From contig JAAWKM010000011.1 in assembly GCA_022797375.1 (NCBI GenBank), forward strand, positions 1-44,965: a DNA stretch of 44,965 nt, given 5' to 3'. The position numbers were made by a program, and so were the translations under genes. The notes under the pieces were generated by a model. That model was not told where the DNA came from. It did no database searches and saw only the letters and a list, made by a program, of their open reading frames with translations. The stretch comes from Lachnospiraceae bacterium (lineage in GTDB: Bacteria; Bacillota; Clostridia; Lachnospirales; Lachnospiraceae). Positions 1-44,965 of the stretch are shown here, piece after piece (the stretch's first letter is position 1; each line of letters begins with the position of its first letter).

Positions 1-22
1 GCAAAAAACGCTGTCTAACAAT

Positions 23-120
23 CATTACAATTTCACACAAGAAAAATGCAAAAACAGCATTTTTCATTACTATTTGTGCCATGCAAAGCACGGCATGGGA
101 AATTTTATGAAACGGACGTG
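23..120 (-). repeat. B-family palindromic element, copy 1
   Basis: This is a 98-bp non-coding element. A second copy of the same length lies inverted at 6594-6691. One end reads TGAAACGGACGTG (108-120). The other end is degenerate, CATTACAATTTCACAC where copy 2 has CACGCCCGTTTCACAC. Inside are two hairpins: GAAAAATGC/GCATTTTTC (41-65) and an imperfect one around the GCAAAGC core (about 78-97). It has no ORF and resembles a MITE or a folded intergenic repeat. Confidence 0.75.
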
Positions 121-151
121 ATATTTTGGTTTATATGTTTATTAAATGTTA

Positions 152-184
152 GTTACTATGAACAACATAACTGTGAATAGTAAC
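152..184. repeat. D-family 33-bp hairpin, copy 1
   Basis: The sequence begins GTTACTATGAACA and ends TGTGAATAGTAAC, forming a short palindrome. Closely similar hairpins occur at 22421-22453, 26218-26251 and 31926-31958. A second, imperfect D-like hairpin around AGCCTTACGGCT (about 187-215) follows at once and contains the last codons of the BlaI-type gene. Confidence 0.75.
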
Positions 185-196
185 AGCTATCCAGCC

Positions 197-574
197 TTAC
201 GGCTTCATGGTAACATCCCAGTACTTTTTAAGTTCCTCATATTCCTCTGTTGAAATCATATTTTTTTGTATAAGTGTAGATACAAGGCCTTGTACATTTC
301 CTTCATAAATTTTATCTATAAAAGCAGTAGTCTGTACCGCTTTATACTCATCAGCAGAAACAATAGCGGTATATTTATTACGCCTTCCTATCTTATTAGT
401 TTCCAGATATCCTTTACCCACAAGGCGTGATAAAAGCGAAATAATAGTATTCTTTGTAGCAGAAATTCCCTTTTTATCTAATGCACTAGTAATTTCAGCA
501 TAAAGTGCTGTGCCCCCGTTCTCCCATACTATTTTCATAAGCTCTAATTCAAAATCTGAAACCTGCTGTACCAT
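197..574 (-). CDS. BlaI/MecI/CopY-family transcriptional repressor
   Basis: This 125-residue winged-helix repressor belongs to the BlaI/MecI/CopY family, which binds DNA as a dimer and is usually inactivated by proteolysis or metal. The N-terminal wHTH is clear: SDFELELMKIVWENG, then TKNTIISLLSRLVGKGYL as the recognition region. The C-terminal half fits the dimerisation helices. The ATG follows an AGGTG ribosome binding site (minus strand, about 582-587). No BlaR1 sensor lies next to it; 196 bases of repeats follow before the window edge. The M56 protein at 32.7-34.8 kb is far away and need not be a partner. The last residues (VTMKP) and the stop fall in a palindromic repeat, so the 3' end may have been reshaped by the repeat. 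Its targets beyond its own promoter are unknown. Confidence 0.85.
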   Translation of the reverse strand: MVQQVSDFELELMKIVWENGGTALYAEITSALDKKGISATKNTIISLLSRLVGKGYLETNKIGRRNKYTAIVSADEYKAVQTTAFIDKIYEGNVQGLVSTLIQKNMISTEEYEELKKYWDVTMKP

Positions 575-642
575 AAAACACCTCCATAATAAAATAGTAT
601 CCTGATTTTATTCTTTATATAATCTGGATATCTGCCTGGTAC

Positions 643-700
643 TTTAGAGTGCGTCATGCACTCTAAAAATTATGATATCATGATGTGCACTGCTTGTCAA
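643..700 (-). promoter_or_regulatory. Promoter and operator of the BlaI-type gene
   Basis: On the minus strand a perfect -35 TTGACA (695-700) and a -10 TATCAT (672-677) are separated by 17 bases. Just downstream, over the expected start point, is a perfect 10-bp inverted repeat with a 5-base centre, TTTAGAGTGC-N5-GCACTCTAAA (643-667). This is a natural autoregulatory operator. It is not the TACA-N2-TGTA type known for BlaI/MecI/CopY. Confidence 0.65.
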
Positions 701-760
701 TTAAATAGCAAAAAGCAGCTGCCATATAAATAATATTAACGGACGTGCTTGGCGCACTTG

Positions 761-789
761 TTGCATTTTATTGATATTTTTGTTAATAT
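761..789 (+). promoter_or_regulatory. Candidate promoter of argJ
   Basis: TTGCAT (761-766) and TAATAT (784-789) are 17 bases apart, about 60 bases ahead of the argJ start at 848. No ArgR-type box was recognised nearby. The rest of 575-847 holds only the divergent BlaI-gene promoter region and AT-rich sequence. Confidence 0.4.
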
Positions 790-847
790 GATTCTGCAAT
801 ATTATATTAAAAGCTCTACAAAATGTTTTACAGAAATGAGGGATACT

Positions 848-2092
848 ATGGAAAAAGAACAATTTGACGGATATAAATATACCAGAGGCGGAGTATGTGC
901 ACCAGAAGGCTTTACTGCAAACGGGCTGAACTGTGGTATTAACCCTGTAAAGGAAAAGAATGACCTTGGCTTAATATATAGCAGTGCACCTTGTAACACA
1001 GCAGCAGTTTATACCAGAAATAAAGTAAAAGGTGCACCTATTACCGTAACACAGAAACACCTAAAAAAAAGCAACGGAATATCAAGGGCTGTAATTGCCA
1101 ATTCCAAAAATGCCAATACCTGCAACCCCAATGGTGAAGAAATTGCAGAAAAGACAAGTATTTTGCTTGCAGATGTACTTGGAATTAAACCAGAAGAAGT
1201 TATTGTAGCATCTACAGGTGTTATAGGAATGCCTATACATATTGAACCATTTGCAAATAATATGGAAAAACTTGTAAACGGGCTTTCTCCAGATGGCAAT
1301 ACAGAGGCAGCTAATGCAATTATGACTACAGATACCATAAGAAAAGAATGTGCTGTTGAATTTGAAATAGATGGAAAAACATGCCATATTGGCGGAATGG
1401 CAAAGGGAAGTGGCATGATACACCCTGATATGGCAACTACTCTTAACTTTATTACAACAGATGTTGCGGTTACAACAGAAATGTTACAGAAAGCTCTTTC
1501 AGATATTGTTAAAACCACTTATAACTGCCTTAGTGTTGACGGGGACACGTCAACTAATGATATGGTTAGTGTTATGGCAAACGGGCTTGCTGGCAACAGC
1601 CAGATTACAACAGATGGCATAAACTATGATATATTTAAACAGGCTTTATACATTGTAATGCTTGACATGGTAAAAATGCTGGCAGCAGATGGGGAAGGAG
1701 CCTCCAAATTTGTTGAATGCCAATGTACTGGTGCACCTGATACTGATACAGCAATTAAAGCAGCAAAGAGCGTAATAAGCTCTTCGCTTGTAAAATGTGC
1801 TGTATTTGGCGGGGATGCCAACTGCGGGCGTATTCTTTGTGCAATAGGTTATGCAGATATTGATATTGACGTACTTAAAATTGATGTAGAGCTCCAGTCG
1901 GCTGCTGGTGAAATTTTAGTATGCAAAGATGGGATGGGACTTGTATTTTCAGAAGAAAATGCTGCCAAAATCCTTGCAGAAGATGAAATTTATATTAAGA
2001 TAAACTTAAACCAGGGTTCTGCCAGTGCCAGGGCATGGGGATGTGACCTTACATATGATTATGTTAAGATAAATGGTGATTACCGTTCTTAA
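848..2092 (+). CDS. argJ: Glutamate N-acetyltransferase / amino-acid acetyltransferase ArgJ
   Basis: ArgJ moves an acetyl group from N-acetylornithine to glutamate in the cyclic arginine pathway; some members also use acetyl-CoA. The 414-residue protein has the normal length. The precursor cleaves itself before a Thr nucleophile, and the site is plain here: KGSGMI (186-191) followed by HPDMATTLN, with cleavage expected between Ala196 and Thr197. The ATG at 848 is preferred over upstream starts because GAGGG lies six bases ahead, the family N-terminus begins there, and the longer reading frame runs through the promoter. No argC, argB or argD neighbours are present, so the gene is separate from the rest of the pathway here. 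Its stop directly abuts the stop of the convergent helicase gene, with no terminator between. Confidence 0.95.
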   Translation: MEKEQFDGYKYTRGGVCAPEGFTANGLNCGINPVKEKNDLGLIYSSAPCNTAAVYTRNKVKGAPITVTQKHLKKSNGISRAVIANSKNANTCNPNGEEIAEKTSILLADVLGIKPEEVIVASTGVIGMPIHIEPFANNMEKLVNGLSPDGNTEAANAIMTTDTIRKECAVEFEIDGKTCHIGGMAKGSGMIHPDMATTLNFITTDVAVTTEMLQKALSDIVKTTYNCLSVDGDTSTNDMVSVMANGLAGNSQITTDGINYDIFKQALYIVMLDMVKMLAADGEGASKFVECQCTGAPDTDTAIKAAKSVISSSLVKCAVFGGDANCGRILCAIGYADIDIDVLKIDVELQSAAGEILVCKDGMGLVFSEENAAKILAEDEIYIKINLNQGSASARAWGCDLTYDYVKINGDYRS

Positions 2093-4522
2093 TTACTTCT
2101 GGTTATTCCAGAATCCCCTGATACATGTACCCATATAATTCCTGTTTACAATATTATATGGGTACCACTCACGTGGAAATAATTCTATATATTCCTGCTT
2201 AAGAAATCTTTCATCAAGCAGTAATATAGCCCCTTTATCAGTACTAGTCCTTATAACCCTGCCTGCTGCCTGTAATACTTTATTCATTCCTGGATACTGG
2301 TAGGCATAACTAAAACCTGCCCCCTTTTCTTCATCAAAATATTCACGGAAAAGCTCGTTTTCAGTACACACCATAGGAAGCCCTGTACCAACAATAACAG
2401 TACCAATAAGCCTGTTATATTTTAAGTCTATTCCCTCTCCAAATATCCCGCCCATTATACATAAACCTATAGTAGTATAATCCGGGTTATCTGTAAACTT
2501 TAACAGGAAGTCTTCACGTTCCTGCTCATCCATTGACATATCCTGCCTGCATAAGCAAATTTTGCTGTCATGACTATCTATATAATTACCAGTATCATAT
2601 TGCGTATACCCACTTAAATGTAGGTAATCCTCCAGATGCCAGGTTATATCCTCCATCATCTTATATGATGGGAAAAAGACCATATAATTTCCTGTTTTAG
2701 CACTTATAAAATCATAAATATATCCTGCAAATTTTTTATACTCTGATGGTGTACGCCTTGTATATTTTGTACTTATATCTGATGCAACCATTAATAACCT
2801 GTTATCAACTGGAAATGGTGATGGCGCATATATTGCATAGTCATCTGCCCTTCCAGCAAGCTGTTCCATATAATAACGCACCGGAAGCAGTGTAGCAGAG
2901 AAAAATACTGCTGCAGTCCCTCTGCTTAGACAATTATCAAGATTGCCAGACGGGTCCATGCATTTTAAATGAAGACAGAAAAAACCATTATCTGTATAAT
3001 CACTATATATAATATATTTAGAATCAAGTATTTCATATATACTTAAAAAACCATATACTTTAAAATAAAAATCTAAAAGTTTTTCACGTATTTCTGGTTT
3101 TACAGGATTAACTGACGCAGACTGTTTCTGGAAATATTCGTCAAAAACTGCTGACAGCCGCATAAGTTTTAATATAAACTCTTCAATATCATTAACTTCA
3201 TACTTTTTAACATCATCACATTCCCTTTTTAATTTTAACAAGCACTGGTTACAGTGCTCCAGTGCATTCGTAATCTTTTTACTTAAAGATTTTGTTATCT
3301 TCTTAACATCAAGAAAATCTTCTTTAATTAATTCTGCAGAGTACATTTCCCTTGCCCTGTCAACAAGGTTGTGTGCTTCATCTATAAGAAAAACATAATT
3401 ATTTTGCGCCTGGTTTGCGAAGAAACGTTTAAGGCTTGCAGAAGGGTCAAATACATAATTGTAATCACCTGTGACTGCATCCGCCCACATAGCTGTATCA
3501 AGACACATCTCAAACGGGCATACATTGTGTTTTTCAGCATATCGCGTTATAACTTCCCTGGAAATATTATCTTCATGGGTAATAATATCAAACACTGCAT
3601 CATTTACGCGGTCATAATGCCCTAATGCCCTCCCGCATGTTGATGGATGGCACTGTGGCCTGTCAAGTATACATATTTTTTCTTTTGCAGTAATAGTAAT
3701 GTTCTTTAATGCCATGCCATTGCCAGAAAGAATCTGGTAAGTTTCTTCTGCAACTGTCCTTGTAATTGTCTTTGCAGTAAGGTAAAATATCTTCTCTGTA
3801 ATACCTTCCCCCATTGACTTGGCAGCTGGAAACAGAACAGATATAGTTTTGCCAACACCCGTTGGTGCTTCTATATAAAGCCGTTTTTTACGTAAAATTG
3901 ACTGGTACACTCCCTTTACAATATTATTCTGTCCCTCGCGGTATTCAAACGGAAATTCTGAACCCTGTATTGAGGCATTCCTTTTCTTATGCCATTCTAT
4001 CTGCCATGATACCCACTTAGCATATTCATTAATTAACTGGTTAAACCAGTCTTCCAAACTGCCATATCCAATGATTTCATTAAAATAGCGGACATTTTCT
4101 GTAGGAATATGGCAATATGTCATACGTACACCAATCTGTTCCAGTTTATGTCCTGAAGAATATATATAGGCATAACAAAGTGCCTGTGCCCGGTGCACTG
4201 CAACTGGTTCTTCCATTATAGAAATATCATTATACACGCCCTTAATTTCATCTATATTAACACCCGTTTCATCTATAAATATGCCATCTGCCCTTCCTTC
4301 AACAGTCAGTTCAAAACTTGTCCCGCCATATGTCACAGGCAATGTTACAGACAATGCCACCTCAGCATTATAACCAGCACCCATTTTCCTTTGGAGCATT
4401 TTGTGTATGCGTACCCCTTCCTGCATTGCATCAGGGTCTTTTATCCCTGATGAGGAGGTAATGCTTCCAGAGCGTAATATAAATTCAACAAGGCTGCGTA
4501 CTGAAATCTTTGTTGTATACAT
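2093..4522 (-). CDS. Cas4/RecB-like nuclease fused to XPD/DinG-type Fe-S DNA helicase
   Basis: This 809-residue protein combines two modules. Residues 1-180 look like a PD-(D/E)XK nuclease of the RecB/Cas4 kind, with Asp79 in GRADG, Glu92-x-Lys94 in DEIKG and Gln113 in RAQALCYAY. The rest is a superfamily 2 helicase of the XPD/DinG group, with Walker A in APTGVGKT (219-226) and a DEAH box (381-384). Clustered cysteines (284, 291, 296, 335, 340) fit a 4Fe-4S cluster, followed by C-terminal helicase motifs up to a QAAGRVIR motif VI. Such enzymes unwind DNA 5' to 3' and could resect or repair DNA. The start at 4522 has an AGGGG site; the longer frame overlaps the upstream gene. It lies 19 bases after the Mrr-like nuclease gene, so the two are likely co-transcribed. 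Confidence 0.88.
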   Translation of the reverse strand: MYTTKISVRSLVEFILRSGSITSSSGIKDPDAMQEGVRIHKMLQRKMGAGYNAEVALSVTLPVTYGGTSFELTVEGRADGIFIDETGVNIDEIKGVYNDISIMEEPVAVHRAQALCYAYIYSSGHKLEQIGVRMTYCHIPTENVRYFNEIIGYGSLEDWFNQLINEYAKWVSWQIEWHKKRNASIQGSEFPFEYREGQNNIVKGVYQSILRKKRLYIEAPTGVGKTISVLFPAAKSMGEGITEKIFYLTAKTITRTVAEETYQILSGNGMALKNITITAKEKICILDRPQCHPSTCGRALGHYDRVNDAVFDIITHEDNISREVITRYAEKHNVCPFEMCLDTAMWADAVTGDYNYVFDPSASLKRFFANQAQNNYVFLIDEAHNLVDRAREMYSAELIKEDFLDVKKITKSLSKKITNALEHCNQCLLKLKRECDDVKKYEVNDIEEFILKLMRLSAVFDEYFQKQSASVNPVKPEIREKLLDFYFKVYGFLSIYEILDSKYIIYSDYTDNGFFCLHLKCMDPSGNLDNCLSRGTAAVFFSATLLPVRYYMEQLAGRADDYAIYAPSPFPVDNRLLMVASDISTKYTRRTPSEYKKFAGYIYDFISAKTGNYMVFFPSYKMMEDITWHLEDYLHLSGYTQYDTGNYIDSHDSKICLCRQDMSMDEQEREDFLLKFTDNPDYTTIGLCIMGGIFGEGIDLKYNRLIGTVIVGTGLPMVCTENELFREYFDEEKGAGFSYAYQYPGMNKVLQAAGRVIRTSTDKGAILLLDERFLKQEYIELFPREWYPYNIVNRNYMGTCIRGFWNNQK

Positions 4523-4541
4523 GTTATTCCCCTTCGTTTTA

Positions 4542-5108
4542 TTATAACAGATTATAAAGCATATTCCTGTCCCATAACACAACCCCTATTTTATCAGCAA
4601 GCTTCCTTGCGCTTCTTGTAAAATACTGGTTTGTAAACACCACTGCAACATGGCATTCATAGTAAGCACGCCCCGCATATGCCTGTTGTACCGCCTCTAT
4701 CCCTACAAGGCTGCTATATCTTTTACACTGGATTGCATATGTGACATTATCTTTAGTGGCAAGCACATCTATGCCAAAATCCCAGCTGGCTTTAGTGCTT
4801 TCTGCACGTTCAAAGCCATTAGCAATTAAAATATCACATGTAAAATGTTCAAAATCTATTCCATCCATTTCATCCAGTTCATATATAGAATAATCTCCTT
4901 TATGGCAAGAACGGCGTCTGTTCTTTGCCCTGGCTATTTTATATATACAAAATGCCGTGAAAAGAAACCAGACTGTTATACATACAGATATCAATCCTTC
5001 ATCTGCATTTTTAGTACCTGCAATTGTTAATATAAGTATTAAAATCCCCACAATTATAAGAAAAATATAAAACGCAATCTTAAATGTAACTTTATCTGGC
5101 TTTATCAT
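4542..5108 (-). CDS. Membrane-anchored Mrr-like restriction endonuclease-fold protein
   Basis: The 188-residue protein has two N-terminal membrane helices (about residues 9-30 and 38-60) joined by a short loop. A basic stretch, ARAKNRRR, follows, then a cytoplasmic Mrr-type PD-(D/E)XK domain. The nuclease signature is visible as DFGIDVLA followed by YAIQCKRY, giving the Asp and the Gln-x-Lys catalytic pair. The downstream EAVQQAYAGRAYY and the VVFTNQYF strand are typical of the Mrr_cat family. Related membrane-tethered proteins are annotated only as restriction endonuclease; the substrate is unknown. It is first in an operon with the nuclease-helicase fusion and has its own strong promoter. 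No methyltransferase is nearby, so a classical restriction-modification role is unlikely. A role in defence or DNA repair is inference. Confidence 0.82.
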   Translation of the reverse strand: MIKPDKVTFKIAFYIFLIIVGILILILTIAGTKNADEGLISVCITVWFLFTAFCIYKIARAKNRRRSCHKGDYSIYELDEMDGIDFEHFTCDILIANGFERAESTKASWDFGIDVLATKDNVTYAIQCKRYSSLVGIEAVQQAYAGRAYYECHVAVVFTNQYFTRSARKLADKIGVVLWDRNMLYNLL

Positions 5109-5149
5109 AGCTGTAATCCTTTCATAATCTGGTAATATTATATAGCCTT

Positions 5150-5178
5150 ATTATACCGGAACGCTAGTTCGGTGTAAA
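5150..5178 (-). promoter_or_regulatory. Strong promoter with dyad in the spacer, nuclease/helicase operon
   Basis: On the minus strand TTTACA (5173-5178) and a perfect TATAAT (5150-5155) are exactly 17 bases apart. The spacer itself is an imperfect inverted repeat, with CCGAAC on one side and GTTCCGG on the other. A repressor bound there would block the polymerase. The expected transcript starts near 5143, about 35 bases before the start codon at 5108. Confidence 0.65.
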
Positions 5179-5270
5179 CATAAAATTATAAATATTTATG
5201 AATTTATAACAAATAATAAATTTTTAGATTTTGGCAGCAGTTTTCAGGCACAACACCATTATGGTTATTT

Positions 5271-5299
5271 TTGACATAGGTGTCTCTTTATGGTATCAT
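5271..5299 (+). promoter_or_regulatory. Promoter of fabV
   Basis: A perfect TTGACA (5271-5276) and TATCAT (5294-5299) are separated by 17 bases. The expected start near 5306 leaves a leader of about 80 bases before the fabV ATG. No convincing fatty-acid regulator site was recognised. Confidence 0.65.
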
Positions 5300-5384
5300 A
5301 ATAATTAAATGTAAATAACAGATATCCAGTGGAAGAAAAATGTAGTAATAAACTTACAAGCTTGAAGAAAGACGGGGTATAAAA

Positions 5385-6575
5385 ATGATTGTTCAGCCAA
5401 AGGTAAAAGGATTTATGTGTACAACTGCACATCCAGAAGGATGCAGGGCAATAGTAAAACAACAAATTGAATATGTAAAATCACAGCTAAAACCAGCGAC
5501 AAATATATATAAAAAGGTACTTATTATAGGTTCATCAATGGGATATGGACTTTCAAGCAGAATTACAGCAGCATACGCATATGGTGCTGATACTATTGGG
5601 ATAATCTTTGACAAACCAGGCAAGGAAAAACGTACAGCATCAGCAGGATGGTATAATACAGCAGCATTTGAAGAATTTGCCATAAAAGACGGGCTTTATG
5701 CAAAATCATTAAATGGAGATGCCTATTCCCAGGAGATTAAAGATAAGACAATTGAATTAATCAAAAATGACTGGGGCAAGGCAGATATGGTAATATACAG
5801 TATCGCTGCTCCAAGAAGAAAAGCACCTGACGGGGTAACATACCGTTCTGTCCTAAAAACAACAGATACAGAATATACTAACAAAACAATAGACTTAATG
5901 ACAGGCAAAATTTCCTCTGTGACAATACCTCCTGCAACAGAGGAAGAGATATATGACACGATTAAAGTTATGGGAGGTGAAGACTGGGAACTCTGGATTA
6001 ACGCCTTAAAGAAAGCTGATGTACTTGAAGATAACGCGCTTACGGTTGCGTACTCTTATATAGGGCCAGAACTCACCCATCCAATTTATTACAATGGCAC
6101 TATAGGCAAGGCAAAAGCTGATTTATATAAGACAGCAGAAAATATAAATAAAAAATATCCCGGTATTTCTGCTTATGTTTCCGTTAATAAGGCATTAGTT
6201 ACACAATCAAGCTCTGCAATTCCAATAGTTCCACTTTATATGTCTTTACTATATAAAGTAATGAAGGACAAAGGATTGCACGAAGGCTGTATTGAACAGA
6301 TGTACAGGCTTATGTGCGGCCGCATCTGCGCCAATGGCGGAATACCTGTAGATGAAAACCATCTCATACGGATGGATGATTATGAAATGAAAGAGGAAGT
6401 ACAACAAGAAATTTCCAGGCTCTGGGAAAGTGTTTCAGAAGACAATATAAAAGATATTGCAGATATTGAAGGATACTGGAAAGATTTTTATGAAATATTC
6501 GGATTTGGAGCTGAAGGCATAGATTATGATGCAGATACAGATATACAAGTAAACATACCAAGTATTGAAGAATAA
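5385..6575 (+). CDS. fabV: trans-2-enoyl-CoA/ACP reductase (FabV/TER family)
   Basis: This NADH-dependent reductase acts on 2-enoyl-CoA or enoyl-ACP. In Clostridia it serves either the last step of fatty acid elongation or crotonyl-CoA to butyryl-CoA reduction. The 396-residue length is standard. The N-terminal IVQPKVKGFMCTTAHPEGC block and the cofactor loop SSMGYGLSSR (50-59) are family hallmarks. The catalytic Tyr-x8-Lys is Tyr235...Lys244 in IYYNGTIGKAK. The ATG at 5385 follows GACGGGG at a suitable distance. It has its own promoter and is followed after 18 bases by a B-family palindrome, so it is probably monocistronic. No butyrate pathway genes adjoin it, so whether it acts in fatty acid synthesis or fermentation cannot be decided here. 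Confidence 0.95.
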   Translation: MIVQPKVKGFMCTTAHPEGCRAIVKQQIEYVKSQLKPATNIYKKVLIIGSSMGYGLSSRITAAYAYGADTIGIIFDKPGKEKRTASAGWYNTAAFEEFAIKDGLYAKSLNGDAYSQEIKDKTIELIKNDWGKADMVIYSIAAPRRKAPDGVTYRSVLKTTDTEYTNKTIDLMTGKISSVTIPPATEEEIYDTIKVMGGEDWELWINALKKADVLEDNALTVAYSYIGPELTHPIYYNGTIGKAKADLYKTAENINKKYPGISAYVSVNKALVTQSSSAIPIVPLYMSLLYKVMKDKGLHEGCIEQMYRLMCGRICANGGIPVDENHLIRMDDYEMKEEVQQEISRLWESVSEDNIKDIADIEGYWKDFYEIFGFGAEGIDYDADTDIQVNIPSIEE

Positions 6576-6593
6576 AGTAAACCATGCTTTTTA

Positions 6594-6691
6594 CACGTCC
6601 GTTTCATAAAAATCCCCATGCCGTGCTTTGCACGGCACAAATAGTAATGAAAAATGCTGTTTTTGCATTTTTCTTGTGTGAAACGGGCGTG
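6594..6691 (+). repeat. B-family palindromic element, copy 2
   Basis: This 98-bp element has near-perfect 13-bp terminal inverted repeats, CACGTCCGTTTCA and TGAAACGGGCGTG. Inside are two hairpins: TGCCGTGC/GCACGGCA with a TTT loop, and GAAAAATGC/GCATTTTTC. It is the inverse of the element at 23-120. Lying just after fabV, it may also end that transcript. Confidence 0.8.
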
Positions 6692-6710
6692 ATACTTTTT
6701 AAAAATCTTA

Positions 6711-6738
6711 TTGCATAAAATACAGAATATGATATCAT
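6711..6738 (+). promoter_or_regulatory. Candidate promoter of the 164-residue membrane protein gene
   Basis: TTGCAT (6711-6716) and TATCAT (6733-6738) are separated by 16 bases, about 40 bases ahead of the ATG at 6777. It lies just after the B-family repeat. Confidence 0.4.
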
Positions 6739-6776
6739 TATTATGTTTGCATTATTTTTGATTATGGAGGTTGGTT

Positions 6777-7271
6777 ATGAGTAATAAGATGATGCTGTTT
6801 CCTGTGTTTTGCATACGTCCATTTGTTATAGTTTTAATTGTAATACTTGTACTTATGGTTGCTGCGCTTATAGCGCTTAGTATTTATGGAAGAAAACTCC
6901 AGAAAAAACAAGAAGAAACACAGAAGGAAATGCAGGCGGCTTCACAAAGTGTATCAATGCTTATAATTGATAAAAAACATATGAAGCTAAAAGAATCAGG
7001 GCTTCCACAGCTGGTTATCGACCAGACACCTAAGTATATGAGAGGACAGAAAGTACCAGTTGTCAAGGCGAAAGTCGGTCCGAAAATCATGCCTCTGCTG
7101 TGTGATGAAAAGATTTTTGCACTTATACCCGTTAAAAAGGAAATACGTGCAATTGTAAGTGGTATTTACATTATGGAGGTCAAGGGGCTGCGTACAAACC
7201 TTGAAGCAAAACCAAAGAAAATGAAGTTTTCTGAAAAAGTTAAATCAAAACTTTCTAAAAAAGAAAAATAA
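6777..7271 (+). CDS. Single-pass membrane protein of unknown function
   Basis: I do not recognise this 164-residue protein. It has one strong N-terminal membrane helix (about residues 13-37), a short Gln/Lys/Glu-rich coiled linker (about 39-58) and a soluble domain of about 80 residues. It ends in a very basic Lys-rich tail, KPKKMKFSEKVKSKLSKKEK. The soluble part contains KVGPKIMPLLCDEKIFALIPVK, which suggests a small beta domain. The ATG at 6777 is chosen over the TTG at 6771 because GGAGG ends six bases before it. It is followed by a clear terminator and precedes a MATE exporter in the same direction. No function is proposed. Confidence 0.75.
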   Translation: MSNKMMLFPVFCIRPFVIVLIVILVLMVAALIALSIYGRKLQKKQEETQKEMQAASQSVSMLIIDKKHMKLKESGLPQLVIDQTPKYMRGQKVPVVKAKVGPKIMPLLCDEKIFALIPVKKEIRAIVSGIYIMEVKGLRTNLEAKPKKMKFSEKVKSKLSKKEK

Positions 7272-7285
7272 CGTAAAAATATTAG

Positions 7286-7320
7286 AACCATACAAATATA
7301 TCTGTCATTTGTATGGTTTT
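7286..7320 (+). terminator. Rho-independent terminator
   Basis: A perfect 12-bp stem, AACCATACAAAT (7286-7297) with ATTTGTATGGTT (7307-7318), ends in a short T run. It lies just after the membrane protein gene and before the MATE gene. Confidence 0.7.
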
Positions 7321-7354
7321 AATGATGTGAAATGAATTTCTAATGGAGGTAATT

Positions 7355-8692
7355 ATGGCAAAGAGTATGACCGATGGAAAACCTTTAAAGCTGATTCTGC
7401 AATTCGCACTGCCTTTATTGGCTGGTAATATTTTCCAGCAGACATATAATATGGCTGATGCTGCCATAGTGGGAAATTATCTTGGTACAAAAGCACTTGC
7501 AAGCGTAGGTGCGTCCGCAAGTGTCCAGTTCCTTGTAATGGGTTTCTGCATTGGTATATGTTGTGGCTTTGGAATACCTATAGCCCAGAGGTTTGGTGCA
7601 AAGGATTATAAAGCGATGCATTCATGTATGTTCCATGCAGGTTTTTTAACATTAATTGTGGCTGCTGTACTTACAATATCATGTGCACTATTATGCCCGT
7701 CAATTTTACATATACTGTCAACACCAGAAGATATATACCAGGATTCTTACATATATCTTCTAATCCTTTTTCTGGGAATACCATTTACAATGCTTTATAA
7801 CCTGCTATCAGGTATACTCCGTTCAGTAGGTGACAGCAAAACACCATTTATGTTTTTAGTATTTTCTACTATATTAAACATACTGCTTGACTTATTTTGT
7901 ATAATAATCTTAAAATGGGGCTGTGCAGGGGCTGCAATTGCTACTATAACCGCACAGGCTTGTAGTGGCATTTTATGTTTTATATATATGTGGAAAAAGT
8001 TCCCTATATTAAAACTCTCAAAAAAGGACTGTAAAATCAAAGGAAATGTAACAGCCAATATGTTAATGATGGGAGTTCCAATGGGACTCCAGTATTCTGT
8101 TACTGCTATTGGCAGTATGGTTATGCAGTCAGCCAATAACGGGCTTGGCAGTGTATATGTTTCAGGATTTACTGCTGGAATGAGGATAAAACAGTTCGCA
8201 ATGTGCCCATTTGATGCAATAGCTACAGCAGTTTCTACATTCTGCAGCCAGAATCTTGGTGCTGGAAAACCTGAACGCATTAAAAAGGGCCTGCGTGACG
8301 GAATTATAACAGGTGTCCTGTATGGCATTTTTGCAGGTACAATCCTTATATTCTTTGGTGGTATATTATCCAGGATGTTTATAAGTGCAGATGAAACAGA
8401 AGTGCTTGATGCTTCTGCAAAATACCTGTTCTGCCTCGGATTCTTCTACTGGGCTTTAGGAATTTTAAACGTATGCCGCATGACTGTACAGGGAATTGGC
8501 TATCCAGGACGTGCGATACTATCCGGTGTGGTAGAAATGGTTGCAAGAATTGCTACCAGCAAAATATTTGTGCCTTTATATGGTTTTACAGCAATATGTT
8601 TCGCCGACCAGTCCGCATGGGTAAGTGCAGTTGTATATATTGTACCTGTATGCTTCCTTTGTATCAGAAAAGTCTCAAATATAAAACAGTAA
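7355..8692 (+). CDS. MATE family multidrug/cation antiporter
   Basis: This 445-residue inner-membrane exporter of the MATE/NorM-DinF type has about twelve predicted helices. The start is typical: KPLKLILQFALPLLAGNIFQQ then YNMADAAIVGNYLGTKALASVGAS. Repeated motifs follow in the second half (MQSANNGLGSVYVSGFTAGMRIKQ and CSQNLGAGKPERIKKG). The family couples Na+ or H+ entry to drug or metabolite export; the substrate cannot be told from sequence. The ATG at 7355 has GGAGG five bases ahead, so the ATG at 7343 is rejected. A terminator separates it from the gene upstream. The downstream neighbour is convergent. Confidence 0.92.
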   Translation: MAKSMTDGKPLKLILQFALPLLAGNIFQQTYNMADAAIVGNYLGTKALASVGASASVQFLVMGFCIGICCGFGIPIAQRFGAKDYKAMHSCMFHAGFLTLIVAAVLTISCALLCPSILHILSTPEDIYQDSYIYLLILFLGIPFTMLYNLLSGILRSVGDSKTPFMFLVFSTILNILLDLFCIIILKWGCAGAAIATITAQACSGILCFIYMWKKFPILKLSKKDCKIKGNVTANMLMMGVPMGLQYSVTAIGSMVMQSANNGLGSVYVSGFTAGMRIKQFAMCPFDAIATAVSTFCSQNLGAGKPERIKKGLRDGIITGVLYGIFAGTILIFFGGILSRMFISADETEVLDASAKYLFCLGFFYWALGILNVCRMTVQGIGYPGRAILSGVVEMVARIATSKIFVPLYGFTAICFADQSAWVSAVVYIVPVCFLCIRKVSNIKQ

Positions 8693-8705
8693 GCAAACCT
8701 GCCTG

Positions 8706-9161
8706 CTAAGGTGTATCTGGCAAAACACCCGCAGAACGTATATTAATACAGACTGTACGTCTGGATATATAGTTATTTCCAATTTCCAGGCTATAACTAA
8801 TCTCTATATTCATACAGTCTGTATTTTCTATAATAACGAGATGTGAGGTTACAATATCAATTGGAAATGAGAATGCACCATAATCAATTCCATAAGTGCC
8901 TGAATAGTGGTATCCTTCCCTGAAAACCATGTTAGTGGCAATCTGCCCACGTTTTAATATTGAAACTGTCCCTTCACTGATTTTAAGCAGGTTCTGGACA
9001 GACTCACCAGGATTTCCGTCACAAGGCTCTCCATATGTTATTATATGTTTATCCTGCATAAACTTATAAATACCTGGCTGGCATGTTTCTATTTCTTCTA
9101 CACCACTTCCATCAGGCTGGTATTCCAGCCCTTTAAGTGTAACAATTACGTCTTTGTTCAT
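8706..9161 (-). CDS. DUF1934 (YwiB-like) beta-barrel protein
   Basis: This 151-residue protein matches my memory of the DUF1934/YwiB family, small lipocalin-like beta-barrels of unknown role common in Firmicutes. Alternating strands with IETCQPGIYKF near the start and a central SEGTVSILKRG are visible. A later FREGYHYSGTYG is followed by FPIDIVTSHLVI, a typical block of this family. It lies 55 bases downstream of ispE in the same direction and is probably in the same transcript. No signal peptide or membrane segment is seen. Confidence 0.75.
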   Translation of the reverse strand: MNKDVIVTLKGLEYQPDGSGVEEIETCQPGIYKFMQDKHIITYGEPCDGNPGESVQNLLKISEGTVSILKRGQIATNMVFREGYHYSGTYGIDYGAFSFPIDIVTSHLVIIENTDCMNIEISYSLEIGNNYISRRTVCINIRSAGVLPDTP

Positions 9162-9216
9162 ATATAATATTATCCTTTACTTTAATATACTATCCTGCTT
9201 TTATACATGCAGCCTG

Positions 9217-10131
9217 CTATTGCTGTACTGTATGGCACAATATAATATCAAAATTATTATATATGCCATCCTTCTTCCAGTAGTTTTCTGCTTTATGGTA
9301 TGCTGCCCTTGCTTTGTTTTCATTTTCAAATATACCAAAGACTGTTGGCCCGCTGCCACTCATTAGTGCCCCTGCTGCCCCATTATCTGCCAGAAATTTT
9401 TTGATTTCATCAATAACAGGATATTCTTTAATTGTAACAGTTTCAAGGACATTAAAAATACATGAGGCTATACATGGAATATCATTATTTTGTATGGCTT
9501 TTATCATTTCATCTGTACCAGGATGGTATGGAAGTTTCTCTAATTCAAGATGTTTATATACATAAGCTGTGCTTACAGATACACCAGGTTTTATTAATAC
9601 AAGCCATATCTGCGCAAGTGGTGGCAATGGTGACAGTATATCACCTATCCCCTGTGAAAGCATTGTACCCTTTTTTATACAATAAGGTACATCTGCACCA
9701 AGTGACACTCCTGTCTTGCATAACTCTTCATCTGTAAGCCCAAGCTGGCACATACTGTTTATAGCAATAATAGTAGCAGCACAGTCAGTACTCCCTCCAG
9801 CAAGCCCCGCAGCAGCAGGAATATTTTTTTTAAGGAATATATTAAAAGAATTCTTAATATTGTATTTTTCCTTCATAACAGATGCTGCCTTATATACAAG
9901 GTTCTCTTCTGGCAGTATTTTGTCAGGAAGTTCTTTATCCATCTTAAATATAACCGGTTTCCCTGGGTTTTCTGGCAGAACTGAAATTTCAAGTTCATCA
10001 TAGACACTTATCGTCTGCATAACCATTTCAAGATTATGGTAACCATCATTACGCCGGCTTTTTACATCAAGAGTAAGGTTTATTTTAGCAGGGGCTTTTA
10101 TTTTTATTGTATTTTCTGGTATAATGTCCAT
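9217..10131 (-). CDS. ispE: 4-diphosphocytidyl-2-C-methyl-D-erythritol kinase
   Basis: IspE phosphorylates CDP-methylerythritol in the non-mevalonate isoprenoid pathway. The 304-residue protein is a GHMP kinase. It has KAPAKINLTLDV at the N-terminus with the catalytic Lys, the ATP loop PAAAGLAGGSTDCAA, the GADVPYCI motif, and ALMSGSGPTVFGIF near the C-terminus. The ATG at 10131 is chosen because AGGAGGA lies just ahead. The longer frame would translate through the D-family repeat at 10155-10261. DUF1934 follows in the same direction. Confidence 0.95.
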   Translation of the reverse strand: MDIIPENTIKIKAPAKINLTLDVKSRRNDGYHNLEMVMQTISVYDELEISVLPENPGKPVIFKMDKELPDKILPEENLVYKAASVMKEKYNIKNSFNIFLKKNIPAAAGLAGGSTDCAATIIAINSMCQLGLTDEELCKTGVSLGADVPYCIKKGTMLSQGIGDILSPLPPLAQIWLVLIKPGVSVSTAYVYKHLELEKLPYHPGTDEMIKAIQNNDIPCIASCIFNVLETVTIKEYPVIDEIKKFLADNGAAGALMSGSGPTVFGIFENENKARAAYHKAENYWKKDGIYNNFDIILCHTVQQ

Positions 10132-10154
10132 AATATCCTCCTGTTTTTTAATAT

Positions 10155-10261
10155 GTACACATTTTGCACAAAAAACGTGCAAAATGGCATCAAAGAACTC
10201 GTATTTTTGACGAAAAAAACATGTCAAAAATCCTCGGATTTAATTTACTGTGAATAGTAAC
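10155..10261 (-). repeat. Long D-family element, copy 1
   Basis: About 107 bp ending in TGTGAATAGTAAC, with two internal hairpins: TTTTGCAC/GTGCAAAA, and GTATTTTTGAC pairing with GTCAAAAATCC. Related long copies lie at 16486-16597 (inverted) and 31926-32088. It lies directly upstream of ispE. The rest of 10262-10380 is AT-rich with a lone TATAAT at 10367-10372 but no convincing -35. Confidence 0.75.
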
Positions 10262-10380
10262 AAATATTACAGATATTTTACCATAAAAAGAGAAATTATT
10301 GGAGATTTTTTTCTATGTTCGTGATATACTTATAAGGCTGGTTTATAATAATATTTATCGAATTGTTATAATCCAGTATA

Positions 10381-11736
10381 ATGGAAAGGCATGGTTTTAT
10401 ATATATTATGGAAGATAAACAGAATAGAAGAAGGGAAAGAGGCAGGACTTATATAATATGGGCGGCCAGACTGCTTATATTATTATGCCTTATACTTGCA
10501 ATTCTTTTTGCAGGACAACACCTCCCAGGAAGAAATAATATACAGCTTTCTTCTGGTACATTGGACAGTTCTGGGGAATACTATAATAATAACAATAATC
10601 CAGGAAACAGTAGTATGGAAGAATATAAAACTTATAGTACAGATGCGCCATTAATTAAGGTGAATACTGACCCTGCGAGTTACACTGTCCTTGTAAACAG
10701 AGACTACCCTATGCCAGAGGACTATGTTCCAGAGGACTTAGTAATTCCTGATGTCAGTTATAGTTATACTGGAATTTATGAGAAGAGCTATATGCGTGAA
10801 GCAGCTGCAAAAGCTATAGAAAAAATGTTCGCAGAAGCCAGGAAAAAGAAAAAATATAAATTAAAGGTAGTTTCTGCTTACCGTTCATATGAAAGACAAA
10901 ATGCAATTTACCAGAACAATGTAAATACACGTGGTGAAGAAGATACTAATAAGGTATCAGCACAGCCTGGATGCAGTGAACACCAGACTGGGCTTGCTAT
11001 TGATGTATCTAGTGATACAGTAAACTGTACCATAGAGGAATCATTTGCTTCATGTCCTGAAGGAAAATGGCTTGCCAGAAACTGCCATAATTTTGGCTTT
11101 ATCATAAGATATCCAAAAGGCAAGTCTGATATTACAGGTTATTCTTATGAACCCTGGCATATAAGGTATGTTGGTGTAAACCTTGCAAAATATATTCATA
11201 AAAAGAAACTTACTTTGGAAGAATACTACCAGACTACAACTATAGATGACAAAGTGCCAGAAGATGATATTATAAAAGATATAGATATTAATGGACCAAA
11301 AGAACCACAGATGACAACAGCTCCTACACCAAAAACTACAGCATATGCAAGCCACAGCCCGTCACCGCTGCCAAAACCAGCTGTTACACGCCCTCCTGTA
11401 GTAATCCCGGAGCCAGAAGACACACCTGTCCCAGATAAAACATCAAAACCTGCTAATACACCAAAGCCTGTTAAAACGCCAAAGCCCGCTAAAACGCCAA
11501 AGCCTGCTAATACACCAAAGCCTGCTAAAACACCAAAACCTGCTAAAACGCCAAAACCAGCCATAACCAATGAACCAGCAGACACCATGAAACCAGATAA
11601 TACGCCAGAAGATACTGGTATACCTGCTATAGCACAAGACCCGGAACAAGAACCTGGTATAGATGAAACACAATCACCGGACTTGCAGAATAAGCCAGAA
11701 GATGCCTTTTCTGAAGATACGGAAGATACCCCATAA
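10381..11736 (+). CDS. VanY-type D-alanyl-D-alanine carboxypeptidase with wall-spanning repeats
   Basis: This is an M15B peptidase that trims peptidoglycan stem peptides outside the cell. A membrane anchor lies at about residues 23-45. The catalytic domain (about 115-285) shows the zinc ligands in CSEHQTGLAIDVS (His201, Asp208) and EPWH (Glu257, His260). After it comes a Pro/Thr/Lys-rich tail with repeated KPAxTP units (about residues 350-400), then an acidic C-terminus. The repeat is also visible in the DNA (about 11449-11565) and can vary in length. The domain faces outward, and the tail may thread or bind the wall. The start is uncertain: ATG 10381 lacks a clear ribosome site and ATG 10408 is an alternative. 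It is followed by plsC after 26 bases. Confidence 0.88.
   Translation: MERHGFIYIMEDKQNRRRERGRTYIIWAARLLILLCLILAILFAGQHLPGRNNIQLSSGTLDSSGEYYNNNNNPGNSSMEEYKTYSTDAPLIKVNTDPASYTVLVNRDYPMPEDYVPEDLVIPDVSYSYTGIYEKSYMREAAAKAIEKMFAEARKKKKYKLKVVSAYRSYERQNAIYQNNVNTRGEEDTNKVSAQPGCSEHQTGLAIDVSSDTVNCTIEESFASCPEGKWLARNCHNFGFIIRYPKGKSDITGYSYEPWHIRYVGVNLAKYIHKKKLTLEEYYQTTTIDDKVPEDDIIKDIDINGPKEPQMTTAPTPKTTAYASHSPSPLPKPAVTRPPVVIPEPEDTPVPDKTSKPANTPKPVKTPKPAKTPKPANTPKPAKTPKPAKTPKPAITNEPADTMKPDNTPEDTGIPAIAQDPEQEPGIDETQSPDLQNKPEDAFSEDTEDTP
11449..11565 (+). repeat. In-frame tandem repeat encoding KPAxTP
   Basis: Imperfect units of roughly 18 bases (variants of CCAAAGCCTGCTAAAACG) repeat about six times inside the carboxypeptidase gene. 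They encode KPANTP/KPAKTP. Such tracts change length by slippage. Confidence 0.75.
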
Positions 11737-11762
11737 AATTTAAAAGAGGAGAAGAAATTTTT

Positions 11763-12491
11763 ATGAGATTAATTTTAGTAGCACTATTTTTAATAATATA
11801 TTCTTTTTTTACAATTCCAATGTGCCTGGTAGAATGGATAACAGGCAGGATAAATCCAAAGAAAAAAGCTATTATTGCACAGAAATGTGTTGTTGCAGGT
11901 TTTAAGATTATTCTTTTTATCTCTGGTGTAAAGCTGACAATCAAAGGCAAAGAAAATATATTACATGACCGTCCTGCGCTTTATACATATAACCACAGAG
12001 GTTATTTTGACATTCTGGTTGGTTATACAACAGCACCAATGCGCACAGCTTATGTATCTAAAAAAGAAATAGAAAATATTCCTATGATATCATGGTGGAT
12101 GAAATGCATGAACTGTTTGTTCCTTGACAGGGATGACATAAAACAAGGCATGAAAACCATAATGGATGGCATAGAACTCCTAAAAAATGGCACTTCAATT
12201 TATATTGCACCAGAGGGTACACGTAATAAAGGAGAGGGGCTTCTGGAATTCCATGATGCCAGCTTTAAACTGGCAGATAAATCAAAAAGCCCTATAGTAC
12301 CTGTTGCAATAAATAATACTGACGAAGTTTTTGAAAAACACCTTCCCTGGATACACAGCCAGCATGTTATTATTGAATACTGCCAGCCAATCTATATGGA
12401 AGATATGGATAAAAAAGAAAAAAAACATATCGGTGAAACAGTCAGGCAGATAATAGCTGAAAAACTTCAGCAAAACGCCCAGGAGATATAG
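11763..12491 (+). CDS. plsC: 1-acyl-sn-glycerol-3-phosphate acyltransferase
   Basis: PlsC adds the second acyl chain to make phosphatidic acid at the inner membrane. The 242-residue protein has an N-terminal hydrophobic segment (about 1-25). It also has the NHRGYFD block with the catalytic His78-x4-Asp83, a LFLDRDD region and the EGTR motif (151-154). A GAGGAG site precedes the ATG at a rather long distance (11 bases). It lies just downstream of the VanY-type gene and probably shares its transcript. The downstream gene is convergent, with a strong hairpin between. Confidence 0.92.
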   Translation: MRLILVALFLIIYSFFTIPMCLVEWITGRINPKKKAIIAQKCVVAGFKIILFISGVKLTIKGKENILHDRPALYTYNHRGYFDILVGYTTAPMRTAYVSKKEIENIPMISWWMKCMNCLFLDRDDIKQGMKTIMDGIELLKNGTSIYIAPEGTRNKGEGLLEFHDASFKLADKSKSPIVPVAINNTDEVFEKHLPWIHSQHVIIEYCQPIYMEDMDKKEKKHIGETVRQIIAEKLQQNAQEI

Positions 12492-12537
12492 ATATTACTA
12501 AAATTACCGAGTTAAATAGCACATGGTTTCAAATAAT

Positions 12538-12576
12538 TAAGGCGTGCCTGGAAAGGATTATCCCAGACACGCCTTA
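12538..12576 (-). terminator. Hairpin terminator between plsC and the arsR-type gene
   Basis: A TAAGGCGTG/CACGCCTTA stem is extended inward by CTGG/CCAG with one mismatch. On the minus strand it is followed by an AT-rich TTAATTATTTG, which fits termination of the ArsR-side transcript. It may also block read-through from plsC. Confidence 0.65.
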
Positions 12577-12591
12577 ATATGTGTACTTATA

Positions 12592-12939
12592 TTATTCTTC
12601 TATATGCTCTATACCCTGCCGCAGTATTGTAAACACATGTTCATCTGCCAGGGTATATAAAACGGTCTTGCCCTCTTTCCTGAAGCGGACAAGCCTGTTC
12701 TGTTTAAGTATCCGTAACTGGTGTGATATCGCACTTTGTGTCATATTTAAAATATTTGCGATATCATATACACACATTTCATTTTCAAATAAGACATAAA
12801 GTATTTTTATTCTCGTTGAATCACCAAATACTTTAAATAAATCAGCTAATTCATAAAGTTCACTTTCTTCTGGCATTTTATTTTCTATTTTGCTGGCAGT
12901 TTCTTTATCTATAGTCATATATTCTGCTTTTTCTTCCAT
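12592..12939 (-). CDS. ArsR/SmtB-family metal-sensing repressor with an alpha5 zinc site
   Basis: This 115-residue winged-helix repressor belongs to the ArsR/SmtB family, which leaves DNA when metal binds. The core is typical: ADLFKVFGDSTRIKILYVL, then CVYDIANILNMTQSAISHQLRIL as the HTH. The C-terminal helix carries a complete alpha5 zinc site, Asp99-x-His101-x10-His112-x2-Glu115. The alpha3N cysteine pair of arsenic and cadmium sensors is incomplete (CVYD, one Cys). Zinc or cobalt sensing is therefore the best inference. The ATG at 12939 is chosen because AAAGG lies six bases ahead. It starts 10 bases after the glycosyltransferase stop and is last in the PBP operon. No metal transporter is nearby, which is unusual. 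Confidence 0.88.
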   Translation of the reverse strand: MEEKAEYMTIDKETASKIENKMPEESELYELADLFKVFGDSTRIKILYVLFENEMCVYDIANILNMTQSAISHQLRILKQNRLVRFRKEGKTVLYTLADEHVFTILRQGIEHIEE

Positions 12940-12949
12940 AATTAACCTT

Positions 12950-13933
12950 TCAGGGCTTATATGCCGTATTTGTGCTGTTTTTAAGCTGGCATCTTTCAAG
13001 ACCGTTTTGTGGAATTTCACCAGATGTCCTTATATCCAGTATACTTTCTGTTTCTGTAAGTGCATTCTGGTACCAAATCATTGCTTCATTATAATTACCA
13101 GTATTTTCATAATACATGCCAAGTTCACAGCATGTTTCTGCACTTGGCTCTGTTATGGCGTCTTTCAGGACGTTAGTAAAAAATCCTGCCAGGTCATTTT
13201 GAATGCGGTAATATCTTGCCAGTACACATAATGCTTCCTTTACTTCATCCATGCTTCTGCCATCCTGCTCCATTGTCTGCATAAATGCAGGGGCAGCTTT
13301 GCAGAAGTCATTATCATTGCCAGAACGGAACAGTTCCATAGCATACATATGATGCATCTTTTTAGAAAGCCTTTTGCCAGACTGGAAAATAGCTGCCATT
13401 GCTTCCAGGTCACGTGGTGCATGGCTGCCTACAGGCCTATGCTGTATTTCTATATCACTGTCATACACAACAGGGTCAATACGCAGGGTTTCATGGACAG
13501 GGTCAATCCATGTAAAATTCCTTATCCTTTTATAAAGCTTTACCCTGTGTTCCTTTTCAAAATTATACACAGTGCTTAACTCTGGTGGTGTACAATATAA
13601 CATCTGCACAATTTCTATTTCAGGCAGAAGTATTGATTTAAGCCTTTTTAATTTTTCTCTGTTTGCCTCGTCAAGATATTCGTCTGCATCGGCGGTATAA
13701 ATATAATCTTTTGTCGCCTTAGATGAAACAAAATTCCTTGCTTCGGAAAAATCACCTGTCCATTGGAAATCATATACATTATTTGTATATTCCAAGGCAA
13801 TATCTTTTGTATTGTCTGATGAACCTGTATCTGCAATAATTATTTCATCAGCTATATCTGACAGGCTGTCAAGACACCTTTTTAAAACTTTTTCTTCGTT
13901 TTTAACAATCATACACAAACTTATAGTAACCAT
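12950..13933 (-). CDS. Family 2 glycosyltransferase with helical C-terminus
   Basis: The 327-residue protein starts with a GT-A glycosyltransferase domain: ISLCMIVKNEEKVLKRCLDSL, then ADEIIIADTGSSDNT for nucleotide binding. TADADEY (80-86) carries the metal-binding Asp residues. The C-terminal third (about 200-310) is helical with a TPR-like unit, CCELGMYYENTGNYNEAMIWYQNAL. This arrangement is common in SunS-like and spore or wall glycosyltransferases. It lies 36 bases downstream of the class A PBP gene and just before the ArsR-type gene, so a role in cell-surface glycosylation is plausible. The donor and acceptor are unknown. No membrane segment is seen. Confidence 0.88.
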   Translation of the reverse strand: MVTISLCMIVKNEEKVLKRCLDSLSDIADEIIIADTGSSDNTKDIALEYTNNVYDFQWTGDFSEARNFVSSKATKDYIYTADADEYLDEANREKLKRLKSILLPEIEIVQMLYCTPPELSTVYNFEKEHRVKLYKRIRNFTWIDPVHETLRIDPVVYDSDIEIQHRPVGSHAPRDLEAMAAIFQSGKRLSKKMHHMYAMELFRSGNDNDFCKAAPAFMQTMEQDGRSMDEVKEALCVLARYYRIQNDLAGFFTNVLKDAITEPSAETCCELGMYYENTGNYNEAMIWYQNALTETESILDIRTSGEIPQNGLERCQLKNSTNTAYKP

Positions 13934-13969
13934 TCCAACACCTCTGTATCTAATATAATTGAACCGTAT

Positions 13970-16360
13970 TTATTCCAGGTCTTCCAGGCTGTCAATGTCT
14001 TCCCCTTCATCTATGCCCATAACAGGCTCATCATCCCCAACATCCTCTGGTTCATCTTCATTTCCCCCAGGAATATCTTCTATTTCATCATCTGGCGGGA
14101 TAACCACAGGGTCATCATCAGGACTTACATCTGGTTCATCTGGTTCGTCTGGCTCTTCCGGCTCTTCTGGTTTCTTCGTCTTTACTGGCTCTGGTGTTTC
14201 GTATACATCTATATCTTCTTCACCAGGTTCTCTCGTTTCTTCTGGAGGAACAGTCACTACAGGGTCACTGTTATTATCATCTCCATAATAATAATTATTA
14301 TCTCCACTGCTGCTATCCTCATTATCATATGGTTTAAAGTCTTCATATGCCAGCCCTTCATGGATTTTTCCCATAAAGTCCTCCCATATAGAGAGTGGGT
14401 AAGTAGAACCATATAAATTACTAAGTGTCTTTGGAGTATCATATCCAACCCATACAGCAGTAGTATAATATGGCGTAAATCCACAGAACCATCCATCTTT
14501 TTTATCACTTGTTGTGCCAGTTTTACCTGCACATGCCATATTGCTAAGTGCATGCCCTGCTGCTGTACCAGTTTTTAAAACTCCTGTAAGTATACTTGTC
14601 ATCATGCGTGTGGCATTTTCTTCATATACATGTTTTTCTTTACGTAGTTTATTATTATTTACAACTGTATTTCCCTCTGAGTCAGTAATTTTTTTAATAC
14701 AAGTAGGCTCACGGAAAACACCATCATTTTCAATAGTCGAATAACCTGATGCCATTTCTACCGTTGTCACACCATTGGTAAGTCCTCCAAGTGACGCTGC
14801 TGGGAAATAATCATTGGCATCTATTCTATTAAAATTCATTTTCAGTACATATGACAGGCCCGTTTTAGGTGTAAGCTCTTCAAACAATTTCCATGCAATG
14901 ACATTTTTAGATTTTTCAACTGCATAGCGCAAAGGTATCTTTCCTGAATAAACACCATCAGAATTCCTTGGCCCGTCTTCAAAATAGGTATCATCTACTA
15001 TTGTATCAGGTGTATAATCCCTTTCAAGCTGTGGCGTGTAAACTACAAGCGGTTTAAACGAGCTGCCAGGCTGGCGGTAACTTTGGAATGCCCTGTTAAG
15101 TGTATAACCAGTTATTGACTTTTGTTTGCGCCCTCCAACTACTGCCACAACATATCCAGTCTTATTATCAATACACGTAGCAGCACCCTGAAGAGCATAA
15201 ACGCCATCATTTTTCTCTTTAAAAGAGGAGAGCTGTTCATCAACTGATTTTTGCAGGAGTTTCTGTTTCTTCTTATTCAGTGTAGTATAAATCCTGTAGC
15301 CTCCTGTATATAACAGGCTGTGGCACTCGTTATACACTTCATCATAGTTTTTATTATATTCTTCTTCCTCTGCTGTGCTGTCAAATTTATATTTGAATTC
15401 AAATCCCTGTGACTGCATAAGTGCCTTTACCGCACACCTTACAGCAAAAGTTGTCATATAATTCTGTGTTTTAATAGCTTCTGCAGGATTAAGTACTATA
15501 TCTTCATAATTTGCATCACTGTACTGTGCAGCAGTTATTACACCTTCTTCCATCATCTGCTCTAATATACGTGATTTTCTCTTTATAGTATTATCATAAT
15601 TATCAAAAGGGTCATACAGGCTTGGGTTATTTGGTATTGCACACAAAAATGCTGTTTCTGGCAGAGTAAGTTCTGATGCTGGCTTGCTGAAATAACCTTT
15701 TGCCGCCGCTTCTATGCCATAATAACCATTAGCGAAATACATATTATTAATATAAAACTCCAGTATCTGGTTTTTACTATATTTCTTCTCCATTTCAAAA
15801 GCTATAAATATTTCCCTTATTTTTCTTTCGTACGTTTTAGCATTTGTAAGAAATACAAGCTTGGCAGTCTGCTGTGTTATTGTACTTCCTCCACGCTGTA
15901 TCTTCTCCCCCATTATTTTACTTTTAACAAGCAATGCAGCCGCCTTAAATGTTGATAAAAAGTTTACCCCGTCATGTTCAAAGAAATCCCTGTCTTCTAT
16001 TGCGACCATTGCATCTTTTACATATTGTGGTATTTCATCAAATGTCAGGTAATATGAGTCCTTATCACCCTTGAGTTTAGCCACTACCGAATTATTAGAT
16101 GCGTATACCATACTTGTTTCAGATGAACGGAATGTGTCAACAGTCGAATCTTCTATAACCTTTGTTGCCTCGTTTTTCCACTGTAACAGTTCATCTCCAA
16201 ACTTAAAATAAAATACTGTAAGTGCCGCAAGAATTGCTAACAAAAGCAGCAGCAAGAAGATTTTAACACCAAGCCAGAATTTTTTATGTTTCTTTTTATT
16301 CTTTTTTACAGGCTTGCTATCATTTTTTGGCATATTTTTTGTATTTTTATTTGCAGCCAT
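13970..16360 (-). CDS. Class A penicillin-binding protein (PBP1A type)
   Basis: A bifunctional peptidoglycan synthase of 796 residues with a Lys-rich cytoplasmic start and a membrane anchor (about 29-52). The GT51 glycosyltransferase domain has catalytic Glu122 in AIEDRDFFEHDG and RGGSTITQQ (155-163). The transpeptidase domain has SxxK at 432-435 (GSSFK), SKN at 483-485 and KTGT at 612-615. A tail of about 120 residues (about 676-796) is very acidic and Pro-rich (runs of EPDEPDEPD). It has no catalytic motif and probably acts as a spacer or interaction region. The ATG at 16360 has GGAGG just ahead. It leads an operon with the glycosyltransferase and the ArsR-type sensor. Confidence 0.95.
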   Translation of the reverse strand: MAANKNTKNMPKNDSKPVKKNKKKHKKFWLGVKIFLLLLLLAILAALTVFYFKFGDELLQWKNEATKVIEDSTVDTFRSSETSMVYASNNSVVAKLKGDKDSYYLTFDEIPQYVKDAMVAIEDRDFFEHDGVNFLSTFKAAALLVKSKIMGEKIQRGGSTITQQTAKLVFLTNAKTYERKIREIFIAFEMEKKYSKNQILEFYINNMYFANGYYGIEAAAKGYFSKPASELTLPETAFLCAIPNNPSLYDPFDNYDNTIKRKSRILEQMMEEGVITAAQYSDANYEDIVLNPAEAIKTQNYMTTFAVRCAVKALMQSQGFEFKYKFDSTAEEEEYNKNYDEVYNECHSLLYTGGYRIYTTLNKKKQKLLQKSVDEQLSSFKEKNDGVYALQGAATCIDNKTGYVVAVVGGRKQKSITGYTLNRAFQSYRQPGSSFKPLVVYTPQLERDYTPDTIVDDTYFEDGPRNSDGVYSGKIPLRYAVEKSKNVIAWKLFEELTPKTGLSYVLKMNFNRIDANDYFPAASLGGLTNGVTTVEMASGYSTIENDGVFREPTCIKKITDSEGNTVVNNNKLRKEKHVYEENATRMMTSILTGVLKTGTAAGHALSNMACAGKTGTTSDKKDGWFCGFTPYYTTAVWVGYDTPKTLSNLYGSTYPLSIWEDFMGKIHEGLAYEDFKPYDNEDSSSGDNNYYYGDDNNSDPVVTVPPEETREPGEEDIDVYETPEPVKTKKPEEPEEPDEPDEPDVSPDDDPVVIPPDDEIEDIPGGNEDEPEDVGDDEPVMGIDEGEDIDSLEDLE

Positions 16361-16485
16361 AAAGCACCTCCTGTTTTCTGTTTTCAAAAAATATTCCTAT
16401 GGAAACCCCATGATGAATATATTATCACATTTTATATGAAAATGCACCTTTCTGGCATTTATTAATAAAAAAATAAGAATAGATG

Positions 16486-16597
16486 GTTACTATTCACAGC
16501 CGGTTAGATTCGAGGATTTTTGGCATGTTTTATGACAAAAATACGGGTTTTACAGCACTATTTGTTACTATGAGCGGCAGTAGCCGTGAATAGTAAC
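16486..16597 (+). repeat. Long D-family element, copy 2
   Basis: It begins GTTACTATTCACAGCC and contains the GAGGATTTTTGGCATG / CAAAAATACG hairpin shared with the other long D copies. It ends in a complete small D hairpin at 16564-16597 (GTTACTAT...ATAGTAAC). It takes up the middle of the 372-base gap between the PBP and spoIIR genes. Apart from an AT-rich stretch on either side, I see nothing else there. Confidence 0.75.
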
Positions 16598-16732
16598 AAT
16601 AGATGCGGCTGGTATATATTTGCGGTGGCTGAATATTCTAAAAATTCCAGGGAATAATGTCCATATAAACAGTTTTATTATTCATCAATTAAACCGTACT
16701 TACATATAATGTGCGTAGAAAAGAGGTAACAT

Positions 16733-17410
16733 ATGAAATCATATTTTAAAAACCTGCCAAAAGCACCAAAAGTGCCATTTCTTATATTTATTTATGCATT
16801 ATCTTTCTCCATGCTCCTTGCTGGTATTAAATTCTTTCATCCAGGCAGGACTGAAAGCCCTGCACAAATACAGGAAAATATTGCAAATAATATAATAAGG
16901 CTTCATGTAATTGCAAATAGTGATACAGAAAATGACCAGTTACTTAAATTAAAAGTGCGGGATGGCATAATAGGCGGGATTAAAGATTCTGTCGCAGGTG
17001 CTTCAACCGCCGCCAGTGCCGGGAAACTTCTGGCAGCACAGGAAGATAATATAAAAAATTCTGCCCTTGATATTATTTCTGTTAATGGATATAACTATCC
17101 TGTAAATGTTTCTCTGGAAGAAAGATATTTTCCTGTGAAATCATATGGTGACCTTGTATTTCCAGCAGGAAATTATAAAGCATTATGCGTTGAAATAGGG
17201 GAAGCAAAGGGAAGGAACTGGTGGTGTGTCCTTTTCCCAAGCCTTTGTTTCGTAGATGAAACTTATGCTGTTGTACCTGACAGTTCAAAAGAAAAGCTTA
17301 AAGAAACATTAAGCAGTGAAGAATATAAAAGCCTCCAGCAAGACAAAGAAGAAAAAGGGTTTTTTACACATTTAGCAATATACGACTGGTTCCGCAAGAA
17401 AACCGGCTAG
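16733..17410 (+). CDS. spoIIR: Stage II sporulation protein R
   Basis: SpoIIR is the secreted forespore signal that triggers SpoIIGA to process pro-sigma-E in the mother cell. The 225-residue protein has an N-terminal signal anchor (about residues 13-33). The family block NIIRLHVIANSDTENDQLLKLKVRDGI follows. A C-terminal WWCVLFPSLCFVD region is also typical. A GAGGT site precedes the ATG. It is a good sign that the organism carries sporulation genes. Sigma-F control is expected from the family, but I did not identify a clear sigma-F promoter. It is convergent with the GH59-like gene. Confidence 0.93.
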   Translation: MKSYFKNLPKAPKVPFLIFIYALSFSMLLAGIKFFHPGRTESPAQIQENIANNIIRLHVIANSDTENDQLLKLKVRDGIIGGIKDSVAGASTAASAGKLLAAQEDNIKNSALDIISVNGYNYPVNVSLEERYFPVKSYGDLVFPAGNYKALCVEIGEAKGRNWWCVLFPSLCFVDETYAVVPDSSKEKLKETLSSEEYKSLQQDKEEKGFFTHLAIYDWFRKKTG

Positions 17411-17442
17411 TAAACATTTCTATAATACATTGGGTATATGAC

Positions 17443-17528
17443 AATTTCCAGTTATCCCATGTCATTTAACCACCATAAGATAACTGGAAATTATAGATTA
17501 CTATTCAGCCTTACGGCTTAATAGTAAC
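17443..17528. repeat. C-type and D-type small palindromes between convergent genes
   Basis: Two palindromes lie side by side between spoIIR and the GH59-like gene. The first (17443-17492) has perfect 14-bp arms AATTTCCAGTTATC and GATAACTGGAAATT, the same TTTCCAGTTAT sequence found in the C-family termini. The second (17497-17528) is a D hairpin, ATTACTATTCAGCC/GGCTTAATAGTAAC, with a TTAC loop. Either could act as a terminator. Confidence 0.7.
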
Positions 17529-17547
17529 ACAGCAGGAGTATATAATA

Positions 17548-20379
17548 TTATTTATATACATCCCCAAGTATTCCTACCATATCAACCTTAAGCACCCCTT
17601 TTAACAGTTCAATTTTTACCATATGTTCTCCATATTCAAGCCCGTTTAATGAATATATCATATTCATATTACCAGCTTCCTGTGTTTTAACAGACTCCTG
17701 GTACACCTCACCATCAACTATAACACGCAGTTTTGCTTTATCAAATGTTCCTGCAAGTATTTCCAGCCCGGTACCAGTAAATGTATATTCCAAGGATGCA
17801 CCTGGTTTCTTGGCAGTTGAAATGCTACGCTGGTATACAAACATTGACTGTCCGTTTTCATGTGTCCATTCCCCATTATATACCAGCCTTGTATTCTTGC
17901 CAGGTGTTAAATCATATGTTTCCATATTATCAAGAAGTTCTGTATAATATGGCACTTCACCTTTTATTTTATCCACTCTTAAATTACTAAACTGTGTAAA
18001 TGTATATGAACTTCCAAGTCCAATACGCCCGGCAGTTATTGGTTTTTTATCATTATATACACCAGCTTCTTTATCATTTATATAAGCAGTTATTTTGCCA
18101 CCAGCACCCTCAAGCCTTAAATTATTCCATTGGTTAGCACCCTTCTTAAACCCGTCACCAGAACCAGCTTTGCCATGAAGTACTATTTCTCCCCTCCGGT
18201 ATAAGTTCCATTTGCCAGAAGAATATAACTGCAATGTATACCCTGAACTTGCTACAATTGTATGTGATGAACCTGTCTGCCTTATGGATATGGCCGCATA
18301 TGGCTGCTTCTTTGTATCTTCAAAAAGGACATCAGCAGAAGCAGCATAATTCATCCAGCGCAAATCACCAATTACTGTAACCGCATCACCATTATTCCAT
18401 GCACTTCCAATTCCATATGCATCTTCATCAAGCTGCTGGCGTAGCACATATCTGCCAGATTTTGTTTTATACACTTCAAATGCACCATTCAATGTGTGTG
18501 TATAACGTGCCATTGCCCCTGTGTCACCACCACGTGAAGCAATATAATCCTCTTCTTCACCTGTAAACCCGCCTTTGCCATCAAGCACAGGTACTTTTTT
18601 GCCAGTATAATCAAAATTATCTGCATAAAGATGTATACCAGATGTGTCCTGGCGGCTGCCTGTGCTATCAGTATCAAGTACAAAACGTTCCCCTTCAGCT
18701 GGTAATGCTTCTATGCGTCCTTCACATTCTGAAACATCAAGTGTGGTTACAGTCATTGCTGAAAATGGCAGGACTGTAACTTTATATTTTCCGTCACCTG
18801 AACCAGTTACATTGCCACAATATTTTAAATAATTCTCATTAAATGCACCTTCATCTGCTGCCCTCGTTTCCCATACTGCAAGCCCTGCATTTTCACTATA
18901 GTTTATATTTTGCACTGTAAAATTATAAACCATAGTATATTCACTGTCGTTTACAATCATAGTAGAGAAATTATCTTTTCCTGGTGATGCAAGTGTCATG
19001 TAATTTTCCCCGCCATTACGCCCGTTTACAGGATTTATTCCCTCTGCTGATGATGCACTTGCCTCTGGTATGGCACGCCATATCCCTGTTGTATTATTTT
19101 CATCTTCCCATCCTGTTTTAGCAAACTTACTAAGATGGGCTAACATAAGAAGCCCTGCATCATAATGTATCCATCCAGACCACGGATCTCTTGCGCTGGC
19201 AAGTTCTTTAAAAGAAAACTGCCCGCCTTCATAGAAAGAACCAATCCCTGGCTGGTATATTACATGTGAACGGCGTGAGTTTACAAATCCTTTTATAAAC
19301 GTATTAGCCATTTCAAGGGGGCTTCCTATACCTCCTATACCTGTTCCTGCAACAGAAGGGTCTTTAACATTATTAGAAGGACGGAAAGCAGAATTTGAAA
19401 ACACCGCCTGTGCCTCACTGTTCCACACTTCTTTATCCATTTCTTCTGCAAACCATTTCATACCACCATTATCATCATCATCTGTACTGTAATGGTAGCC
19501 TGTTACATCAACAGCATTATAAAAATCTTTGTCACTTTTAAGGAATTCTGCCACGCTTGCAGAAACTGTGCCAGATTCATCTGATACTACAAGCTTTATC
19601 TTTTTAAAAAGATTACGTGCAGTTTCATCTGGTATTGATTTCTCATCCTCTTCATCAATCCATTTTGCAAATTCCTTTGTAAACTTTACATCATCTTCGC
19701 CATTCCATCTTTCATTTGTATTAGGGTTAATATAATCAACAATAAAACCATACTGCTCATAAGCAGCAAGTATTGCCTCCTTATACCAGTTATAAATATC
19801 TTTACCTGTTTTAACCCATGCAGGTGCATTCCACTTTAAAATGCTTGTCTTTATATCTGGATTAATCCTTTTAGCATCTGCTGCCAGCTGCCAGCCTGGA
19901 TTGCGGAGTATATTTGTAACCTCATCCCTGCTTCTCTTAGTTGCTGTCTCTGGTCCTGTTGAGTTATTTCTGTCATTACCCATTTCAAGTTTAACATGGT
20001 TCATAATGGGATATTCACCACCAAACAAGTACTGCATAAGCTCTGCATACGCCTCAGGGGTTTCTGCCTTATAATCCATTAAAAGGTCACTTGTAGAGTT
20101 ACCACTAAGAATGCCGAATCCTTTATATGTAAGCCCGTTTTTATTATCCGTGCGTATATCATTGCCATCTATAATTATATTATATTCCCTGGCATCTGCC
20201 GGCATCTCCCTGTTAAATATATTTGTTATATCTGGCATACTTGTATTTTCCTCCTGTTTACTAGATGAATTTTCTTTACCTGTTTCTTCATTTTTCCTGC
20301 CAGCACATGAAGTGCAGCTTAACATAATTGAAAGGCTTATTAAAACAGCACCTGCCTTTTTTAAATTTAACTTTCCCAA
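17548..20379 (-). CDS. Secreted lipoprotein glycoside hydrolase, GH59 (galactocerebrosidase)-like
   Basis: This 943-residue protein looks like a GH59 enzyme, a family of beta-galactosidases that includes human galactocerebrosidase. The start is a TTG at 20379, directly after a GGAGGAGGAG site. It gives a proper lipoprotein signal (KKAGAVLISLSIMLSCTSC, Cys22 or Cys25 acylated). The catalytic barrel opens with YKGFGILSGNSTSDLL (85-100). The probable acid/base is Glu223 (NTNERW) and the nucleophile Glu322 (EVWNSEAQ). A laminin-G-like beta domain follows (about 640-810), then a C-terminal carbohydrate-binding-like beta domain (about 815-943). It would sit on the outer face of the cell membrane and release galactose from glycolipids or galactosides. 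The AraC regulator upstream in the same direction probably controls it. Confidence 0.82.
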   Translation of the reverse strand: MGKLNLKKAGAVLISLSIMLSCTSCAGRKNEETGKENSSSKQEENTSMPDITNIFNREMPADAREYNIIIDGNDIRTDNKNGLTYKGFGILSGNSTSDLLMDYKAETPEAYAELMQYLFGGEYPIMNHVKLEMGNDRNNSTGPETATKRSRDEVTNILRNPGWQLAADAKRINPDIKTSILKWNAPAWVKTGKDIYNWYKEAILAAYEQYGFIVDYINPNTNERWNGEDDVKFTKEFAKWIDEEDEKSIPDETARNLFKKIKLVVSDESGTVSASVAEFLKSDKDFYNAVDVTGYHYSTDDDDNGGMKWFAEEMDKEVWNSEAQAVFSNSAFRPSNNVKDPSVAGTGIGGIGSPLEMANTFIKGFVNSRRSHVIYQPGIGSFYEGGQFSFKELASARDPWSGWIHYDAGLLMLAHLSKFAKTGWEDENNTTGIWRAIPEASASSAEGINPVNGRNGGENYMTLASPGKDNFSTMIVNDSEYTMVYNFTVQNINYSENAGLAVWETRAADEGAFNENYLKYCGNVTGSGDGKYKVTVLPFSAMTVTTLDVSECEGRIEALPAEGERFVLDTDSTGSRQDTSGIHLYADNFDYTGKKVPVLDGKGGFTGEEEDYIASRGGDTGAMARYTHTLNGAFEVYKTKSGRYVLRQQLDEDAYGIGSAWNNGDAVTVIGDLRWMNYAASADVLFEDTKKQPYAAISIRQTGSSHTIVASSGYTLQLYSSGKWNLYRRGEIVLHGKAGSGDGFKKGANQWNNLRLEGAGGKITAYINDKEAGVYNDKKPITAGRIGLGSSYTFTQFSNLRVDKIKGEVPYYTELLDNMETYDLTPGKNTRLVYNGEWTHENGQSMFVYQRSISTAKKPGASLEYTFTGTGLEILAGTFDKAKLRVIVDGEVYQESVKTQEAGNMNMIYSLNGLEYGEHMVKIELLKGVLKVDMVGILGDVYK

Positions 20380-20515
20380 TGTCTCCTCCTCCTGTTTTGA
20401 AATAGTTAAAAAATAATGTCTGTTGTAAAATATTGTAACAATAACCAATAATTAATCCAATCTGAAATAATTTGCAAAATATTAAAATATTAACATATTC
20501 CATATACCATATGTT

Positions 20516-21337
20516 TTATAGAATAATGTGGTATTTCTTTATTTTACGGTATTCCCCTGGTGAAATACCCTCATACTTTTTAAATACCATTCCAAAATAA
20601 TTTGCATCATTATATCCTGTTTCTTCACCAATAGCAGCAATACTTTTATTTGTATTAATAAGAAGCACTTTTGCTTCTGAAATTCTCTTCTTTGTAAGAT
20701 ATTCTAACGGCCTCATCCCCATTTTCTTTTTAAAGACACGGCAGAAATGCTGCCTTGAAATACCACACAATTCTGATAATTCATGCAGGCTTATATCTTT
20801 GTTAAAATTTTTATCAATATATGTAATAGCATTTTTAATAATACTATTTGCAGGAGTATCTTCATTTAACAGCAACACATCCCGTACAGCCAGTATATAT
20901 TCATAAACCAGAAGAGAGCATTTTTCATCCATGCTGCCAGAACTTTTTGCAGAAGCATATATCATATCAAAAAGCCTTTTAATATTATCTATGCTTTTAG
21001 GTTTTTTACAAATATAATCTGGAAATCCAAGCCGCTGCATTATCTCTGCCAGATAATCCCCTCTAAAAACCACCCAGCATGTAGTCCATTGCCCGCCAAG
21101 TGGATAGTATTCATGAGAAATACCTGGTTTTACATAAAATATAGTGCCTTTTTTATTAACAAATGATTTATTATCTATATTTAGAATACCTTCGCCATCA
21201 AGTGTAAATAAAATCTGATGTGAAACCAGGCCATTTTCCCTCAAAACATGATATTCGGGTGATGCGGTACCCACTCCAGACAAATAAAATGGAAAACACG
21301 CCTGGCTTGCAATAACAGGGTAAACATAATTAAACAT
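20516..21337 (-). CDS. AraC-family transcriptional regulator with cupin sensor domain
   Basis: The 273-residue protein has an N-terminal AraC-type cupin domain (about 1-150: GEGILNIDNKSF, then FYVKPGISHEYYPLGG). Its C-terminus is a double-HTH DNA-binding domain (about 170-268: LHELSELCGISRQHFCRVFKKKMGMRPLEYL, then AIGEETGYNDANYFGMVFKKYEGISPGEYR). Such regulators sense sugars. It lies 136 bases upstream of the GH59-like gene in the same direction, so sensing galactose or a galactoside and activating that gene is a fair inference. The gap between them (20380-20515) is AT-rich with no firm promoter call. Confidence 0.92.
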   Translation of the reverse strand: MFNYVYPVIASQACFPFYLSGVGTASPEYHVLRENGLVSHQILFTLDGEGILNIDNKSFVNKKGTIFYVKPGISHEYYPLGGQWTTCWVVFRGDYLAEIMQRLGFPDYICKKPKSIDNIKRLFDMIYASAKSSGSMDEKCSLLVYEYILAVRDVLLLNEDTPANSIIKNAITYIDKNFNKDISLHELSELCGISRQHFCRVFKKKMGMRPLEYLTKKRISEAKVLLINTNKSIAAIGEETGYNDANYFGMVFKKYEGISPGEYRKIKKYHIIL

Positions 21338-21542
21338 CCTTAAGCTCCTTCCTTTTCCATACCAGGTAAAATAATAAACTGCACAGTTAAATCTATCCTG
21401 GATATTTATATAAGAATATTAACATATATCAAGAAATGTGAAAATTATTAAAAATATCTCCTGTAAATAAACAATAAAAGCCAATAGAAATCTTAAACTT
21501 TTATAAATATTTAATATTTGGTGCTTTTTTCCTTTTATATGC

Positions 21543-21570
21543 TAAATTTATGCAGCTACAGACCCGATAT
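21543..21570 (+). promoter_or_regulatory. SigD (sigma-28) flagellar-type promoter
   Basis: TAAA (21543-21546), 16 bases, then CCCGATAT (21563-21570) closely matches the SigD/sigma-28 consensus TAAA-N15-GCCGATAT. It lies about 100 bases ahead of the 211-residue protein gene, leaving a leader of about 95 bases. The rest of the 335-base gap 21338-21672 is AT-rich with no other signal I can name. Confidence 0.7.
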
Positions 21571-21672
21571 AAATAATACAATAATAATCTGGTTTACATA
21601 GATTGTTAGAAACATTAGTCATTATATACAGCCAGGGGACTGGCGGAAATGGTATAAAAGGAGGTTTATATT

Positions 21673-22308
21673 ATGAGCGTATCATCAATATCAGGAGCAA
21701 CACAAACATACGAAACTACTACTGCTGCCGCTTCTGCAACTGCTGCTAAGGAAGCACAGCAGAAGGAAACATCAACAACAGAAAAAAATACAGCTAACGA
21801 AGTTGTCTATGAAAAAGGAGACACTAAAAAGAAAGACAGTGCCAACCAGATTTATAACAGGGATGCTGTTATTTCTAAATTAAAGGCAGACCAGAAATCA
21901 CGTGCGGATTCAATGAGAAGCCTTGTTGAGAAGTTAATTTCAAAACAGACTAATAAATTTGGCATTGCAAACCAGAGTTTATCAGCTATATTTGGTGAAG
22001 CAGCTAAAAATGCTGACCCTGAAACAATCAGGAAAGCACAGGAAGATATTTCCGAAGATGGTTACTGGGGTGTTAATAAAACATCAGACAGGCTTGTAAG
22101 CATGGCAATAGCATTATCAGGCGGAGATACAAGCAAAGCTGATGAAATGATGGCTGCTATCCAGAAGGGCTATGACAAAGCTACTGCTGCATGGGGCAAA
22201 GAACTCCCTGATATTTCCAAGAGAACATTAGAAGCTACAAAGCAGAAAATGGAAGACTGGAAGAACGGCAAGACAACAGCACAGGATTATGCAGAATATC
22301 TTAACTAA
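21673..22308 (+). CDS. Conserved protein with GYWGV/TSDR block, SigD-promoted
   Basis: A 211-residue protein of unknown function. The first 60 residues are Ser/Thr/Ala/Gln-rich and probably disordered. Residues 60-100 are helical. The C-terminal half holds a conserved-looking block, EDGYWGVNKTSDRLVSMAIA, followed by LSGGDTSKADEMMAAIQKGYDKA and a Trp-containing helix. I recall this block in uncharacterised proteins of motile bacteria but cannot name a function. There is no signal peptide or membrane helix, and no cysteine. A GGAGG site precedes the ATG, a SigD-type promoter lies upstream and a strong terminator follows, so it is a single-gene unit. A role linked to motility or flagella is inferred from the promoter only. 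Confidence 0.8.
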   Translation: MSVSSISGATQTYETTTAAASATAAKEAQQKETSTTEKNTANEVVYEKGDTKKKDSANQIYNRDAVISKLKADQKSRADSMRSLVEKLISKQTNKFGIANQSLSAIFGEAAKNADPETIRKAQEDISEDGYWGVNKTSDRLVSMAIALSGGDTSKADEMMAAIQKGYDKATAAWGKELPDISKRTLEATKQKMEDWKNGKTTAQDYAEYLN

Positions 22309-22345
22309 TCTTTATTAAAAGAAGCCTGGAAATATATCCGTCTAT

Positions 22346-22402
22346 TTGCAGTATGCCAGTAAAAAATATAATTTTTTTATTTTCTGGCATACTGCAAGTT
22401 TT
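22346..22402 (+). terminator. Strong Rho-independent terminator
   Basis: A perfect 14-bp stem, TTGCAGTATGCCAG (22346-22359) with CTGGCATACTGCAA (22384-22397), has an AT-rich inner loop and is followed by GTTTTTG. It ends the SigD-driven transcript. Confidence 0.8.
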
Positions 22403-22420
22403 TGTTATCATTCACTGTTT

Positions 22421-22453
22421 GTTACTATGAACAGCATAGCTGTGAATAGTGAC
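22421..22453. repeat. D-family 33-bp hairpin
   Basis: GTTACTATGAACAGC and GCTGTGAATAGTGAC pair almost fully around ATA. It lies between the terminator and the start of the next gene, about 40 bases ahead of the start codon. Confidence 0.75.
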
Positions 22454-22493
22454 AAATTTTTAGTTTTAGAATGAAAAAGGGGGAAACAATATT

Positions 22494-23702
22494 TTGATAC
22501 CAGCATTAAATAATTTTACAATGCCACAAGGCATAAATAACTATACACAACAAGATTTCAAACCAGAAACATCTTATATAGACAAACCAGAAAATCCCAT
22601 TAGTGATTCATTTCTTGGAAATAGTATGATTGGCAATATTTGTTTATCAGCAGAATATTCTGATAAAAGTTCTTACAATAATCCTGTTATTTCGGTAACT
22701 ATGAAATCCAATGATATATTAGAAAAGATTGATATAAATATTAATTCTGTTAATCCAGAAAATGCAACAAGCATTGAAATGTTTGCTTTTTGCAAATATA
22801 CTGAATCAAAACTTCCTGACTCCCCTATGTTTTTTGCCGCCTGGGAGAAATTAACCCAGTTCCAGGAAATTGCAGAAAAAAACAATATGTTTGAACCAGC
22901 GTATAATACAACAGATTGTAAAAACATCAAAAAAGACTGGGATTCAATGGTAAATAACGTAAATAATATTTTAATGAAAGAAGGAGATTATAACCAATTA
23001 ATAACTGGAAAAAAACTTGAAGGTATATTTTCAGGTGATATTGGTAAATGTTCAACTAAATACCAAGTATGTGGAATGAAGATACATTATGACAAGGAAG
23101 AGATTGTAGAAGATATTGGAATCTGGAATTTACCAGGACATATAGATTTAATGTTTTCCAGCACCCGGGAAATAGTATGTATTGACCAGAATTCCTCTGT
23201 TATATTATGGTCACTTTCCCTTTCAGAAGAAGAAGCAGATTTGTCCCGGTCTTTTTTCTCACTTCCAGAAACAGAAATATATAAACCTTATGTGGCTGAT
23301 ATAAATTTCTGGAAAAGTTATTTTGATGGCAGCCTTGATTTAAACAGACTGGATGAATTTAATAAAATAGTTGAAGATAAAAACCAAAATAACAGTTTTA
23401 ACGAAAACTGTCCAGATGAAGTAAAACATGCATGGGATACAGCAGAGGAATTATCAGGTTTTAACCCATTTGGAATTTTTGCTGATGGCAAAATAGAATA
23501 CTTCTCAGAATACTTGAAACAAATGCTTATAAACTTTTTACTAGGAACCGATACTAATGTACTTGGCAATACAAAAGAACAGGCATATGAATTTGCCCAG
23601 ACAGCTATTAATTCTATTGAAAAAAATAATTATAACAGTTATTATACAGAAATAAAAAATAACGAAAAAGAATTTTGGAAAATTTTTTTAGCTAATTTAT
23701 AG
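22494..23702 (+). CDS. Protein of unknown function (402 residues)
   Basis: I do not recognise this protein. It uses a TTG start after a strong AAAGGGGGAAA site; ATG 22521 is the next option. It has no signal peptide or membrane helix, is acidic and Asn-rich, and contains few cysteines. A central region with GIWNLPGHIDLMFSS followed by IVCIDQNSSVILWSLSLS looks like a beta-rich fold. The C-terminus is helical (TKEQAYEFAQTAINSIEKNN). Codon use is more AT-rich than its neighbours, which may point to transfer. It stands alone between a D-family hairpin and an SdpI-like gene. It could be a cytoplasmic or exported effector-like protein, but nothing in the sequence settles this. Confidence 0.65.
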   Translation: MIPALNNFTMPQGINNYTQQDFKPETSYIDKPENPISDSFLGNSMIGNICLSAEYSDKSSYNNPVISVTMKSNDILEKIDININSVNPENATSIEMFAFCKYTESKLPDSPMFFAAWEKLTQFQEIAEKNNMFEPAYNTTDCKNIKKDWDSMVNNVNNILMKEGDYNQLITGKKLEGIFSGDIGKCSTKYQVCGMKIHYDKEEIVEDIGIWNLPGHIDLMFSSTREIVCIDQNSSVILWSLSLSEEEADLSRSFFSLPETEIYKPYVADINFWKSYFDGSLDLNRLDEFNKIVEDKNQNNSFNENCPDEVKHAWDTAEELSGFNPFGIFADGKIEYFSEYLKQMLINFLLGTDTNVLGNTKEQAYEFAQTAINSIEKNNYNSYYTEIKNNEKEFWKIFLANL

Positions 23703-23808
23703 CAAAAGTAATACTTATATACTATGTGTTAATACTTAGATGATATAATTTAATGCCAAAAATTGTAGAATTACATAAACGTAAAATACAGTTTGCAGAG
23801 GGGTAAAT

Positions 23809-23868
23809 ATGGAAATTAAAATTATTTCAGGAAAAGAATTAAATAATGGACAGAAAATGGAGGGATAA
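23809..23868 (+). CDS. Possible 19-residue leader or gene remnant
   Basis: A short reading frame, MEIKIISGKELNNGQKMEG, has a good ribosome site (GAGGGG) and ends within the ribosome site of the SdpI-like gene. This suggests translational coupling. It may also be the remaining start of a deleted gene. Low confidence. Confidence 0.3.
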   Translation: MEIKIISGKELNNGQKMEG

Positions 23869-23873
23869 AATAT

Positions 23874-24227
23874 ATGTATTCTTTATTGGTTACAAACCTT
23901 ATTATGCCATTTGTAATGATTTTAACTGGATATATGTTAAAAAAACATCCTGTGCAGGATATGAAATCAGGTAACGGATATAATACATCTGTTTCACGGA
24001 GAACCCAGGCACACTGGGATTATGCACAAAGTATTGCACCTGGCATTTTTATATCCCTTGGAAAAGTTTTAGGAGTAATTGAAATTGTATTAAGCCTGGT
24101 GATGTTTATATTCCATGTCCCAGTCCGTGCTTCCCTTATTACTGGAAATTTTGCAGGAATTGCGTTTTTGTTTTTGGGGTTTTATAAAACTGATTCAGAA
24201 ATAAAAAAGAAGTTTACAGATAAATAA
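23874..24227 (+). CDS. SdpI/YhfL-like small membrane protein
   Basis: The 117-residue protein has three likely membrane helices (about 3-22, 56-80, 86-107). Between the first two lies the soluble signature GNGYNTSVSRRTQAHWDYAQ, which resembles the GYRTP...W..AN motif of SdpI-family proteins. In Bacillus, SdpI gives immunity to the SdpC toxin and controls the SdpR repressor. No sdpC or sdpR neighbours are seen, so immunity is not implied. GGAGGGA lies eight bases before the ATG. It is followed by a bidirectional terminator. Confidence 0.65.
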   Translation: MYSLLVTNLIMPFVMILTGYMLKKHPVQDMKSGNGYNTSVSRRTQAHWDYAQSIAPGIFISLGKVLGVIEIVLSLVMFIFHVPVRASLITGNFAGIAFLFLGFYKTDSEIKKKFTDK

Positions 24228-24235
24228 ATTTTATT

Positions 24236-24281
24236 ACAACAATGCCGCGGGCATTACTGCCCACAGCATTGTTGTTTTCTT
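24236..24281. terminator. Bidirectional terminator between SdpI-like gene and atpC
   Basis: ACAACAATGC (24236-24245) pairs with GCATTGTTGT (24266-24275), with an inner GGCA/TGCC stem. On the plus strand TTTTCTTAT follows; on the minus strand an AATAAAATTTATTT stretch follows. It ends both the SdpI-like and the ATP synthase transcripts. Confidence 0.75.
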
Positions 24282-24289
24282 ATACAGTC

Positions 24290-24700
24290 CTATTTATATC
24301 TGCCTGCAATATCAATTCTTGTCAGTGCCTTTTTAAGTGCAAGTTCTGCACGCATCATATCAACAGACTTTTCACCACTTTTTAAGCGGCGCTCTGCACG
24401 CAGCTTTGCCTCTTCGGCGCGGTTTACATCTATCTCATCTGGCCATTCACATGACTCGGCAAGTATAGTTACCTTGCTTTTTGTGATTTTAACAAATCCA
24501 TCATGAAGTGCAGCTTCTTTTTTGCCATCTGCCTGTTTTATACGCAGGACTCCTGGCTCAAGAATAACTGTAAGAGGAATGTGGCCGGCCAGTACACCAA
24601 TCTCGCCCTCTGTAGTCTTCATTTCTACCATTTCTGCATCGCCATCAAAGAATACACGCGTAGGGGAGATAATCTGTAAGTTGAACGTTTTGTCAGCCAT
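24290..24700 (-). CDS. atpC: F1 ATP synthase epsilon subunit
   Basis: The 136-residue epsilon subunit belongs to the central stalk and can inhibit ATP hydrolysis. The N-terminal beta-sandwich is typical (FNLQIISPTRVFFDGDAEMVEMKTTEGEIGVLAGHIPLT). The C-terminal two-helix domain is also present (VNRAEEAKLRAERRL...RAELALKKALTRI). AAAGGAG lies six bases before the ATG. It is the last gene of the operon, 13 bases after atpD, and is followed by the terminator. Confidence 0.95.
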   Translation of the reverse strand: MADKTFNLQIISPTRVFFDGDAEMVEMKTTEGEIGVLAGHIPLTVILEPGVLRIKQADGKKEAALHDGFVKITKSKVTILAESCEWPDEIDVNRAEEAKLRAERRLKSGEKSVDMMRAELALKKALTRIDIAGRYK

Positions 24701-24713
24701 ACTGGTCTCCTTT

Positions 24714-27132
<2,419 letters not shown>

Positions 27133-27171
27133 ATTAACCCTCATTTCTGCGCTGCATTTTCCACATCAGCC

Positions 27172-27197
27172 TTGTGCCAGGCAGCGCGCAGGCACAA
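27172..27197 (-). other. Intercistronic hairpin between atpA and atpG
   Basis: TTGTGCC (27172-27178) pairs with GGCACAA (27191-27197) around a GC-rich loop. It has no T run, so it is more likely an RNA processing or stability element than a terminator. Confidence 0.5.
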
Positions 27198-27209
27198 ATG
27201 CCAGCATAA

Positions 27210-28724
27210 TTACCTGTTCTTAATGAAATCTGCTTTAAATTCCTCTATTCCCTTAACAAGCTTCTTTTCTATATCTTCTTTAATTTCGCCATCAGTACGT
27301 ATAGCTTCTGGCACTTCCGGATACTTTGTATCAATATATTCAAAAAGACCTTTTTCAAACTCAAGTATGTCCTCAACTTCTATATCAATAAGATACTTCT
27401 TAGTAGCAGCATAAATAATCATAACTTCATTTTCTACTGGCATTGGGTTATACTGGTCCTGTTTCAATATCTCACGTATTCTTTCACCCTGTGCAAGCTG
27501 TGCCTTTGTTTCAGGGTCAAGGTCTGAACTGAACTGTGAGAAAGCAGCAAGCTCCCTGAACTGTGCAAGTTCAATACGGATAGGCCCGGAAATCTTTTTC
27601 ATAGCCTTAATCTGTGCAGAACCACCAACCCTGGATACAGAAAGACCTGCATTAATAGCTGGGCGGAAACCGGAATTAAACATCTCTGTCTCAAGGTAAA
27701 TCTGCCCATCTGTTATGGAAATTACATTAGTAGGTATATATGCAGATACGTCACCTGCCTGTGTTTCTATAATAGGAAGCGCTGTAAGTGAACCGCCGCC
27801 CAGCTTATCTGAAAGTCTTGCTGCCCTTTCAAGAAGCTTGGAATGTAAATAGAATACATCACCTGGGTAAGCTTCACGTCCTGGAGGACGCTTAAGAAGC
27901 AACGCCATTGTACGGTATGCAGCAGCATGTTTTGTTAAATCATCATATATTATAAGCACATCCTTGCCAGCTTCCATCCACTCCTCACCTATTGCACATC
28001 CTGAATATGGTGCAATATACTGTAATGGCGCAAGTTCGCTCGCTGTAGAAGCCACAACGGTCGTATAGTCCATAGCGCCATATTCTTCAAGCTTATTAAC
28101 AATAGATGCTACAGTAGAAGCTTTCTGTCCTATGGCAACATATATACAGTATACGTTTTCTTTCTTCTGGTTAATAATGGTATCAATTGCAATAGCTGTT
28201 TTTCCTGTCTGGCGGTCACCAATTATAAGTTCACGCTGTCCCCTGCCGATAGGCACCATTGAATCAATAGCTTTAATACCTGTCTGTAAAGGAGTATCTA
28301 CTGATTTCCTGGAAATAACACCTGATGCAACCCTTTCAATCTGCCTTGTTTTCCTGGTCTCTATTGGGCCTTTTCCATCTATAGGCTGCCCCAGGGCATT
28401 AACTACACGTCCAAGCATTGCATCGCCAACAGGGACTTCAACAACCCTTCCTGTTGTCTTTACAATATCACCTTCGTTAATATTCCTATGGTCACCTAAT
28501 AGCACAGCACCAACATTGTCTTCTTCAAGGTTAAGCACCATGCCATAAACTTCATTTGGAAATTCAAGAAGTTCACCCTGCATAGCTTTTGCCAGTCCAT
28601 GGATACGGGCAATACCATCGGCAACCTGTATTACAGTACCTGTATCTGCAATTTCAAACTTGGTACTATAGTTCTTAATCTGTTCTTTTATTACAGAACT
28701 GATTTCCTCAGGTCTTAAATTCAT
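27210..28724 (-). CDS. atpA: F1 ATP synthase alpha subunit
   Basis: The 504-residue alpha subunit carries the non-catalytic nucleotide site. The P-loop is [13 protein letters not shown], and the N-terminal crown ([15 protein letters not shown]) and SISDGQIYLE-like block ([15 protein letters not shown]) are present. It lies between atpH (26 bases upstream) and atpG. The ribosome site is weaker than for its neighbours (GGAAGG at some distance). Confidence 0.97.
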
Positions 28725-28750
28725 GTTACTCTTGCACCTTCCTTCATTTA

Positions 28751-29302
28751 TTAATTGGAAAGCTGGATTTTACCCAGTTCCTTCGCCATATTTTCCAGCT
28801 TTGTTTTTACACTGCTGTCCACTACCCTGTCGCCTATCTTTATAACCATCCCGCCAATCAAAGCAGGATTAACAGAATACTCCATCCGGAATTCTACATA
28901 TGAAGTAGTTTCAAGAAGCCTGGCTTCTATATCCTCTTTCTGCTGGTGTGACAAAGCAGCAGCAGATGTCACACAGGCAACGCCAATCTTCTTTTCTTCC
29001 CATACTTTTGACATAAAGTATAAAAGGATATCTTCTATTTCCTTAAAACGCCCTTTTTCTACAATAGTTATAATAAACCCTGTCAGTTCAGGTGAAACCC
29101 TGTCTTTAAATGCGTTCTCCACCATGGATTTTTTCTCATCAACAGGGATTTTAGGATGTGAAAGAAGACTGGTATATTCTCCGTTCTCTTTAAGCACCTG
29201 TAAAACTGCTTCCACTTCTTCAAGCATGGTATCCAGTGTGCCTTCTTCCACGGCAACTTCAAACAAAGCATCACCGTATGTTTTTGATACTAACTTAGCC
29301 AT
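28751..29302 (-). CDS. atpH: F1 ATP synthase delta subunit
   Basis: The 183-residue delta subunit joins the peripheral stalk to F1. The start [16 protein letters not shown] and the C-terminal [25 protein letters not shown] block are diagnostic. Its start overlaps the end of atpF by 13 bases, so translation is likely coupled. Confidence 0.95.
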
Positions 29303-29847
29303 GTTTCATCACCCATCTCTTTTAAAGTGTCTGCAATTAACTGTGACTGTTTCTTATCATCTAAAGAAGATGCAACAATCTTGCCTGCCATAATGGATGC
29401 AACAGAGATAATCTCCTGTTTCACATCCTCCTTTACCTTAGATTTCTCAAGTTCAGCCTCACGGCTTGCCCTTTCAAGAATTCTTGCAGATTCTTCTTTT
29501 GCCTCATTTATAATAGCGTTCTCTTTTTTCAATGCCTTTTTACGGGTATCACTAAGGATTTCCTCAGCCTCCTTACCAGCTGCTTTAAGCTTTGCATCAT
29601 ACTCTGACTTAAACTGTATGGCATCCTCTTTTTCCTTAGCAGCCGTCTCAAGCTGTTCTTTAATGAAATCCTGTCTTTTCTGCAGCATATTGCGTGCAGG
29701 GTTAAAGAGCAGGTAAGAAAGTAAAAGGAATAATGCAAACATCGCAATCATTGTTATAACCGCATCAACAAGGAGCTGCGGGTCAAGACCAAATATATAA
29801 TCGCCAAGTGCGCTGCCTGACAATGCTACTCTTATTACAACACTCAC
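29290..29847 (-). CDS. atpF: Fo ATP synthase b subunit
   Basis: The peripheral stalk subunit has 185 residues: a membrane helix at about 29-48 (TMIAMFALFLLLSYLLFNP), then a long charged coiled coil (about 55-160). The start is GTG at 29847 with AGGAGG eight bases ahead. It overlaps atpH at its 3' end. Confidence 0.94.
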   Translation of the reverse strand: MSVVIRVALSGSALGDYIFGLDPQLLVDAVITMIAMFALFLLLSYLLFNPARNMLQKRQDFIKEQLETAAKEKEDAIQFKSEYDAKLKAAGKEAEEILSDTRKKALKKENAIINEAKEESARILERASREAELEKSKVKEDVKQEIISVASIMAGKIVASSLDDKKQSQLIADTLKEMGDETWLS

Positions 29848-29889
29848 TTTTTAAGCCTCCTTTCTGCTGCAATCTCTGGATTGCATAAA

Positions 29890-30165
<276 letters not shown>

Positions 30166-30212
30166 TTAAAATAACATAAAATTAATTTTATGATGCCAGA
30201 ACACCTTTGTGT

Positions 30213-30983
30213 TTATGCATCCTCTCCTATTGCATCAGAAACAAAACTCATTGTCAACATACAGAATACATATGCCTGTATACACCCGGAAAATACATCC
30301 AGATATGCATGAAGTGCAGCAGGCCATATAAGAGTAAGCACCCTTGGCAACAAACCATAAAGCAGCCCCATCATAACCGTTCCCGATAATATATTACCAA
30401 ATAAACGGAGTGACATTGATACAGGTGTTGAAAATTCACTAATAAGGTTCATTGGGAAGAATAGAAAGATTGGCTCAAATAAAGCTTTAATCTTTCCCAT
30501 TCCCTGATATTTAAACCCATTATACTGAATCATCACCCATGTGATAACTGCCAAAGGAAATGTTACACCAAAATCTGCTGTCGGCGGTCTTAATCCCAGA
30601 AGCCCGGATAAGTTACAGGCAAGTATAAACAAAAACAATGCACTTACATAGTTTCTGAAAACCAGTGCCTTCTTAGGCCCCATTGTACCTTTTACCATTC
30701 CATCCAGCGATTCAACTATAAGTTCAACTACATTCAGGAATGGCCCTGGTACTTTATTGGGATTTGCATTCTTAATAGCGCGGTTAGCACATACTGCAAA
30801 AACCAGTATGGCAGCAATAACTATAATCATAGATATATGCGTTGTTGTAAGATACACATCCCATCCAAAGAATGAGAACTTTGTATTTGAATAACCCCTT
30901 ATAAAGAAGTCAACCTGGTCACCACCGCCAGCAAGAACAACCCTGACGGGCATCTGCGGCAAATCTAAGACGCCATTTCCCAC
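30213..30983 (-). CDS. atpB: Fo ATP synthase a subunit
   Basis: The stator ion-channel subunit has 256 residues and five or six membrane helices. The essential Arg lies in SLRLFGNILSG. The N-terminus, MGNGVLDLPQMPVRVV, starts at GTG 30983 with GGAGG eight bases ahead. The region contacting the c ring (PVSMSLRLFGN) is normal. It lies between atpI and atpE. Confidence 0.95.
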   Translation of the reverse strand: MGNGVLDLPQMPVRVVLAGGGDQVDFFIRGYSNTKFSFFGWDVYLTTTHISMIIVIAAILVFAVCANRAIKNANPNKVPGPFLNVVELIVESLDGMVKGTMGPKKALVFRNYVSALFLFILACNLSGLLGLRPPTADFGVTFPLAVITWVMIQYNGFKYQGMGKIKALFEPIFLFFPMNLISEFSTPVSMSLRLFGNILSGTVMMGLLYGLLPRVLTLIWPAALHAYLDVFSGCIQAYVFCMLTMSFVSDAIGEDA

Positions 30984-31055
30984 ATTTTCACCCTCCTTTT
31001 CTTAGTATTTTTAAATATTGTATTGAAATAACAATATAAAAATATTGTCAAAACA

Positions 31056-31448
31056 CTACCACCTTTGTATACGCCCAGCCATTTTATGGACTACAGGCTG
31101 CAAATAAGCGGAAATCTTCATGCCAAACAGCCCCAGGACCGTACCAGCAGGATGGATATACTTATATCCGGCCATAGAAACTGCCAGTACAACAGCCATG
31201 AAGAAAAATCTTTTTAATGTAGCAAACTGCATATGTTTCTGTGCATGTTTCACATCCATGCTAAGTGCTATATCAAGATGATGGAACATATGCAATAAAA
31301 GCCCTGCTGCTGCCATGCCTCCAAACAGCACCCCTGCTGCCGCCGCCAGCTTATTGCCTGCCACTATTACTAATATAATCAAAACTGGTATTAACCATAC
31401 CAGTAAACCAGCAAACATTTCTTTCAGGATTTGTTTTGCCTTCTTCAT
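31056..31448 (-). CDS. atpI: ATP synthase subunit I (AtpI-like)
   Basis: The 130-residue membrane protein has four predicted helices (about 11-30, 35-54, 78-97, 101-117). Its place ahead of atpB fits AtpI, which assists c-ring assembly. Sequence conservation in this family is low, so the call rests mainly on length, topology and position. AAGGGA precedes the ATG. A short AT-rich inverted repeat (ATATTGT/ACAATAT, 31015-31037) lies between it and atpB. Confidence 0.8.
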   Translation of the reverse strand: MKKAKQILKEMFAGLLVWLIPVLIILVIVAGNKLAAAAGVLFGGMAAAGLLLHMFHHLDIALSMDVKHAQKHMQFATLKRFFFMAVVLAVSMAGYKYIHPAGTVLGLFGMKISAYLQPVVHKMAGRIQRW

Positions 31449-31462
31449 CTTTAAATCCCTTT

Positions 31463-31819
31463 CTATTTTCTGGCTGGTCCTTTATTTTCAGGATAACGTT
31501 TTGTTTTTATTATTTCTTTGTATTCCTGTGCTTCTTCAGGATGCTGGCTGCTGTAGTCCTTCAGTTCTTTTATATACTCCAGCCGGTCATGTTCCTTTTT
31601 CATATCTGCAGAATAAAATGACTTTGTAAGGATATATAAATTTCTGAATGAAGCACCAATACCTATAAAAACAAGCACAAGAAAACATACTTGCGTATTA
31701 AAAAGCCGGTCCAGCCATACACCAATAGCAGCACATAAAAATATAGGAACTAGCATATTAATACTAATCTGTGTTACCATTACAATGCTTTTCATCACTT
31801 TGCGGTTTTTATCTTCCAT
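31463..31819 (-). CDS. AtpZ/AtpI-family small membrane protein
   Basis: The 118-residue protein is the first gene of the operon. Two membrane helices (about 13-34 and 42-60) are followed by a charged cytoplasmic tail. The pattern IGVWLDRLFNT...VLVFIGIGASFRNLY is typical of AtpZ, which often leads Na+ or H+ ATP synthase operons and may help ion (Mg2+ or Ca2+) transport or c-ring assembly. The ATG at 31819 (MEDKNRK) is chosen for the GGAGG site just ahead. Confidence 0.82.
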   Translation of the reverse strand: MEDKNRKVMKSIVMVTQISINMLVPIFLCAAIGVWLDRLFNTQVCFLVLVFIGIGASFRNLYILTKSFYSADMKKEHDRLEYIKELKDYSSQHPEEAQEYKEIIKTKRYPENKGPARK

Positions 31820-31857
31820 AATGCTGCCTCCAAAACTGGTATTACTTACCATCTATT

Positions 31858-31886
31858 ATTATAAGATATAGTATTTGAAAAGTCCA
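31858..31886 (-). promoter_or_regulatory. Promoter of the ATP synthase operon
   Basis: On the minus strand TGGACT (31881-31886) and a perfect TATAAT (31858-31863) are 17 bases apart. The expected start near 31851 leaves a 30-base leader before the AtpZ-like gene. Confidence 0.6.
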
Positions 31887-31925
31887 CATAAATTATTTCT
31901 TATTTGCCACCACGCATAGTTAAAG

Positions 31926-32088
31926 GTTACTATTCACAGCTATGCTGTTCATAGTAACAAGCAGCACTTAAACAGCGCTGGAATGCACACATTTTGCAAA
32001 AAATCATGCAAAATAGCGCCATAAAACTTGTATTTTTGGCATAAAACATACCAAAAATCCTCGGATTGGACTGGCTGTGAATAGTAAC
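31926..32088. repeat. Long D-family element, copy 3, with a complete small hairpin
   Basis: It opens with a 33-bp D hairpin (31926-31958, GTTACTATTCACAGC / GCTGTTCATAGTAAC). The long D core follows, with CACATTTTGCA/TGCAAAATAG and TATTTTTGGCAT / ACCAAAAATCC hairpins, ending GGCTGTGAATAGTAAC. It fills most of the 382-base gap between the ATP synthase promoter and the DUF402 gene. Confidence 0.8.
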
Positions 32089-32201
32089 AGTTAAAGGAAC
32101 ATGGAATAAATTTTGAAAAAATTTCTTTACAATATTCCATACCGCTATTATAATTATTCCAATACCTTATTTATAAATACAGAAAGGAATAAAAACAGAC
32201 A

Positions 32202-32675
32202 ATGGGCAATGTAAAATTATTCCGCAGGCGTTTTATACCAGAGGAAATAACAGAACTGAAGAATGACCATATTATAATGTTTAAAGACGGCATTATAATT
32301 ACTAAATGGAACGTCCTCAAACCAAGACACGACATTAATAATGGTATTTCAGCATATTTTATCAAAGACGGCATAAAAGTAAGCAAAATATTTGATGAAT
32401 CAGGACAATTTGTATACTGGTATTGCGACATTATAGAAACAACCCATAATGAAGAAGACAACTCATATACATTTAATGACCTTCTTGTTGATATACTTGT
32501 ATATCCCGACGGACATGTGGAAGTTGTTGATATGGATGAATTCGCTGATGCAATGGAAAATGGTATACTTAAAACTTCTACTATAGCATTTGCAATGCGG
32601 AGTGCAGACTCACTTTTAAAAACTATTTATTCCGGCAATTTCCAGAAGTACACAGATTATATCGAAAATATATAA
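32202..32675 (+). CDS. DUF402 family protein
   Basis: The 157-residue protein belongs to DUF402, a beta-barrel family whose studied members include nucleoside di/triphosphate phosphatases. The signature DLLVDILVYPDGHVEVVDMDE (with the metal-binding acidic residues) and WYCDIIETTH are clear. It lacks membrane helices. It stands alone between a D-family element and a convergent M56 gene. The substrate is not predictable. Confidence 0.82.
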   Translation: MGNVKLFRRRFIPEEITELKNDHIIMFKDGIIITKWNVLKPRHDINNGISAYFIKDGIKVSKIFDESGQFVYWYCDIIETTHNEEDNSYTFNDLLVDILVYPDGHVEVVDMDEFADAMENGILKTSTIAFAMRSADSLLKTIYSGNFQKYTDYIENI

Positions 32676-32727
32676 AGGGAGTACTGCTGCATATGCCCAC
32701 AGGCATTTGCAAGGCGTACACCCTTTA
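32673..32727. terminator. Hairpin between DUF402 and M56 genes
   Basis: TAAAGGG (32673-32679) pairs with CCCTTTA (32721-32727), with further inner pairing, ATGCC/GGCAT. It starts at the DUF402 stop codon. Lying between convergent genes, it probably ends both transcripts. Confidence 0.6.
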
Positions 32728-32740
32728 CATTTACATAGTA

Positions 32741-34846
32741 TTACTGGTTTGAATTCTGGGAATAGCTAAAACCAGTTATGTTTTTTGATATTGTGTTATA
32801 AACGTATTCACCATTAATTGAAGTATTATCCTTTGCACTTATTGCAAATCCTATCCTCAGGTTATCACCATCTTTATCTGCCAGTTTATAAATAGCAGGG
32901 CTGTCTTCATAAAATGCAACACCCGTATTATTATAATCTTCAAATATTGAAGCAATAACTTCATTTCCATCCTCATGGGAATAATATTCCGTCTGCCTGT
33001 CAAGGTCATATATTGTGAAAGTTCTCGCCCGTAATCCGTTATAAATAAGCACTGCATATCTTTTATCATTTTGCGTTACCCATTGTATATCACAAAAATA
33101 CCCTTCTTTCAGTGGCATTTTTTCCGGGGAAATTCCAGGATTTAATATAATCTGCTTTATAATTTCACTGCCTGTTGCATCTTTCTGTGTCTGCACTTCT
33201 ACATAAGTAGTATTACCACTTTGTAGTTTATGTGTATTCCTCTCCCCCTCTGTGCTTTCTATGCCAGTATAACCAATTTTATATTTTTTAAGGCTGGATT
33301 TTGATAATTCCTGTTGCTGGTATTTTTCTTCTTCTGTATTCCATACATAATAAATATTCTTCTTAAAATATTTTACTGTAATTACTTTTGTTGTATCTGG
33401 TGGTATATTAAACTGGCATGATGCTGCTTCTTTACCAGAAGTATCATAAATTGCATCTGAAACTTTATCAAGCGACATTTCACCAATATTCCATATATAA
33501 TATTCTTTTAAAATGGAGTTTTCTCTTTTGCGTTTTCCAGTAATTTCTTTAAACCTGCTTTTAGTAACATTTATTTCCTGTCCAATTACAAGTTCATTTA
33601 CACCATCAGCATTATAATCATATACATAAAGTTCTGCACCTTCTTCAAAATAAAGCTTGCCTTCTGGCACATTACTAAAAGTATAATTTATATCCACCTT
33701 GTCAAGTTCTGCATTAAATGCATCATTAAGCTTTAATATAAAACTGCCTGTATAACCCTTTCCTTTTTCATAATTCCCTGATGTCATCACAAGTTGTATA
33801 TTCCTGTCAAGCCCGCTTGGCGAAACAGTATTTACACTTGCAACTGCTACTTCCTCCCTTTCGCTAAAAAGCCGTCTGTCTTCTTCCTGTTCCTTGCCAT
33901 TTCCCCATGTCCCTCCATTCCACAATATCTGCAATGGCCTTAATAAAAAAGCCCACACAGAACACAATAATAAAACAATAAATGCAAGCTTTGTATACTG
34001 GTATTGTCCATCAGGCATATAAATAAGGTGGTACGCTCTTTTTTGTGTATATTTCTCGTTTAAAAACAATAACGTCTGCCTGCCTTTATAAGAACACTCC
34101 TTTATATTCAATAATTCTTGTGCCAGCCCGTTTGCAGAGTTACTGCCACCATTTCTTGCAACAGTTTCATCTGCTGCAATTTCAATATCTATATTTAATA
34201 AATAATATGCAAGCCACATAAATGGATTAAACCATTGTATAGCAAGTACAATAAATGCAAAAAACCTTATAATTCCATCCCCGTTTTTATTATGTGCCTC
34301 AAAATGCTGCAAAAGATACTTTATATCATTTACGCGCATTTCCATTGGAAGATACATTTTCATGAAAATTATCCCAGAAATAACAGGACTGTCTACTACA
34401 TCTGACTGGTATATCCTTCCATATATGTGACTGGAATTTTTAAGCCACAGCCTGTTGTTTGCCTGCCGCACCATTGTAAATACCAGAATAACTGCTGTTC
34501 CTGCACACCATATTATTGTACATACTATATAACTTCTGTCTGCCTGGATATCATTAATAAATACACTGCGCCACCCTTTCATTATCCCAGAATTATCTTT
34601 AATTTCAAGCCCAAGCTGTGCAAGTAACATATGGAATTCCCTGTTCCATTTGCTGGTAAGGCAAAGAGGGCTTGAAAGTGATACCGGGCATATTCCTCTT
34701 AAAAAATATAAAAGCCATAAGAAAACAATATATTTTCTAGGTGCTTTGTACAACATAAGCCGTAAAACCAGAACCACTGGTATCATTACAGATGTTATAA
34801 TCCCCATTGAAAAAGCCGTATAAAACAGCCTGTATAATAAATCCAT
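32741..34846 (-). CDS. BlaR1/M56-like membrane protein with degenerate metal site
   Basis: The 701-residue protein has the BlaR1/M56 layout. N-terminal helices (about 5-30, 38-58, 107-127) come first, then a cytoplasmic peptidase-like region, helices near 195-218, a last helix near 288-305, and an extracellular domain of about 390 residues. Where M56 proteases have HExxH this one reads HFEAH (181-185), so the catalytic Glu is not in place. The IDIEIAADE block (219-227) with the third ligand is kept. The extracellular part is beta-rich with no SxxK penicillin sensor. It may be a non-proteolytic sensor or a pseudo-enzyme. No BlaI gene adjoins it. GGAGG precedes the ATG at 34846. Confidence 0.8.
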   Translation of the reverse strand: MDLLYRLFYTAFSMGIITSVMIPVVLVLRLMLYKAPRKYIVFLWLLYFLRGICPVSLSSPLCLTSKWNREFHMLLAQLGLEIKDNSGIMKGWRSVFINDIQADRSYIVCTIIWCAGTAVILVFTMVRQANNRLWLKNSSHIYGRIYQSDVVDSPVISGIIFMKMYLPMEMRVNDIKYLLQHFEAHNKNGDGIIRFFAFIVLAIQWFNPFMWLAYYLLNIDIEIAADETVARNGGSNSANGLAQELLNIKECSYKGRQTLLFLNEKYTQKRAYHLIYMPDGQYQYTKLAFIVLLLCSVWAFLLRPLQILWNGGTWGNGKEQEEDRRLFSEREEVAVASVNTVSPSGLDRNIQLVMTSGNYEKGKGYTGSFILKLNDAFNAELDKVDINYTFSNVPEGKLYFEEGAELYVYDYNADGVNELVIGQEINVTKSRFKEITGKRKRENSILKEYYIWNIGEMSLDKVSDAIYDTSGKEAASCQFNIPPDTTKVITVKYFKKNIYYVWNTEEEKYQQQELSKSSLKKYKIGYTGIESTEGERNTHKLQSGNTTYVEVQTQKDATGSEIIKQIILNPGISPEKMPLKEGYFCDIQWVTQNDKRYAVLIYNGLRARTFTIYDLDRQTEYYSHEDGNEVIASIFEDYNNTGVAFYEDSPAIYKLADKDGDNLRIGFAISAKDNTSINGEYVYNTISKNITGFSYSQNSNQ

Positions 34847-34906
34847 ACTGCCCTCCAGAATACTAACAATAAGATATACAGATTTTTGGCAAACTGGCCA
34901 CAGTAT

Positions 34907-36850
34907 TTATTTTAATCTTTCCAAATCATCCAGCCATATATTTACACACGCATCACTTGGCATCCTCCAGTCACCGCGCGGTGAAAGTGCAACGCTTCCT
35001 ACCTTTGGGCCATCAGGGATACATGAGCGTTTAAACTGCTGTGAAAAGAACCTGCGGTAAAATGTACACATCCACTTATATATTGTATCTCCGCTATATG
35101 AACCATCAAATGTATACTTTGCAAGCCTGTATATTTTGGATGGTGTATATCCAAAGCGCATCATATAATACAGGAAAAAATCATGTAGTTCATAAGGCCC
35201 TACAAGGTCTTCTGTTTTCTGTGATATTTCCCCATCTTCTGGCGGAAGAAGTTCAGGGCTTACAGGTGTATCAAGCACATCCATAAGTATATCTTTTAAT
35301 TCATTATCATTACATGTTTCTGCATAGTAAAGTACAAGATATCTTACAAGCGTCTTAGGAACAGAAGAGTTTACACCATACATTGACATATGGTCACCAT
35401 TATAAGTTGCCCATCCCAGTGCAAGCTCAGACATATCGCCAGTCCCTATGACCATGCCTCCAGACTGGTTTGCAATGTCCATAAGTATTAAAGTACGCTG
35501 TCTTGCCTGTGCATTTTCATAAGTTATATCATGTACACTGGCATCATGCCCTATATCCCTGAAATGCAAGCTTACGGCTTCATGTACTGGTACTTCCTTT
35601 AATGTTACCCCAAGCTTCTTTGCAAGGCTGCATGAATTGTTATAAGTCCTTCCAGTTGTACCGAAACAAGGCATTGTAACAGCCTGTATGCCACTCCTGT
35701 CCAGTCCAAGCATATCAAATGACTTTACAGTTACAAGAAGCGCAAGTGTTGAATCAAGCCCGCCTGATATACCCACAACAGCATTCCGGCAACTAGTATG
35801 TGCAAGTCTTTTTTTAAGACCCATTGCCTGTATGCTTAAAATTTCATTACAGCGCTGCTCCATATCAGACTTTCTTCCAGGAACAAATGGGGTACGTGGA
35901 TATTTCCTTGTAAGGACAGTTTCAGAAATATGGGAGAAGCAGAAACTTGCAACTGTATAACCTGATTCAAGAGGCCCTTTAATATCAAATGTTGTCATAC
36001 GCCTTCTTTCACTGGAAAGCCGTCCAAAGTCAATTTCAGTAATGGCAGCCTGGTTTTTGAAACGTTCTGTTTCTGCAAGTATATTTCCATTCTCAGCAAT
36101 AATATTGTGCCCAGAGAAAACAAGGTCAGTAGAAGACTCACCTTCCCCCGCATCTGCATAAATATAAGCACAGACAAGTCTCGCAGACTGGCTTCCAACA
36201 AGTTCCCTGCGGTAAATATTTTTGCCTGTTGTTTCATCACTGGCAGACAGATTTGCAATAACAGATGCAGATGCCATTGCATGATAGCATGATGGCGGTA
36301 CAGGCATCCACAAATCTTCACATATATCAATACCAAGCACAAAACCAGGCATATTTAATGCTTTAAATAAAATCTTTGGACCAAAAACTACGCCATCACA
36401 ATATGCACCAAGTTCTGGAATATTAATAACTTCTGTCTTAAAGGATGCAGCAGTAAAATGTCTTGCTTCATAAAATTCAGAATAATTTGGTATATTTTGT
36501 TTAGGTATTATGCCAAGCAAGGTGCCATTGTGGATAACTGCAGCAGTATTATAAAGCCTGCCATTATTCATAAACGGAAGCCCGGCAACAATAACCATAT
36601 CAATATCATTATCACCTGAAAAAGTACAAATTTCTGCAAGCCCGGCAAGTGCACCCTGTAAAAGAGTATCCTGCAGGAAGAGGTCACCACATGTATATCC
36701 TGTTATACATAATTCTGGAAAAACTGCAAGTTTAACTCCCTTTTTATAAACTTCCATAGCATTTTTTATAATACTTTTTGTATTAAATTTTGTATCGCCT
36801 ACACGTATATCAGGTGTAATAGCAGCAACTTTTATAAAACTATCTTTCAT
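34907..36850 (-). CDS. nadE: Glutamine-hydrolysing NAD+ synthetase
   Basis: NadE makes NAD+ from deamido-NAD, using ammonia from glutamine. The 647-residue two-domain form is present. The N-terminal nitrilase-type glutaminase has the triad Glu46 (FPELCITGY), Lys117 and Cys177 (DICEDLW). The C-terminal synthetase has the PPi loop SGGLDS (362-367) and the MVIGTGDMSELALGWATYNGDH block. The ATG at 36850 has GGAGG nine bases ahead. It precedes the M56 gene in the same direction with a 60-base gap. Confidence 0.96.
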   Translation of the reverse strand: MKDSFIKVAAITPDIRVGDTKFNTKSIIKNAMEVYKKGVKLAVFPELCITGYTCGDLFLQDTLLQGALAGLAEICTFSGDNDIDMVIVAGLPFMNNGRLYNTAAVIHNGTLLGIIPKQNIPNYSEFYEARHFTAASFKTEVINIPELGAYCDGVVFGPKILFKALNMPGFVLGIDICEDLWMPVPPSCYHAMASASVIANLSASDETTGKNIYRRELVGSQSARLVCAYIYADAGEGESSTDLVFSGHNIIAENGNILAETERFKNQAAITEIDFGRLSSERRRMTTFDIKGPLESGYTVASFCFSHISETVLTRKYPRTPFVPGRKSDMEQRCNEILSIQAMGLKKRLAHTSCRNAVVGISGGLDSTLALLVTVKSFDMLGLDRSGIQAVTMPCFGTTGRTYNNSCSLAKKLGVTLKEVPVHEAVSLHFRDIGHDASVHDITYENAQARQRTLILMDIANQSGGMVIGTGDMSELALGWATYNGDHMSMYGVNSSVPKTLVRYLVLYYAETCNDNELKDILMDVLDTPVSPELLPPEDGEISQKTEDLVGPYELHDFFLYYMMRFGYTPSKIYRLAKYTFDGSYSGDTIYKWMCTFYRRFFSQQFKRSCIPDGPKVGSVALSPRGDWRMPSDACVNIWLDDLERLK

Positions 36851-37011
36851 TGCAATTATCCTCCATTCATAAAGAAACATTAAATAATATTTTCTGCATA
36901 ATTAATAAAAAAATCCATGGCTGGCATAGAAATACTGCCAGCCATTATTTCCTGCCTGATATAACATTACCATATAATTACATAAAAATAAATAAAAACA
37001 GGTTACTCTGC

Positions 37012-37303
37012 CATGTCCGTTTCATAAAATTTCCAGTTATCCTGTACTGGCAGACGGACGCAGGGTTTCTGTGCCCAGGCTGGTATTATTCCATGACAGG
37101 TGCACTTTAACCCCGCCGGCATTTAAGTTCCTGTGTGACAAAAGAAACATAAGTTTCTTTTGTCACACAGGGGCTTTATGTGCCGCTGCGTGGGTTACCG
37201 TAGCGCAAGCGTGCCCTGTCATGGAATAAACCCGCCCTGGCACTGGGAACCCTGCGTCCGTCTGCCACCACAGAATAACTGGAAATTTTATAAAACGAAC
37301 GTG
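37012..37303. repeat. C-family long nested palindrome, copy 1
   Basis: A 292-bp element that folds on itself almost completely. The outer ends (CATGTCCGTTTCATAAAA / TTTTATAAAACGAACGTG) match the B-family termini. Next come TTTCCAGTTAT arms, then CAGACGGACGCAGGG / CCCTGCGTCCGTCTG, then ATTCCATGACAGG / CCTGTCATGGAAT. At the centre is a perfect 19-bp stem with an ATAA loop (37130-37171). It is non-coding and fills most of the 542-base gap between nadE and the operon at 37393; the first 160 bases of that gap hold nothing I can name. Confidence 0.85.
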
Positions 37304-37322
37304 AACAAAGATTCTGTAATGC

Positions 37323-37352
37323 TTTACACAGCAATGTAAAAAGTGTTATAAT
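37323..37352 (+). promoter_or_regulatory. Promoter of the DUF5717-DUF5716 operon
   Basis: TTTACA (37323-37328) and a perfect TATAAT (37347-37352) are separated by 18 bases. They start 20 bases after the C-family palindrome and about 40 bases before the ATG at 37393, which has a GGAGG site. Confidence 0.6.
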
Positions 37353-37392
37353 AATGAACAAATAGTATCTATAGCAAGGTCCGGAGGAATTT

Positions 37393-40300
37393 ATGAAAGA
37401 AAAAATAGATGAAGCAGCAAACGGAATATTTAAAAGCGGGCCAGCAAATCTTGTGCTTACCCCGCCAAGCCTGAAACTTGAAACGGGTTCTGGTGAGCCA
37501 TGTACTGGAAGCTTTGTTGTTAGCAACAGCAAGAACAGGCCAATGAAAGGGCTTGTATGTACAAGCTGCCATTATATCAGGCTGGAACAGACTTCCTTCC
37601 AAGGTGTAGCTGCCACAATCCAGTTTTATTTTGATGGTAAAAATTTTATGCCAGGTGAAGTTGCAAGAGGTTCAGTCCTTGTTATTACAGACTGCGGGAC
37701 TGCACGTGTCCAGTTCACTGTCAATGTAAATGTACCATCTTGCACAGTTTCTTCTGGCAAAATAAAAGATTTATTCCATTTTACAAATCTGGCCAGGGAA
37801 AACAGCACAGAGGCAGTACAGCTTTTCAGGAACAAGCATTTTGAAGAAGTATTTTTATATAGGGATAATTCCAATATCGCCCTGTACAGAGGGCTTATTG
37901 CCAGTACAAGCAAAGGGCTTGCTATGGAAGAATTTTTAATTGCAATACATAAAAAGCTGCCTATAATGCTTACAGTAAACCAGACTTCATTTGAATATAA
38001 AAACTGTCATGAAAAATTTACAGATGAAATTATAATAACAAAAGATAACTGGGGATTTGGTGAATTCCATATAAATTCTGATGCTGATTTTATAATACCA
38101 GAACATAAGATTATATGGGCTGATAATTTTATAGGCAGGACTTTTAAGCTGTCATTTATGGCTGATCCATCTAAAATGTCACCAGGAAACAATTATGCCA
38201 GAATTAAGATAACATCCGTACGGCAGACTATTGAAATAGAAATAACAGCTATAAAACCAGGGATAAAACATGAAACCGTTATAAACCAGCTTACTTTACA
38301 AAAGAAATATTATAATCTTACTAAACTATACCTTGACTTTTCTATGGACAGAATAGATACAAAAGAATATATTTCTTCTGTAGAAAAAATAGTTGCAGGG
38401 ATTCCAAGCATGGACCTGGATATTGAAGCAGAATTATATAAAATCCATCTTGGAATTATAGGCAGACAGGAAGATGTAATAGAAAGCGGGTTTGAACGCC
38501 TTACACCAATTATAAAAGAAATATACAGAAAAGATACCAGGCTTTACTGTGCATACTTATACTTAAAAGGGCTATGGGCAAGCGGTTCGCATGAAAGGGA
38601 CGAATGTATTAAAAAAATAAGAAGATGTTACGAAGAAAAGGAACACAGCTGGCAGATTATGTGGTTTCTATTCTATCTGGATGGTGAATATGAACCAGAC
38701 AGGGTGAAACTTGAAACTATATATGGACATCTTGAAGCAGGCTGCCACAGTCCTGTACTTTATTTTGAAGTTTGTAATATACTTAATGATTCACCTGGGA
38801 AGCTTACTGAATTAAATATGGAAGTTGTTTCATGCCTGCACTGGGGATGTGTTAATAATTACCTGGAAAAAGAACTGGTTCTGCGTTATACATATCTTGC
38901 CAGCAGGTTAAAAAGCTATTCAAAACTTGTATTATCTGATTTATGTACTTTATATGAAAAATATAGTGATGATGAGATATTAGTAGCAATATGCAGTACC
39001 CTTATGAAAGGGCAGATGACATCTGCTGAAGCTTTTAAATGGTATGCAATGGGCATAGATAAAAACTTAAAGCTTACTGATTTGTATGAGTATTATATGT
39101 ATTCATTAGATGAGTCACAGGAAATACACCTTAAGCAGTCTGTACTTTTGTATTTTCTATATGACAACCACCTTACTGCATCTAAAAAAGCAATGCTTTA
39201 CGCATATATTATTAAAAATAAAGAGCAGATACCTGATACATACAATGCATATATGAATAATATAGAGGAATTTTGTTTTGCCCAGTTACACCAGGGGCGC
39301 ATTAGCAAAAACCTGGCAATAATATATGAAGAATGTATAAATGAAGATAAAATTACAGCTAATGTGGCAGCGGAACTTCCTAAAGTGATGTTCAGCCATG
39401 AAATTTTATGTAATAACCCTGATATAACTGGTGTTTATGTAAGACACCGTGAACTTAAAGAAGAAGAATTTGTACCACTTGTCCATGGAAGAGCTGTTGT
39501 ACATATATTTACAGAACAATCACATGTATTTCTTGCAGATGGCCTGGACAACCGTTATATAATGTCTATAGATTATACTGCCAATAAGCTCTTAAACCTT
39601 GACCATCTTGCATCAAGATGTTTTGAGAACAATAAAACAGACACAAGGCTCCTTCTGTATCTTTATGACAGGGCAGACCATCTGCACCAGACAGGTACAT
39701 CTGCAATGGAAGTCCACAGGGCAGTTATTAATATACAGGGATTAAGTGAGTACCAGCACCGTAAAGTATTTGTTGCCCTTGTAAAATACTACTTTGATAA
39801 TTTCGAGGGACAGCTTCTTGATGAGGCACTCACATCAATGGACTGGGATAATGTAAGCAGCTCCGAAAGGACACAGTTTATAGAGTATTGCGCTGTAAGA
39901 CATTGTTACAGCAAGGCAATGGAAGGAATATTAAAATATGGGTATGATAAAATCCCTGGAAAGCGGCTTTTACAGATTTCTTCACATACATTTGAAAGCT
40001 GTGCGGATAACGAAGATGTCTATCTTGTAAGGCTGGCATGGCATATTTTTAATACTGGCAAGTTTGATGAAAATGTGTTAAAATACCTCTGCCATTACTT
40101 TATAGGTGGTATACACGAAGAAACAAGAGTATGGCAGGCAGCACGTGGTTTCGGCATAGAGTGCAGGGATTTTGAAGAACGTATAATTGCACAGATGGTA
40201 TTTACAGAAGAAATATCACCAGAGGCATATAATATATTTTACAGTTACTATGAAAATGGTGATAATAAAAGGCTGGTTAAGGCGTTCCTTAAAATTATAG

Positions 40301-40965
40301 CACACAAATATCTTATTAAAAACTGGCTTGTACCTAATGACATGTTTAAATATTTTTATGATGAAGTACGTACACAGGAAAACATGATTTGCCTTATTGC
40401 TACTTTAAAATACCTGAGCCAGAAAAGGAAACTTACAGAAGAAGAAACAAGTTTCGCAGATTATAACGTCAATATGCTTTATGAAAAAAATATTGTGTTT
40501 TCTTTCTTTAAGGATTTTATTGGAAAATTTACACTTCCTATACATATAATGGATGCACAATATGTTGAATATATAGCAGAACCTGGCTGTGAGGTTAAAA
40601 TACATTATCTTATTTCACCAGGACAGAAACCACAGGTTTCAAAAGATGGTGAAGAATTTATTACTGAGACAATGAGAGATGTATTTGAGGGTATAAGGGT
40701 TAAAGAATTTGTACTTTTCCAGGATGAACTCCTGCAATATTACATATCAGAAACGGATGGAAAAGGAGAAAGGATTACGCGTAGTGTAAGTGTACATTTT
40801 GATGAATCTATGGATGATGCAAGGGAAGGAAGCCGTTACCATACACTTAATACAATGATGATTGCTAAAGAAATGCAGGACGATGCAACCCTTATTGGTC
40901 TTATGGAAGAATATACCAGGGAACGCGAAAATGTAAAACGGCTGTTTAAACCCATATTAGATTAA
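37393..40965 (+). CDS. Large Ig-like/helical-repeat scaffold, DUF5717-type
   Basis: The 1190-residue protein resembles DUF5717, a family I know only as uncharacterised in Lachnospiraceae. It seems to have two N-terminal Ig-like beta domains (about 15-120 and 195-300; the first holds LVLTPPSLKLETGSGEPCTGSFVVSN). A very long helical-repeat region follows (about 305-1050), then a small C-terminal beta domain (about 1060-1140). No signal peptide, membrane helix or catalytic motif is visible, so it is probably a cytoplasmic scaffold. It leads the operon: the actin/Hsp70-fold gene follows after 19 bases. Pairing with that ATPase suggests a chaperone-like or assembly role, but this is inference. It is one of the largest proteins in the window. 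Confidence 0.78.
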   Translation: MKEKIDEAANGIFKSGPANLVLTPPSLKLETGSGEPCTGSFVVSNSKNRPMKGLVCTSCHYIRLEQTSFQGVAATIQFYFDGKNFMPGEVARGSVLVITDCGTARVQFTVNVNVPSCTVSSGKIKDLFHFTNLARENSTEAVQLFRNKHFEEVFLYRDNSNIALYRGLIASTSKGLAMEEFLIAIHKKLPIMLTVNQTSFEYKNCHEKFTDEIIITKDNWGFGEFHINSDADFIIPEHKIIWADNFIGRTFKLSFMADPSKMSPGNNYARIKITSVRQTIEIEITAIKPGIKHETVINQLTLQKKYYNLTKLYLDFSMDRIDTKEYISSVEKIVAGIPSMDLDIEAELYKIHLGIIGRQEDVIESGFERLTPIIKEIYRKDTRLYCAYLYLKGLWASGSHERDECIKKIRRCYEEKEHSWQIMWFLFYLDGEYEPDRVKLETIYGHLEAGCHSPVLYFEVCNILNDSPGKLTELNMEVVSCLHWGCVNNYLEKELVLRYTYLASRLKSYSKLVLSDLCTLYEKYSDDEILVAICSTLMKGQMTSAEAFKWYAMGIDKNLKLTDLYEYYMYSLDESQEIHLKQSVLLYFLYDNHLTASKKAMLYAYIIKNKEQIPDTYNAYMNNIEEFCFAQLHQGRISKNLAIIYEECINEDKITANVAAELPKVMFSHEILCNNPDITGVYVRHRELKEEEFVPLVHGRAVVHIFTEQSHVFLADGLDNRYIMSIDYTANKLLNLDHLASRCFENNKTDTRLLLYLYDRADHLHQTGTSAMEVHRAVINIQGLSEYQHRKVFVALVKYYFDNFEGQLLDEALTSMDWDNVSSSERTQFIEYCAVRHCYSKAMEGILKYGYDKIPGKRLLQISSHTFESCADNEDVYLVRLAWHIFNTGKFDENVLKYLCHYFIGGIHEETRVWQAARGFGIECRDFEERIIAQMVFTEEISPEAYNIFYSYYENGDNKRLVKAFLKIIAHKYLIKNWLVPNDMFKYFYDEVRTQENMICLIATLKYLSQKRKLTEEETSFADYNVNMLYEKNIVFSFFKDFIGKFTLPIHIMDAQYVEYIAEPGCEVKIHYLISPGQKPQVSKDGEEFITETMRDVFEGIRVKEFVLFQDELLQYYISETDGKGERITRSVSVHFDESMDDAREGSRYHTLNTMMIAKEMQDDATLIGLMEEYTRERENVKRLFKPILD

Positions 40966-40984
40966 AAAACCTGGGGGAATATAT

Positions 40985-42247
40985 ATGAGTGAAGAGCGGC
41001 AGCTTTTAGTTGGGATTGATTTAGGCAGGACAATTTCACAAATTTCATGCTTTGACAGCAAACTATATGAACCAGTTCCAATTGGAAGAATGCATGGAAA
41101 AGAACGTGAATATGAAATACCCGTTGCATTTGCAATAAATAGAAAGAATAATGAATGGCTCTGGGGAACAGATGCACTTGAGGCGGGGGAAGACTTTATT
41201 CATCTTGACAATATACTTGAACGCATTGTATCAACAGATAAATTTGAGATTACAGGATATACTTTCCATAGCAAAGAAGTTCTAAAAAGATTCTTACTAA
41301 AAGAATTAAGCCTGCTGAAAGAATACTATCCAAATGATACAATTAAAAAGCTTGTTATAAGCACAGAAGACCGGGACAGCAAGGCAATACCAATAATTAA
41401 AGATGCATGTGGTGAACTTGGAATAATGGAAGACAGGCTTGTTGTACAAAGCCATAAGCAGAGTTATATGTATTATGCAGTAAGCCAGCCACAGGAACTC
41501 TGGATTAATAATGTAGGCATGTTTGAATATAATACAGGTGGGCTGTCTTATTCACAGATATCAATAGACAGGAAAAATGTACCATATATTGTAGGTGTTG
41601 ATAAAAAGGACTTGTCAGATGTTATGCCTTATTCAATTTTGCTTGAAAATGATGATATACGCATTAAATATTCTTTTACAAATGTTGCCAATACAGCACT
41701 TCATAAACAGATGGTTACCACAATTTATGTAACAGGTACTGGTTTTGAAGGAAAATGGGCTTCCGATGCACTTAAAGAACTTTGTACTGGCAGAAGGGTA
41801 TTCAGGGGCCAGAACCTTTTTACAAAGGGTGCATGTTATGCCGCCAGGGAATTTGCAGGCCAGGGGAAACTTGAAGGCTTTATTTTTCTTGATGAAGATA
41901 TGATTACAAGCGATATATTAATCAGGACATACCATAATGCAGAATTTGGCGAAGTAGCACTTGCCACAGCAGGTTCAAGATGGAATGAGGTAGATTCAAG
42001 TATTGATGTTATACCAGATGATGAAGAAGAAATCCAGATTATTACAAGAAATGCACTGTTACATGAAGCCAAAGCACATATATTATCACTAAACGGATTT
42101 ATAGGCAGGAAAAACAAAATGACACGTTTTACTGTAAGAATACGTTTTGCCAGTAAAAATACATGTATTGTAACACTTAAGGACAACGGGTTTGGCGAAT
42201 TTTGCCCCTCAACTAACAGGATATGGGAACGTTATATTGATATATAG
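40985..42247 (+). CDS. Actin/Hsp70-fold ATPase, DUF5716-type
   Basis: The 420-residue protein shows the actin/Hsp70 nucleotide-binding fold. Phosphate-1 is LVGIDLGRTISQIS (8-21). A phosphate-2-like turn lies at about 180-192 (FEYNTGGLSYSQIS). The adenosine motif is IYVTGTGFEGKW (247-258), followed by GQNLFTKGACYAA as in Hsp70. The usual Hsp70 substrate-binding domain is absent; instead a short C-terminal beta region (about 335-420) is present. I relate it to DUF5716. It probably binds and hydrolyses ATP and works with the large upstream scaffold. The stop codon is TAG followed at once by TAA, within a D-like ATAGTAAC sequence. Confidence 0.78.
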   Translation: MSEERQLLVGIDLGRTISQISCFDSKLYEPVPIGRMHGKEREYEIPVAFAINRKNNEWLWGTDALEAGEDFIHLDNILERIVSTDKFEITGYTFHSKEVLKRFLLKELSLLKEYYPNDTIKKLVISTEDRDSKAIPIIKDACGELGIMEDRLVVQSHKQSYMYYAVSQPQELWINNVGMFEYNTGGLSYSQISIDRKNVPYIVGVDKKDLSDVMPYSILLENDDIRIKYSFTNVANTALHKQMVTTIYVTGTGFEGKWASDALKELCTGRRVFRGQNLFTKGACYAAREFAGQGKLEGFIFLDEDMITSDILIRTYHNAEFGEVALATAGSRWNEVDSSIDVIPDDEEEIQIITRNALLHEAKAHILSLNGFIGRKNKMTRFTVRIRFASKNTCIVTLKDNGFGEFCPSTNRIWERYIDI

Positions 42248-42312
42248 TAACATTCCAGTTTTCCATAAATGTATAACTCAACCCACACTAAAAACACTGT
42301 TATGTTACTATT
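42242..42312. repeat. Degenerate D-like repeat in operon gap
   Basis: AGTAACAT (42246-42253) and ATGTTACT (about 42302-42309) form inverted ends around AT-rich sequence. The first end overlaps the stop codon of the ATPase gene. It lies in the 130-base gap of the operon, and I see no clear promoter there. Confidence 0.4.
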
Positions 42313-42377
42313 AAACGTAAGACTGGATAATAACAATATATAGGAGAAAAAGAAAGAATTAATTACGGAGGATAGAT

Positions 42378-43217
42378 ATGGGGAAATTAATACAGTGTAC
42401 TGGCAGGCTTGCCAAAAAACCATATTATTTCAGGGTGACAGATACTAATGTATATTCAATAGAAGAAGTCTGTTATTTTATCCACCAGAATATTTATATG
42501 TTACAAAGTGATTTTTTTACTTATGGCTTCGCAATATGGCTAAGAGATGAACTTGGAATGGAAGATACTGCACTTAAAATGGAAAATATGCTCCACTATA
42601 ATAATAACCTGAAAGATATTGTTGTTACCCTATGCTGCAGCTGTGATTATTATGACGAAAAGGAAATAAATGAGCTTATAAGAATAATGGATGAAACCCA
42701 GAACCTTCCATTGCGTAAAAGACAGAAAATAAAAGCAGATAATTATCTAAGATGCAATTTGTTTGAAAAAGCACTTGAAGAATATGGACATATTTTAAAA
42801 AGTGACAATATGCTGGCAGCAGATATAAAAGAATATGGAGCCATTTACCATAATATAGGGGTAGCATATGCAAACCTTGGCGGGTACAGCAAAGCTTGTA
42901 GTTATTTTTCCCAGGCATATGAAAAGGGAAATAACAAAGAGTCTTTAAGGGAATATATATATTGCCTTATATTGCTGGAAGATAATAACCGGTATGAACT
43001 TGTATGCAGGCAGTACAATATTACAGAAGAAGAACGTGATAGTATTAAAAAGGATTTTAAAGAAGCAGACAAGGCAAGTGCTTCCTCAAAAGAAACAAGT
43101 AAAATATCACGTTTAAGGGAAATACTTAAATCTGGTTACCTGGAAGAATATTATAATAAAACAGATGGGTATATTAAACGTTGGAAAGATGAATACCGCG
43201 AAGAAATCAGTGTTTGA
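42378..43217 (+). CDS. TPR-like protein of the DUF5717/DUF5716 operon
   Basis: The 279-residue soluble protein starts with a conserved-looking domain of about 110 residues (YYFRVTDTNVYSIEEVCYFIHQN, then LCCSCDYYDEKEINELI with three nearby cysteines). Two or three TPR-like units follow (about 115-200: RCNLFEKALEEYGHIL; then YHNIGVAYANLGGYSKACSYFSQAY). The C-terminus is charged and helical. A GGAGGATAG site precedes the ATG. Its last codons overlap the ribosome-site region of the next gene, so translation is likely coupled. It may be an adaptor for the ATPase and scaffold, but this rests on context only. Confidence 0.75.
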   Translation: MGKLIQCTGRLAKKPYYFRVTDTNVYSIEEVCYFIHQNIYMLQSDFFTYGFAIWLRDELGMEDTALKMENMLHYNNNLKDIVVTLCCSCDYYDEKEINELIRIMDETQNLPLRKRQKIKADNYLRCNLFEKALEEYGHILKSDNMLAADIKEYGAIYHNIGVAYANLGGYSKACSYFSQAYEKGNNKESLREYIYCLILLEDNNRYELVCRQYNITEEERDSIKKDFKEADKASASSKETSKISRLREILKSGYLEEYYNKTDGYIKRWKDEYREEISV

Positions 43218-43228
43218 AAGGATATATT

Positions 43229-44470
43229 ATGGCTTTTTGGAACAGAAAAAAGAAAACAAAAAATGCAGATAATACAATTAATAAAAATATTATAGAAAAT
43301 ATACCTGGCAACAACAAGCAGGAAAATATAACAGAGAACAACACAGAAAATGTTGTAGAAGAAATTGCTCTAGCCCAGCAGGAAAAATTCTCATCTGTTG
43401 ACAGAAAAGACCAGAAAAGACTTGTACGTGAATGTTGTGAATCTGCTATGGAAAATGACAGGCAGATAAGTGAAGCAAAGAAAGAATACGAAAAAATCAC
43501 ATCACATCTTTCTGATATACAAAAAATTGACAGAATCAGCGGAACTGAAAGAAAAGAACTTATTGATATATGTAAAAACATAGTAAACCTTGTTAATGAA
43601 CGTAACCGTTACAAGAATAGGACTCTTACTATTACAGAAGCACAAATGAGAAGATTTGAACCATATGAGGAAGAACTTGTTGATGAAATTAAGAAAATGT
43701 ATAGTGCTGAATCATACCAGAAGGCTATAGAAAGTGATATATCAAATTTGAAAAAGGAAAAACAGCTTTTATACAATGAACAAAGAGAAATACTTGGAAA
43801 GCAGAATTCCCTCAAATCTATGGCTAAAGTGCTTTCAGCCCTTATAATTTCATTATTTGTCTTATTTATTGTAATTTACTATGCACTTGAAACAGATATG
43901 ACACTTCCATATCTTGGAACAGTCCTGCTCGCAGCAGTTTCGGCGACCGTAATATTTCTCGAAGCTAATAAAAACAAACGCGACATGCTGCTTAATGACA
44001 GAAAAGTTAATAAAGCAATTGGACTTATGAACCGGGTTAAAATAAAATACGTTAATAATGTCAATATGCTCAGCTATAACTGTGAAAAGTTCAGTGTTAA
44101 AAATGCCAAGGACTTTGAAGAGAAATGGAATGAATATTGCAAAATGAAAGAATATGAAAGGCGTTTCAGGGAAAACACAGAGAAACTGAACTTTAATAAT
44201 GAATGCCTTATAAGCCTTTTACGTGAAAATGGCATTGCTGACAGTGACATATGGGCAAGCCAGGCACTTGCAATAATTGACGAAAGGGAAATGGTAGAAA
44301 TACGCCATGTATTTAACCAGGGCAGGCAGAAACTGCGTGAAAGAATAGAATATAATGAGAACATCAAAGCTGGTACAGTGAAACAAATAGATGAGTTAAT
44401 TACAAAATACCCAGATATGCAGAATGAACTTCTTGATATAGTTAAAGAGTATAGTGTAGTGAATTCATAG
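43229..44470 (+). CDS. Membrane-anchored coiled-coil protein of the same operon
   Basis: The 413-residue protein begins with a charged segment (MAFWNRKKKTKN) and a long coiled coil (about 55-190). A membrane hairpin of two helices comes next (about 200-222 and 228-246: VLSALIISLFVLFIVIYYAL, then LPYLGTVLLAAVSATVIFLEA). A second coiled-coil region fills about 255-410. Both ends are probably cytoplasmic, giving two arms held at the membrane. The ATG at 43229 has AAAGG ahead; the TTG at 43214 is rejected. It closes the operon, 11 bases after the TPR-like gene. The function is unknown; its shape suggests a membrane platform for the complex. Its stop is again TAG-TAA. Confidence 0.75.
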   Translation: MAFWNRKKKTKNADNTINKNIIENIPGNNKQENITENNTENVVEEIALAQQEKFSSVDRKDQKRLVRECCESAMENDRQISEAKKEYEKITSHLSDIQKIDRISGTERKELIDICKNIVNLVNERNRYKNRTLTITEAQMRRFEPYEEELVDEIKKMYSAESYQKAIESDISNLKKEKQLLYNEQREILGKQNSLKSMAKVLSALIISLFVLFIVIYYALETDMTLPYLGTVLLAAVSATVIFLEANKNKRDMLLNDRKVNKAIGLMNRVKIKYVNNVNMLSYNCEKFSVKNAKDFEEKWNEYCKMKEYERRFRENTEKLNFNNECLISLLRENGIADSDIWASQALAIIDEREMVEIRHVFNQGRQKLRERIEYNENIKAGTVKQIDELITKYPDMQNELLDIVKEYSVVNS

Positions 44471-44504
44471 TAACATATCAGTGCTTTTAACACTGGTTAT
44501 GTAC

Positions 44505-44660
44505 ACATTTTCATAAAATTTCCAGTTATCCTGTGCTGGCAAATGGACGCAGGGTTCCCAGTGCCAGGGCGGGGTTAAAGTGCACCTGTCATGGAATAAA
44601 CCCCGCCCTGGCATAGAAACTCTGCTGCTCGTTGGCAAAATGAATAACATAACTGGAAAC
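44505..44660. repeat. C-family palindrome, copy 2
   Basis: A shorter, rearranged relative of the element at 37012-37303. It starts with TTCATAAAATTTCCAGTTATCC and ends in ATAACTGGAAAC. A perfect 15-bp stem, TGCCAGGGCGGGGTT (44562-44576) with AACCCCGCCCTGGCA (44599-44613), sits around the shared CACCTGTCATGGAAT core. It lies just after the operon. Confidence 0.75.
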
Positions 44661-44807
44661 AGTATTGTGTGACAGGTTCCACATACTATATAACAGCATT
44701 TATTCCATTTGCTGCTATATAAATAATATTACAATATCTTCCGTTTGTCTGAATAATTTAATACACAATAAAAATTCCAGTTATAATTTTAATTTTGCCA
44801 GAAAACA

Positions 44808-44965
44808 GCAGGTTTCATGTGTCCAGGCTAAACATTATTCCATGACAGGTGCACTTTGGCATCGCCGGCGTTTAAATCCCGTACTTTGGGATTTTATGCG
44901 CCGCTGCGTATGCCAACGTAGTGCGAACGTGCCCTGGAATGGAATAATTTAGCTGGACACAGAAA
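44808..44965. repeat. C-family palindrome, copy 3, possibly cut by the window edge
   Basis: TTTCATGTGTCCAGGCT (44813-44829) pairs with AGCTGGACACAGAAA at the right edge. The inner sequence carries the same ATTCCATGACAGGTGCACTTT core and a small AAATCCC/GGGATTT loop stem. It may continue beyond 44965. The 44661-44807 stretch before it is AT-rich and shows no gene. Confidence 0.7.

Follow-up and report, generated by a model that had tools for sequence, protein, structure and literature searches.

A widespread Lachnospiraceae gene cluster of a DUF5717 scaffold, a degenerate Hsp70 predicted to be inactive and a TPR-like protein

Two described systems are among the closest to the gene cluster considered here. 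Ssz1, according to PMC7083937, is a lidless Hsp70 with a complete substrate-binding beta domain (SBD-beta), which binds ATP without hydrolysing it, needs no classical NEF and is fixed together with Zuotin in the eukaryotic ribosome-associated complex (RAC). The class centred on GAP1-N2 GTPases (Kaur et al. 2020, PMC7159879) comprises HSP70, GrpE and fusions of FNIII proteins with TPR or DnaJ; a subset has a second HSP70, reportedly without the peptide-binding domain, and the class has been inferred to act near the membrane. The main text of that study contains no mention of Lachnospiraceae or clostridia. The families DUF5717 (PF18984, PF18983) and DUF5716_C (PF18980), of which the first two proteins of our cluster are members far above the cut-offs, are given no function in their Pfam descriptions; new here are the Hsp70 origin of DUF5716, the loss of its IIB lobe and the existence of a larger operon.

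The window, i.e. the whole analysed stretch of 44,965 nucleotides from a Lachnospiraceae bacterium, carries four ORFs (P1 to P4) identified by an ORF scan on one strand (Table 1), in agreement with the four genes of the first-pass annotation. The gaps P1/P2, P2/P3 and P3/P4 are 19, 130 and 11 nt, and P4 would have 418 aa if started from a TTG at 43214 instead of the ATG. The start of the operon as annotated earlier is the -35 hexamer of the top-scoring promoter-like site among the 53 listed. Since shuffled sequences yield 35 such sites (sd 6.5), a single promoter for all four genes, as had been proposed, is plausible only. Among the sites listed there is no promoter-like site on the plus strand within the P2/P3 gap and no terminator-like site 3' of 44470. 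No NCBIfam family matches P1-P4 above its cut-off.

Table 1. Features of the cluster, in window coordinates.
Feature	Coordinates	Strand	Basis
Promoter-like site TTTACA-18-TATAAT	37323..37352	+	11/12 consensus positions, TG upstream of -10; sequence consensus only
P1, DUF5717 scaffold protein, 1190 aa	37393..40965	+	ORF, Pfam, model
P1 N-terminal part, two beta-rich domains (residues 20-124, 193-288) and helical link	37450..38256	+	model
P1 alpha-solenoid, ~40 helices, blocks 293-666 and 737-1054, beta insert 668-732	38269..40554	+	model
P1 C-terminal beta domain, residues 1056-1135	40558..40797	+	model
P2, DUF5716, degenerate Hsp70, 420 aa	40985..42247	+	Pfam, tree, alignment, model, fold search
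P2 nucleotide-binding fold of actin/Hsp70 type, lacking subdomain IIB	40985..41884	+	alignment, model
P2 substrate-binding beta domain, eight-stranded and lidless	41909..42244	+	alignment, model, fold search
P3, TPR-like adaptor, 279 aa	42378..43217	+	Pfam, comparison with other families
P4, membrane protein, 413 aa, long charged arms flanking two adjacent TM-like segments	43229..44470	+	ORF, hydropathy
P4 TM-like stretches, residues 194-248	43808..43972	+	hydropathy only

The family names proposed for the first two genes were confirmed by Pfam. P1 matches DUF5717_N with E 5e-286 and DUF5717 with E 3e-93 (951 bits for PF18984 and 313 bits for PF18983 over the full length, curated cut-off 25), and P2 matches DUF5716_C with E 5e-100 (335 bits for PF18980, curated cut-off 34.7, residues 122-419). 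The model of P1 (pLDDT 87.7, pTM 0.64) combines beta domains with a helical solenoid, as expected from the proposed Ig-like/helical-repeat scaffold, the term Ig-like being taken from the secondary structure of the model only. The profile search revealed no PDB sequence relative of P1 at E 1 or better.

The model of P2 (pLDDT 91.6) and the fold search reveal a two-domain Hsp70 fold, with the actin-like nucleotide-binding domain (NBD) and SBD-beta, and the best PDB folds are those of DnaK across both domains (E 6.6e-20). Hence the Hsp70-type fold assigned earlier is correct, while the supposed lack of a substrate domain is not. It is the SBD-alpha lid that is absent, as P2 rows of the alignment mostly stop at the position of residue ~509 of 624 of the organism's own DnaK. 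Among the catalytic residues Lys70, Glu171 and Thr199 (Hsp70 numbering), the first two are kept in none of the 59 P2 orthologues (being replaced by Leu and His, respectively, in the window) and the third in 2/59; T11 is kept in one, T12 in eight, D194 in 31, and the second adenosine Gly in none. As Lys70, Glu171 and the IIB lobe are missing, P2 is predicted not to be an active ATPase. The phosphate-1 Asp (52/59) and the first adenosine Gly (58/59) are mostly kept, so that P2 may still bind nucleotide. Subdomain IIB of the NBD is part of the GrpE-binding face; the corresponding stretch retains 0-1 of 78 residues in all 59 proteins, and the helices and strands of the P2 model agree with this. 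These counts cover 59 of 61 loci, two (L054 and L085) being left out because of an overlapping antisense ORF, though a six-frame search has shown that both carry P2.

P3 matches Pfam TPR_2 only with E 7e-4, under the cut-off of this family, and is shorter than the three complete counterparts from other families (386-393 aa). P2 and P3 are encoded by a single ORF in two separate clades of the P2 tree, which was built from 67 of the 79 named P2 proteins together with those of locus L064 and the window and three degenerate Hsp70s of other families. Because of these fusions, a contact between P2 and P3 is indirectly indicated. Among P1-P4, P4 alone has TM-like stretches by hydropathy (residues 194-226 and 224-248). 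The TPR-like third and membrane-bound fourth proteins of the first-pass annotation are thus both upheld.

P1 was identified in 196 of 200 Lachnospiraceae genomes (163 of the 165 good ones) and P2 in 195 of 200. DUF5717 occurs also in 60 of 131 genomes from other families of the order Lachnospirales, while the samples searched from outside the order yielded no convincing one; three weak matches (E 1e-6 to 2e-4), covering positions 421-616, 492-571 and 455-543 of 898, were regarded as chance. In all 61 chosen Lachnospiraceae loci (the window and 60 non-random loci selected among P1 matches on long contigs) P1, P2 and P3 are adjacent, though their median identity to the window proteins is 25-28%, reflecting fast divergence. 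P4 adjoins them in 34 loci and is absent beside P3 in 27; among 100 genomes of the family, 54 yielded no P4, and it occurs in under half of the sampled genera. Hence the conserved synteny expected for four genes holds for three, and the core of the cluster consists of the scaffold, DUF5716 and TPR genes. No paper describing the gene cluster was found in the literature searched, consistent with its having been called undescribed. As the cluster is near-universal, its presence suggests that it serves housekeeping, in the envelope, in division or in the handling of proteins, and not defence, though the fast divergence of its proteins weighs against such a role.

In 20 loci from seven other families of the order, hand-picked from 60 genomes with matches, the counterpart of the cluster is a larger operon. 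It encodes the scaffold, often divided between two genes, the intact Hsp70s B, E and C, a long protein ending in a GrpE domain (D), a degenerate Hsp70 (F), the TPR protein and, in stretches that are long enough, the membrane protein. One of the three intact Hsp70s has a vWA domain in the loci scanned for it. Several stretches stop before the TPR and membrane genes, and two (L101 and L103) are truncated within the operon. Lys70 and Glu171 are kept in 18/18 E, 19/19 B and 14/15 C proteins (the fifteenth being gapped there) and in 0/17 F proteins. All other Hsp70 residues tested are likewise kept in B and E, and in the same 14 C rows. F proteins retain 70-78 of the 78 residues of the IIB stretch (17/17). 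These counts are based on rows longer than 440 aa (19/20 B, 17/17 F, 18/18 E and 15/19 C), the shorter ones coming from cut or split ORFs.

In the main tree, a quick midpoint-rooted one with long-branch warnings and 20 of 59 P2 proteins, P2 is nested in the degenerate group F, with F of locus L096 as its sister, while B, E and C form separate clades; F of L096 is again the sister of P2 in the fusion tree. As DUF5716 is nested within the degenerate Hsp70s, the intact Hsp70s of the operon, like its GrpE-domain protein, were apparently lost in Lachnospiraceae. The only Hsp70 of the window operon is the degenerate one, and the operon has no GrpE-domain protein; the long protein of this kind was not found in any of 60 Lachnospiraceae genomes, where the 12 matches are ORFs of GrpE length. 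A divergent aminotransferase gene lies upstream in 23/61 loci of Lachnospiraceae and 16/20 loci of other families. Recent horizontal gain by Lachnospiraceae was rejected on account of the shared site and the position of P2 within F.

The anatomy of the cluster is well supported; its function we infer. The first-pass annotation, correct in its names, the scaffold architecture, the Hsp70 fold, and the TPR and membrane proteins, had seen in P2 an active ATPase, and in the four proteins an ATP-driven membrane assembly machine. The Hsp70 fold with its phosphate-1 Asp, the membrane protein in the same operon and the intact version in other families, which is probably ATP-driven, all agree with such a machine, but the loss of the catalytic residues and of the IIB lobe, the lack of an intact Hsp70 or GrpE-domain gene in the operon and the frequent absence of P4 make it the least probable reading, and for Lachnospiraceae we reject it. 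P2 could instead bind ATP or another nucleotide without hydrolysis, as Ssz1 does with ATP (PMC7083937), in which case the complex would sense, or switch in response to, cell energy or a nucleotide second messenger. The confident actin/Hsp70-type fold and the two retained nucleotide-site residues are consistent with this, while the loss of the second adenosine Gly and, in most P2 proteins, of the threonines tested, and the patchy retention of D194, render it rather unlikely.

That the cluster serves conflict or defence and is akin to the GAP1-N2 class is improbable, and this reading was rejected as well. The larger operon is similar to that class in its composition, and the combination of HSP70 and GrpE is found in L098, a locus of another family, though not in the window operon. 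Weak matches to the PADLOC candidate model PDC-M61B occur in three Hsp70s of L098; they span 142-194 residues within the Hsp70 region and were taken as a sign of Hsp70 likeness. No PADLOC model matches P1-P4 at E 0.01, and no GTPase or tubulin family was found in 19 proteins of five loci (ten from the L098 operon region and nine flanking proteins from four others). No GAP1-named family matched P1-P4, the L098 proteins or the flanking proteins, with a set of models that may cover GAP1 incompletely. Moreover, the DUF5717 cluster is near-universal in one family and often occupies the same site, unlike patchy defence genes. Inheritance of the genes side by side, with products that do not form one complex, would fit the frequent absence of P4; yet it seems highly improbable given the adjacency of P1, P2 and P3 in all 61 loci at ~26% median identity and the P2-P3 fusions.

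On balance we favour a reduced, vertically inherited Hsp70 system, in which a non-hydrolysing, Ssz1-like Hsp70 is clamped to a scaffold and, in some genera, tethered to the membrane. Reduction of the operon of the order would have left Lachnospiraceae with the scaffold, P2, a shortened TPR protein and sometimes the membrane protein. P2, probably unable to run the Hsp70 ATP cycle, would act as a fixed clamp, like Ssz1 in RAC, its lidless beta domain gripping a partner peptide, most likely of P3 or of the P1 solenoid. Such clamping would join P1, P2 and P3 into a constitutive platform for holding or docking, anchored at the membrane where P4 exists. Any energy-driven steps would fall to proteins outside this platform, for which the DnaK and GrpE of the cell are candidates.

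More tentatively, Lachnospirales families may possess a second Hsp70 machine, a dedicated one that includes a GrpE-domain protein, a vWA-Hsp70, an Ig/solenoid scaffold and a membrane protein of its own. Lachnospiraceae may have turned this machine into an engine-less complex around a dead Hsp70 without the IIB lobe, i.e. a near-universal core cell structure comparable to RAC but built on a 1200-residue scaffold and membrane-held in some genera. Lachnospiraceae are abundant in the human gut. The set is present in 98-99% of their good genomes, with no convincing copy outside the order in the samples. The inferred history, in which catalytic parts were lost and a dead paralogue was retained with its scaffold, would be an unusual natural experiment on the purpose of a non-catalytic Hsp70.

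The larger operon resembles DnaK-GrpE in the tested residues of B, E and C and in the GrpE domain of D, but differs in having several Hsp70 paralogues, a ~1200-aa scaffold, a vWA fusion and a membrane protein, with no DnaJ seen; its engine parts were not found in the Lachnospiraceae operon. No J-domain family, as would be expected of a Zuotin-like partner, was found in P1, P3, P4 or ten L098 operon proteins (for one TPR protein, among the best 25 of 32 families). P2 resembles Ssz1 in the missing lid, the SBD-beta and the lost catalytic residues, from which loss of hydrolysis is predicted, but it is without the IIB lobe as well, and no contact of P2 with ribosomes is known; the likeness is one of working, not of membership. 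The 50 best PDB fold matches of P2 include entries of RAC, the complex that contains Ssz1. The best PDB matches of P4 are keratin (E 0.057) and VMA21 (E 0.079), and the N-terminal part of P1 is a separate gene of ~400 aa in 12 of the 20 loci from other families.

The four open reading frames (ORFs) reported here by the first-pass annotation are borne out: they lie closely spaced on one strand, with gaps of 19, 130 and 11 nt between P1 and P2, P2 and P3, and P3 and P4, respectively. The family names it had given also hold, as P1, the scaffold, matches the N- and C-terminal parts of DUF5717 and P2 matches DUF5716_C, with very strong Pfam scores. The TPR matches of P3 all stay below the cut-offs, the membrane protein P4 has no Pfam model above the cut-off, and none of P1-P4 has an NCBIfam family above it. 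The NAD synthase and M56 peptidase genes upstream (Pfam/NCBIfam), on the opposite strand, are outside the gene set.

The suggested conserved synteny of all four genes stands for three of them. In 61 Lachnospiraceae loci (the window and 60 selected by a P1 match and a long contig), P1, P2 and P3 are consecutive on one strand in every case, while P4 comes next in only 34. The P1-P2 gap is below 400 nt in 60 of the 61 (exception L087, 915 nt). Genome-wide, P4 is found in 46 of 100 Lachnospiraceae genomes, including two with weak matches only. Complete or partial ORFs of P1, P2, P3 and P4 are present in 80, 79, 79 and 68, respectively, of 80 named loci, a biased set picked by the likeness of P2 to that of the window; in one of these (L153) the P2 match reaches the contig end. 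As the adjacency of P1-P3 is constant and the presence of P4 partial, the core consists of the three genes P1-P3, with P4 as a frequent fourth.

Promoter-like site of the window operon, and genes following the scaffold in the 20 loci of the larger operon (absences are mostly at the end of the contig or of the fetched stretch)
Feature	Description	Window position	Loci with the gene
Promoter-like site	one good site, ahead of P1-P4	37323-37352	
B	Hsp70		20/20
D	long, C-terminal GrpE domain		19/20
F	degenerate Hsp70; replaced in L115 by a 412-aa ORF without a label		17/20
E	Hsp70		18/20
C	Hsp70, vWA fusion in L098		18/20
H	TPR protein		12/20
O	membrane protein		2/20

Of 200 Lachnospiraceae genomes, nearly every one of a different genus, 196 have DUF5717_N and 195 have DUF5716_C; among the 165 good genomes (completeness at least 90%, contamination at most 5%) the counts are 163 and 162. 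The two good genomes without DUF5717 (G029 and G091) also lack DUF5716, and could reveal a replacement of the P1-P3 system. In a draw from the phylum, DUF5717_N occurs in 4 of 299 genomes, namely the window's genome and three others of its family, and DUF5716_C in the same four (n=298). In the sample of the order Lachnospirales, DUF5717_N matched 75 of 146 genomes (74 above the cut-off), 15 being Lachnospiraceae and 60 coming from the 131 genomes of other families. Outside the order, a profile of these families' scaffold gave no convincing match in 291 class genomes, only three weak short ones. The named loci point to Lachnospiraceae as well (59 so labelled, 19 without a family label, one Eubacteriaceae, one Anaerolineaceae). 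The Anaerolineaceae-labelled (Chloroflexota) contig, L137, is probably mis-binned or mislabelled, its P2 branching within a group of Herbinix proteins in the P2 tree; the closest relatives of the window's P2 there are labelled Lachnoclostridium.

In other families of the order the operon is larger, and was compared in 20 loci from seven families. The scaffold is split into proteins of about 400 and 900 aa in 12 loci, joined (1326-1329 aa) in four and shorter (931-1006 aa) in four, and is followed by B, D, F, E, C, H and O in fixed order (see the table). Among ten L098 proteins scanned with Pfam, F matches both HSP70 and DUF5716_C, and the D profile finds GrpE in the PDB (E 8.5e-8). A class I/II aminotransferase gene (family identity scanned in three loci) lies upstream on the opposite strand in 16 of the 20 loci and in 23 of the 61 Lachnospiraceae loci, and what we take to be a valyl-tRNA synthetase-like gene lies downstream in 18 Lachnospiraceae loci and one other. 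Given these common flanking genes, the two operon forms often share one chromosomal site.

By sequence, P2 is a dead Hsp70. Lys70 and Glu171 (E. coli DnaK numbering, as for Thr199) are retained in none of 59 P2 and none of 17 F proteins, and Thr199 in two and none, respectively; all three are retained in 18/18 E, 19/19 B and 14/15 C proteins, the fifteenth C, presumably the split ORF of L096, having gaps at these positions. Since the catalytic residues are gone in F as well as in P2, their loss is older than the reduction of the operon. The Lachnospiraceae novelty in P2 is the loss of the IIB lobe of the nucleotide-binding domain: this stretch is 0-1 residues long in each of the 59 P2, against 70-78 in every F (n=17) and 77-78 in E. 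GrpE holds Hsp70 partly via IIB, so the joint loss of IIB and of the GrpE-domain protein makes sense. Residues still present in P2 (Asp8 in 52/59, Asp194 in 31/59, the first adenosine Gly in 58/59) speak against a dead Hsp70, and rival readings make P2 an active ATPase or a nucleotide switch that does not hydrolyse.

AlphaFold2 gives a confident model of P2 (pLDDT 91.6, pTM 0.86), with a substrate-binding beta domain of eight C-terminal strands and no lid. Among the best 50 PDB fold matches listed, DnaK structures are on top with both domains aligned (E 6.6e-20); TM-scores by query length are 0.43-0.56 and rmsd 8-21 Angstrom, values that a different hinging of the two domains would produce. 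Entries of the ribosome-associated complex, which contains Ssz1, are also among the 50. The P2 profile finds DnaK by sequence as well (E 6.6e-4). In the P1 model (pLDDT 87.7, pTM 0.64), a pair of N-terminal beta domains is followed by a solenoid of about 40 helices, its two blocks separated by a beta insert, and by another beta domain at the C-terminus; a PDB search found no sequence relative of P1.

P2 and P3 form a single ORF of about 710 aa in one clade (L151 from Catenibacillus scindens, L152 and L064; the L057 protein is identical to that of L151), and are also fused in L145, from a different clade with unfused relatives around. The branches as drawn require two fusions, or one and several later splits; the single change for "fused" given by the tree tool disregards unfused rows, which were assigned no group. 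With either history, the fusion is a hint of physical contact. Compared with three complete counterparts from other families, Lachnospiraceae P3 lacks about 110 residues. In Oliverpabstia intestinalis (L172, 11260-12384), the TPR protein carries an acidic low-complexity insert in its middle (375 aa vs about 279).

The simplest reading of the trees is that the short operon arose from the larger one, with B, D, E and C being lost. In the main tree (92 Hsp70-type rows, including 20 of the 59 P2; quick method, midpoint root, long-branch warning), P2 is a single clade nested in a P2+F group and sister to F of L096, and B, E and C each form a clade of their own; in a second tree this F again adjoins every Lachnospiraceae P2 used. 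L096 (G499:C25) retains B, D, F, E and C, but with a short D (279 aa) and with both C and the TPR gene broken into two ORFs, features that may reflect assembly errors or ongoing decay. None of the three PF00012 proteins of the window's genome (by sequence, two DnaK-like and one MreB-like) falls within the B, E or C clades of the main tree. The two DnaK-type proteins, L116 (G000:C203) and L117 (G000:C237), 624 and 588 aa from ATG, cluster together; one possible role of a second DnaK is to partner P2. A profile search found no long D in 60 Lachnospiraceae genomes; the 12 matches are ordinary GrpE, being ORFs of 196-257 aa matched mostly within the GrpE domain. In the 291 class genomes, matches occur in 61 genomes (ORFs of 170-335 aa), along with one weak N-terminal match in a 648-aa ORF.

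Beyond the anatomy, the loss of catalytic residues and IIB, the retained substrate-binding beta domain, the adjacency and the fusion, which sequence and model demonstrate, P2 may be a fixed clamp like Ssz1. Ssz1 is described as binding ATP without hydrolysing it, having no lid, keeping its substrate-binding beta domain and not needing a classical exchange factor (PMC7083937). P2 is likewise lidless with this domain. Such a clamp would join P3 and P1 stably in a platform, which P4, in genomes that have it, would anchor to the membrane. The near-universal presence in Lachnospiraceae argues for a housekeeping role of this platform; it also tells against a conflict system, since DUF5717 is not patchy in the family. 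The remaining rival is that the products of P1-P4 are unlinked, to be set against the P2-P3 fusion.

"DUF5717" has no mention in the literature searched, and "DUF5716" is named in one cancer study, judging by the title and the start of the abstract; nor was any description of a Lachnospiraceae Hsp70/GrpE/vWA/TPR system found there. We therefore consider the P1-P4 system undescribed within that literature, subscription papers and preprints lying outside it. The nearest description, in Kaur et al. 2020 (PMC7159879), is that of GAP1-N2 GTPase systems, some neighbourhoods of which have HSP70, GrpE, and FNIII-TPR or FNIII-DnaJ proteins, with an NBD-only HSP70 in a subset. Those systems are centred on a GTPase, whereas none is seen among 19 proteins scanned in five loci; for this reason, and because DUF5717 is near-universal, we do not file the operon under them. 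A distant common origin is possible.

Upstream of the window operon, at 37030-37290, there is an imperfect palindromic repeat of about 260 bp that resembles a MITE-type or extragenic palindromic element, with a strong hairpin at 37127-37174 within it. In the window's genome it has at least 95 match rows (40 of 276 candidates scored, palindromes counting in both orientations). Its 22-base core, with three copies in the window versus none expected, recurs downstream of the operon at 44577-44598 (minus strand) and 44836-44857 (plus strand).
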